This document shows positions 1 through 37,425 of a DNA stretch of 37,425 bases, piece by piece. The position numbers and the translations under genes were made by a program. Position 1 is the first letter of the stretch, and every line of letters starts with the position of its first letter. The stretch covers positions 9,426 through 46,850 of the forward strand of contig NZGT01000134.1 in NCBI GenBank assembly GCA_002691025.1, read 5' to 3'. This DNA comes from Spirochaeta sp. Its GTDB lineage: Bacteria; Myxococcota_A; UBA9160; UBA4427. The notes under the pieces are model-generated. The model made no database searches and was not told the DNA's origin. It saw only the letters and a program-made list of their open reading frames with translations.

Positions 1-1743
1 TTCCTGGGTGAGATGAACATCTGCACCAACGATGAATGGTCCTGGGGCCGTTTTGCGCCGATTTGCCTCATGACCCGCAGTGGGAACATTTTTTTGCAGT
101 TCCTTGCCGCCGACCAGTGGCAGACCTCGGGCGTTTCGGCCGAGAACGGCGAGCGGCAACGGGTCAGTGTCTGCGGCTACCCGGGTTCGGATTGTCCGGC
201 CAGCCTTCGGGCCTTCTGGCAGAATATCCAGAGCGCGGCCGAAGAACACTACGATCGAAGCGCGGAGTGTGCGTTCACAACGTTCGTCGGATACGAATAT
301 TCCGATGCGCCGGGTATGAAGAACCTCCATCGCAACGTCATCTTCAGGAATGAAGTGGTGCCCGTGGTTCCGATCAGCACCTACGATACGGGCTCTCGCA
401 ATGTGCCCGAACTCTGGAGGCGCCTGAGACAGGATTGTCTTGAAGGGGCCGATGGCTGTGATGTACTGGCGATTCCCCATAACCCGAACCTCTCGGGGGG
501 GCTCATGTTCCCAGATCCCGCCGACCTGGGTGAAGCCCAGGACCGGGCCTTCTTCGAGCCGATTGTGGAATTGGTGCAGCACAAGGCCAGCAGTGAGTGT
601 CGTTTTGATCGTCTGTTGGGGCGGGGCCTCGATACGGAAGATGAACTCTGCACGTTTGAGCAGAATCAAACCGACAATCTGTCCTCCCTCGGTGTGGTGT
701 TCGGCGCCATGCGCGCTCCGGAAGGAGCCCCGGTACCCCTCGATGGATTCGGACGACGGAACATGGTTCGCAATGTTCTCAAGGACGGCCTGGTGCTTGA
801 ACAAGAGGCCGGGTTCAACCCTTTTCGGCTTGGTTTCATCGGAAGCACAGACACGCATTCCGCGACGCCGGGTGGGGCGGATGAAGACAACTATCTCGGC
901 CATCTCGGTCGGCGCGACTCCGGCTATCGGAACCTGCAGGATCACTTCGAGGACAACCCGGGTGGGCTCGCTGTGGTCTTTGCCGAAGAGAACTCGCGCG
1001 ACGCAATTTTTGAAGGAATGCGAAGTCGCGAGACCTACGCGACGAGCGGGACCCGTCCTGTCTTGCGTTTCTTCGGAGGCTTTGATCTCGCTTCGGATGC
1101 ATGCCAGCGACCGGATCGGGTCGCGCATGGCTATCGCCAAGGCGTGCCCATGGGAGGCGAGTTGGGCCAGGCTCCGGAGGGAGCGAAGCTTCGCTTCATG
1201 GCCTCGGCCCTCAAGGACTCCGGAAGCCCGGGGCATCCGGGCGTGGATCTGCAGCGGATCCAGATCATCAAGGGCTGGCTGGACGACGATGGAAGACCGC
1301 AAGAGAAGGTTCTGGACATAGCCGGGCGCGCTGACAACGGGGCCGGGGTGGATCCGGATACGTGTGCGCCCACTGGGAAGGGGAATGCCGAACTCTGTGC
1401 GGTCTGGGAGGACGAGGCCTTTGACCCGGTGAATCCAGCCTTCTATTACGTGCGTGTCCTTGAAAATCCGACCTGCCGCTGGAGCACGCTCCAGTGTCAG
1501 GCCGCGGGGGTGAATCCCTTTTCTCCGGAGTGTTCTGTTCAGGCCGAGAGTGCCACCCAGGCGGTGCAGGACGAAGAGTGGGCCTTTGGCGAGATCTACG
1601 CCCGGTGCTGTACGGATGAAGCCAAAGAGAGCTTCTATTCGCCGGTGATCCAGGAGCGGGCCTGGTCTTCGCCTATCTGGTATCGACCGGGCGCGCGACT
1701 TCCGGGGACGCGGGTCTCGTTGAGTGAGCCTGTGCTCGACTGA
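1..1743 (+). CDS. DUF3604 domain protein, 5'-truncated by the window edge
   Basis: The frame is open from base 1 (reading FLGEMNIC) to the TGA at 1741-1743, so the true start lies upstream and about 580 C-terminal residues are visible. The opening FLGEMNIC matches my memory of the conserved DUF3604 segment that follows a D-H-A-E motif, here off the window. Other family-like stretches are TFVGYEYS, RNVIFRNE, AIPHNPNLS, GFIGSTDTHSATPG and REAYATSGTRP-like RETYATSGTRP. DUF3604 proteins resemble the PHP metal-hydrolase fold, with His/Asp residues suited to binding metals; their substrate is not established. The C-terminal third contains many cysteines (CAPTGKGNAELCAVW, CRWSTLQCQ, CCTDE), which suggests an exported, disulfide-containing protein. 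The signal peptide cannot be checked because the N-terminus is missing. It stands alone and converges on the next gene. Confidence 0.85.
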   Translation, partial: FLGEMNICTNDEWSWGRFAPICLMTRSGNIFLQFLAADQWQTSGVSAENGERQRVSVCGYPGSDCPASLRAFWQNIQSAAEEHYDRSAECAFTTFVGYEYSDAPGMKNLHRNVIFRNEVVPVVPISTYDTGSRNVPELWRRLRQDCLEGADGCDVLAIPHNPNLSGGLMFPDPADLGEAQDRAFFEPIVELVQHKASSECRFDRLLGRGLDTEDELCTFEQNQTDNLSSLGVVFGAMRAPEGAPVPLDGFGRRNMVRNVLKDGLVLEQEAGFNPFRLGFIGSTDTHSATPGGADEDNYLGHLGRRDSGYRNLQDHFEDNPGGLAVVFAEENSRDAIFEGMRSRETYATSGTRPVLRFFGGFDLASDACQRPDRVAHGYRQGVPMGGELGQAPEGAKLRFMASALKDSGSPGHPGVDLQRIQIIKGWLDDDGRPQEKVLDIAGRADNGAGVDPDTCAPTGKGNAELCAVWEDEAFDPVNPAFYYVRVLENPTCRWSTLQCQAAGVNPFSPECSVQAESATQAVQDEEWAFGEIYARCCTDEAKESFYSPVIQERAWSSPIWYRPGARLPGTRVSLSEPVLD

Positions 1744-1855
1744 GGGTCTCGATGCCGGGGGTGGCCGGGATGAGGTCCGGGTGGGTCTTCCACGATCCGG
1801 AGCCCGGGTGCTCAGATCAAGGCGGGCTGATACAGGTAGAGCGGGTCTTCAGGAA

Positions 1856-2845
1856 TCAACTCGGCTCCAGCATTTCGCGTACTTCCGGGGCGATTTGCTT
1901 GGCTTTCTTCAGGTCTTCCAGGGCACGGAGATGGACGGCGCTCCGTTGGCTGAGTGCTGTTTGGTAGCTCGGGCGTTCCTGGAGCCGCTTCCAGTAGGCC
2001 AGGGTCTTCGGACGTTGTCCCTGGCCGAAGAAGAACCCGGTCCAGTCGACCTCATCGAGTCTCTCCAGGATGGCCATCCAGCCCACGTCAGCCAGGGTGA
2101 ACACATCCCCGCAGATCCAGGTGCGGCCATCGTCAAGGTCCTGCTCGGCGGCATCGAGACGCAGGCTCATGTCCTTGCGTGCGTGGGCGATGATGGCCTG
2201 AATGGGAGGAGGCAGCTTGTGGATGCCCCGGGCCTTCATGGCGGCAAACGCCAGCGGACGACGCCGATCCCCGTGGAAGAGAATGCCTTCTCCGATGCGC
2301 CACCACGGGATGTAGTTCAGCATGCAGGTAAAGATCGGAATGGTGAGTCCGGGAGCGGCATGGCCGGCGGTTTTCCGGTCACTGGAGAGGGGGTCCCCCT
2401 TGATGGCGGTTTCGTCGACCCAGCGTGCGATTTGATCACGATGTTCCGGTGTGGAGCCCAACAGGGACCGCCCTTTTTGTCCTGCCTGTTCCGCGGCGTA
2501 GACGATCTGTTCGTGTGACTCGTAGACGGGGTGTCCGTTGTGAATCAGGACGGGGACCGTGAATGCCGGGTTGATCTTGAGGAACTCGCGGCTCAGGTTC
2601 TCGTAGGATCGGGTTTCAATCAGATCCACATGATGACTCTGGTAGGGCAGATCGAGTTCGGCCATGCAGACCCGAAGCTTCTTCGAGCACAGGGAGATCT
2701 GGTTTTGATAGACCTCCCACTCCTGGTCATGGGGGATTTCGATTTCCTCGTGCAGTCCCGGTTCGACGGCATGCGTGGGGCGCTGCTTCTTTTCGTACGC
2801 ATACCAGCCGAGCAGACCGAACAGGATCAGGAGGAGGATGTACAT
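1856..2845 (-). CDS. Membrane-anchored glutathione S-transferase-like protein
   Basis: This 329-residue protein begins with one hydrophobic helix (MYILLLILFGLLGWYAY, residues 1-17) followed by a charged linker. A thioredoxin-fold GST N-domain follows: a likely active-site region ISLCSKKLRVCMAELDLPY, the cis-Pro segment NPAFTVPVLIHNG and the glutathione-binding turn ESHEQIVYA. An all-helical C-domain comes next, with a typical DVFTLADVGW segment. The ATG at 2845 is chosen because GGAAAG lies just upstream and the membrane helix then starts at residue 1; the upstream in-frame ATG at 2887 would add 14 residues and lacks a clear ribosome site. GST-fold proteins conjugate or reduce electrophiles with glutathione. 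The substrate is unknown, and an N-terminal membrane anchor is not usual for bacterial GSTs. Confidence 0.85.
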   Translation of the reverse strand: MYILLLILFGLLGWYAYEKKQRPTHAVEPGLHEEIEIPHDQEWEVYQNQISLCSKKLRVCMAELDLPYQSHHVDLIETRSYENLSREFLKINPAFTVPVLIHNGHPVYESHEQIVYAAEQAGQKGRSLLGSTPEHRDQIARWVDETAIKGDPLSSDRKTAGHAAPGLTIPIFTCMLNYIPWWRIGEGILFHGDRRRPLAFAAMKARGIHKLPPPIQAIIAHARKDMSLRLDAAEQDLDDGRTWICGDVFTLADVGWMAILERLDEVDWTGFFFGQGQRPKTLAYWKRLQERPSYQTALSQRSAVHLRALEDLKKAKQIAPEVREMLEPS

Positions 2846-2980
2846 GGTCTTTCCTTGTGTTCCAGGCGCCGAGGAGAACCCGCCCATCCGCAGCGTCCTC
2901 GATGCGAAGGCTTGATTCCGGTGCTCGCTTCTGACTGTACGGAAGAATCGCCAGCGAGCGAGTTCATGGTTTCGCTTTCG

Positions 2981-3145
2981 TCAGCGCCGGCCGCTCATGC
3001 TGCCCATGATCAGTGAAATCACGAGGGTGAGAACGATACTGCCCACGATCGAAATATGGACCCCGTAGTCGAATTCACTCAAGAAGAAGTTGAGGCCGAC
3101 CAGGATCAAGACGAAAATGATCAGGCTTTGAATGGAATTTCCCAT
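2981..3145 (-). CDS. Small two-helix membrane protein (54 aa)
   Basis: The minus strand encodes a 54-residue protein starting MGNSIQSLIIFVLILVGLNF and ending MSGRR. Two hydrophobic helices (residues about 5-22 and 31-50) are separated by a short acidic turn (SEFDYG), so it is very probably an integral membrane peptide. It lies upstream of the GST-like gene on the same strand, with 135 bases between the stop and the GST ATG, so the two could be co-transcribed. No strong Shine-Dalgarno sequence is seen before the ATG, which lowers confidence. I do not recognise a family. Confidence 0.5.
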   Translation of the reverse strand: MGNSIQSLIIFVLILVGLNFFLSEFDYGVHISIVGSIVLTLVISLIMGSMSGRR

Positions 3146-3276
3146 GGCTAGAGATTTAGCGCATTCTCAGCAGGCAAGGACCGAAGAGGGCCCGATTCCG
3201 TTGGGGGGGCAGGAGACAGGATGAAGGTTGGGGCAGGTCGTGAGCCACTCGTCTATGCTCTTCGCCGGGAGGGGCC

Positions 3277-3447
3277 ATGAATAAACTCATCGTCGTCGTT
3301 TTCCTGGGATGGATCGTGTCCTGGGTGGGGTGTGGAGCGCCAGGACCTGAAATGGGTTCCTCCGGGACCTATGGGGGACCCTGTCGTTCGGATGGCTCGT
3401 GCGACGAAGGCCTCAAGTGTGTCTATCACGTCTGCAAGGACAGCTGA
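3277..3447 (+). CDS. Cys-rich micro-lipoprotein (56 aa)
   Basis: A 56-residue reading frame starts with a lipoprotein signal: MNKLIVVVFLGWIVSWVGC with a lipobox V-G-C, Cys19 being the expected lipidated residue. The mature part has a Gly/Ser linker and a compact cysteine pattern (GGPCRSDGSCDEGLKCVYHV) with four further Cys, typical of small disulfide-stabilised exported domains common in myxobacteria-like genomes. A good ribosome site (GGGAGG) lies 4-9 bases before the ATG. The gene is isolated between a minus-strand gene set and a convergent SnoaL-like gene. Function is unknown; the lipobox and spacing make it convincing despite its size. Confidence 0.7.
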   Translation: MNKLIVVVFLGWIVSWVGCGAPGPEMGSSGTYGGPCRSDGSCDEGLKCVYHVCKDS

Positions 3448-3533
3448 AGGAACCGGGCCAAGCTGCTTCGGGTGATTCCATCGCAGGCGGTCACGGAATC
3501 GCGGGTCTCCGGATTGGTTCCTGGCCCCATGGT

Positions 3534-3992
3534 TCAGCGTGTGGTCTGGTTCTTGAGGAACTCGGCCGCCATGCTCTGAGGAGACGAGACGCCATCGACT
3601 CGGACGTGTCGATGCTCGATCAACCAGGTACCCGATACTGCGCGGAAGCGGTCCTCGTAGCTCCCCCAGTGATCGAGCCCGATATCGGTAAAGACCACGA
3701 AGTAGGATCTGACTCGCGCGTGTTCTGGATCCTCAAGCTCGATCTTGATGCTGGATACGTGGTGGCGGACCCGAGGCTTTTCAGATTGGGCTTTCGTCTT
3801 CCACACCACTCGGGCAAGACGCGTCTCGATGGCCTCCCGTCCTCGAGCCGCATCGTCCTTCTCCAGATCGAGCACGCCATCCCGGGTGAAGCAGGCCGCC
3901 AGTTCCGCAACGCGACCGCGATCGCCGGAGTGGTTGTACTGAGCCAGCGTGTCCCGGATGCTCTCCCGGGCTTGAAGTTCTTCCACCGTCAT
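3534..3992 (-). CDS. SnoaL-like / NTF2-fold protein
   Basis: A 152-residue protein with the pattern of SnoaL-like polyketide-cyclase/limonene-epoxide-hydrolase fold proteins. It has an N-terminal helix (TVEELQARESIRDTLAQYNH), the segment ACFTRDGVLDLE, a middle RVRHHVSSIKIEL strand, and a C-terminal GSYEDRFRAVSGTWLIEHRH strand pair. Members bind small hydrophobic ligands and some act as isomerases, dehydratases or hydrolases, so a precise reaction cannot be assigned. A clear ribosome site (GGAAGG) precedes the ATG at 3992. It follows the thiolase operon on the same strand but is separated from it by a strong terminator-like hairpin, so it may be transcribed separately. Proteins of this fold are frequently found among lipid or steroid degradation genes. 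Confidence 0.8.
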   Translation of the reverse strand: MTVEELQARESIRDTLAQYNHSGDRGRVAELAACFTRDGVLDLEKDDAARGREAIETRLARVVWKTKAQSEKPRVRHHVSSIKIELEDPEHARVRSYFVVFTDIGLDHWGSYEDRFRAVSGTWLIEHRHVRVDGVSSPQSMAAEFLKNQTTR

Positions 3993-4033
3993 GGTGTCGC
4001 CTTCCTTTCATGAGGGGGAAGGTCAGAGTGGGT

Positions 4034-4074
4034 GAAAACAGATCGAGCCAGCCGGAATGCCCGGCTGGCTCGAT
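4034..4074 (-). terminator. 14-bp perfect hairpin ending the thiolase operon
   Basis: Bases 4042-4055 (ATCGAGCCAGCCGG) are perfectly complementary to 4061-4074, with a five-base loop. Read on the minus strand the stem is followed by CTGTTTTC (4041-4034). It lies 46 bases beyond the thiolase stop codon, so it is the expected intrinsic terminator of the DUF35-thiolase transcript. The T-tract is short, so termination may be partial. Confidence 0.75.
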
Positions 4075-4119
4075 GGGTGTTCTTTTCCTGGGCCCCAAAG
4101 CGCCCCGGTCCCCGTGGCC

Positions 4120-5265
4120 TCAGCTGGCCTTCTCGAGGATGTGGATCGCGCAGGCACTTCCCAGCCCGATGACGTGGGTGAGTCCGAAGCGTGCGCCTTC
4201 GACCTGGCGCTCTCCGGCTTCATTGCGAAGGTGCGTGCTGACTTCATAGAGATTGGCAATCCCTGTGGCGCCCAGGGGATGGCCCTTGGAGAGCAATCCG
4301 CCTGAGACGTTGACGGGGATTCGGCCGCCGAGCGAGGTTTCACCCTCGTCGATCATGCGGCCCGCATCCTCTTGTTTCCCAAGACCGAGGTTGCCGTAGT
4401 GGAGGATCTCCGCTGTGGCAAAGCAGTCGTGCAACTCCACCAGGTCGAGATCATCGGGGCCGATGCCCGCCATCTCGTAGGCGGCCTTGGCGGCCACCTG
4501 GGTGCAGCTGTTGACGTCGGGCATCTGGAGGTTGCGCTCCTGGTAGGGATCGCTCGACATGACGGAAGCGCGCACCTTGACGGCGCGGTCCATCTTGCCG
4601 AGTTCCCGGGCCTTCTCTTCTGAGCAGATCACGGCCGCAGCCGCGCCATCCACATTCACCGAGCACATGAGCTTGGTATTGGGATAGGAGATCATCTCGG
4701 CGCCCATCACGGTTTCAAGCGGCGTTTCGATCTGATACATGGCCTTCGGGTTCATGGTGGAGTGGTGATGGTTCTTCACCGACACCTTGGCGAACTGCTC
4801 GAACGTGGTGCCGTATTTTCGTTGGTGCTCCATGCCCGCTTCCGCGAAAACCGCCGGCATGGTGCCGGATCCGAGCAGGCCTTCCGTGGGAATGCCCTTG
4901 CCGCCACCGGCACCGCCCAGGAGTCCCTTGCCCATCTGTTCGGTTCCAACGCAGAGGACCATGTCATAGATACCCGCTTTGATGGACATCCAACCTTCAC
5001 GGAAGGCGGTGGCGCCCGTCGCACACGCGTTGGCGCAGTTGACCACCGGGACTCCGGTCTGTCCGATTTCGGCCAGGATCCGCTGTCCGACCATGGCGGC
5101 GGCTTGCCCCAGGTTGCCGCTGTAGAGGGCCTGGCAGTCCTGGATGCTGACGCCCGCGTCGTCCAGGGCCATGTGGGCCGCGGTGGCGCCCAGTTTGGGC
5201 ACGCTGGTCTCCGGAAATCTTCCGAACTTGATCATATCAATACCGATGATGTAGACATCACTCAT
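4120..5265 (-). CDS. Thiolase-family acyl-CoA acetyltransferase (SCP2-thiolase-like)
   Basis: The 381-residue protein has the thiolase fold. The nucleophile is Cys81 in NACATGATAF. The catalytic histidines are His279 in ELHDCFATAEI and His329 in LSKGHPLGATG, and the C-terminal Cys372 lies in GLGSACAIHIL. The C-terminal pattern and the neighbouring DUF35 protein place it with the SCP2-type/non-canonical thiolases often annotated 'lipid-transfer protein' or acetyl-CoA acetyltransferase, rather than with FadA/PhaA. Such enzymes cleave or form 3-ketoacyl-CoA, or act as aldolase-like enzymes in steroid side-chain degradation when paired with a DUF35 protein. The ATG at 5265 has the ribosome site GGAGGAG. 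It is the second gene of an operon, 27 bases after the DUF35 stop. The acyl substrate is not deducible. Confidence 0.92.
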   Translation of the reverse strand: MSDVYIIGIDMIKFGRFPETSVPKLGATAAHMALDDAGVSIQDCQALYSGNLGQAAAMVGQRILAEIGQTGVPVVNCANACATGATAFREGWMSIKAGIYDMVLCVGTEQMGKGLLGGAGGGKGIPTEGLLGSGTMPAVFAEAGMEHQRKYGTTFEQFAKVSVKNHHHSTMNPKAMYQIETPLETVMGAEMISYPNTKLMCSVNVDGAAAAVICSEEKARELGKMDRAVKVRASVMSSDPYQERNLQMPDVNSCTQVAAKAAYEMAGIGPDDLDLVELHDCFATAEILHYGNLGLGKQEDAGRMIDEGETSLGGRIPVNVSGGLLSKGHPLGATGIANLYEVSTHLRNEAGERQVEGARFGLTHVIGLGSACAIHILEKAS

Positions 5266-5292
5266 GGTTCATCTCCTCCGATGTCGGTCCGT

Positions 5293-5730
5293 TCAGGACC
5301 GGGGCTGGAAGTAATAGGTCAGGTATTCATTTCCCTCGGCGTCTTTGCGAGGGGCCGTTTTGTAGACGAGCTCAACGGGCATGCCCATCTGGATCTTTTC
5401 AGGGTCCGGATCGACGTTGATCAGGTTTCCCTTCACGGTGCCTCCACCTTCCAGGTCGACGATGGCCGAGACATACGGCACTTCGATACCGGGAAAGGAG
5501 CGGAAGACAATGCTGAAGACATAGAGTTCACCCTTGTTCGAGAGCTGGATCGTTTCCATCTGATCGCGGGCGCCGCAGCTGGAGCAGTTGTCTCGCTCGC
5601 CGATGAACACGGCACCACAGTTCTGGCAGCGGGAACCTTCAAGATAGGGGTCGGCTCCTTCAGGAATCTTCAGGAAGGGGACCACGGGCAGGAGCGCATT
5701 GCTCTCTGCGGGTTGAGCTTCGGGAGGCAT
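5293..5730 (-). CDS. Zn-ribbon OB-fold (DUF35) thiolase partner
   Basis: This 145-residue protein has a rubredoxin-like Zn ribbon (Cys35-x2-Cys38 and Cys49-x2-Cys52, in CQNCG and CSSCG) followed by an OB-fold ending in TYYFQPRS. DUF35 proteins bind acyl-CoA and form complexes with thiolases or HMG-CoA synthases; one beside a thiolase is the standard arrangement, so a heteromeric complex with the downstream enzyme is inferred. The ATG at 5730 is preferred because GAGGAAAT precedes it. An in-frame ATG at 5778 would add 16 basic residues (THSATQIKRKRGNQS) but lacks a ribosome site. It is first in the operon, behind the promoter at 5890-5918. Confidence 0.9.
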   Translation of the reverse strand: MPPEAQPAESNALLPVVPFLKIPEGADPYLEGSRCQNCGAVFIGERDNCSSCGARDQMETIQLSNKGELYVFSIVFRSFPGIEVPYVSAIVDLEGGGTVKGNLINVDPDPEKIQMGMPVELVYKTAPRKDAEGNEYLTYYFQPRS

Positions 5731-5778
5731 GGACTGATTTCCTCTTTTTCTTTTGATTTGAGTGGCTGAATGAGTCAT

Positions 5779-6032
5779 GGACCCGGGGGCCTGTCGGTCT
5801 GGGGCCCAGCCCTGGACCTCCTGGCCTCGGGCGATAAAGCTTCAGGCGTGGCGAATGGGACACCTGTTCGACTTCCAGATCGCCCGGCCATCATGCAAAG
5901 CTCTCGGGGCACTGTCAACGTACCCGTTTGAGAGCGAAGAGGGGTCAGTGGGCCTCCGCCATCCCAGGCAGGGCCGTGGACTCTCCCCGGGTTCGCGATC
6001 TTCTCAATCCCCATGGGGGAGAGGTGCGGAAT
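5779..6032. other. Intergenic region between J-protein and DUF35 operon
   Basis: About 250 bases separate the J-protein stop codon from the DUF35 gene. Apart from the promoter at 5890-5918, I see no gene, tRNA or repeat here, and no obvious terminator for the dnaK-type operon. Confidence 0.5.
5890..5918 (-). promoter_or_regulatory. Sigma70-type promoter of the DUF35-thiolase operon
   Basis: Read on the minus strand there is a perfect -35 box TTGACA (5918-5913), a 17-base spacer, and a -10 box CATGAT (5895-5890) matching four of six consensus positions. Transcription would start near 5882 and give a leader of about 150 bases before the DUF35 ATG at 5730. This is the best sigma70 match I found by eye in the window. 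Confidence 0.65.
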
Positions 6033-6602
6033 TCAGGACGTGTGTGGCGCGGAGTCGGCTTCCGGCTGCCCGCCCGGAGCCTTTTCGTCGTGCAGCGCGT
6101 GGCGTGCCCGGCTCAGGGCAACCCGAAAGACTTCGTTTTCGGGTTCGAAGGTCACGGCGGTCTGGAGGTTCCGGATTGCACTCGCCCAATCCTGGCGGGA
6201 GAGGTCATCGGTGGCGCGTTCCCAGAACTGCCGACCCTCCTGGGTCTGTCCGCTTCGAGTCGGCGCCTGGGTGGCACGGACTCGATTCCGGAGTTCATTG
6301 AGCGGGAGTCGGGGGCTGCCGTGTTCGACCCGGTGCACATCGTAGGCTTTTCTCTGTCGAGGGTTTCGCAGTACGCAGTAGGCTTCGGAGATGCGCTTGG
6401 CAATCCTCTCGCAATCGATCCGATGGTGCTCCTTCAGGTGGCGATTGGCATCGGGGTGAAGCGAGCGTGCCGCGTCGTGATAGGCCCGCTTGATTTCCGA
6501 GGCCTCGGCTTCCGGGCGCAGGCCCAGGACCTGGTAATAGTCGAGTTCGTCGACGATTCGGGCGAGAGCGGTGAGCTCGATGGGGAGAATACGTGAGCTC
6601 AA
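6033..6602 (-). CDS. J-domain protein with C-terminal TPR
   Basis: This is a 189-residue Hsp70 co-chaperone. After a 20-residue N-terminal extension comes a J-domain (about residues 21-90, DYYQVLGL to RKAYDVHR) with the essential HPD triad at 49-51 in SLHPDANR. No G/F, zinc-finger or C-terminal substrate domain of canonical DnaJ is present. Instead a TPR-like segment (about 125-170, including WASAIRNLQTAVTFEPENE) and a polar tail follow. It begins three bases after the stop codon of the upstream Hsp70 gene, so the two are almost certainly translated together and work as a dedicated pair. J-proteins stimulate Hsp70 ATP hydrolysis; the TPR may select clients. Confidence 0.88.
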   Translation of the reverse strand: MSSRILPIELTALARIVDELDYYQVLGLRPEAEASEIKRAYHDAARSLHPDANRHLKEHHRIDCERIAKRISEAYCVLRNPRQRKAYDVHRVEHGSPRLPLNELRNRVRATQAPTRSGQTQEGRQFWERATDDLSRQDWASAIRNLQTAVTFEPENEVFRVALSRARHALHDEKAPGGQPEADSAPHTS

Positions 6603-6605
6603 GGG

Positions 6606-8363
6606 CTATGCCTCTTCCTGTTTTTCTTCTTCGGGCAAAGCCAGCTCGATGGGTTTCTCGTCGAACAGCGGCGCATCGAAAGCGGATTCCACCGGATTGT
6701 CCGGAGCCGGGCTCGTCTCGTCCCCGCTGAACGAGGGCGAAGGGGCCTCCTGGTTTTTGGGCTCGTCTTCGGCGGCGGGGGGTCGCCAGCCCGGGGCGAC
6801 CCGGGCTGTTCGGTTGGCTTCCATGATCTTTTCCAGTTCCTGGCCACTCAGACCCGAGGTCAAGGTCAGCGTGGTCGAGGCGGCTTTGCCTGTGGCTGGA
6901 TCGGCGGCGGTGACTTGAACGATTCCATCGGAATCGATCTCGAAGGTCACATCGATGGAGACCTCGCCTCGCCGGGCGGAAGGGAATCCCGAGAACTCGA
7001 ACTGCCCGAGCATTTCATTTTCTTCGGCCTCCCGGTGGTCACCCTGATAGACCCGGATGATGACGCTTTCCTGGAAATCAGAGGATGTCGTAAAGCGCCG
7101 GGTCTGTTCTATGGGGACGGGTGTGCTGCGCTCGACGATGGGTTCGGTGAGTCCCCCCACGACTCCGACTCTCAAATCGAGCGGAGTGATGTCCAGTAGT
7201 ACAGATTCCGGAACGGCTGTGCTGAGCAGGGATGCGGCGTGGATCGCGGCTCCTACCGCGACGACTTCATCGGGGTCGACATCGCTCCGGGGATCTTGTT
7301 GAAAATAGCTCCGGACAGCGTTCTGGATCACAGGGAGCCGGGTCGGACCGCCGACCAGAATGACGCCATCGAGGTCCCGGACTGTCAGGTGGGCTTGCTG
7401 CAGGGCTTCGTCGCAGACCTTGAAAGTCCTCTGGATCAGGTCGGCCACCAGGGCATCGAACTCGCTCCGGGCCAGCGTGCGCTCGATGGAGAGCATCCCC
7501 TTCGCCGGGTCATCCAGCAGATCCGGAATCTGGATGCGGGTTTCTTCTTCCTCAGACAGGGCGTTCTTGGCCTCTTCGGCGGCTCGTTTGAGTTTTCCAA
7601 GAGCCCGGAGGTCATTGCGCGGATTGATTCCGTGTTCGGCCACGAATTCTTCGGCGAGGAGATCCAGGATACGATCGTCGAAATCATCTCCGCCCAGGAA
7701 GGTATCGCCGCTGGTGGCCAAGACTTCAAAAACGTCCCGGCCGATTTCGAGCACGGAGATATCGAAGGTTCCTCCACCCAGGTCATAGACTCCGACGCGC
7801 TGGTCCAGGCCTCGGCCGAATCCGTACGCAAGCGCGGCTGCGGTGGGCTCGTTCAGGATGCGCATGACTTCCAGGCCCGCGATCCGGCCCGCATCCTTGG
7901 TGGCCTGCCTCTGGTTGTCATTGAAGTAGGCCGGCACCGTGATCACGGCCTTTTGTACGGGATCGCCGAGTTCTTCCTCGGCAATCATTTTCATTTCGCG
8001 AAGGACCATGGCCGAAATCTCTTCCAGGGAGAAGATTTCCTCTCCGATCTGGATTCGGGTGCTGTGATTCGGACCGGAGATGATGTCGTAGGAGCTGACT
8101 GTCTGGGCCTTCCGGACCTCTTCTGAAAAGTAGTACCGACCAATCAATCTCTTGGACGAGCTGACGGTTCGTTCCGGTTGTTGGACGATTCGGGCCCGAG
8201 CCGAGTTGCCCACCTCGATCTTTCCGTTTTCGTCAAAGGCCACGACGCTGGCTGTCGTCCGTTCTCCAAATCGGTTGGCGATGACTTCGGGCTTCTCCTT
8301 CTGGAGGATGGCCACACACGAGTTGCTGGTTCCAAGATCGATTCCGATCGCGTAGGGCTTCAT
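6606..8363 (-). CDS. DnaK-like Hsp70 lacking the helical lid
   Basis: This 585-residue protein carries a complete Hsp70 ATPase domain: phosphate-1 motif GIDLGTSNSCVAIL near the start, AVITVPAYFNDNQRQATKDA, VGVYDLGGGTFDISVLE and VILVGGPTRLPVIQ. The interdomain linker is VLLDITPLDL, and the beta substrate-binding domain runs to about residue 500 (ends TLTLTSGLSGQELEKIM). Canonical DnaK then has about 100 residues of helical lid. Here only the first helix turn is visible, followed by an approximately 70-residue Pro/Glu/Ser-rich, probably disordered acidic tail. Start ATG 8363 has GAGGAAGAG upstream; an ATG-like start at 8432 would add a non-homologous extension. Together with the J-TPR gene three bases downstream this looks like a specialised rather than general chaperone system. 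No grpE, hrcA or CIRCE-like repeat is nearby. Confidence 0.92.
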   Translation of the reverse strand: MKPYAIGIDLGTSNSCVAILQKEKPEVIANRFGERTTASVVAFDENGKIEVGNSARARIVQQPERTVSSSKRLIGRYYFSEEVRKAQTVSSYDIISGPNHSTRIQIGEEIFSLEEISAMVLREMKMIAEEELGDPVQKAVITVPAYFNDNQRQATKDAGRIAGLEVMRILNEPTAAALAYGFGRGLDQRVGVYDLGGGTFDISVLEIGRDVFEVLATSGDTFLGGDDFDDRILDLLAEEFVAEHGINPRNDLRALGKLKRAAEEAKNALSEEEETRIQIPDLLDDPAKGMLSIERTLARSEFDALVADLIQRTFKVCDEALQQAHLTVRDLDGVILVGGPTRLPVIQNAVRSYFQQDPRSDVDPDEVVAVGAAIHAASLLSTAVPESVLLDITPLDLRVGVVGGLTEPIVERSTPVPIEQTRRFTTSSDFQESVIIRVYQGDHREAEENEMLGQFEFSGFPSARRGEVSIDVTFEIDSDGIVQVTAADPATGKAASTTLTLTSGLSGQELEKIMEANRTARVAPGWRPPAAEDEPKNQEAPSPSFSGDETSPAPDNPVESAFDAPLFDEKPIELALPEEEKQEEA

Positions 8364-8620
8364 GGTCTCTTCCTCTTCTGGATCTCGAAGGGCAATGGGT
8401 CGGGTGGGTGGGGGTGGTAGATCGTGTGACACGAGACCCCGGCGCCGTTTCCAATGGGTGTCGGGAAAGCCGAGGAATCCCGTGGGGATACCGAGGCCGA
8501 TCTCCCTTTATCCATCGGCCATCCGCGCCAAGGTCTGAATGGGTCCAGGGCTGGTTTTCTGGCTCGCATGGCCTTTGGCGGGGCTGCGTGCTAAATCCCT
8601 GTTAGATAAAGAGGATTCGC

Positions 8621-9367
8621 ATGTCTGGTCACTCCAAATGGTCCACCATCAAGCGCAAAAAGGGCGCGGCTGACGCCAAGCGCGGGAAGATCTTTACAAA
8701 ACTCATCCGAGAGATTGCGACGGCGGCCCGCTTGGCCGGCGGCGATCTCGATAGCAATCCCCGGCTCCGACTGGTGGTCGACAAGGCCAAGGCGGCCAAT
8801 ATGCCCAAGGACAACATCCAGCGGGCCATCCAGAAGGGCGTGGGGGGCGGCGAAGGAGAGGCCTATGAAGAGATGGTGTACGAGGGGTACGGCCCCGGTG
8901 GCACCGCCATCTTGATTGAAACCTTGAGCGATAACAAGAACCGTACGGTCAGCGATGTGCGCCATGCTCTTACGAAGAATGGCGGAAATCTGGGTTCCAC
9001 CGGTTGTGTCGCCTACTTGTTTGAAAAGCAGGGTCTCATCCTCTTCAGCGCGGAGGGCATCGACTCGGAGAGCCTGATGGAAGCGGCCATCGACGCGGGG
9101 GCCGAGGACGTGGTGGAATCGGAAGACACGTTGGAGGTCGTCACATCCGCTCCCGATTTTCCGGCGGTGAAAGAAGCCCTGGAGGCGGCCGAGTTCGTTC
9201 CGGTAGAAGCCTCGATCAGCATGATTCCCTCGACGACGGTGGCCCTGGCTGGGGCGGAGGCCGAGCGGATGCTGCGTTTGTCGGATTCTCTCGAGGATCT
9301 TGACGACGTACAGAATTTCTATGCGAACTTTGACATCTCAGAAGAAGAGATGGCGAAGTTCGTTTGA
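8621..9367 (+). CDS. yebC: YebC/PmpR-family protein
   Basis: This 248-residue protein starts with the hallmark [20 protein letters not shown], continues with [10 protein letters not shown], and has the acidic middle [13 protein letters not shown] and [15 protein letters not shown], all typical of the YebC/TACO1 family. YebC proteins were first described as DNA-binding regulators; work on several members supports a role in relieving ribosome stalling during translation. It precedes ruvC-ruvA-ruvB, a very common arrangement. The ATG at 8621 follows the ribosome site AGAGGA. Its 3' end is about 58 bases before the ruvC start, so co-transcription with the ruv genes is likely. Confidence 0.95.
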
Positions 9368-9425
9368 TCCACCTCCTTCGACCGGGCGGTCGGAGGGACA
9401 GACTTTGAATCGCGCGGGGGGTGCG

Positions 9426-9971
9426 ATGCGAATCCTTGGAATTGATCCGGGCTCCACTGCAACGGGCTACGGGGTTGTGGACTCGGCGGGAAGCCGGCTC
9501 GTTCACGTGGCCCACGGTGTGATTCGAGGTGCGCGCAATGCATCGCTGGCGAATCGGCTGGCGAGGATCCATGCCGAACTGCTCGAAGTGGCCAGTGAGC
9601 ACCGACCCGACGTGGCGGTGATCGAGAAGGTCTTCCTGGCCGCCAACCCCCGATCGGCCCTGGTCCTGGGGCAGGCACGTGGGGCCGCGCTGGCGGCCTT
9701 GGCCGCAAAGGGTCTGGACGTACACGAGCTGTCAGCCCGGGAAGTCAAGAAAGCGGTGGCCGGCACGGGAGCGGCGGACAAGAAGCAGGTTCAGTTCATG
9801 GTGGTGCGTTTGCTGGGTCTGGACCGCTCGCCGCCTTCGGATGCCGCGGATGCCTTGGCGATCGCGATTTCGCATGCCCACGGCGGGCGGCTCGCCGGAG
9901 TGGGAATTCGTTCCGGTCGGCGAAGCCTCAGGGATGTGGCGCGCGCACGGCTTCCGCGAGAAGTCCGTTGA
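9426..9971 (+). CDS. ruvC: Holliday junction resolvase RuvC
   Basis: This 181-residue endonuclease cuts four-way junctions made during homologous recombination, working with RuvAB. Visible catalytic features are Asp7 in RILGIDPGS, the glutamate in VAVIEKVFLAAN, and the C-terminal Asp pair in SDAADALAIAISHAH. The ATG at 9426 is chosen because it starts the conserved first strand; a longer in-frame extension to 9300 runs through the end of yebC and has no homology. The stop codon overlaps the ruvA start (TTGA at 9968-9971). Confidence 0.96.
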   Translation: MRILGIDPGSTATGYGVVDSAGSRLVHVAHGVIRGARNASLANRLARIHAELLEVASEHRPDVAVIEKVFLAANPRSALVLGQARGAALAALAAKGLDVHELSAREVKKAVAGTGAADKKQVQFMVVRLLGLDRSPPSDAADALAIAISHAHGGRLAGVGIRSGRRSLRDVARARLPREVR

Positions 9972-10588
9972 TCGCCCGTCTGGAAGGAGTGCTGGCCGTC
10001 AAGGGGCCCACGCGCCTGGTCCTGGACGTGGGCGGCGTGGGGTATGAGGTGCTCGTGTCGCTTCAGACTTTCGAGCGTTTGCCTGAAACCGGAAAAACCG
10101 TGGGATTGAATATCCGGACCGTGGTTCGGGAGGATGCTTTCCTTCTCTACGGTTTTGCGACGACCCTGGAGAAGGATCTATTCGATCTCCTGCTCCGAGC
10201 CAATCGAGTCGGCCCTCGCCTGGCTCAGGCGATCCTTTCTGGCATTTCCACGGGAGCTCTTTTGAGGGCTTTGTGTGATTCCGACGCACCGGCCCTGCGT
10301 CGGGCTCCGGGTGTCGGGGCCAAACTGGCCGAGCGCATCTGTCTGGACCTGAGCGACGGAGCCCGAGAACTGATGGCTCGGGAACAAACGGTTCCGGACG
10401 GAGAGACCCTGCCCGAGCCCTCGGAGACTGGACTCAGTGTGGTCGAGCAGTTGATCTCCGCGCTGGAGAATCTCGGATATGCCAGCCATCAGGCGGAAAA
10501 AGTGGCGGTGAGTGCGGCCCGGGAGGCCGGGGATGACGCCTCGCTTGAGAACCTGATTCGCGTGGCACTCAGGAGTCTGGCGACATGA
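9968..10588 (+). CDS. ruvA: Holliday junction DNA helicase subunit RuvA (TTG start)
   Basis: This 206-residue protein binds the four-way junction as a tetramer and loads RuvB. It shows the OB-fold N-domain ([39 protein letters not shown]), the helix-hairpin-helix DNA-binding segments ([12 protein letters not shown] and [16 protein letters not shown]), and a C-terminal RuvB-binding domain ([14 protein letters not shown]). The start codon is TTG at 9968, overlapping the ruvC stop, so it is translationally coupled. Its own stop overlaps the ruvB ATG (ATGA 10585-10588). Confidence 0.96.
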
Positions 10589-11598
10589 GTGAGATGGACG
10601 ACGTCGACCGCGGTCCCCTGAGCTTTGACGCTTCGGATTCCGATCGGGTCTCGGAGGAGAGCCTTCGTCCTCGGACCCTGGACGAGATGATCGGTCAGCG
10701 TCGTTTGCGTGAGAATCTGGGTGTTTTCGTTCAAGCGGCGCGACAGCGGGGCGAAGCGCTGGATCATGTTCTCTTCTATGGCCCGCCCGGTCTGGGCAAG
10801 ACATCCTTGGCGCGGATCGTCGCGACTGAGATGGGAGCGGGTTTTCACGCGACGAGTGGCCCTGCCATTGAGCGCCCCGGAGACCTGGCTGCTCTGCTCT
10901 CCAATGTCGAAGAGGGCGAGGTGCTCTTCATCGACGAAATCCATCGGCTCTCGGCCAGCGTGGAGGAGATCCTCTACCCCGGGATGGAGGATTTCCAGCT
11001 TGACCTCCTGATTGGAGAGGGGCCGAGCGCCAGATCGATCCGGTTGGATCTCCCTCGCTTTACGCTGGTGGGGGCGACGACGAGAGCGGGCCTTTTGACC
11101 TCGCCCCTTCGAGATCGCTTCGGGTGGAGCGCCCGCCTTGAATACTATCCGGTGGACGACCTGACGGAGATCGTCTTGCGATCCGGTCGCCTGCTCGGGG
11201 TTGATCTCGAGTTGGAGGCCGCAAGAGAAATTGCGAGTCGCTCTCGCGGGACACCTCGGGTGGCCAACCGGCTTTTGCGCCGGGTGCGTGACTTCGTCGA
11301 GGTGCAGGACGATGTGAAGCGACCCGTGCCCGTGGAGCCCGTGGGCTTTGCGCTCGATCGTCTGGAAGTGGACGCAGCGGGCTTCGATTCCCTGGACCGG
11401 GCGCTGCTGGGGACCTTGATCGACAAGTTCGGGGGAGGACCGGTAGGGCTGGAAACGCTCGCGGCCGCCGTCGGAGAAGACAAAGGAACCCTGGAGGACG
11501 TGGTGGAGCCCTTCTTGATCCATCAGGGGTTCCTGGACCGGACGCCACGCGGACGCGTGGCCACTCAACTCGCCCTGGAGTTCTGGCGTAAGGCCTGA
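10585..11598 (+). CDS. ruvB: Holliday junction branch-migration ATPase RuvB
   Basis: This 337-residue AAA+ motor drives branch migration with RuvA. The N-terminal [13 protein letters not shown] segment is followed by Walker [13 protein letters not shown] (about 65-76), Walker [12 protein letters not shown], sensor 1 [20 protein letters not shown] with the arginine-finger region, and a C-terminal winged helix ending [13 protein letters not shown]. It starts at the ATG overlapping the ruvA stop. Length and order are standard for the family. It ends about 220 bases before the kinase gene. Confidence 0.97.
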
Positions 11599-11821
11599 GC
11601 TTCCTCGAGTCCGGGGTCGTGGCTCGAGCGAGGCCCCGCGAGAGGCTGAAAAGGCCCTCTGGGTCGCCTCATGCCTTTCATCGAAGTCAGACTCATACAC
11701 GGGTCCCGTTTGCCGATAGAGCCGGTAGGGGGAGGGGTGCATCTGACCTGCGCGGCTCTTGAGCGCGGATCGCATCCCCTGCCAAGGTGCTCTTCTGGAA
11801 TCTTCAAGTGGGGACGGAAAG
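11599..11821. other. Spacer between ruvB and the kinase gene
   Basis: This stretch of about 220 bases has no convincing gene. It contains a GC-rich inverted segment soon after the ruvB stop (around 11613-11640, GGGG/CCCC arms) without a T-tract. No clear promoter could be picked out by eye, although the kinase probably has its own. Confidence 0.4.
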
Positions 11822-14371
11822 TTGGGTTGGAGTCGGTTTCTGATTGGTGGGATAGGCCTGGCCATGGGGCTTCTGGGTCTGCTTGGACGTGTTCCCGTCC
11901 CGGAGGCGTCGGGGCCGGAGGGTCTTGCGCCTGTTTTTTCGCTGTGGGCTTCCCTGGCGGATTTTTCGGCCGGTCTCGCCTGGCCTTGGCCCGGATGGAG
12001 CGCGGCCCTTACGGATCGGGGCTGGCCGAACCCGGTGGGAAGTGATCTGTTGCTGGGGATCGGTGTCGTGTTGCTGGCGTTTGTTCTCTTGATGCGCGCG
12101 CGGGTTCGTGATGCCGAAGATCCGGAGCTCCAGGGAGCTCGGTCTCCGGGCCATGATCGCAAGGCCCGTCGTCGCTCTCGCAGCCAGGTTCGCGCTCTGG
12201 CCGGCCGCGGTGAGTTGGAAGCCGCCGCGGAATTGTGTTGGGAGATGGGCGATTTCGATTCGGCGGTGAATCATTTTGTGGAGGCCGATCTGAAGGCGCG
12301 AGCGGCCGACGTTCGCCAGGAGCAGGCGAGGAATGTCGAGGCTGCCGGCTTGTTGACCGAGGCCGGAGAATTCGAGCGTGCGGCGGTTCTCTACGGGGGT
12401 GAAGACGAGTGGGAGTCGGCCGCGCGTTGTTATGCACAGATGGGCCGGCCCGGTCAGGCCGCGGAGATGTATGAGAAGGGCGGGCAGTTGCATGAGTCGG
12501 CTTCGCTTTATGAGAAAGCCGAATTCTTCATGGAAGCCGCGCGGGTGTGGTCGGAGATTTCAGAATGGGGTCGGTCGGCCACGTGCCTGGAGCGGGTTCT
12601 TGAGGAAAGTCGATTGAGATCGCAGCCGAATCATTCCTCCGCCCAGACGGGCCAGGATCTGGCCAAGCGCATCGTGGAACTCCACGATCGAAACGGACAT
12701 CCCGAGCGCGGGCTCTGTGCACTCGAGAAGGCCGGATGCTGGCGTGAGGCCGCCGAACTGGCTCTCAAACTCGGCGACGACAAGACGGCCGCACGGGCTT
12801 TCCAGAGGGCCGGCGACCCGGTTCGTTCGGCCGAGGTGCTCAAGAGGCTGGGGGACGGCAAGACCGCGGCACGCCAGTTGGCGGACCATCATCGGGATCA
12901 AGAAGAGTTGGTTGAAGCGGCTCGATGTCTTGAAGGGGTGGGGGATTATGCCGAGGCGGGTGATCTCTATCGTCAACACGGTGAATTCCTCCAGGCGGCG
13001 GACTGTTATCGCAATCAAGGCGATTGGTCGGCGGCGGCCGAAATGTTCGAGTCCGGAGGAGACGGTGTTTCTGCGGCCGAGTGCTACGAAAAGGCGGGCG
13101 CTTTCGAACAGGCCGCGGGTTGTTATACGCGTCTTGAGCGCACGGACCGGGCTGCCCAGAATCTGGAGCGCGCCGGTCTCCACCTGCAGGCGGGGCGGGC
13201 TTTCTGTTCGATCTCGCGTGAAGACGAAGCGGTGGCTTCTCTTCAGGGGCTGAGCTCCGAGGATCCGGACTTCATGGAGGGGACGGCCCTCCTGGCTCAA
13301 CTCTTCTGCAATCGGGAACAGCCGGAACTGGCCATCCGCGCCTTGGAAGCCGCTATCGGAGAGGCCGAGATCGATCGGGAAAACCTGGTGGCCTACTACG
13401 CGTGGGCGCGTGCTCTGGAGCGAGTCGCCCATTGGCGGAGGTGCGTTGAACTCTTCGAAAAGATACTGAGTCTGGATATCGGGTACCTCGATGTTTCCAA
13501 GCGGTTGGAATCGGCCCGGGCGGAAGTGGCTCGGTTGCCCCAAGCGGTGGGACCCGGCGCTTCGCCCGAGCTCTCTTCGCCCGGGAACGCCAACCGCTAC
13601 CACATTCGGGGGGAGTTGGGCCGCGGTGGTATGGGCATCGTCTACGAAGCGTTTGACACCGTTCTGGACCGCAAGGTCGCCTTCAAGGTCTTGCCGGGTC
13701 ACCTCACCTCCAGTGGCAAGGACTCGGGTCATTTCCTGCGCGAAGCGAAAGCGGCGGCCAAGTTGAATCATCCCAATATCGTGACGGTCTACGATGCCGG
13801 GAGCCAAGGCGGGCGTCTTTATATTGCGATGGAGCATGTGGACGGCATCACGTTCAAGCAGATCCTGGCCCGACGGGGCGCCCTGGCGCCTCGGGGCATG
13901 CTCTATGTGGCCGTACAGCTTTGCGAAGCCCTGGCGTATGCCCACGCACAAAAAGTCGTCCACCGGGATATCAAACCCGCCAACATCATGTGGACGCGCG
14001 ACAAGAATACGAAGATCATGGACTTCGGTCTGGCCAAGAGCATGGAAGAAGTGCTTCAACAAACCACGGCTGTGGCGGGAACGCCTTACTACATGAGCCC
14101 AGAGCAGACGTTGGGCAGGAATGTGGACCACCGGACGGATATCTACGCTCTGGGTGTGACGCTTTTTGAAATGCTCACCGGGACGGTTCCCTTCAAGGAA
14201 GGCGATGTCTCCTATCACCACGTGCACACACCCGCGCCCGATGTGCGGCAGCATCTTCCGGAGACTCCTGAGCCGATTGCCCAGTTGATTGCGCGCTGCC
14301 TGGACAAGGACCCGTTGTCCCGATTCCAGACCGCGGAGGAGATGGCGGCTTTCATCCGGCAGATCGGCTGA
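11822..14371 (+). CDS. Membrane-anchored TPR-repeat Ser/Thr protein kinase (C-terminal kinase)
   Basis: An 849-residue Hanks-type kinase with unusual domain order. Two membrane helices (about residues 4-22 and 74-93) flank a short Trp-rich, presumably periplasmic loop. A basic stretch leads into about 430 residues of short degenerate helical repeats of the type GDxxxAAxxY (for example AGEFERAAVLY, MGRPGQAAEMYEKGG, GAFEQAAGCYTR). The kinase domain occupies residues about 594-849: glycine loop LGRGGMG, Lys622 in VAFK, His714-Arg-Asp716 (HRDIKPAN), Asp734-Phe-Gly, SPEQ and a conserved C-lobe. All catalytic residues are present. The TTG at 11822 is preferred (GGGGACGGAAAG upstream); a TTG at 11759 would add 21 residues. 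Kinases usually carry the catalytic domain first; here it is last. The substrate is unknown; lpxC follows 63 bases downstream. Confidence 0.9.
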   Translation: MGWSRFLIGGIGLAMGLLGLLGRVPVPEASGPEGLAPVFSLWASLADFSAGLAWPWPGWSAALTDRGWPNPVGSDLLLGIGVVLLAFVLLMRARVRDAEDPELQGARSPGHDRKARRRSRSQVRALAGRGELEAAAELCWEMGDFDSAVNHFVEADLKARAADVRQEQARNVEAAGLLTEAGEFERAAVLYGGEDEWESAARCYAQMGRPGQAAEMYEKGGQLHESASLYEKAEFFMEAARVWSEISEWGRSATCLERVLEESRLRSQPNHSSAQTGQDLAKRIVELHDRNGHPERGLCALEKAGCWREAAELALKLGDDKTAARAFQRAGDPVRSAEVLKRLGDGKTAARQLADHHRDQEELVEAARCLEGVGDYAEAGDLYRQHGEFLQAADCYRNQGDWSAAAEMFESGGDGVSAAECYEKAGAFEQAAGCYTRLERTDRAAQNLERAGLHLQAGRAFCSISREDEAVASLQGLSSEDPDFMEGTALLAQLFCNREQPELAIRALEAAIGEAEIDRENLVAYYAWARALERVAHWRRCVELFEKILSLDIGYLDVSKRLESARAEVARLPQAVGPGASPELSSPGNANRYHIRGELGRGGMGIVYEAFDTVLDRKVAFKVLPGHLTSSGKDSGHFLREAKAAAKLNHPNIVTVYDAGSQGGRLYIAMEHVDGITFKQILARRGALAPRGMLYVAVQLCEALAYAHAQKVVHRDIKPANIMWTRDKNTKIMDFGLAKSMEEVLQQTTAVAGTPYYMSPEQTLGRNVDHRTDIYALGVTLFEMLTGTVPFKEGDVSYHHVHTPAPDVRQHLPETPEPIAQLIARCLDKDPLSRFQTAEEMAAFIRQIG

Positions 14372-14434
14372 AACGGGGAAGCGGCCCGTCTTCGGGCGTT
14401 CTACTCTGGAACCCTCCTACCCGGGAAGGGTCCT

Positions 14435-15340
14435 GTGTCCTGTCCGTCCCAGACTACATTGGCCGATTCGGTCGACTGCCGTGGAATCTCGGTTCACCGA
14501 GGGGCCGAGGTGGGCGTGTCGTTGCGGCCCGCGCCCGCGGACACGGGGGTGGTCTTCCGTTGTTCCCATGAGGGCGGGAGCACCGATATTCCGGCCCGTT
14601 TTGGTTCTGTGGTGGGTGCGAGCCAGTCCACGCAATTGGGTGTGGGGGCCTCTCGGATTTCGACTGTGGAGCACTTGCTGGCCGCTTTGCGCGCCACCGG
14701 TCTGGATAACGTGATTGTCGAGACCGATGGGGAGGAGTTACCGATTCTCGATGGAAGCGCTTCCGGTTGGGTCAGCTTGCTGGAGCGGGCCGGTCACGCC
14801 GTTTTGGCGTCGCCGCGCAAATCGCTTTTGGTGCGAAAGACGGTGGAAGTCAGCTGGGGAGAGCGCCGTATCTCGATTTCGCCGGCGGACTGTTTCAGCT
14901 TTTGTTGTGAAATCGATTTTGATCATCCCCTGATCGGTCATCAGGCTCTCGATATACCCGAACTGACGGCCGAAGTCTTCAAGCAGGAACTGGCCGGGGC
15001 TCGCACCTTCGGCTTCGAGGCGGACGCAGAGCGTCTTCGTCAAGCGGGTCTGGCCCTGGGAGCCGGTCTCGAGAACACGGTCGTTCTTTCCAAGGACGGG
15101 CTTTTGAACGAGGAGGGTCTTCGTTGGCCCGATGAGTTCGTTCGCCATAAAGGTGTGGACCTGATCGGGGATCTGGCCTTGTTGGGGGCGCCGCTTCTTG
15201 GGCATGTTGAAGTCCTGAGGGGTGGACACGCTCTTCATCACGCTCTGGTGCAGGCGCTGCTTTCAGACTCGGATGCGCTGAGCTGGGTGGATGAGACGTC
15301 ACCGGGATCCTCCTCGGTGGTGGAAGAAGAGGGCCGATGA
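14435..15340 (+). CDS. lpxC: UDP-3-O-acyl-N-acetylglucosamine deacetylase
   Basis: This 301-residue zinc deacetylase carries out the committed step of lipid A synthesis, so the cell makes lipopolysaccharide. Evidence: the N-terminal QTTLADSVDCRGISVH, His80 in STVEHLLAAL, PILDGSASGW, and His238 with Asp242 in EFVRHKGVDLIGDLALLG, which are the Zn ligands of the family. The C-terminal GHVEVLRGGHALHHALVQAL carries the catalytic His. The GTG at 14435 follows GGGAAGGG. Its stop overlaps the next gene's ATG (ATGA, 15337-15340), so it is translationally coupled to the RimI-PyrK fusion gene. No other lipid A gene is in the window. Confidence 0.94.
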   Translation: MSCPSQTTLADSVDCRGISVHRGAEVGVSLRPAPADTGVVFRCSHEGGSTDIPARFGSVVGASQSTQLGVGASRISTVEHLLAALRATGLDNVIVETDGEELPILDGSASGWVSLLERAGHAVLASPRKSLLVRKTVEVSWGERRISISPADCFSFCCEIDFDHPLIGHQALDIPELTAEVFKQELAGARTFGFEADAERLRQAGLALGAGLENTVVLSKDGLLNEEGLRWPDEFVRHKGVDLIGDLALLGAPLLGHVEVLRGGHALHHALVQALLSDSDALSWVDETSPGSSSVVEEEGR

Positions 15341-16611
15341 AGCCCAGAGCGGTTCACCTGGCCGATCTGGACCTGCTCCTCCGTTTGTGTGAAGACGTTC
15401 GGCCGGGGGCCTGGAGTCGGACCCAACTGAGCGACGAGATGGCGAGGAAGGATGCCCGGATCCTGTGCGTGGACGCCGCCGGGACCGGGGAGAGTCGGGT
15501 TCTGGGCCTCCTGCTGGCTCGCTCCGTGGCCGGAGAACTCGAGATTCTCGACGTGGCGGTGGCCGAGGACGTTCGTCGGCGAGGCATCGGGCGAAGTTTG
15601 CTGACTTCGCTCCTGGCTCGAGCGCAAGAAGAGGGGGTCACGCGTGTGCTTCTCGAGGTCAGGGCTTCCAATCGAGCCGCTCAAAGTCTCTACGCCGATC
15701 ACGGATTCGTGGTCGAGGGGCGCCGAGCGCGCTATTACCCTGATGGCGAAGATGCTTTCCTCATGACACAGCACACCCCCAACCGGACCGTTCGTCCCGC
15801 GCCTGTTCGCGCCGAGGCCGAGGTGCTTGAGAATATCGCCGAGGGGGGCGGCAACTATCGACTTTCCCTGGCCATTCCGAATTGGCCCGGCGCGGATCCG
15901 GGCCAGTTCCTGATGCTTTCGGCGGGGGCCTGGACCGACGTCGCTCGCACCGACCCCCTGTTGCCCCGTCCCATGGCTGTCTTCAGGCAGAGCCCGCTGG
16001 GCCCGGACTCGGCGCGGGTCGAGACGCTCTACAAAGCGGTGGGGCGTGGGTCTGGCTTGCTCGCTCAGGCCCAGGTCGGGCAGCGGATTCGGGTGGTGGG
16101 TCCTTTGGGGGGGCGGTTTCCTCTCCCGCAGCCCGAAGAGCGAGCTCTCCTGGTGGGCGGTGGAACAGGCACGGCGTCGCTTTATGAACTCGCAGCCCAG
16201 GCGGCCCGGACCGGCGAGGTGGATGTGGTACTCGGGGCTCGGTCCGAACAAGACCTCATGGGTGTCTCCTTGTTCAGGGATCTGGGCGTGCGCGTGCACA
16301 CGACGACAGAAGACGGGAGTCATGGCCTACGGGGCCGTGTCACCGACCTGATTCCACAATTGACGGCTGAGAATCCGCAATCGTTTTCCCTTTATGCGTG
16401 TGGCCCGACGCCGATGATGCACGCCTGTGCGCGGTTGGCCGAGGAGTTGGGGGTCCCGCGCTGCTGGGTTTCGCTGGAGAACACCATGGCGTGCGGCTTT
16501 GGGGTCTGCCTCGGGTGCGCGGTTCCTCTCTCCGAGGGGGGATTTTCACTTCTATGTCGCGTGGGGCCCGTCTATTCGGCCAGTGAAATCAGCTGGGAGG
16601 GTCTGCCGTGA
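15337..16611 (+). CDS. RimI-type N-acetyltransferase fused to dihydroorotate dehydrogenase subunit PyrK
   Basis: One uninterrupted 424-residue frame joins two enzymes. Residues 1 to about 148 are a GNAT acetyltransferase of RimI type, with the acetyl-CoA loop RRRGIGRSLL and the C-terminal NRAAQSLYADHGFVVEGRR...YYPDGEDAFLM. RimI acetylates ribosomal protein S18 in E. coli. Residues about 158-424 are PyrK, the FAD/[2Fe-2S] electron-transfer subunit of class 1B dihydroorotate dehydrogenase: LLPRPMAVFR (flavin), GPLGGRF, LVGGGTGTASLYELA (NAD), and the cluster ligands Cys386, Cys391, Cys394 and Cys407. There is no stop between the parts. An internal ATG at 15763 could also start PyrK alone, though its ribosome site is weak. 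pyrD follows with a GTGA overlap. A fusion of these two enzymes is unusual. Confidence 0.9.
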   Translation: MKPRAVHLADLDLLLRLCEDVRPGAWSRTQLSDEMARKDARILCVDAAGTGESRVLGLLLARSVAGELEILDVAVAEDVRRRGIGRSLLTSLLARAQEEGVTRVLLEVRASNRAAQSLYADHGFVVEGRRARYYPDGEDAFLMTQHTPNRTVRPAPVRAEAEVLENIAEGGGNYRLSLAIPNWPGADPGQFLMLSAGAWTDVARTDPLLPRPMAVFRQSPLGPDSARVETLYKAVGRGSGLLAQAQVGQRIRVVGPLGGRFPLPQPEERALLVGGGTGTASLYELAAQAARTGEVDVVLGARSEQDLMGVSLFRDLGVRVHTTTEDGSHGLRGRVTDLIPQLTAENPQSFSLYACGPTPMMHACARLAEELGVPRCWVSLENTMACGFGVCLGCAVPLSEGGFSLLCRVGPVYSASEISWEGLP

Positions 16612-17540
16612 GCGGGAAAGTCGACACGCGGGTCCGCCTGGCGGGGATCGATTTGAAGAATCCCGTTCTGACCGCTTCGGGGACTTTCGGCTACGGGACG
16701 GAATTCCAGGACTTCATGGATCTGACGCAGATTGGTGGCTTCGTGGGCAAGAGTCTCACTCGCGCACCCCGGTGGGGAAATCCACCCCCTCGCATCGCCG
16801 AAACCCCCTCGGGGATGCTGAACGCGATCAGTATCGAAAATATCGGGGTGGAAGCCTTCCTCAAAGAGCGGTTGCCCGCACTTCCAGAGGATGTCGTGGT
16901 GATTGCCAGCTGCTTTGGGACGGACCCCGAAGACTATGCGGATCTGGCGGCGGAACTCTCCGAGTCTCCGCGCATCGCTGGAATCGAGATCAATGCTTCC
17001 TGCCCCCATGTCAAGAGTGGTGGGATCGAGTTCGGGCAGGACCCGAATCTTCTGGGCGCTCTGGTCCGCCGGGTCCGGGAGGCGAGCTCCAAGCCGTTTC
17101 TGGTGAAACTCTCGCCCAATGTTTCCCGAATCGGCGATATGGCCAAGGTCTGCGAGGATTCGGGGGCCGATGGAATCAGTCTGATCAACACGGTGCAGGC
17201 CATGGATGTGGATGTTCAGACGCGACGGCCGGTTCTGTCGAATATCCTGGGGGGCCTTTCGGGTCCAGCCATTCGTCCGATCGCACTGCGTATGGTCTGG
17301 CAGGCCTCTCAGGCGGTGAATATCCCCATTTGTGGCTCCGGCGGGATCCTGACTGCCGAGGATGCCGTGAAATTCATGCTCTGTGGGGCCACCGCCGTAC
17401 AGGTCGGGACCGCGAACTACACCAACCCCATGGCGGCCGCTGAAATTGCGGTGGGGATTGCGGACTATGCGGCGGAACACGGCTTCCCCCGGGTCGCCGA
17501 CCTGGTTGGGGCTCTGGATCTCTCTTCGCGCAGTGCCTGA
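16608..17540 (+). CDS. pyrD: Dihydroorotate dehydrogenase catalytic subunit (class 1B)
   Basis: This 310-residue FMN enzyme oxidises dihydroorotate to orotate in pyrimidine synthesis and passes electrons through PyrK to NAD. The class 1B signature is clear: LKNPVLTASGTFGYG, GGFVGKSLT, NAISIENIGVEAFL, and Cys132 as catalytic base in INASCPHVKSGG. Further signatures are VKLSPNV, SLINTVQAMDVD, GLSGPAIRPIALRMVWQ and the phosphate-binding PICGSGGILTAEDAVKFMLCGATAVQVG. It starts at GTG 16608, overlapping the PyrK stop, so the two subunits are made together. Other pyrimidine genes are not in the window. Confidence 0.96.
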   Translation: MSGKVDTRVRLAGIDLKNPVLTASGTFGYGTEFQDFMDLTQIGGFVGKSLTRAPRWGNPPPRIAETPSGMLNAISIENIGVEAFLKERLPALPEDVVVIASCFGTDPEDYADLAAELSESPRIAGIEINASCPHVKSGGIEFGQDPNLLGALVRRVREASSKPFLVKLSPNVSRIGDMAKVCEDSGADGISLINTVQAMDVDVQTRRPVLSNILGGLSGPAIRPIALRMVWQASQAVNIPICGSGGILTAEDAVKFMLCGATAVQVGTANYTNPMAAAEIAVGIADYAAEHGFPRVADLVGALDLSSRSA

Positions 17541-17835
17541 TCTTGCGAACGAGCCGCAATTCATTTAAGTTACGCGGGCTTACATGACGAGTTCCGGTTC
17601 TTGGAAACGCGTCATGTGGCTTCTCCAACAGGTTCGTAGTTCCTTAATTAATCGCTTGATCGGCTTGTTTTCGACCGCGTGCAGAGCATCGTTGCGCGGG
17701 AAGAGCGGCAGGATGCATGCATGATCGAGCAGAGGGATCGAAAGTGAATTCAGTCTGTGGGTGATGCCATTTCGTAGGCGCAAGACGAGTCGGTAAATTG
17801 CTTTTCGGGTAGTCGGGATAGGACCGAGCCAGTGT

Positions 17836-17849
17836 GATTCGGACGAATC
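17836..17849. promoter_or_regulatory. Operator-like palindrome in the rimP leader
   Basis: GATTCG and CGAATC form a perfect inverted repeat with a two-base centre, 14 bases in all. It could be a regulator site or, as RNA, a five-pair hairpin with a GGAC loop. No matching regulator is visible in the window. Confidence 0.3.
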
Positions 17850-17869
17850 GCAGGGTGTGATCCGGAAAA

Positions 17870-17895
17870 GTGGACGCAGGTCCGCTTTTTTTTTT
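17870..17895 (+). terminator. Terminator-like hairpin with T10 before rimP
   Basis: Bases 17870-17875 (GTGGAC) pair with 17880-17885 (GTCCGC, one G-U pair) around a GCAG loop, followed directly by ten T (17886-17895). This has the shape of an intrinsic terminator. It lies about 55 bases before the rimP start and 330 bases after pyrD, so it either ends the pyrD transcript or attenuates the rimP-nusA operon. The stem is short, so strength is uncertain. Confidence 0.6.
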
Positions 17896-17949
17896 CGCGA
17901 AATACGGAAATGAAGCGGGGAAAAGATTCGAAAAGTGGTTGCCGGAAAG

Positions 17950-18474
17950 ATGGAGAGGGAAAAAGTCGAGGCGATGTACGACCGGATTCCTGAAGACTTG
18001 AAGAGTTGCATCGAGCCGGTTGTGGATGAACATGGCTACGAATTGATGAATGTGGAGTCCGTGAAGGACAGAGGCAGCACAGTGCTGAGAGTGACCGTGG
18101 ATACAGTCAGTGGAGATGGAAGGGTTCCGGTGGATGCCATCGCCTCTTTGTCTCGCGAACTGGGAACGGGACTGGACGCAGAGGACATTGTTTCGGGCGC
18201 ATATCGTCTTGAAGTCTCATCACCGGGATTGGATCGGATGCTGGCAAGGCAGAAAGACTTCAAAGCGGCTGTGGGAAGCCAGGTCAAACTCAAGACCCTT
18301 CGGCCCTTGGATGGGCGGCGGAAATTCAGAGGTGAATTGGTGGAGTTCAACGAACAAGAGGCGGTTCTGACTGTCGACGGCGAAAGACTGACTGTGCCCT
18401 TTGTCGAGATCGAGAAGGCAAATTCGGTGTACAGCTTCAGTTCGGCTGATTTCCGCGGTGAGGAACAGGCCTGA
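17950..18474 (+). CDS. rimP: Ribosome maturation factor RimP
   Basis: This protein of about 174 residues assists 30S subunit maturation. It shows the RimP order: an N-terminal ferredoxin-like domain (PEDLKSCIEPVVDEHGYELMN, STVLRVTVDTVSGDGRVPVD, SRELGTGLDAEDIVSGAYRLE) with the hallmark VSSPGLDRMLARQKDF, then a C-terminal SH3-like barrel (LRPLDGRRKFRGELVEF, VEIEKANSVYSF). The start is uncertain: ATG 17950, ATG 17974 or GTG 17935 are all in frame; 17950 is given here, and 17974 would match the usual family length. It heads the rimP-nusA-infB-DUF503-rbfA-truB block. Confidence 0.92.
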   Translation: MEREKVEAMYDRIPEDLKSCIEPVVDEHGYELMNVESVKDRGSTVLRVTVDTVSGDGRVPVDAIASLSRELGTGLDAEDIVSGAYRLEVSSPGLDRMLARQKDFKAAVGSQVKLKTLRPLDGRRKFRGELVEFNEQEAVLTVDGERLTVPFVEIEKANSVYSFSSADFRGEEQA

Positions 18475-18544
18475 CCTTGTTCGGTACAGAGGGATCGTCT
18501 ACCCGGTTGAGGGCCGGGACACACTGGATGGAGTGGAGCGCAGC

Positions 18545-19927
18545 ATGCTCATAGCGAATCTAAAAAGAGAAATAGATCAGATTGCCAAGGACAAGGGCAT
18601 CGATTCGAACGAGATAATCGGGGCTCTGGAAGAGGCGATGATCCAGGCCGCTCGGAAGAAGCATGGCCAGGACAAGGAAATCGAGGCTCGCTACAACACT
18701 GAGTTGAGCGAGATCGAGTTGTTTGAGTTCAAGGAAGTGGTGGAGACGGTGAGCGATGCCTCGAGTCAGGTTTCGCTTCAGTCCGCGCGTCAGGACTATG
18801 ACCCCGAAGCCGAGGTCGGGGACGAAATCGGTGTCAAGATGGACACATCCGACTTCGGACGCATTCTTGCCCAGACGGCCAAGCAGGTCATCATCCAACG
18901 AATTCGGGATGCGGAGAGGGATCAGACCTTCGACGAGTATCAGGATCGCAACGGCGAAGTGGTCAACGGAATCGTTCGTCGCTTTGAAAAGGGTTCCTTG
19001 ATTGTCGACCTGGGTCGAGCCGAAGCCATCCTGCCTCCCAAGGAGCAGGTTCCGAGAGAGGGCTATCGACCGGGCGATCGGATTCGGGCCTACGTGAAGG
19101 AAGTCAACCGCTTGAGCAAGGGTCCGCAGATCCTTCTGTCTCGGAATTGCGTTGAACTTCTCACGAAGCTCTTCGAGCAGGAAGTTCCGGAGATGTACGA
19201 GAAGATCGTCTCCATTGAATCGGCCGCACGCGAGCCGGGCGGTCGCTCCAAGATCGCCGTGTCGTCTCGTGACGGAGATGTCGATCCGGTGGGAGCTTGC
19301 GTGGGCATGAAGGGGAGCCGAGTGCAGTCGGTGGTGCAGGAACTCCGAGGGGAGCGCATTGACATCGTCCCCTGGCACCCGGACCCGGCTCGTTATGTGT
19401 GTAGTGCGTTGTCACCGGCGCAGGTTTCGAAAGTCATCATTGACGAAGAAGCCAAGTCCATGGACGTCATCGTGCCTGACGACCAGCTTTCGCTGGCCAT
19501 TGGCCGACGAGGTCAGAATGTCCGGTTGGCGGTGCAGCTCACGAAGTGGAGCATCGACATCAAGAGCGAATCCAAGATGAAGGAGATTGCGGATTGGCTC
19601 TCTCGTGCCGTGTCCGAGGTGGAAGGTTGCGGGGATCCCGAGGCCGAGCTCCTCTTGCAGCAGGGTGTCACGAGCCTGGAAGATCTGGCGGCTTGTGCGT
19701 CCGACCTGCTCACGGCTCTGCCCGGAATCGATGATGACGGTGCGGCTCGAATCAAGGCGCGGGCCACGGAACTGATCGTCGAAAAGGAAGCCGAGGAAGA
19801 GCGGGCTCGAGTGGAGGCCGAATCGAAGTTGGCCGCCGAGGGGCAGGAGCCCGTGGTTGAAAACATGACTGAAACGACCGAGGTGGCGGAGACGTCCACT
19901 GAGGCAGGATCGCAGGAATCGTCCTAG
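18545..19927 (+). CDS. nusA: Transcription termination/antitermination factor NusA
   Basis: This 460-residue RNA-polymerase-associated factor controls pausing, termination and antitermination. In order: an N-terminal polymerase-binding domain (MLIANLKREIDQIAKDKGID), an S1 domain (VVNGIVRRFEKGSLIVDLG to KGPQILLSR), and KH1 and KH2 domains (DPVGACVGMKGSRVQSV with HPDPARYVCSAL, then LSLAIGRRGQNVRLAVQLT). After these comes one helix-hairpin-helix-like acidic repeat (about 395-430) and a Glu-rich tail. The ATG at 18545 starts the conserved N-domain; an upstream frame extension to 18401 overlaps rimP and is non-homologous. NusA often regulates its own operon, which fits the terminator-like element at 17870-17895. 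Confidence 0.96.
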   Translation: MLIANLKREIDQIAKDKGIDSNEIIGALEEAMIQAARKKHGQDKEIEARYNTELSEIELFEFKEVVETVSDASSQVSLQSARQDYDPEAEVGDEIGVKMDTSDFGRILAQTAKQVIIQRIRDAERDQTFDEYQDRNGEVVNGIVRRFEKGSLIVDLGRAEAILPPKEQVPREGYRPGDRIRAYVKEVNRLSKGPQILLSRNCVELLTKLFEQEVPEMYEKIVSIESAAREPGGRSKIAVSSRDGDVDPVGACVGMKGSRVQSVVQELRGERIDIVPWHPDPARYVCSALSPAQVSKVIIDEEAKSMDVIVPDDQLSLAIGRRGQNVRLAVQLTKWSIDIKSESKMKEIADWLSRAVSEVEGCGDPEAELLLQQGVTSLEDLAACASDLLTALPGIDDDGAARIKARATELIVEKEAEEERARVEAESKLAAEGQEPVVENMTETTEVAETSTEAGSQESS

Positions 19928-19943
19928 AGACGCTTGGAGCCAC

Positions 19944-22463
19944 ATGGCCAAATTGAGGGCATACAAGCTCGCTGAAGAGCTGGGAATCGACCGACACGAA
20001 TTCGTTTCAAGAGCGGCGGAAGCGGGCGTGGAGGTCAGGAGCGCCATGTCGGGTCTCGATGAATCCGAAGTGGAGACCCTGCGTGAAAAGCTGGGGCAAC
20101 CGACGCGCGCGAAGCGGCAGATGGTTGAAAGTCGGGTCGAGGGGAGTGGGGGCGCTACGGTTCTTCGCCGCCGGAAGAAGGCCAAGGCGGAGCCTGTCCC
20201 TGAGCCCGTGGTGGAAGAGGCGCCGGCCGAAGAGGCGGATCCCGTACCGGCCGAAGAGGTCGCCCTCGAGTCGCCCGAGATAGAAGATGCCATCGCGGCG
20301 GCTGAGGAAGCCGCTGCCGATGAGGCCGCTGAGTCCGAAGCAGCGCCGGAAGAGTCTCCTGAGGCTGAGGTCGCGACTCCCCAAGTACAAGCAGAGGGCC
20401 AAGCGGGCGAGGGCGCGGCGGCGACCGCGTCGACGCGTTCGGAACCGGCGACCCCGGCGACCCCGGCGAGTCAAGACGACCGGAAGGGTCGCAAACGCAA
20501 GCGCGTTCGCGAGATCGTGAATCTCCAGGAACAGGAAAAATTTGCCAGACAGATCACGTCGCGGGGGCAGACCCCGAGGCGTTCCGCAGACGCACAGTCG
20601 CGTCCCGCGGTGAGCCCCCGTCGGAAGAGGCGGGACAAGCTGTCTCCGCGTCCCGCGGCGGCGGCGGCAGCGGAGCAGACCAAGGCCATCAAGGTCGCGG
20701 GTGAAGTCACGGTTGGCGAATTGGCCAAGTTGATCGGAGTCAAGGCCCCGGTGGTCCAGGGTAAACTGATGGCCTTGGGCATCATGGTTTCCATCAATCA
20801 AAGGGTGGACATCGAGACCTGCCGCAAGCTCGCTCAGGAATACGACATCGAAGTGCAGGATGTGGGCTTCAAGGAAGAGGAGTTCCTGGATATTTCACCG
20901 TTGCCTGTTTCCGGCGACGAGGGAGCCGAGGGGGATTCGGCCTCGGTTGTCCAGCGTGCGCCGGTGATCACGGTGATGGGGCATGTGGATCACGGCAAGA
21001 CCTCACTTCTGGATGCCATCCGTGATACGCGGTTGAAGGTGGTGGATCAGGAAGCCGGCGGCATCACTCAGCACATCGGTGCCTACCAGGTGAAGTCGCG
21101 CGATCGGACGCTGAGCTTCATTGACACTCCCGGCCATGCGGCTTTTACAGCCATGCGGGCTCGAGGTGCGGCGGTGACGGACATCGTGGTCCTGGTGGTG
21201 GCGGCCAATGACGGCGTCATGCCACAGACCATTGAGGCCATCGAGCACGCCCAGGCGGCCGGCTGTCCCATCGTGGTGGCGATCAACAAGATCGACCTCC
21301 CGGAAGCGGATTCTGAAAAGGCCAAGCAGAGATTGACGGAGCATAATCTCGTGCCCGAGGACTTCGGCGGGGATGTGATCTGTGTGGATGTCTCGGCCAA
21401 GACCGGGGAAGGAATTCCGAATCTGCTCGAGATGCTGGCTCTTCAGACCGAGTTGCTTGAACTGAAGGCCGACCCCACTCGCCGGGCCAGTGGCTTCGTG
21501 CTGGAGGCGAATCTGGACAAGGGGCGAGGCCCCATGGCGACGCTTCTGGTGCTGGACGGAACCTTGAAGAAGGGGGACGTGCTGGTGGCGGGCTCCCAGT
21601 CGGGTCGGACTCGCGTGATGGAAGACGATCAAGGTCAGCGCTTGACTGAAGCCGGTCCTTCTGCCCCTGTGCAGGTGCAAGGTCTCTCTGGCGTGCCCGC
21701 GGCGGGGCAGGAATTCCATGTGGTCGAGAGTGACCGTATTGCCAAGCAGATTACGTCTCATCGCGAGGAACGCGAGCGAGGTGAAGTGGTAGCGGCGCCG
21801 GCACGGTTGACCCTGGAAGAGTTCTTCGCCCGAGCGGACGGTACGATGACCAAGGAATTGCCCCTGGTTCTCAAGGCCGACGTTCAGGGAACCAGCGAAG
21901 CGGTTCGTGATTCGCTCGAGAAACTGTCGACGGATGAGGTCAAGGTCAAGGTGCTTTCGGCCGGTGTCGGTGCGATCACGGAGAGTGACGTCATGTTGGC
22001 TTCGGCCAGTGAGGCCATCGTGATCGGCTTTCACGTGAGGCCCTATCCCGAGGCTCGCGCTGCGGCGGACCGCCAAGGTGTGGATGTGCGTAGCTACACC
22101 ATCATCATGGATCTGATCGATGAGGTGAAGGGGGCCATGTCGGGTCTCTTGCCGCCGCTTCGACGTGAAACCATGCTGGGTCGGGCTGAGGTCAAGCAGA
22201 TCTTCACGATCCCGCGAATGGGAACCATCGCCGGTTCCATGGTGGTTGAAGGAAAGGTGCAGAGGAACGCGCATTGTCGCCTGGTTCGAGACGGAGTTCA
22301 GGTCTACGAAGGCGAGGTCGAGTCTCTGCGACGCTTCAAGGATGACGTTCGCGAGGTTTCCAACGGCAGTGAGTGCGGCATCGGGATTTCAAACTTCAAT
22401 GATGTGAAGCCCGGTGACGAGATCGAAGTCTTTGAGGTCGAAGAGGTTCCGGCGACCATCTAG
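19944..22463 (+). CDS. infB: Translation initiation factor IF-2
   Basis: This 839-residue GTPase brings initiator tRNA to the 30S subunit. An IF2-N domain at residues 1-52 ([15 protein letters not shown]) is followed by a long Ala/Glu- then Arg/Lys-rich linker and a second IF2-N domain at about 250-310. The G domain has GHVDHGKT (about 346-353), [17 protein letters not shown] and SAKTGEG. Domains II to IV include [28 protein letters not shown] and [15 protein letters not shown], ending [22 protein letters not shown]. It begins only 16 bases after nusA. The ylxR gene often found between nusA and infB is absent. Confidence 0.97.
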
Positions 22464-22485
22464 AGACAGGGACGGAGGACAGCCC

Positions 22486-22854
22486 ATGAGAGTCGGGGCG
22501 GCCTTGTTGGAGATCCGAGTGCATGGGTCCCACTCACTGAAGGAAAAGCGGGGAGTCGTTCGATCCATTGTTCAAAGGCTCAGGAACCGGCACAACGTTT
22601 CCGTGGCCGAAGTGGGTGGACAGGGAACCTGGCAAAGAGCCGTGATTGGATTGTCCGCCGTGGGTCAGGACGTTCCCATGGTTCAAGGTCGCTTGCAGGC
22701 GGCCCTGAGCTTTGTGGAGTCCCTGAATCTGGCAGAAGTGATGGCCTCGGATATTGAAATGTTGGATACCCCTTGTGTGATCGAGGATGAGGAGGACGGG
22801 GAAGTGGAAGCACTTCCCTGGGAGGAGGAGCTTGATCGTGTCGATCCGAAGTGA
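22486..22854 (+). CDS. DUF503 (YlxP-like) protein
   Basis: This is a 122-residue protein of the DUF503/YlxP family, commonly encoded between infB and rbfA. The family start MRVGAALLEIRVHGSHSLKEKR is evident, with RNRHNVSVAEV and RAVIGLSAVG following. The C-terminus is an acidic tail (IEDEEDGEVEALPWEEE) longer than typical. The role is unresolved; ribosome assembly or RNA binding is suspected from context. The ATG at 22486 has GGAGGACAG upstream. Its end overlaps the rbfA start by 17 bases. Confidence 0.9.
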   Translation: MRVGAALLEIRVHGSHSLKEKRGVVRSIVQRLRNRHNVSVAEVGGQGTWQRAVIGLSAVGQDVPMVQGRLQAALSFVESLNLAEVMASDIEMLDTPCVIEDEEDGEVEALPWEEELDRVDPK

Positions 22855-23254
22855 GCGGATCGCGGAGCAGATCCGGGCCGAGTTGGACCAACTCCTTCGT
22901 CAGGAAACAAGTGACCCGAGAGTGGGTTTGCTGACGTTGACACGAGTCAAACTCAGTGCAGATATGGGGACAGCCACCATCTTCTGGAGTCCGCTGGCCG
23001 CTGATCCGGAAACCGACGTGAAAGATATTTCAGACGGACTGACCTCGGCGACGGGTTTCTTACGGGGGCGATTGGCTCGTCGGCTCTCCTTGAGAAGGAT
23101 GCCGACGTTGTCGTTCCGGTACGATCCGTCTTTGAGGGAGGGGTCGGAGACGTTGGCTCTCTTGCGGGGACTGCCGGAAGTGCAGTCGGAGTCGCAAGAG
23201 GAGCGGGCGGACGATGAGGTAGGCACCGGGGAGGGAGAACATGGGGAAGAATAA
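22838..23254 (+). CDS. rbfA: 30S ribosome-binding factor RbfA
   Basis: This 138-residue cold-adaptation and 30S maturation factor has a KH-like fold. Evidence: SERIAEQIRAELDQLLRQETSDPRVGLLTLTRVKLSADMGTA-type start, the alternating ATIFWSPLA strand, and RLARRLSLRRMPTLSFRYDPSLREGS, all RbfA signatures. The GTG at 22838 is chosen because GGAGGAGGAG lies seven bases upstream, inside the end of the DUF503 gene, giving translational coupling. Its acidic tail overlaps the truB start by 14 bases. Confidence 0.93.
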   Translation: MSIRSERIAEQIRAELDQLLRQETSDPRVGLLTLTRVKLSADMGTATIFWSPLAADPETDVKDISDGLTSATGFLRGRLARRLSLRRMPTLSFRYDPSLREGSETLALLRGLPEVQSESQEERADDEVGTGEGEHGEE

Positions 23255-24176
23255 CTACAGAAGAAGAAGAGCACCCAAAGACAAACCCGGTCCGGCTGGA
23301 TTCCTGGTGGTGGACAAGCCCGGTGGCATGACTTCCCACGACGTCGTGGAAGCGGCGCGGGGATGGCTCGGTATTCGACGGATCGGCCACCTGGGAACAT
23401 TGGATCCCCAGGCGACGGGTGTGCTTCCCCTGGCGATTCGCGGTGCGACGAAATTGGTCCCCTTCCTGCAGACCGCGGAGAAGAGCTATGTGGGCACCGC
23501 GACCCTGGGCATGACCACCGACACCCTCGACGGAGAAGGGGAGGTGACCAGTCGCCACGAAGGGGCCCTGCCCGAAGAAGCGGATGTCGTGAAGGCGCTG
23601 GAGGGCTTCAAAGGCCATATCGAGCAGATTCCGCCCATGTACAGCGCGGTGAAGAGGGACGGTGTGCCGCTCCATCGTCTGGCACGCCAAGGCGAAGAGG
23701 TGGAGCGTGAGCCGAAGTCGGTTTTCATCCGGCGAATCGAAATCATGCGTTTTGAATCGCCCGAGGTCGAGATCGATGTGCAGTGCGGGGCGGGAACCTA
23801 CGTCCGGACCCTGGCTCATGATCTGGGGCAGGTCCTGGGCTGCGGGGCGTACCTGTCGGCCCTGCGTCGAATGGGGAGTGCGCCTTTCGGGATCCAGGAT
23901 GCCCATACCCCGGAGGTCTTTGAGGAGGCCGCTCGGGAAGGGCGGATCAGTGAATTGTTGGTTCCGCCGGAACGGGCTCTGGGTCTGGCCACCCTTGAAC
24001 TGGCTCAGCCCGCCATCACGCGAATCGAGAACGGAGGCGACATTTCCCCCGGGACACTCGAGAGAGAGAAGCCGGGCACCCAGGTTTCCGCTCTGGATCA
24101 GACCGGGCGCATGGTCGCCGTTCTGGAGCTTCGGGCGGACCGCCGACTCTGGCCCCTGCGGGTTCTGCCGGCATGA
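23241..24176 (+). CDS. truB: tRNA pseudouridine(55) synthase TruB
   Basis: This 311-residue enzyme isomerises U55 of the tRNA T-loop. After a basic N-terminal extension (NNYRRRRAPKDKPG) come the TruB signatures: GFLVVDKPGGMTSHDVV, the catalytic Asp55 in GHLGTLDPQATGVLPLAIR, EKSYVGTATLG, IEQIPPMYSAVKRDGVPLHRLARQG and CGAGTYVRTLAHDLG. A PUA-like C-terminus follows. It overlaps rbfA by 14 bases and closes the operon before the rpsO leader. Confidence 0.96.
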   Translation: MGKNNYRRRRAPKDKPGPAGFLVVDKPGGMTSHDVVEAARGWLGIRRIGHLGTLDPQATGVLPLAIRGATKLVPFLQTAEKSYVGTATLGMTTDTLDGEGEVTSRHEGALPEEADVVKALEGFKGHIEQIPPMYSAVKRDGVPLHRLARQGEEVEREPKSVFIRRIEIMRFESPEVEIDVQCGAGTYVRTLAHDLGQVLGCGAYLSALRRMGSAPFGIQDAHTPEVFEEAAREGRISELLVPPERALGLATLELAQPAITRIENGGDISPGTLEREKPGTQVSALDQTGRMVAVLELRADRRLWPLRVLPA

Positions 24177-24495
24177 CTCCGGCCAGTCCTGAAAATTCCC
24201 GAGGGAACGCCATTGCAGGATGGCTGGGGCTCTGTAACACTCCGCCGCGTTCATGGAGTTCGCGATCAAGGCGGGCCTCTTCACCTGAGCCCGCAGACGG
24301 CCAGGTGATCCGGTGGTCTAGACTCGATGTGATCCGCGTTCTTTGAAACATGGAGCGAATTTCGGTGGGACCGGTGTGTGGGTCCGACCGGCAAAGACAA
24401 TGAATGATGGAAGTTCCTGCCCGGTTGCTTTCATGGGCGAGCCATCACCAACCCCAGCATAAGCCCCCTCGAAGGGGATCTTGAGGATAGAGAAT
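24177..24495. other. rpsO leader region
   Basis: These 319 bases between truB and rpsO hold no gene I can support. Two RNA hairpins stand out. Bases 24363-24372 pair with 24381-24390 (CGGT and GGACC arms, one G-G mismatch, eight-base loop). CCCC at 24465-24468 pairs with GGGG at 24474-24477, just before the ribosome site of rpsO. Ribosomal protein S15 represses its own mRNA in several bacteria through leader structures, so these are candidates for that role. Confidence 0.5.
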
Positions 24496-24762
24496 TTGAG
24501 TTCCGAGCAAGCCAAGCAGGTGACGATTGAAGAGCATAGGCACCACGAGTCCGACACGGGCTCAACGGAAGTCCAGGTGGCTCTCTTGACCGACCGTCTC
24601 AATCAGCTCTCCTCCCATTTTGAAAAGCACAAGAAAGACCATCATTCGCGTCGCGGACTGCTCAGGATTGTGAGTCAGCGAAGGCGTCTGCTGGACTATC
24701 TCAAGCGAAAGGATTTCGACCGCTACCGCAAGCTCATTGAGAGCCTCGGACTGCGGCGTTAA
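24496..24762 (+). CDS. rpsO: Small ribosomal subunit protein uS15
   Basis: This 88-residue 30S protein binds 16S rRNA and nucleates platform assembly. Signatures: [55 protein letters not shown], and [13 protein letters not shown] at the C-terminus. The TTG at 24496 gives the standard family length of 88 and sits about 10 bases after GAGG; a TTG at 24481 would add five residues. It precedes pnp, the classical order rpsO-pnp. Confidence 0.95.
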
Positions 24763-24962
24763 ACAGGTTTGATGCGGGTGCGGCAAAGGGCCCATGCGCA
24801 AAGAACCATTTGAGGTTTTCGTTGGACCGGGGGGAAAGACGAAGCAAGCCTCAACCCATCCGGGCGATACCGAAATGTCGGTTTCGCGATGAGGTGCGGG
24901 AGTCGGTCATATACCAAGCCAGTGATGCTTTGTGTATGAGTGATCCTGCATTTCAAAGCGAC

Positions 24963-25026
24963 CTCCTTTCCGTTTCGATCCGGACCAATTCCGCCTCACG
25001 CAGCGTCGTGGGAAAGCGGAAAGGAG
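24963..25026 (+). promoter_or_regulatory. Hairpin masking the pnp ribosome-binding site
   Basis: Bases 24963-24972 (CTCCTTTCCG) are perfectly complementary to 25017-25026 (CGGAAAGGAG). The helix extends three more pairs inward (24973-24975 with 25014-25016, one G-U). The 3' arm contains AAGGAG, the Shine-Dalgarno sequence of pnp. The loop carries a small hairpin (CACG/CGTG). In E. coli the pnp leader forms a long stem cut by RNase III, after which PNPase represses its own synthesis; this stem occupies a comparable position, but the mechanism here is inferred. Confidence 0.65.
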
Positions 25027-25035
25027 AACATAGAT

Positions 25036-27222
25036 ATGCCCTATTGGTTTGAACCGACGACCACATCCATCGAGATCGGTGGTCGTCCCATGACCCTGGA
25101 AACGGGTCGAATGGCCAAGCAAGCCGCCGGATCCGTGGTGGTCAGCTATGGCGGAACTTCTGTCCTGGTGACAGCGGTTCACTCGAAGCCCCGCCCCGGG
25201 ATTGATTTCTTTCCTCTGACCGTCGACTTCGTCGAGAAGTTTGCGGCGGCGGGCAAGATCCCCGGCGGTTTCTTCAAGCGCGAGGGACGTCTCTCGGATC
25301 GAGAGGTCCTGGTTTCGCGGTTCATCGATCGTTCCATTCGCCCTCTCTTTGCGGACGGCTACAACGATGACACGCAGATCACCGCGACGGTGCTTTCTTC
25401 GGATCCCGATTCGTCTGCGGATATGTGCGCGTTTGTCGGCGCTTCAGCCGCGTTGTCGATTTCGGATCTGCCCTTCCTCGGCCCGATCGGGGCTGTGCGG
25501 ATCTGCCGGGCGGATGGCGAGTTCATCATCAATCCGAACCCCGAACAACGAGAGGGCGCCGAGCTTGAGTTGATTGTGGCCGGTACCCGCGGCTCCATCG
25601 TCATGGTCGAAGGTGGAGGCGACCAGATTGCCGAAGCCGAAATGCTGGTGGCTCTCAAGCATGCGCATGAGAAGATCCTGGAGATCATCGACGTCATCGA
25701 AGCCTTCCAGAAGCAGGTCGGCAAGGAGAAACTGGTTCCGGCGGAACCCGAAGACCTTTCCGAACTGGAGTCTGAAATCCGGGCCAAGGCTGGCGATCAA
25801 CTGTCAGAAGCCTTCCAGATTCGCGCCAAGCACGAGCGCAGCGCGGCCGTGAAGGAGATCGAGAAGGGCGTGATCAACGAGTACGTGGACGCCTACTCGA
25901 ACGAGAAGGTTGAAATCGACACGCTGGCCGGCTGGGAAGGTCGCCGGACGGGGCTCGCTTCGTTGCGTGGCAACGTTTCCCACCTCCTGCACGACATCGG
26001 CGCTGACCTGATGCGCGATCGTGTGCTGGCGACGGGAGAGCGTATCGACGGTCGAAAGAACAACGATATCCGTCAGATCGCTTGTGAGGTCCGTGCTGTG
26101 ACGCGTCCTCATGGTGTGGCGCTCTTTACGCGTGGTGAAACGCAGGCCATGGTCAACTGCACGTTGGGTAGTGGTTCCGACGAGCAGACCATCGACGGGA
26201 TGGTGGGTCGTTTCAAGAAGGCCTTCATGCTTCATTACAATTTCCCTCCCTTTTCGGTGGGAGAGGCCCGGCCGCTGCGCGGTCCCGGCCGACGGGAAGT
26301 GGGACATGGCACGCTGGCGGAAAGAGCCATCACACCGGTCCTGCCCGAGCATGAGGACTTTCCCTACACGATTCGTCTGGTGAGTGAGACGCTGGAATCA
26401 AACGGGTCTTCTTCGATGGCTGCGGTCTGTGGATCGACGCTGGCTCTGCTCGACTCCGGTGTGCCGATCAAGGCTCCGGTGGCGGGTATTGCCATGGGTC
26501 TGATTACAGACGGCAAGAGGACCGTGATCCTCTCGGATATTCTCGGTGACGAGGATCATCTCGGCGACATGGACTTCAAGGTCGCAGGGACCGAAGAGGG
26601 CATCACAGCACTCCAGATGGATATCAAGGTCAAGCAGATTGACTGGGATATCATGGAGAATGCGCTGGCCCAGGCACGAGAAGGTCGACTGCACATCCTG
26701 AACTGCATGCGAGAAGAGACGGCCTCTGATCTCGGCAACCTGGAGCCGCGAGAGGAGCTGCATGAGTTTGCTCCGAGGCTTGAGGTCATGTTCGTCAAGC
26801 CGGATCGGATTCGGGATATCATTGGCCCTGGAGGCAAGGTGATCCGAGCGATCCAGGAGACGACCGGCGCCAAGATTGATGTCGAGGATTCCGGACGGGT
26901 TTCGATTTTCGGTCCGGATGGCGCATCCGTCGAACAGGCGTTGTCGATGGTGGGCGAACTCACCCAGGAAGCTGAAATCGGCAAGATCTACCTGGCCAAG
27001 GTCAAGCGGGTCGCTGATTTCGGTGCTTTCGCGGAGATCTTCCCCGGGACTGACGGTCTGATTCACATCAGCCATCTCGCGGACGGTCGAGTCGATAACG
27101 TGACCGATGTGGTTTCCGAGGGTGATGAAGTACTGGCCAAGTGCATCGATATCGACCCGGCCGGTCGGATCCGCCTTTCGCGAAAGGAAGCGCTGGCTGA
27201 GACGGCCACGGAAGGCGAATAA
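25036..27222 (+). CDS. pnp: Polyribonucleotide nucleotidyltransferase (PNPase)
   Basis: This 728-residue phosphate-dependent 3'-5' exoribonuclease acts in RNA decay. Two RNase PH domains are visible (first: ETGRMAKQAAGSVVVSYGGTSVLV, RSIRPLFADGY; second: ATGERIDGRKNNDIRQIACEV, LFTRGETQAMVNCTLG). The catalytic segment ILGDEDHLGDMDFKVAGT lies at about residue 500. A KH domain (IRDIIGPGGKVIRAIQETTGAKIDVED) and an S1 domain (YLAKVKRVADFGAFAEIFPGTDGLIHIS) follow, and the protein ends soon after S1 without a long tail. The ATG at 25036 follows AAGGAG by 9 bases; the longer frame from 24940 runs through the leader hairpin and is non-homologous. Confidence 0.97.
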   Translation: MPYWFEPTTTSIEIGGRPMTLETGRMAKQAAGSVVVSYGGTSVLVTAVHSKPRPGIDFFPLTVDFVEKFAAAGKIPGGFFKREGRLSDREVLVSRFIDRSIRPLFADGYNDDTQITATVLSSDPDSSADMCAFVGASAALSISDLPFLGPIGAVRICRADGEFIINPNPEQREGAELELIVAGTRGSIVMVEGGGDQIAEAEMLVALKHAHEKILEIIDVIEAFQKQVGKEKLVPAEPEDLSELESEIRAKAGDQLSEAFQIRAKHERSAAVKEIEKGVINEYVDAYSNEKVEIDTLAGWEGRRTGLASLRGNVSHLLHDIGADLMRDRVLATGERIDGRKNNDIRQIACEVRAVTRPHGVALFTRGETQAMVNCTLGSGSDEQTIDGMVGRFKKAFMLHYNFPPFSVGEARPLRGPGRREVGHGTLAERAITPVLPEHEDFPYTIRLVSETLESNGSSSMAAVCGSTLALLDSGVPIKAPVAGIAMGLITDGKRTVILSDILGDEDHLGDMDFKVAGTEEGITALQMDIKVKQIDWDIMENALAQAREGRLHILNCMREETASDLGNLEPREELHEFAPRLEVMFVKPDRIRDIIGPGGKVIRAIQETTGAKIDVEDSGRVSIFGPDGASVEQALSMVGELTQEAEIGKIYLAKVKRVADFGAFAEIFPGTDGLIHISHLADGRVDNVTDVVSEGDEVLAKCIDIDPAGRIRLSRKEALAETATEGE

Positions 27223-27231
27223 GGCCTTTTG

Positions 27232-27690
27232 ATGACCGATGTGGTTTCGGTTCGCATAGCGCGGCAGCCCGGAAGTGACGGGCTGCCGTTGCCTGCGTTC
27301 GCCACAAGCGGGTCGGCGGGCATGGATCTTTGCGCGGCCGTCGAGTCCGAAGAGACTCTGGAACCCGGTGAACGTCGGCTGGTTCCGACGGGTTTTGCCA
27401 TCCAACTACCGGAGGGCTTCGAGGCGCAGGTTCGGCCTCGGAGTGGCCTGGCTCTGCGGCATGGAGTCACGGTGGCCAATGCGCCCGGCACGGTGGACAG
27501 CGACTACCGAGGGGAGATCAAGGTCATCTTGATCAACCTTGGGCAGGAAGCCTATACGTTTGCCCGCGGCGAACGGATCGCTCAACTGGTGGTGGCCCCG
27601 GTCAGTCGGGTCGAGTTGTTGGAAGTGAAGGAACTCGGCGAGACTCAGCGAGGCGCCGGTGGCTTCGGGCACACGGGTCAGTCGAGCTGA
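27232..27690 (+). CDS. dut: dUTP diphosphatase
   Basis: This 152-residue trimeric enzyme hydrolyses dUTP to dUMP and keeps uracil out of DNA. All five motifs are present: [13 protein letters not shown] (1), [12 protein letters not shown] (2), [19 protein letters not shown] (3), [13 protein letters not shown] (4) and [11 protein letters not shown] (5). It begins nine bases after the pnp stop with AAGG just upstream, so it is probably co-transcribed with pnp. The M16 peptidase gene often found between pnp and dut is absent. Confidence 0.96.
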
Positions 27691-27771
27691 CAAGAGGGCC
27701 TCTCGGCCTTGATTGGGGTGGGCTTTTCCGGTCCCCGGAGTCGTCCCGGCTTCTGTTGTATGCTTCCGGCC

Positions 27772-28770
27772 ATGAGCGAACCCACACCCGAGGATCAGAA
27801 CGACGGGATGAGGGGGTCAGAGGGTGTTCATCCCCGGCCGTCCACGCCCTTGCCCGAGTCCACGGTTCGCAAACCGTTGAGTGATCTGACTCGGCGCTTG
27901 TTGACGGCGGCTTTCCTGGTTCCTCTGGTCACCTATCTCATCGTGATCGGGGGGTATGCCTACCTGATTGGCGTTCTGGTTTTCGGTCTGCTGGCCCAGA
28001 TGGAGTTCTACCGGCTCATCGAGGGCAAAGGAGCCCATCCTCTGGTCCTGACGGGGTTGGGGTTTGGCGCCGCGGTGATTGCGGTGGCCTGGGTGGGCAG
28101 TGGCTACCTGGCGACGCTCCTCATGACCGCCTCTCTTCTGGTCTTGATGGTGGCTCAGTTACGAAAGGCGCAGATCCAGGAAGCCCTGGCGAGCATTTCC
28201 GGGACCTTCTTCGGTGTTTTCTATGTGGCCTGGCTTCTCTCGCACGCCGTGCTGCTTCGTTTCTTCTACAACTCCGCGGCCGATCGATATGGGACCGAAG
28301 ATCTGTTTGATCTGGGCGTGGATCCCGATTCCGGCATCTTCCTGATGCTCTTCTGTGTGGTGGTGGTCGTTTTGTGTGACGCCGGAGCCTACTTTGCAGG
28401 ACGTGCCTGGGGGCGCCACAAATTGGCCCCGGAAGTGAGTCCCAACAAGAGTGTCGAGGGGGCCCTTGGTGGAATCGTGATCGGCACGCTCGGGGGCCTG
28501 TTCGTCAAATTTGTTTTTGATCTCTTCTGGCCCTCGCTGTCCGCTTTTCTGCCGTGGCCGGTGGCCATGGGGCTGGCCTTCGTGCTTTGCCCGGTGGGCA
28601 TCATCGGCGACCTGGTGGAGTCTCTTTTGAAACGGGATGCGGACATCAAGGATACCGGTGCGCTTCTGCCCGGCATGGGCGGCGTGCTTGACCGCATCGA
28701 TGCGGTGCTTCTCGCCCTGCCTGTGATGTTCTACTTGCTGCTGGGCTACCTCTGGTTGCAGCTCGGCTAA
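27772..28770 (+). CDS. cdsA: Phosphatidate cytidylyltransferase (CDP-diacylglycerol synthase)
   Basis: This is an inner-membrane protein of about 332 residues with many hydrophobic helices. It makes CDP-diacylglycerol, the precursor of all phospholipids, and so links to pgsA at the window end. The signature near the C-terminus reads GIIGDLVESLLKRDADIKD followed by LLPGMGGVLDRIDA. The PGHGG of most enzymes is PGMGG here, a substitution of His by Met. The N-terminus before the first helix is a polar region of about 45 residues (SEPTPEDQNDGMRGSEG). The start is uncertain: ATG 27772 is given, ATG 27760 or TTG 27709 are possible, and none has a strong ribosome site. Confidence 0.92.
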   Translation: MSEPTPEDQNDGMRGSEGVHPRPSTPLPESTVRKPLSDLTRRLLTAAFLVPLVTYLIVIGGYAYLIGVLVFGLLAQMEFYRLIEGKGAHPLVLTGLGFGAAVIAVAWVGSGYLATLLMTASLLVLMVAQLRKAQIQEALASISGTFFGVFYVAWLLSHAVLLRFFYNSAADRYGTEDLFDLGVDPDSGIFLMLFCVVVVVLCDAGAYFAGRAWGRHKLAPEVSPNKSVEGALGGIVIGTLGGLFVKFVFDLFWPSLSAFLPWPVAMGLAFVLCPVGIIGDLVESLLKRDADIKDTGALLPGMGGVLDRIDAVLLALPVMFYLLLGYLWLQLG

Positions 28771-28862
28771 GCGAAGCCGGATCAGGCTTTTCGGGCCGTG
28801 TCCTCATCGACTTTGCGGCCAGCCAGGGAGCGAGCCGGTTCCCCTGGGTGAGGAAAAGTTTC

Positions 28863-29279
28863 ATGAAACAAGATGAATCTCCGACCGACTCTCCGGTTTC
28901 TCGAGATCCCTCGCGTGCCAAACAGTTTTTGACTGCGCTTCTGGCGGGCGGGGTGGTGGACGCGGTGGACCTCGCCACCTTTGGCCCGATTGGGCTGGCT
29001 CTGGGGCTCTTGGCGGGCGGAGCCGTCGGTTGGTGGCTCGCGCCGAGTCTGGGGTTGGGAGCGGGTCGTCGTTGGCTGGGGGCGACGCTGGCCGGCCTGT
29101 ATTGCATGACGCCTCTGACCGCCTTGATGCCGGTGGCTTCGGTGGCGGCGGCTCTTTCCAGTCTTTTGGGCAAGGACGCGGCCCCGACAGGGGAGACCCA
29201 GGCGGCGGGGGACGCCGCTCCTTCGGACGCCATCGATGTCGAATTTACAACTGTGACGGAAGAGCGGAAAACGCGTTGA
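28863..29279 (+). CDS. Small Gly/Ala-rich membrane protein
   Basis: A 138-residue protein of unrecognised family. A polar N-terminus (KQDESPTDSPVSRDPSRAK) leads into hydrophobic stretches FLTALLAGGVVDAVDLATFG, PIGLALGLLAGGAVGWWLAP and RWLGATLAGLYCMTPLTALMPVASVAAALSSLLG, giving two to three probable membrane helices, then an acidic tail (DAIDVEFTTVTEERKTR). The ATG at 28863 follows GAGGAAAAG; the in-frame GTG at 28848 would add five residues. It lies alone between cdsA and purF, each separated by 90-220 bases. No function can be assigned. Confidence 0.75.
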   Translation: MKQDESPTDSPVSRDPSRAKQFLTALLAGGVVDAVDLATFGPIGLALGLLAGGAVGWWLAPSLGLGAGRRWLGATLAGLYCMTPLTALMPVASVAAALSSLLGKDAAPTGETQAAGDAAPSDAIDVEFTTVTEERKTR

Positions 29280-29323
29280 GTCCAGGGGCACGCTCCGATA
29301 CAATGAGGCTCGTGTCGGATCGC

Positions 29324-29343
29324 TGAGGATCTATTTATCCTCA
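29324..29343. other. 7-bp hairpin upstream of purF
   Basis: TGAGGAT at 29324-29330 pairs perfectly with ATCCTCA at 29337-29343 around a CTATTT loop. It has no T-tract. It is either an operator-like dyad or the processed end of the upstream membrane-protein transcript; neither role is established. Confidence 0.35.
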
Positions 29344-29415
29344 CGCCACGAGACGAGGGGATGGGCTGACCGTGGATCGACGGAGTGCCGCTCGGATCTG
29401 GAATGAGAAAACACA

Positions 29416-29444
29416 AGCGCCTGGTTTCTGGGGCGCTCGTTTTT
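29416..29444 (+). terminator. Terminator/attenuator-like hairpin before purF
   Basis: AGCGCC at 29416-29421 pairs with GGCGCT at 29432-29437, with a ten-base loop, followed by CG and five T (29440-29444). It lies about 55 bases before the purF ATG and 137 bases after the preceding gene, so it could terminate that transcript or attenuate purF. Confidence 0.45.
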
Positions 29445-29499
29445 GCGTCTGCGCTCCGGTTTCGTTGTTCCTGGATCTCGCCGTGGGGGGGAGGGTGTG

Positions 29500-30987
29500 A
29501 TGAAATTCCGTCTTCCGTTGACGCCTGAGGCCGAGCAAGAACTGGCTCGCGAACGCGACGCCGCCCATTTTCACGATGAGTGTGGTGTCTTCGGCATCCA
29601 TGGTCATGACGAAGCCGCGCATATCACGTACCTCGGGCTCTACGCTCTTCAGCACCGCGGGCAGGAAAGTTGCGGGATCGTGGCCTCCAGCGGTCGCGAA
29701 CATCTGGCTCATCGAGCCATGGGTCTGGTGGCCGATACGTTCGGTGAAAAAGCGCTCTCCCGCCTCGGAGGGCGGCACGCTGTCGGGCACGTTCGCTATT
29801 CGACCTCCGGCGAAAGTCATCTCCGGAATGCCCAGCCCATTTGTGCGAATACGGATGGCGGACCGGTTTCGATCGCGCATAACGGCAATATCGTCAACGC
29901 CGTGGCCATCCGTCGTGAGTTGGAAGGCCGAGGGGCCATCTTCAGTTCGACGTCCGACAGTGAAGTGCTGCTGCATCTTCTGGCCCGCTCGCGTGAGAAC
30001 ACCATGGAAGACCGTTTCATCGATGCCATCAGCCGGGTGAAAGGGGCTTTCAGTCTCGCCTTGCTGACAGACGACGCGATGATCGGAGCCCGGGACCCGA
30101 GCGGCTTTCGGCCCCTTAGCCTGGGCCGCCTGGATGGCGCCTGGGTGCTGGCCAGTGAGACCTGCGCACTGGATCTGATCGGAGCCACCTTTGAGCGCGA
30201 TGTGGAGCCCGGCGAGGTCGTGGTGATCCGCCGTGGTCGGTTGCGAAGCCTTCGCCCCCTGTCCCGATCTGCGTCCCGGCATTTCTGCATTTTCGAGTAC
30301 ATGTATTTCGCCCGCCCCGATTCGAATCTCATGGGGCAGAACGTGTATGCCTATCGCAAGGAACTCGGCCGCGTACTGGCCCGTGAGCAGTCGGTCACCG
30401 CGGACATGGTGGTTCCTGTTCTCGATTCGGGGAATGCGGCGGCTCTGGGTTATGCCGAGGAGTCGGGTATCCCCTATGACACGGCGCTGATCCGCAATCA
30501 CTATGTCCGGCGCACCTTCATCGAGCCCGCCCAGTCGATCCGGAATTTCGGGGTCAAGGTCAAGCACAATGCCATCCGTAGCTTCCTGGCGGGCAAGCGT
30601 GTGATTCTCATTGACGACTCCATCGTGCGCGGGACCACGCTGATCAAGATCGTCGCCATGTTGCGTGCGGCCGGCGTCCGCGAAGTGCATATCCGGATTT
30701 CAAGTCCGCCCTCCACGGGGTCCTGTTACTACGGTGTCGACACGCCGAACAAGGAAGAGCTCATCGCCTATCGGCATACGGTGGACGAGATCCGTGACAT
30801 GATGGGCGCTGACTCGCTGGCCTACCTGTCTCTGGAAGGGCTTCGACGACTGGCCGACCAGGAACTGAAGTCGGGCATCTGTGACGGTTGTTTCTCGGGT
30901 GTCTACCCGGTTCCTGTGAATGTGGAAGAAGATCGGCCGCAGCTCTCGCTCTTTCGGGCTGTCGAGGATGAGCCTGATTCAGAGTGA
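29500..30987 (+). CDS. purF: Amidophosphoribosyltransferase (Fe-S type)
   Basis: This 495-residue enzyme catalyses the first committed step of purine synthesis, PRPP + glutamine to phosphoribosylamine. A 27-residue propeptide precedes the N-terminal nucleophile Cys28 (HDECGVFGIHG). The glutaminase domain includes LQHRGQESCGI and GHVRYSTSG. The phosphoribosyltransferase domain has the PRPP loop VILIDDSIVRGTT. Cysteines at positions matching the [4Fe-4S] ligands of the Bacillus-type enzyme are present (HFCIFEYMYFARPDS, SCYYGVDTP, CDGCFSG), which indicates a propeptide-processed, oxygen-sensitive form. The ATG at 29500 follows GGGAGGG. Usual neighbours such as purL or cvpA are absent. Confidence 0.95.
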   Translation: MKFRLPLTPEAEQELARERDAAHFHDECGVFGIHGHDEAAHITYLGLYALQHRGQESCGIVASSGREHLAHRAMGLVADTFGEKALSRLGGRHAVGHVRYSTSGESHLRNAQPICANTDGGPVSIAHNGNIVNAVAIRRELEGRGAIFSSTSDSEVLLHLLARSRENTMEDRFIDAISRVKGAFSLALLTDDAMIGARDPSGFRPLSLGRLDGAWVLASETCALDLIGATFERDVEPGEVVVIRRGRLRSLRPLSRSASRHFCIFEYMYFARPDSNLMGQNVYAYRKELGRVLAREQSVTADMVVPVLDSGNAAALGYAEESGIPYDTALIRNHYVRRTFIEPAQSIRNFGVKVKHNAIRSFLAGKRVILIDDSIVRGTTLIKIVAMLRAAGVREVHIRISSPPSTGSCYYGVDTPNKEELIAYRHTVDEIRDMMGADSLAYLSLEGLRRLADQELKSGICDGCFSGVYPVPVNVEEDRPQLSLFRAVEDEPDSE

Positions 30988-31043
30988 GTCTTCGGTGCCC
31001 GGCGACACCGTGAGTCTGTCCGGGGTGTCTTGAGGAGGTCTTG

Positions 31044-32432
31044 ATGAACGTGCCGGGGCAGTTGGATCGTGCGGAGCTTGAAGCCGGAATCCGTTCGGGT
31101 GAGATCGAGACGGTCATGACCGTCTTTCCTGACCTCTATGGTCGCCTGATGGGAAAGCGGATGGTGGGACGCTTCTTCCTGGACGAGATTGCGGATGGCG
31201 CCTGGCACGCATGCGATTACCTCCTGGCCAGCGATATGGAGATGGAACCGACTCCGGGTTTTTCGTTTACCAGTTGGGAGTCGGGTTACGGTGACATGCG
31301 TGCGGTGCCGGATTGGACTTCGGTTCGTCGAGCCGCATGGCTGGAGAAGACGGTCATCGTGATGTGCGATTTGTTGCACGAGGAAGAGGATCGGCCCATT
31401 GCCGTTTCGCCTCGGAGCATCCTGGCGGCCCAGTTGGCTCAAGCTTCAGAGAAGGGCATCGTCCCCCATTTCGGCAGTGAGCTCGAGTTCTTCCTGTTTC
31501 GCGACAGTTTTTCCTCGGCTCGATCCAAGGGGTATGCCGATCTGGATCTGAGTCAGGCCTATAACGAGGACTATCATATTCTTTCGGGTGGTTTTGCCGA
31601 GCCTGTGGTGGGTGGAATACGTCGAGCGGCCGACGCCTCGGGTATCCCGGTCGAGTTCAGCAAAGGGGAGGCGAGTCCGGGGCAACACGAGATCAACCTC
31701 CGCTATGCACAAGGCATGGAGATGGCCGATCGTCATGTGATCTACAAGTTGGCCGCAAAAGAAGTGGCGGCGCAGCACGATTCTTCTTTGACCTTCATGG
31801 CGAAGTGGCACACAGACCATGCGGGAAACAGCCTCCACGTTCATATGAGCTTCATGGATCCGGAAGGCGCTTCGCTTTTTTCCGGCGAGGGCGACGCGAT
31901 TCCCGGAACCCAGGCGCGGCCGAGCGATTGTTTCCGGCATGCGGTGGGCGGGCTGCTTCAGCATGCCTCGGCTCTGGCCATGCTCTTTGCGCCCAATCCG
32001 AACTCCTACAAACGTTACGTAGAAGATACGTTCGCCCCGACCCGGGTCGCCTGGAGTTACGACAACCGGACGGTGGGCTTCCGGGTGGTGGGTCACGGTG
32101 CAGGCCTGAGGGTGGAGTGCCGGATTCCGGGCGGCGACGCCAACCCCTACCTCGTCTATGCGGGGCTTCTGGCGGCGGCCCTGGATGGCCTGGAGCAGAA
32201 GACGGACCCGGGGCCTCTTTTCGAGGGGAATGGCTATCTGGCGGATCATCTGGCTCGGGTCCCGCATACGTTGCGGGAGGCCATCGAGGCTTTCGGTGCG
32301 AGCCCCTTCCCACGGAAGGCCTTTGGGCCCGACGTGGTAGAGCATCTTTTGCACTTTGCCCGAACGGAACTGCAGGCTTCAGAGCGGGCCGTCACGGACT
32401 ACGAGCGAAACCGCTATTTCGAACGGATCTGA
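31044..32432 (+). CDS. Glutamine synthetase family protein (GlnA-like, probable gamma-glutamyl ligase)
   Basis: A 462-residue protein of the glutamine synthetase superfamily. It has the beta-grasp N-domain (TVFPDLYGRLMGKRM) and the catalytic barrel motifs: FGSELEFFLF (metal Glu), EASPGQHEINLRYA, KWHTDHAGNSLHVHMSF, NPNSYKRYVEDTFAPTRVAWSYDNRTVGFRV (nucleotide/glutamate) and VECRIPGGDANPYLVYA. The C-terminal adenylylation-site segment of the canonical ammonia-assimilating enzyme is not seen. It resembles GlnA-like and polyamine- or amine-glutamylating ligases, so an amine substrate is more likely than ammonia, but this is not proven. The ATG at 31044 follows GAGGAGG. It lies 56 bases after purF; no amine-degradation genes are adjacent. 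Confidence 0.88.
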   Translation: MNVPGQLDRAELEAGIRSGEIETVMTVFPDLYGRLMGKRMVGRFFLDEIADGAWHACDYLLASDMEMEPTPGFSFTSWESGYGDMRAVPDWTSVRRAAWLEKTVIVMCDLLHEEEDRPIAVSPRSILAAQLAQASEKGIVPHFGSELEFFLFRDSFSSARSKGYADLDLSQAYNEDYHILSGGFAEPVVGGIRRAADASGIPVEFSKGEASPGQHEINLRYAQGMEMADRHVIYKLAAKEVAAQHDSSLTFMAKWHTDHAGNSLHVHMSFMDPEGASLFSGEGDAIPGTQARPSDCFRHAVGGLLQHASALAMLFAPNPNSYKRYVEDTFAPTRVAWSYDNRTVGFRVVGHGAGLRVECRIPGGDANPYLVYAGLLAAALDGLEQKTDPGPLFEGNGYLADHLARVPHTLREAIEAFGASPFPRKAFGPDVVEHLLHFARTELQASERAVTDYERNRYFERI

Positions 32433-32522
32433 GCTGGATTCGGTTCGCCTGCCAGTCGGGTCCTGCCCGCGAAACGACGCTGTGTCATTTTTTGTCCTCG
32501 TTCACCCGATACGGGGAAGGCG

Positions 32523-33077
32523 ATGACAAACGAGGAACCCGAAGAATCCGAGCCTGGAGAGCGAAGCGTCCTGCCTGTCCACTTTCCGGATCTGGCCGAG
32601 CTTGAGTCCGTGTATCGCTCGGATATCTGTCGGGGTGGGATTTTCGTGGCGATGGAGGAACCCTTGTCGTTGCGGGAATGGGTCGCAGTGGAATTCACCC
32701 TGGATGAGTGGTCCGAGGGCCTTCGGGTGGAAGGCGAGGTGGTGCGAAGCGTCCGTGAGCCAGGGTCTCAAGGCACCGGTGTGGCCGTCGCGTTCACTCA
32801 GCCCATGGCCGATCTGCGTGAGGTCTTCGAGGCGAGACTGGAGTCCGCACGGAATTCGAAGCGGGCCGGGCCGTCGTTGGAGACTGTTTTTTCAGTGGCG
32901 CCCGGATGGGATGCGAGTGCGCTGCCCAGTGGCGATTCGCTGGGGCTTTCCCTGGTCGAACTGGCGGACTCGGGTTTCAACCTGGAGAGGATCCTCGAGG
33001 TGATTCCGGAGAGCGAAAGCCAGATTCGAAGTCGGCTCGAAGACTTGCTGGAGGCCGGTCTGCTGCAGCGCCAGTGA
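32523..33077 (+). CDS. PilZ-like domain protein with C-terminal helical/winged-helix segment
   Basis: A 184-residue soluble protein. Residues about 15-95 match the PilZ-like family frequent in myxobacteria: VHFPDLAELESVYRSDICRGGIFVAMEEPL, a WVAVEFTLDEW strand, EGEVVRSVRE, and TGVAVAFTQ. The arginine-rich RxxxR loop needed for cyclic-di-GMP is not seen, so nucleotide binding is doubtful. The C-terminal part (LSLVELADSGFNLERILEVIPESE, RSRLEDLLEAGLLQRQ) looks like the winged-helix segment of DUF4388-type response proteins. An ATG with GGGGAAGG upstream marks the start. It stands 90 bases after the glutamine-synthetase-like gene. Function unknown; a signalling or motility role is inferred from the family. 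Confidence 0.75.
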   Translation: MTNEEPEESEPGERSVLPVHFPDLAELESVYRSDICRGGIFVAMEEPLSLREWVAVEFTLDEWSEGLRVEGEVVRSVREPGSQGTGVAVAFTQPMADLREVFEARLESARNSKRAGPSLETVFSVAPGWDASALPSGDSLGLSLVELADSGFNLERILEVIPESESQIRSRLEDLLEAGLLQRQ

Positions 33078-33168
33078 AGCGTGACTGCGAGAAAGTGGAG
33101 GGTTCGCCAACGCGAGCACGGTCTTCAAAATCCACAGGGGCCCTCATGGAATGCGGAGTTCGGGTAAG

Positions 33169-33199
33169 CTTCTCCGGGTCTCGTGACGAGAAGGAGAAG
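33169..33199 (+). promoter_or_regulatory. Hairpin covering the SDR gene's ribosome site
   Basis: CTTCTCC at 33169-33175 is complementary to GGAGAAG at 33193-33199, and inside it TCTCG (33179-33183) pairs with CGAGA (33187-33191) around a TGA loop. The outer 3' arm is the Shine-Dalgarno sequence of the dehydrogenase gene that starts at 33205. Such a stem could slow initiation; regulation is not demonstrated. Confidence 0.45.
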
Positions 33200-33204
33200 T
33201 AGCC

Positions 33205-33996
33205 GTGGCCACTCTGCAGGAAACAACCCTCAAGGGAAAATCGGCCTTGATCACCGGCGGTGGGAGCGGCATCGGCCGCGAAACCGCTCTACTGATGGCT
33301 TCATCAGGAGCCCATGTCGTGGTGTGTGAACGCGATGAGGAGGGCGGGCAGGCGACCGTGACCCAGATCCAGGAGGCGGGTGGCCGAGCCGCCCTGGTGG
33401 TGGCGGATGTGTCCGATGACGCACAGATGCGATCGGCGGTGGAAACCACGGTGAAGGAAACGGGGGGGCTTCACGTTCTCTTCAACAATGCGGGCATCTT
33501 CCCGGATGGGGACGGCTCTCCTGTGGATACGCCTCTGGATATCTGGGAGTGGGTGATCGATGTCAATCTCAAGGGCGTGTTCCTGGGGTGCAAGTATGGC
33601 ATTCCGGCCATGTTGGAGAGCGGGGGAGGGTCCATCATCAACACGGCGTCTTTTGTTGCCGTGTTGGGCGCAGCCACTTCGCAGATTGCCTACACGGCCA
33701 GCAAGGGTGGCGTGCTCGCCATGACCCGTGAAATCGCGGTGGAATATGCGCGTCAGGGGATTCGTGCGAATGCGCTCTGTCCCGGACCGGTTCGTACGCC
33801 TTTGCTCGAGGAATTCCTGGCCGACCCCGAAGTGCGAGCCCGTCGCCTGGTCCATATTCCCATGGGTCGGTTGGCCGAGGCGGAGGAATTGGCCCAGGCC
33901 GTTCTGTACCTGGCCTCGGATGCATCCTCCTATGTGACGGGAACCACGTTCATGGTGGATGGGGGAATTGCGGCGGCCTACGTGACGCCTGAATAG
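33205..33996 (+). CDS. Short-chain dehydrogenase/reductase
   Basis: This 263-residue classical SDR has the nucleotide loop TGGGSGIG (about 17-24), the NNAG motif (FNNAGIF), Asn121, and the triad Ser149 (NTASF), Tyr163 and Lys167 (YTASKGG). The usual PG after the active site is present (LCPGPVRTPLLEEF), and the protein ends YVTGTTFMVDGGIAA. SDRs reduce or oxidise alcohol/keto groups using NAD(P). The adenine-side residue after strand 2 is in CERDEEGG; a negatively charged residue there favours NAD, an inference. The GTG at 33205 follows GGAGAAG. The next gene, an anion exporter family member, starts nine bases after the stop, so the two are probably co-transcribed. The substrate is unknown. 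Confidence 0.93.
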   Translation: MATLQETTLKGKSALITGGGSGIGRETALLMASSGAHVVVCERDEEGGQATVTQIQEAGGRAALVVADVSDDAQMRSAVETTVKETGGLHVLFNNAGIFPDGDGSPVDTPLDIWEWVIDVNLKGVFLGCKYGIPAMLESGGGSIINTASFVAVLGAATSQIAYTASKGGVLAMTREIAVEYARQGIRANALCPGPVRTPLLEEFLADPEVRARRLVHIPMGRLAEAEELAQAVLYLASDASSYVTGTTFMVDGGIAAAYVTPE

Positions 33997-34005
33997 AACC
34001 CGTCT

Positions 34006-34725
34006 ATGGACCTATCCTGGTACACGCTCGGACTCGCCCTGTGCGTGGTTTTTATCGGGGCGTTTGCCCAGGGGACGGCCGGCTTCGGCTTGGCTTTGGT
34101 GGCGGTTCCGGTGCTGGGGCAGGTCAACCCCGACTGGGTCCCCGGTCCGATCTTGTGGGTGACCTTCCTGTTGAGTCTCGTGATCGTGTGGCGAGACGGT
34201 GGCGCCATCGATCGTCGAACCCTGGTGATTCCCATGCTCGGTCAGATCCTTGGGATCCTTCTGGCCTTGATGATTCTGGGCTGGGTGACACCTCGGGCGA
34301 TCTCGGTCCTCACGGGTTCGATTGTCCTGTTCGCGGTGGTGCTTTCGGCATTCGGCTTCCGAGTCCATCCGAAGACGCCACACTTCGTTCTGGCAGGGAC
34401 CCTGGCCGGTTTCATGGGGACGACGGCTTCGATTCCCGGTCCGCCGCTGGCCTTGCTTCATCAGGATGCATCGCCGGCTCGACTCCGGGCAACCCTGGCC
34501 CACTTCTTTGTCGTCGGAAACGGTCTCGCGCTGCTTGGGCTGGCCTGGACGGGGCGATTCGGCCTGGATGAACTGATGGCGGGACTTACGGTCTTTCCCG
34601 CGGCGGGGCTCGGTTATGGGGTCGCTTCGCTGACGGCGGATCGCCTGTCCGTCTCGTGGATCCGTCGACTCATCCTGCTCTTTTCAGCCGCCGGGGCTCT
34701 GGTCTTGATCTATCGAGCGAGTTGA
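34006..34725 (+). CDS. TauE/SafE family membrane transporter
   Basis: A 239-residue multi-spanning protein of the TauE/SafE (sulfite/sulfoacetate exporter) family. It has about seven hydrophobic helices; the first contains the family motif FAQGTAGFGLALVAVPVL, and the inner repeat mirrors it (LAGTLAGFMGTTASIPGPPLALL). It starts nine bases after the dehydrogenase stop, so co-transcription and a related substrate are plausible. Members export or import sulfite, organosulfonates and other anions; the ligand cannot be named. It converges with the protease gene 14 bases beyond. Confidence 0.9.
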   Translation: MDLSWYTLGLALCVVFIGAFAQGTAGFGLALVAVPVLGQVNPDWVPGPILWVTFLLSLVIVWRDGGAIDRRTLVIPMLGQILGILLALMILGWVTPRAISVLTGSIVLFAVVLSAFGFRVHPKTPHFVLAGTLAGFMGTTASIPGPPLALLHQDASPARLRATLAHFFVVGNGLALLGLAWTGRFGLDELMAGLTVFPAAGLGYGVASLTADRLSVSWIRRLILLFSAAGALVLIYRAS

Positions 34726-34739
34726 ACCCGTTGGGTGGC

Positions 34740-35885
34740 TTAAAGGGACCGACTGCGGCGACGCCAGGCCAGAGCGAATATCAGCAGGCCTGTGGAGATG
34801 AGAAGAGTCGGCCAATGCCAGTCGAGGGACTTGAGGAGGGGTTCCCTTGCTCCCAGGATGGGAACGGGCGAGCAGGTCGGTGCCCATGTGGTCTGGGCTG
34901 TGTCGTCTTCGGTGACGGTGCCTTGGATCGCTTCCATGATTGCGTTGCGGTAGTGGGAAAGGTCCGCGACCCAGGTGATATTGCCGTAAAAGGAGGAGTC
35001 CTTGGGTTGCTTCGCAAAGCTTGAAACGCTGAAGGTCAGGCCGAAGAGGGCGGTTCCTCGTTCTGGGAAGATGGGGTCCAGATCGGCGAAGACAGCACCT
35101 CCGGAATCCCCGAAAGCGGCAGCCGCCTCCTGGTCCGTTGCTTCCGTATCATCGACAGGGTCAAAGACCAGCGGGATGGCCAGCGTTCGGCCGTCTTCTT
35201 TTCCCACGTCCACGTAATGCGGTCCGGCCGCGACCCGGTTGGTGCCCCAGCGCTTGGTTTGATCTTTCTTCCAGCTGAATCCGTCGAGGAGGCCACGCTC
35301 GGGGAAGTCCACGGTGAGTGAGGGACCGCGAGAAGAGCCAAAGCCGACCAGGGTGACTTCCTGACCGTAGCGCGCAGGGCGCGCCGGAATCCGCAAAGCC
35401 GGAAGCCCGGGGTCCCGGTCCACCTGGAAAAGGACCAGATCGGTGGGGCGACCGTCTGGATTCATGATCGGGGTGACGGTTTCGGCCACGGGGTTGAGCC
35501 ACTGTCCCCCCATGGTGAGAACGGTGACGCCCACATGTTGGGTGGTCAGGATCCAACGGCATCCCAGATAGACGGCCGATGGGCCTCCAAGGTGTTGGAT
35601 GACGTGATCCCAACCCGGGTCGGGTTGCGGGGGCCGAATGTTCCCCTGTCCCTGGTCGTGATCAAGCACCAGGGCCCAAGCCGGAGCCGGGGCGCAGAGG
35701 GAAAGCGCGGTGAGAACCGTCAGAGCCGTTCGAGGTAGAGCCTGCCGGAGGTCCCCAATGCCTCGTATCCAGGCCCGAGTCCATCGGGGTTCGTGGGTTC
35801 GGAGCCTGAACCGGGTGGCTCTCAGAGGTCGCCTCTTTGCTTTTGAGGGCGATTTTACGTGCACATCCGTTCCTTCAAGGCTCAT
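34740..35885 (-). CDS. Trypsin-like serine protease with C-terminal membrane anchor
   Basis: A secreted S1-family protease of about 381 residues. A long basic N-region precedes a hydrophobic signal segment (ALTVLTALSLCAPAPAWA, about residues 55-72 from the ATG at 35885). The triad is His117 (ILTTQHVG), Asp149 (PTDLVLFQ) and Ser261 (AFGDSGGAVF). The C-terminus has a single hydrophobic helix (LLISTGLLIFALAW) followed by RRRSRS, the form of a sorting/anchor tail like those used for rhomboid- or rhombosortase-processed proteins. The start is uncertain: ATG 35885 is given, GTG 35864 has a better ribosome site (AAGGA), and TTG 35915 is also in frame. Its substrate is unknown; the tail suggests surface or periplasmic display. 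Confidence 0.85.
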   Translation of the reverse strand: MSLEGTDVHVKSPSKAKRRPLRATRFRLRTHEPRWTRAWIRGIGDLRQALPRTALTVLTALSLCAPAPAWALVLDHDQGQGNIRPPQPDPGWDHVIQHLGGPSAVYLGCRWILTTQHVGVTVLTMGGQWLNPVAETVTPIMNPDGRPTDLVLFQVDRDPGLPALRIPARPARYGQEVTLVGFGSSRGPSLTVDFPERGLLDGFSWKKDQTKRWGTNRVAAGPHYVDVGKEDGRTLAIPLVFDPVDDTEATDQEAAAAFGDSGGAVFADLDPIFPERGTALFGLTFSVSSFAKQPKDSSFYGNITWVADLSHYRNAIMEAIQGTVTEDDTAQTTWAPTCSPVPILGAREPLLKSLDWHWPTLLISTGLLIFALAWRRRSRSL

Positions 35886-36097
35886 GTCATGGGAAAACCC
35901 CAAGGGAATTTCCAAATTGGCCGGTCGACTCTAGCTCAGCGCCTGCTTCTCCGTGACCGCAGGGCAGTGCGTGGCTCGGCCACCCGCTTCTGGATCGTGA
36001 GACCCTGGAAGAAGTTCCCCCGGGGCAAACCTCATGCCGAGGGAGTCTGTGTCCGATAGGTGGATGTCCGGCCACTCAATGGGGAGCGTGAAGCGGA
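35886..36097. other. Divergent spacer between protease and transglycosylase
   Basis: About 210 bases that must hold promoters for both divergent genes. I found no box pair matching sigma70 well and no other feature I could support. Confidence 0.4.
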
Positions 36098-36742
36098 ATG
36101 CAGCGAAGCAATCAGGGAATCGGCCCGTCTATGAAGCGGAGCGGGATGGGTCTGGCCTTGTCCCTGATTCTGGGGGCTGGAATGTCCTCCGCGGGTGGGC
36201 TCTATACCTTCACCGATGCCCAGGGAACCATTCATTTCACCGACCGGCCCCAGGATGTGCGATATCGGTTGAAGACCTTGCCGCGGGGAGGCTTGGCTCT
36301 GGGTTCGCAGGTCCAGGTCACGCGACGCGAACTCGACAAAATCATCCGACGGGTCTCTTCTGATCACAAGGTCGACCCGGCTCTGGTCAAGGCCGTCATC
36401 GCGGCGGAATCCAATTTTGAAGCCGGTGCGGTCTCTCGTGCCGGAGCCGTGGGGCTGATGCAACTCATGCCCTCGACCGCGGCCGATATGGGGGTTGAGG
36501 CCCCCTTTGAACCCCAGCAGAATGTTCGGGGAGGTGTTCGCTATCTGAAATTGCTGCTCGATCGATTTGATGCACTGGAGCATGCCTTGGCGGCCTACAA
36601 CGCCGGACCGGAAACCGTGGCTCGCTACGACGGAATCCCTCCCTATCCCGAAACGCGAGCCTATGTGGCTCGCGTGTTGCGATTCTACTCCAGGTATCAG
36701 TCCGTCGAACTTCTTGCGAAGCGTGAAACTGGAGGCCTGTGA
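36098..36742 (+). CDS. DUF4124-lytic transglycosylase (SLT family)
   Basis: A 214-residue periplasmic protein. A signal peptide (MKRSGMGLALSLILGAGMSSA, from residue 12) leads to a DUF4124 segment (GLYTFTDAQGTIHFTDRP) and then a soluble lytic transglycosylase domain. The catalytic Glu104 is in IAAESNFEAGA, with GAVGLMQLMPSTA and ALAAYNAGPETV following. It cuts glycan strands of peptidoglycan with formation of anhydro-muropeptides. The ATG at 36098 is given; an in-frame ATG at 36131 starts directly at the signal peptide. An intrinsic terminator overlaps the stop codon region. Confidence 0.92.
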   Translation: MQRSNQGIGPSMKRSGMGLALSLILGAGMSSAGGLYTFTDAQGTIHFTDRPQDVRYRLKTLPRGGLALGSQVQVTRRELDKIIRRVSSDHKVDPALVKAVIAAESNFEAGAVSRAGAVGLMQLMPSTAADMGVEAPFEPQQNVRGGVRYLKLLLDRFDALEHALAAYNAGPETVARYDGIPPYPETRAYVARVLRFYSRYQSVELLAKRETGGL

Positions 36743-36764
36743 GCCTCGGGGAGGCTTCTCTTTT
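36742..36764 (+). terminator. Intrinsic terminator after the lytic transglycosylase
   Basis: AGCCTC at 36742-36747 pairs with GAGGCT at 36751-36756 around a GGG loop, followed by TCTCTTTT. The stem starts at the last base of the stop codon. The geometry and T-rich tail fit a Rho-independent terminator. Confidence 0.65.
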
Positions 36765-36939
36765 CGGGGTAGGAGTCGATTTTTATCCATCTCTGATCTG
36801 AAGTAGTATCCGTGAGATCAATCCGATGAGTCCCACTCCTTGAGCGAAATCCTGCGGTCGAAATTTCAGGACGTGACGGGCGGAAGATGGGTCGGGACTC
36901 AGAAGTCTGACGGCTCCGCAATGGAGGAGGCAACAGCGT

Positions 36940-37425
36940 ATGGCCAGCGGGGACGCCGAACACAGCAACGCTGTGTCGCAAGAGAGCGGCGAGACTGCGC
37001 CTCGCTCAGGCTTTGCTCATCGGCGCCGGGCTTCGGAGAACTTCTGGAATTGGCCCAATACCATCACGATGATCCGGATCGGGTTGGTCCCGCTTCTGCT
37101 GTTGGTTCCCACGGCCTGGGGACAGACCCGCTTCGGAAGTCAGGTCATGGCCTGGGCTTTCATCGTGGCTGCGCTCTCGGACATTCTCGACGGCTGGCTG
37201 GCTCGGCGGAGCGGAGGCATCACCCGGATGGGCAAGCTGCTCGATCCGCTGGCCGACAAATTCCTGATTGCGACAGCGCTCATCGTGCTCCTCGCGTGTG
37301 GTCGGATTCCGGTCTGGGCCTCCTTCATGGTGGTGGTCATCATTGGGCGGGAGTTGGCGGTGACGAGTCTCAGGAGCATTGCTTCGTCGGACGGTCACGT
37401 GGTGGGGGCCTCCTGGCAGGGCAAG
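36940..37425 (+). CDS. pgsA: CDP-diacylglycerol-glycerol-3-phosphate phosphatidyltransferase, 3'-truncated
   Basis: The frame is open from ATG 36940 to the window end (162 codons), so the C-terminus is missing. A polar N-terminus (about 35 residues) is followed by PNTITMIRIGLVPLLLLV, then the CDP-alcohol phosphotransferase signature (Asp-x2-Asp-Gly-x2-Ala-Arg-x8-Gly-x3-Asp-x3-Asp), seen as DILDGWLARR and GKLLDPLADKFL, then IIGRELAVTSLRSIA. This pattern is typical of PgsA, which starts phosphatidylglycerol synthesis from CDP-diacylglycerol. The ATG has GGAGGAGG about 9-12 bases upstream. It complements cdsA in the same window. Confidence 0.9.
   Translation, partial: MASGDAEHSNAVSQESGETAPRSGFAHRRRASENFWNWPNTITMIRIGLVPLLLLVPTAWGQTRFGSQVMAWAFIVAALSDILDGWLARRSGGITRMGKLLDPLADKFLIATALIVLLACGRIPVWASFMVVVIIGRELAVTSLRSIASSDGHVVGASWQGK

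What the first reader, a model, noticed from the sequence alone, without database searches (positions are those of the whole stretch)
24963..25026. Long stem sequesters the pnp ribosome-binding site
A 10-bp perfect inverted repeat (extended to 13 pairs with one G-U) places the pnp Shine-Dalgarno sequence in the 3' arm. In E. coli, PNPase autoregulates through a leader stem cut by RNase III. Finding a long stem with a masked SD at the same gene in a distant lineage suggests the same logic evolved or was conserved, possibly with a different mechanism (direct occlusion).
Basis: partly seen in the sequence, partly recalled or inferred. Interest (0 to 1): 0.55.

Follow-up and report, generated by a model that had tools for sequence, protein, structure and literature searches.

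The report
Conserved pnp leader masking ribosome site
The messenger RNA for a bacterial RNA-degrading enzyme begins with a long hairpin followed by a folded stem that hides the ribosome-binding site, a layout kept across a group of uncultured bacteria and probably used by the enzyme to limit its own production.

Summary
The stem is real: 13 pairs with one G-U (24963-24975 with 25014-25026), and the pnp Shine-Dalgarno (SD) AGGAG (25022-25026) lies in its 3' arm. A 10-bp inverted repeat alone is not rare in this window. What lifts it above chance is conservation: in 54 relatives the stretch 3' of the upstream hairpin pairs on average better with its own SD flank than with those of others (0 of 20,000 permutations as good). 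Its model matches 68 of 90 genomes of the class at 70 places, all 71-195 nt before a pnp match, and no genome of another class in a phylum sample of 282. This is a two-module rpsO-pnp leader: a long hairpin of RNase III-substrate type, then an SD-masking fold. E. coli has a hairpin of like size there but no comparably masked SD. RNase III control of pnp is known, and Rfam's Actino-pnp does not match. Function is inferred; nothing was tested at the bench. Verdict: a new, lineage-specific variant of a known kind; SD masking is common, not universal.

The parts
24496..24762 (+). rpsO, ribosomal protein S15 (TTG start at 24496 assumed; the ORF list gives an upstream TTG at 24481), first gene of the pair
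   Evidence: NCBIfam S15_bact TIGR00952, 123.6 bits over cut-off 63.65; ORF
24766..24854 (+). two hairpins directly after the rpsO stop (24766-24807 and 24810-24854); possibly the protected 3' end of rpsO mRNA; role inferred and weakly supported
   Evidence: fold; the second alone (24808-24868) has z -1.48, 18 of 200 shuffles as stable
24890..24955 (+). hairpin A: 27 pairs with one bulge and two 1x1 mismatches, conserved and covarying; proposed RNase III substrate
   Evidence: -34.5 kcal/mol, z -6.53, 27 pairs; covariation; single site in own genome; 70 of 70 places in the class lie upstream of pnp
24963..24975 (+). P1 5' arm, anti-SD strand (CTCCTTTCCGTTT), with 7 nt between hairpin A and it
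   Evidence: cognate-pairing tests
24976..25013 (+). two inner hairpins of the SD-masking fold, making a three-way junction with P1 in the window
   Evidence: MFE and centroid agree; not tested as a conserved feature
25014..25026 (+). P1 3' arm, holding the pnp SD AGGAG (25022-25026)
25036..27222 (+). pnp, polynucleotide phosphorylase, 728 aa, ATG start
   Evidence: NCBIfam TIGR03591, 957 bits over cut-off 525.05; start matched in relatives

Best explanation
The 273-nt rpsO-pnp spacer encodes a two-module regulatory leader of pnp. Module 1 is hairpin A, a 27-pair near-perfect duplex of the size RNase III cuts; cutting would separate rpsO from pnp and leave the pnp mRNA starting with a short duplex whose upstream strand PNPase can degrade from its 3' end. 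Net effect: PNPase and RNase III limit PNPase synthesis, as in E. coli, with an added SD-occlusion step. Shown here: both modules are predicted to fold, are conserved and show correlated changes; every class match of A lies at pnp; RNase III and an RNase E/G homologue are encoded. Inferred: RNase III cutting, PNPase stripping, feedback, and any dependence of module 2 on module 1.
For: Hairpin A: on alignment A1 (30 leaders, MAFFT, not structure-fitted) 88.4% of 850 cells pair, against 82.3% with partners shuffled among sequences and 30-45% with partners slid; 14 pairs have changes on both sides (shuffled 10.1 +/- 1.5, 4 of 500 as high); 60 doubly changed cells against 20.1 +/- 3.6, 0 of 500. 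Model R1: one place in the own genome up to E=10, its reverse strand being the same place (150 of 3497 first-look candidates scored); 68 of 90 class genomes; all 70 places 71-195 nt upstream of a pnp match, best strand = pnp strand in 69. P1: cognate duplex mean -16.79 versus permuted -14.73 +/- 0.37, 0 of 20,000 as low, 54 leaders; with the anchor set by sequence alone, 86 flanking pairs (of 160) versus 67.6 +/- 5.2, 4 of 5000 (40 leaders); perfect helices of 6 or more holding all of GGAG in 33 of 51 leaders versus 11.5 +/- 2.9 in shuffled windows. RNase III (217.7 bits) and RNase E/G (482.8 bits) are encoded. E. coli K-12 has a 26-pair hairpin at the same place. PMC7866481 (one passage) states that RNase III cuts a stem-loop in the pnp leader and PNPase degrades the new 3' end in the duplex; PMC8708148 (passages) says RNase III repression of PNPase also occurs in B. 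burgdorferi, S. coelicolor, S. pyogenes and C. jejuni.
Against: No transcript ends, cleavage or expression data. SD masking is uneven: with hairpin A in context, 25 of 56 leaders have SD unpaired probability below 0.1; with A left out only 15 of 56 are at or below 5% of their own shuffles. A leader's own SD flank is the best partner in only 4 of 54 and among the best 10% in 12 of 54: P1 pairing is a tendency of the set, not a strict rule. Five of 51 leaders have no perfect helix over GGAG. Hairpin A gave no match above 12.1 bits in eight class leaders searched with filters off, so it is not indispensable. One weak R1 match lies away from pnp: L099 3538-3599, 22.1 bits, a palindromic repeat between a TetR-like and a transporter-like ORF (labels are my reading of the ORFs, not searched). 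The 27 pairs are broken by a bulge and two mismatches, whose effect on RNase III is unknown.
Confidence: 0.6

Rival explanations
1. Hairpin A is only a processing and stability element: RNase III cuts it to uncouple rpsO from pnp and to protect rpsO 3' ends. The P1 stem simply sets a low fixed translation rate. There is no feedback by PNPase.
For: Topology alone cannot show feedback. Two hairpins follow the rpsO stop in the window.
Against: Every class match of A lies 71-195 nt before pnp; RNase III-based control of pnp recurs in other bacteria.
Confidence: 0.25
2. A switch: when hairpin A is cut and its 5' strand removed, its 3' arm (GCAUUCC) re-pairs with the start codon region (GGAAUGCC-like) and closes the initiation site.
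For: GCAT in the 3' arm and ATGC at the start co-occur in 37 of 54 leaders.
Against: No covariation: cognate -4.53 versus permuted -4.41 +/- 0.10, 2514 of 20,000 permutations as good. Each side is already constrained, by hairpin A and by the first codons of pnp.
Confidence: 0.07
3. Chance structure in GC-rich DNA, or a coding N-terminal extension of pnp read through the leader (an in-frame GTG exists at 24940).
For: 10-bp inverted repeats are not rare here; ORF 24940-27222 is open.
Against: Correlated changes in both modules. The same-genus relative G001 has an open frame of only 732 aa and its start lines up with the ATG, so the leader is not coding there.
Confidence: 0.03

Closest known systems
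Escherichia coli rpsO-pnp leader (RNase III + PNPase autoregulation)
   Same: Same gene pair and order; one long hairpin of 26 pairs with 67 nt between it and the start codon, versus 27 pairs and 80 nt here; RNase III and RNase E/G encoded here.
   Different: No match of model R1 to the E. coli region up to E=10. E. coli's SD is not held in a comparable stem (mean unpaired 0.39 against about 0.002). No experimental cleavage or feedback data for this lineage.
Actino-pnp RNA, Rfam RF01688
   Same: A conserved structured RNA scored as cis-regulatory and named for pnp in Actinomycetales (row of Table 1 in PMC2864571, passage seen).
   Different: Does not match the window. 0 of 89 class genomes reach its gathering score, and its listed sub-threshold matches lie on contigs other than pnp's or, in G034, about 25 kb from it. 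A different taxon.
Streptomyces coelicolor rpsO-pnp intergenic hairpin
   Same: A hairpin lies in the rpsO-pnp spacer (PMC5872136, passages), and RNase III represses PNPase there (PMC8708148, passage).
   Different: S. coelicolor also has a terminator and two promoters in that spacer; no sigma-70-type promoter-like or terminator-like site was found in 24200-25200 here. Its sequence was not compared here.

Membership tests
RNase III/PNPase-autoregulated pnp leader (E. coli type) | pnp directly downstream of rpsO | tested here: met
   rpsO found upstream of pnp in 151 of 152 sequences (E. coli, other lineages and near-duplicates included)
RNase III/PNPase-autoregulated pnp leader (E. coli type) | long hairpin in the pnp leader of a length RNase III can cut | tested here: met
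   27 pairs; covariation
RNase III/PNPase-autoregulated pnp leader (E. coli type) | RNase III present in the genome | tested here: met
   TIGR02191, 217.7 bits, over cut-off 166.25
RNase III/PNPase-autoregulated pnp leader (E. coli type) | cleavage of the hairpin by RNase III | not testable with these tools
   needs RNA ends from wild type and an rnc mutant
RNase III/PNPase-autoregulated pnp leader (E. coli type) | PNPase represses its own synthesis through the processed leader | not testable with these tools
   needs reporter and pnp mutant
RNase III/PNPase-autoregulated pnp leader (E. coli type) | sequence and structure homology of the hairpin to E. coli's | tested here: not met
   no match of R1 up to E=10 in L159, default filters
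Actino-pnp (Rfam RF01688) | match to the covariance model at or above 47.7 bits | tested here: not met
   no match in window; 0 of 89 class genomes over cut-off

The most novel reading that the evidence does not exclude
A PNPase-sensing leader that arose independently in this Myxococcota class and whose output is direct occlusion of the ribosome-binding site: the state of hairpin A (intact, cut, or stripped by PNPase) changes how tightly the neighbouring SD-masking fold holds, so the enzyme sets its own translation rather than only its mRNA's lifetime.
Probability: 0.2. Interest if true: 0.65.

Novelty: new variant of a known kind. Interest (0 to 1): 0.45.

Why it matters
If right, control of PNPase through a long duplex in the rpsO-pnp spacer has been reached, or kept, in another deep lineage, with an SD-masking module that E. 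coli lacks. Together with E. coli, Streptomyces and Actino-pnp this gives a comparative set for asking why this one exonuclease gene so often carries a double-stranded leader, and whether the output is decay, occlusion or both. The covariance model also gives a pnp-associated RNA marker for a poorly known lineage whose named members are metagenome-assembled genomes.

Tried and rejected
Switch by re-pairing of hairpin A's 3' arm with the start codon: tested, no covariation. Membership in a described Rfam family: none at gathering score in the window; two meaningless snoRNA matches with E 3.8 and 4.6 in 24700-25100. Terminator or promoter in the spacer: none found. Coding extension: rejected on relatives. 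A first SD-accessibility survey cut the context at -120, through hairpin A in many leaders (73 of 78 leaders had an SD; median unpaired 0.20 against 0.31 in 148 control starts; below 0.05 in 22 of 73 against 21 of 148); it was repeated with A in context.

Rows dropped: the script looked for a short motif and gave 66 candidates among 125 distinct leaders (7 loci had no usable pnp start); 10 candidates were wrong or unclear hairpins (L015, L077, L115, L118, L126, L128, L131, L132, L134, L136) and were left out. Of the ten, L015, L131, L132 and L134 were later matched by R1 in the expected stretch. L144 (a distant family) and L158 (second pnp copy of the L014 genome) were also left out. A1 used 30 of the 48 hairpins of at most 80 nt (counted); its members had been required to fold as a hairpin, which favours the paired percentage more than the changes on both sides.

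Genomes without a hit although a pnp match was pasted into (12): G014 and G079 were found with filters off (L022 29.2 bits, L148 28.7 bits; L148 also); G038, G044, G049, G053, G033, G050, G055 and G034 gave nothing above 12.1 bits, though the 3' arm motif is visible in G034's leader L128; G067's pnp match begins at a contig edge; G081 was not followed up.

Full report
WHERE IT LIES. The window holds rpsO (24496-24762) and pnp (25036-27222) with a 273-nt spacer, then dut. Nearest named relatives of the PNPase are Myxococcota/'Deltaproteobacteria' metagenome-assembled genomes, first of them isolate MED660 at 92% identity; its contig has the same length as that of G001, listed as same genus. One family member's contig (G022) matches the record UBA4427 in length (L051; L114); that this places the lineage in GTDB class UBA9160 is recalled, not from a call.

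THE OBSERVATION. The stem is present as described and is the minimum-free-energy and centroid structure of its 64 nt (z -3.41). The SD lies in the 3' arm and is almost never unpaired in the ensemble. The inverted repeat by itself is not unusual for the window (8 hits in 4 clusters against 4.7 +/- 2.9 in shuffles). Among 148 crude SD-bearing starts of the genome, pnp itself counted, its SD is the 5th least accessible.

Directly upstream, 24890-24955 folds into a 27-pair hairpin A with one bulge and two single mismatches (-34.5 kcal/mol, z -6.53). Aligned over 30 leaders, 88.4% of cells pair, against 82.3% when partners are shuffled among sequences and 30-45% when the 3' partner is slid by 1-3 columns; 14 of 29 pairs carry changes on both sides (shuffled 10.1 +/- 1.5), and 60 cells are doubly changed against 20.1 +/- 3.6. 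A folding program with no structure given recovers 22 pairs of the same stem. The model built from it finds one place in the own genome and 70 places in 68 of 90 genomes of the class, every one 71-195 nt upstream of a pnp match, 69 with best score on the pnp strand. In a phylum-wide sample it matches 45 of 282 genomes, all listed as same class or nearer. These genome searches score only part of the first-look candidates (150, 57 and 18 per genome), so weak matches elsewhere could be missed. In f12, the one family listed outside the order, 6 of 11 genomes match, weakly (25.7-40 bits). No match was found in the E. coli rpsO-pnp region L159. One weak match (L099, 22.1 bits) is a palindromic repeat away from pnp.

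THE SD-MASKING MODULE IN RELATIVES. Just 3' of hairpin A most leaders carry an anti-SD word: CTCC occurs within 32 nt of A in 42 of 54 against 21.4 +/- 3.3 in mononucleotide shuffles. The test that does not depend on SD conservation pairs each leader's 32-nt segment with its own or another leader's SD flank: own -16.79 kcal/mol, others by permutation -14.73 +/- 0.37, 0 of 20,000 permutations as good; the own flank is the single best in 4 of 54 and in the best 10% in 12 of 54. With the register fixed by the CTCC word alone, the four pairs outside it pair 86 times of 160 against 67.6 +/- 5.2 (4 of 5000 permutations; 40 leaders); singly, the second, third and fifth outer positions and the fourth inner one exceed the permutations clearly, the others not. 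Perfect helices of at least 6 pairs holding the whole GGAG occur in 33 of 51 leaders against 11.5 +/- 2.9. Examples, written as RNA: L026 AUUGCGUCUCC/GGAGAUGCAAU, L111 UCGAUCUCC/GGAGAUCGA, L018 CGGAUUUCUCCU/AGGAGAAAUUCG. So P1 appears selected for pairing, with its flanks changing together while GGAG stays.

RESULTS AGAINST. SD accessibility over 56 leaders with A in context has median 0.199, and 25 of 56 are below 0.1; with A left out the median is 0.198 against 0.265 for the median of their shuffles (Wilcoxon p 2e-6), but only 15 of 56 are at or below 5% of their own shuffles, and six (L016, L031, L129, L138, L139, L142) have 0.42-0.61. Five of 78 leaders lack a recognisable SD at the usual distance (L020, L021, L023, L114, L143). 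Eight class leaders gave no hairpin A match above 12.1 bits even with filters off: the four of family f10 (L115, L120, L125, L141) plus L118, L126, L128 and L136. Masking is therefore common, not universal, and hairpin A can be lost.

MECHANISM. Shown: two modules, their conservation and correlated changes, the association of A with pnp, and genes for RNase III and RNase E/G. Inferred from E. coli: RNase III cuts A; PNPase degrades the strand left 5' of the cut from its new 3' end; the pnp mRNA is then destabilised (PMC7866481 and PMC9032294, passages only). PMC8708148 (passages) lists RNase III repression of PNPase in four further bacteria. PMC7509114 (passages) adds that ribosomal protein S1 can disrupt this control in E. 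coli. The original E. coli papers (Jarrige 2001; Carzaniga 2009) are not held and are known here only through reference lists and recall. New relative to E. coli is the SD-masking fold: E. coli's SD has mean unpaired probability 0.39 in its leader against about 0.002 here. I tested whether A's 3' arm could re-pair with the start codon as a switch; no covariation supports it (2514 of 20,000 permutations as good).

KNOWN OR NEW. RNase III control of pnp is known; a structured pnp leader is in Rfam for Actinomycetales (Actino-pnp, RF01688; table row in PMC2864571), and it does not match here. No description of a pnp leader in Myxococcota turned up in the listings of the literature searches, which cover only open-licence PMC papers. 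Long stems before pnp also appear in some other lineages folded here (E. coli 25, L150 25, L152 30, L155 26 pairs by a tolerant count), which fits a recurrent solution. I call it a new variant of a known kind. The two modules have not been modelled together as one RNA family.

Noticed in passing
24766-24854: Two further hairpins follow the rpsO stop directly, and relatives L003, L004, L006 and L009 also fold hairpins there, so the spacer is a row of four hairpins; the first two may protect the 3' end of rpsO mRNA.
   Followed up: partly
L012, L013, L015, L016, L020, L021, L023, L051, last 85 nt before pnp: One genus-level group (g10) carries a different recurrent hairpin near pnp with a loop like CUCGAGAAGGAAGAGGGGAG; four of these leaders (L020, L021, L023, L051) have no clear SD at the usual distance. 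Some loops hold AAGGAUG-like words that recall CsrA sites (recalled, untested).
   Followed up: partly
4042-4075: A 14-bp stem with a tiny loop (atcgagccagccgg/ccggctggctcgat) followed a few bases later by ttctttt: looks like an intrinsic terminator.
   Followed up: no
L007 and L157 (G025); L014 and L158 (G002): Two genomes carry two pnp copies, each with its own hairpin A; this may be strain mixture in the assembly.
   Followed up: no
24940: An in-frame GTG makes pnp look 32 codons longer and the open frame runs through the SD-masking stem; the same-genus relative does not share this, so a gene caller may misplace the start here.
   Followed up: yes
L099 3538-3599: A palindromic repeat (tcattgcgagcgcagcgaagcaatc...) between two ORFs gives the only R1 match above 20 bits that one search lists away from pnp; probably an unrelated mobile palindrome.
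   Followed up: partly
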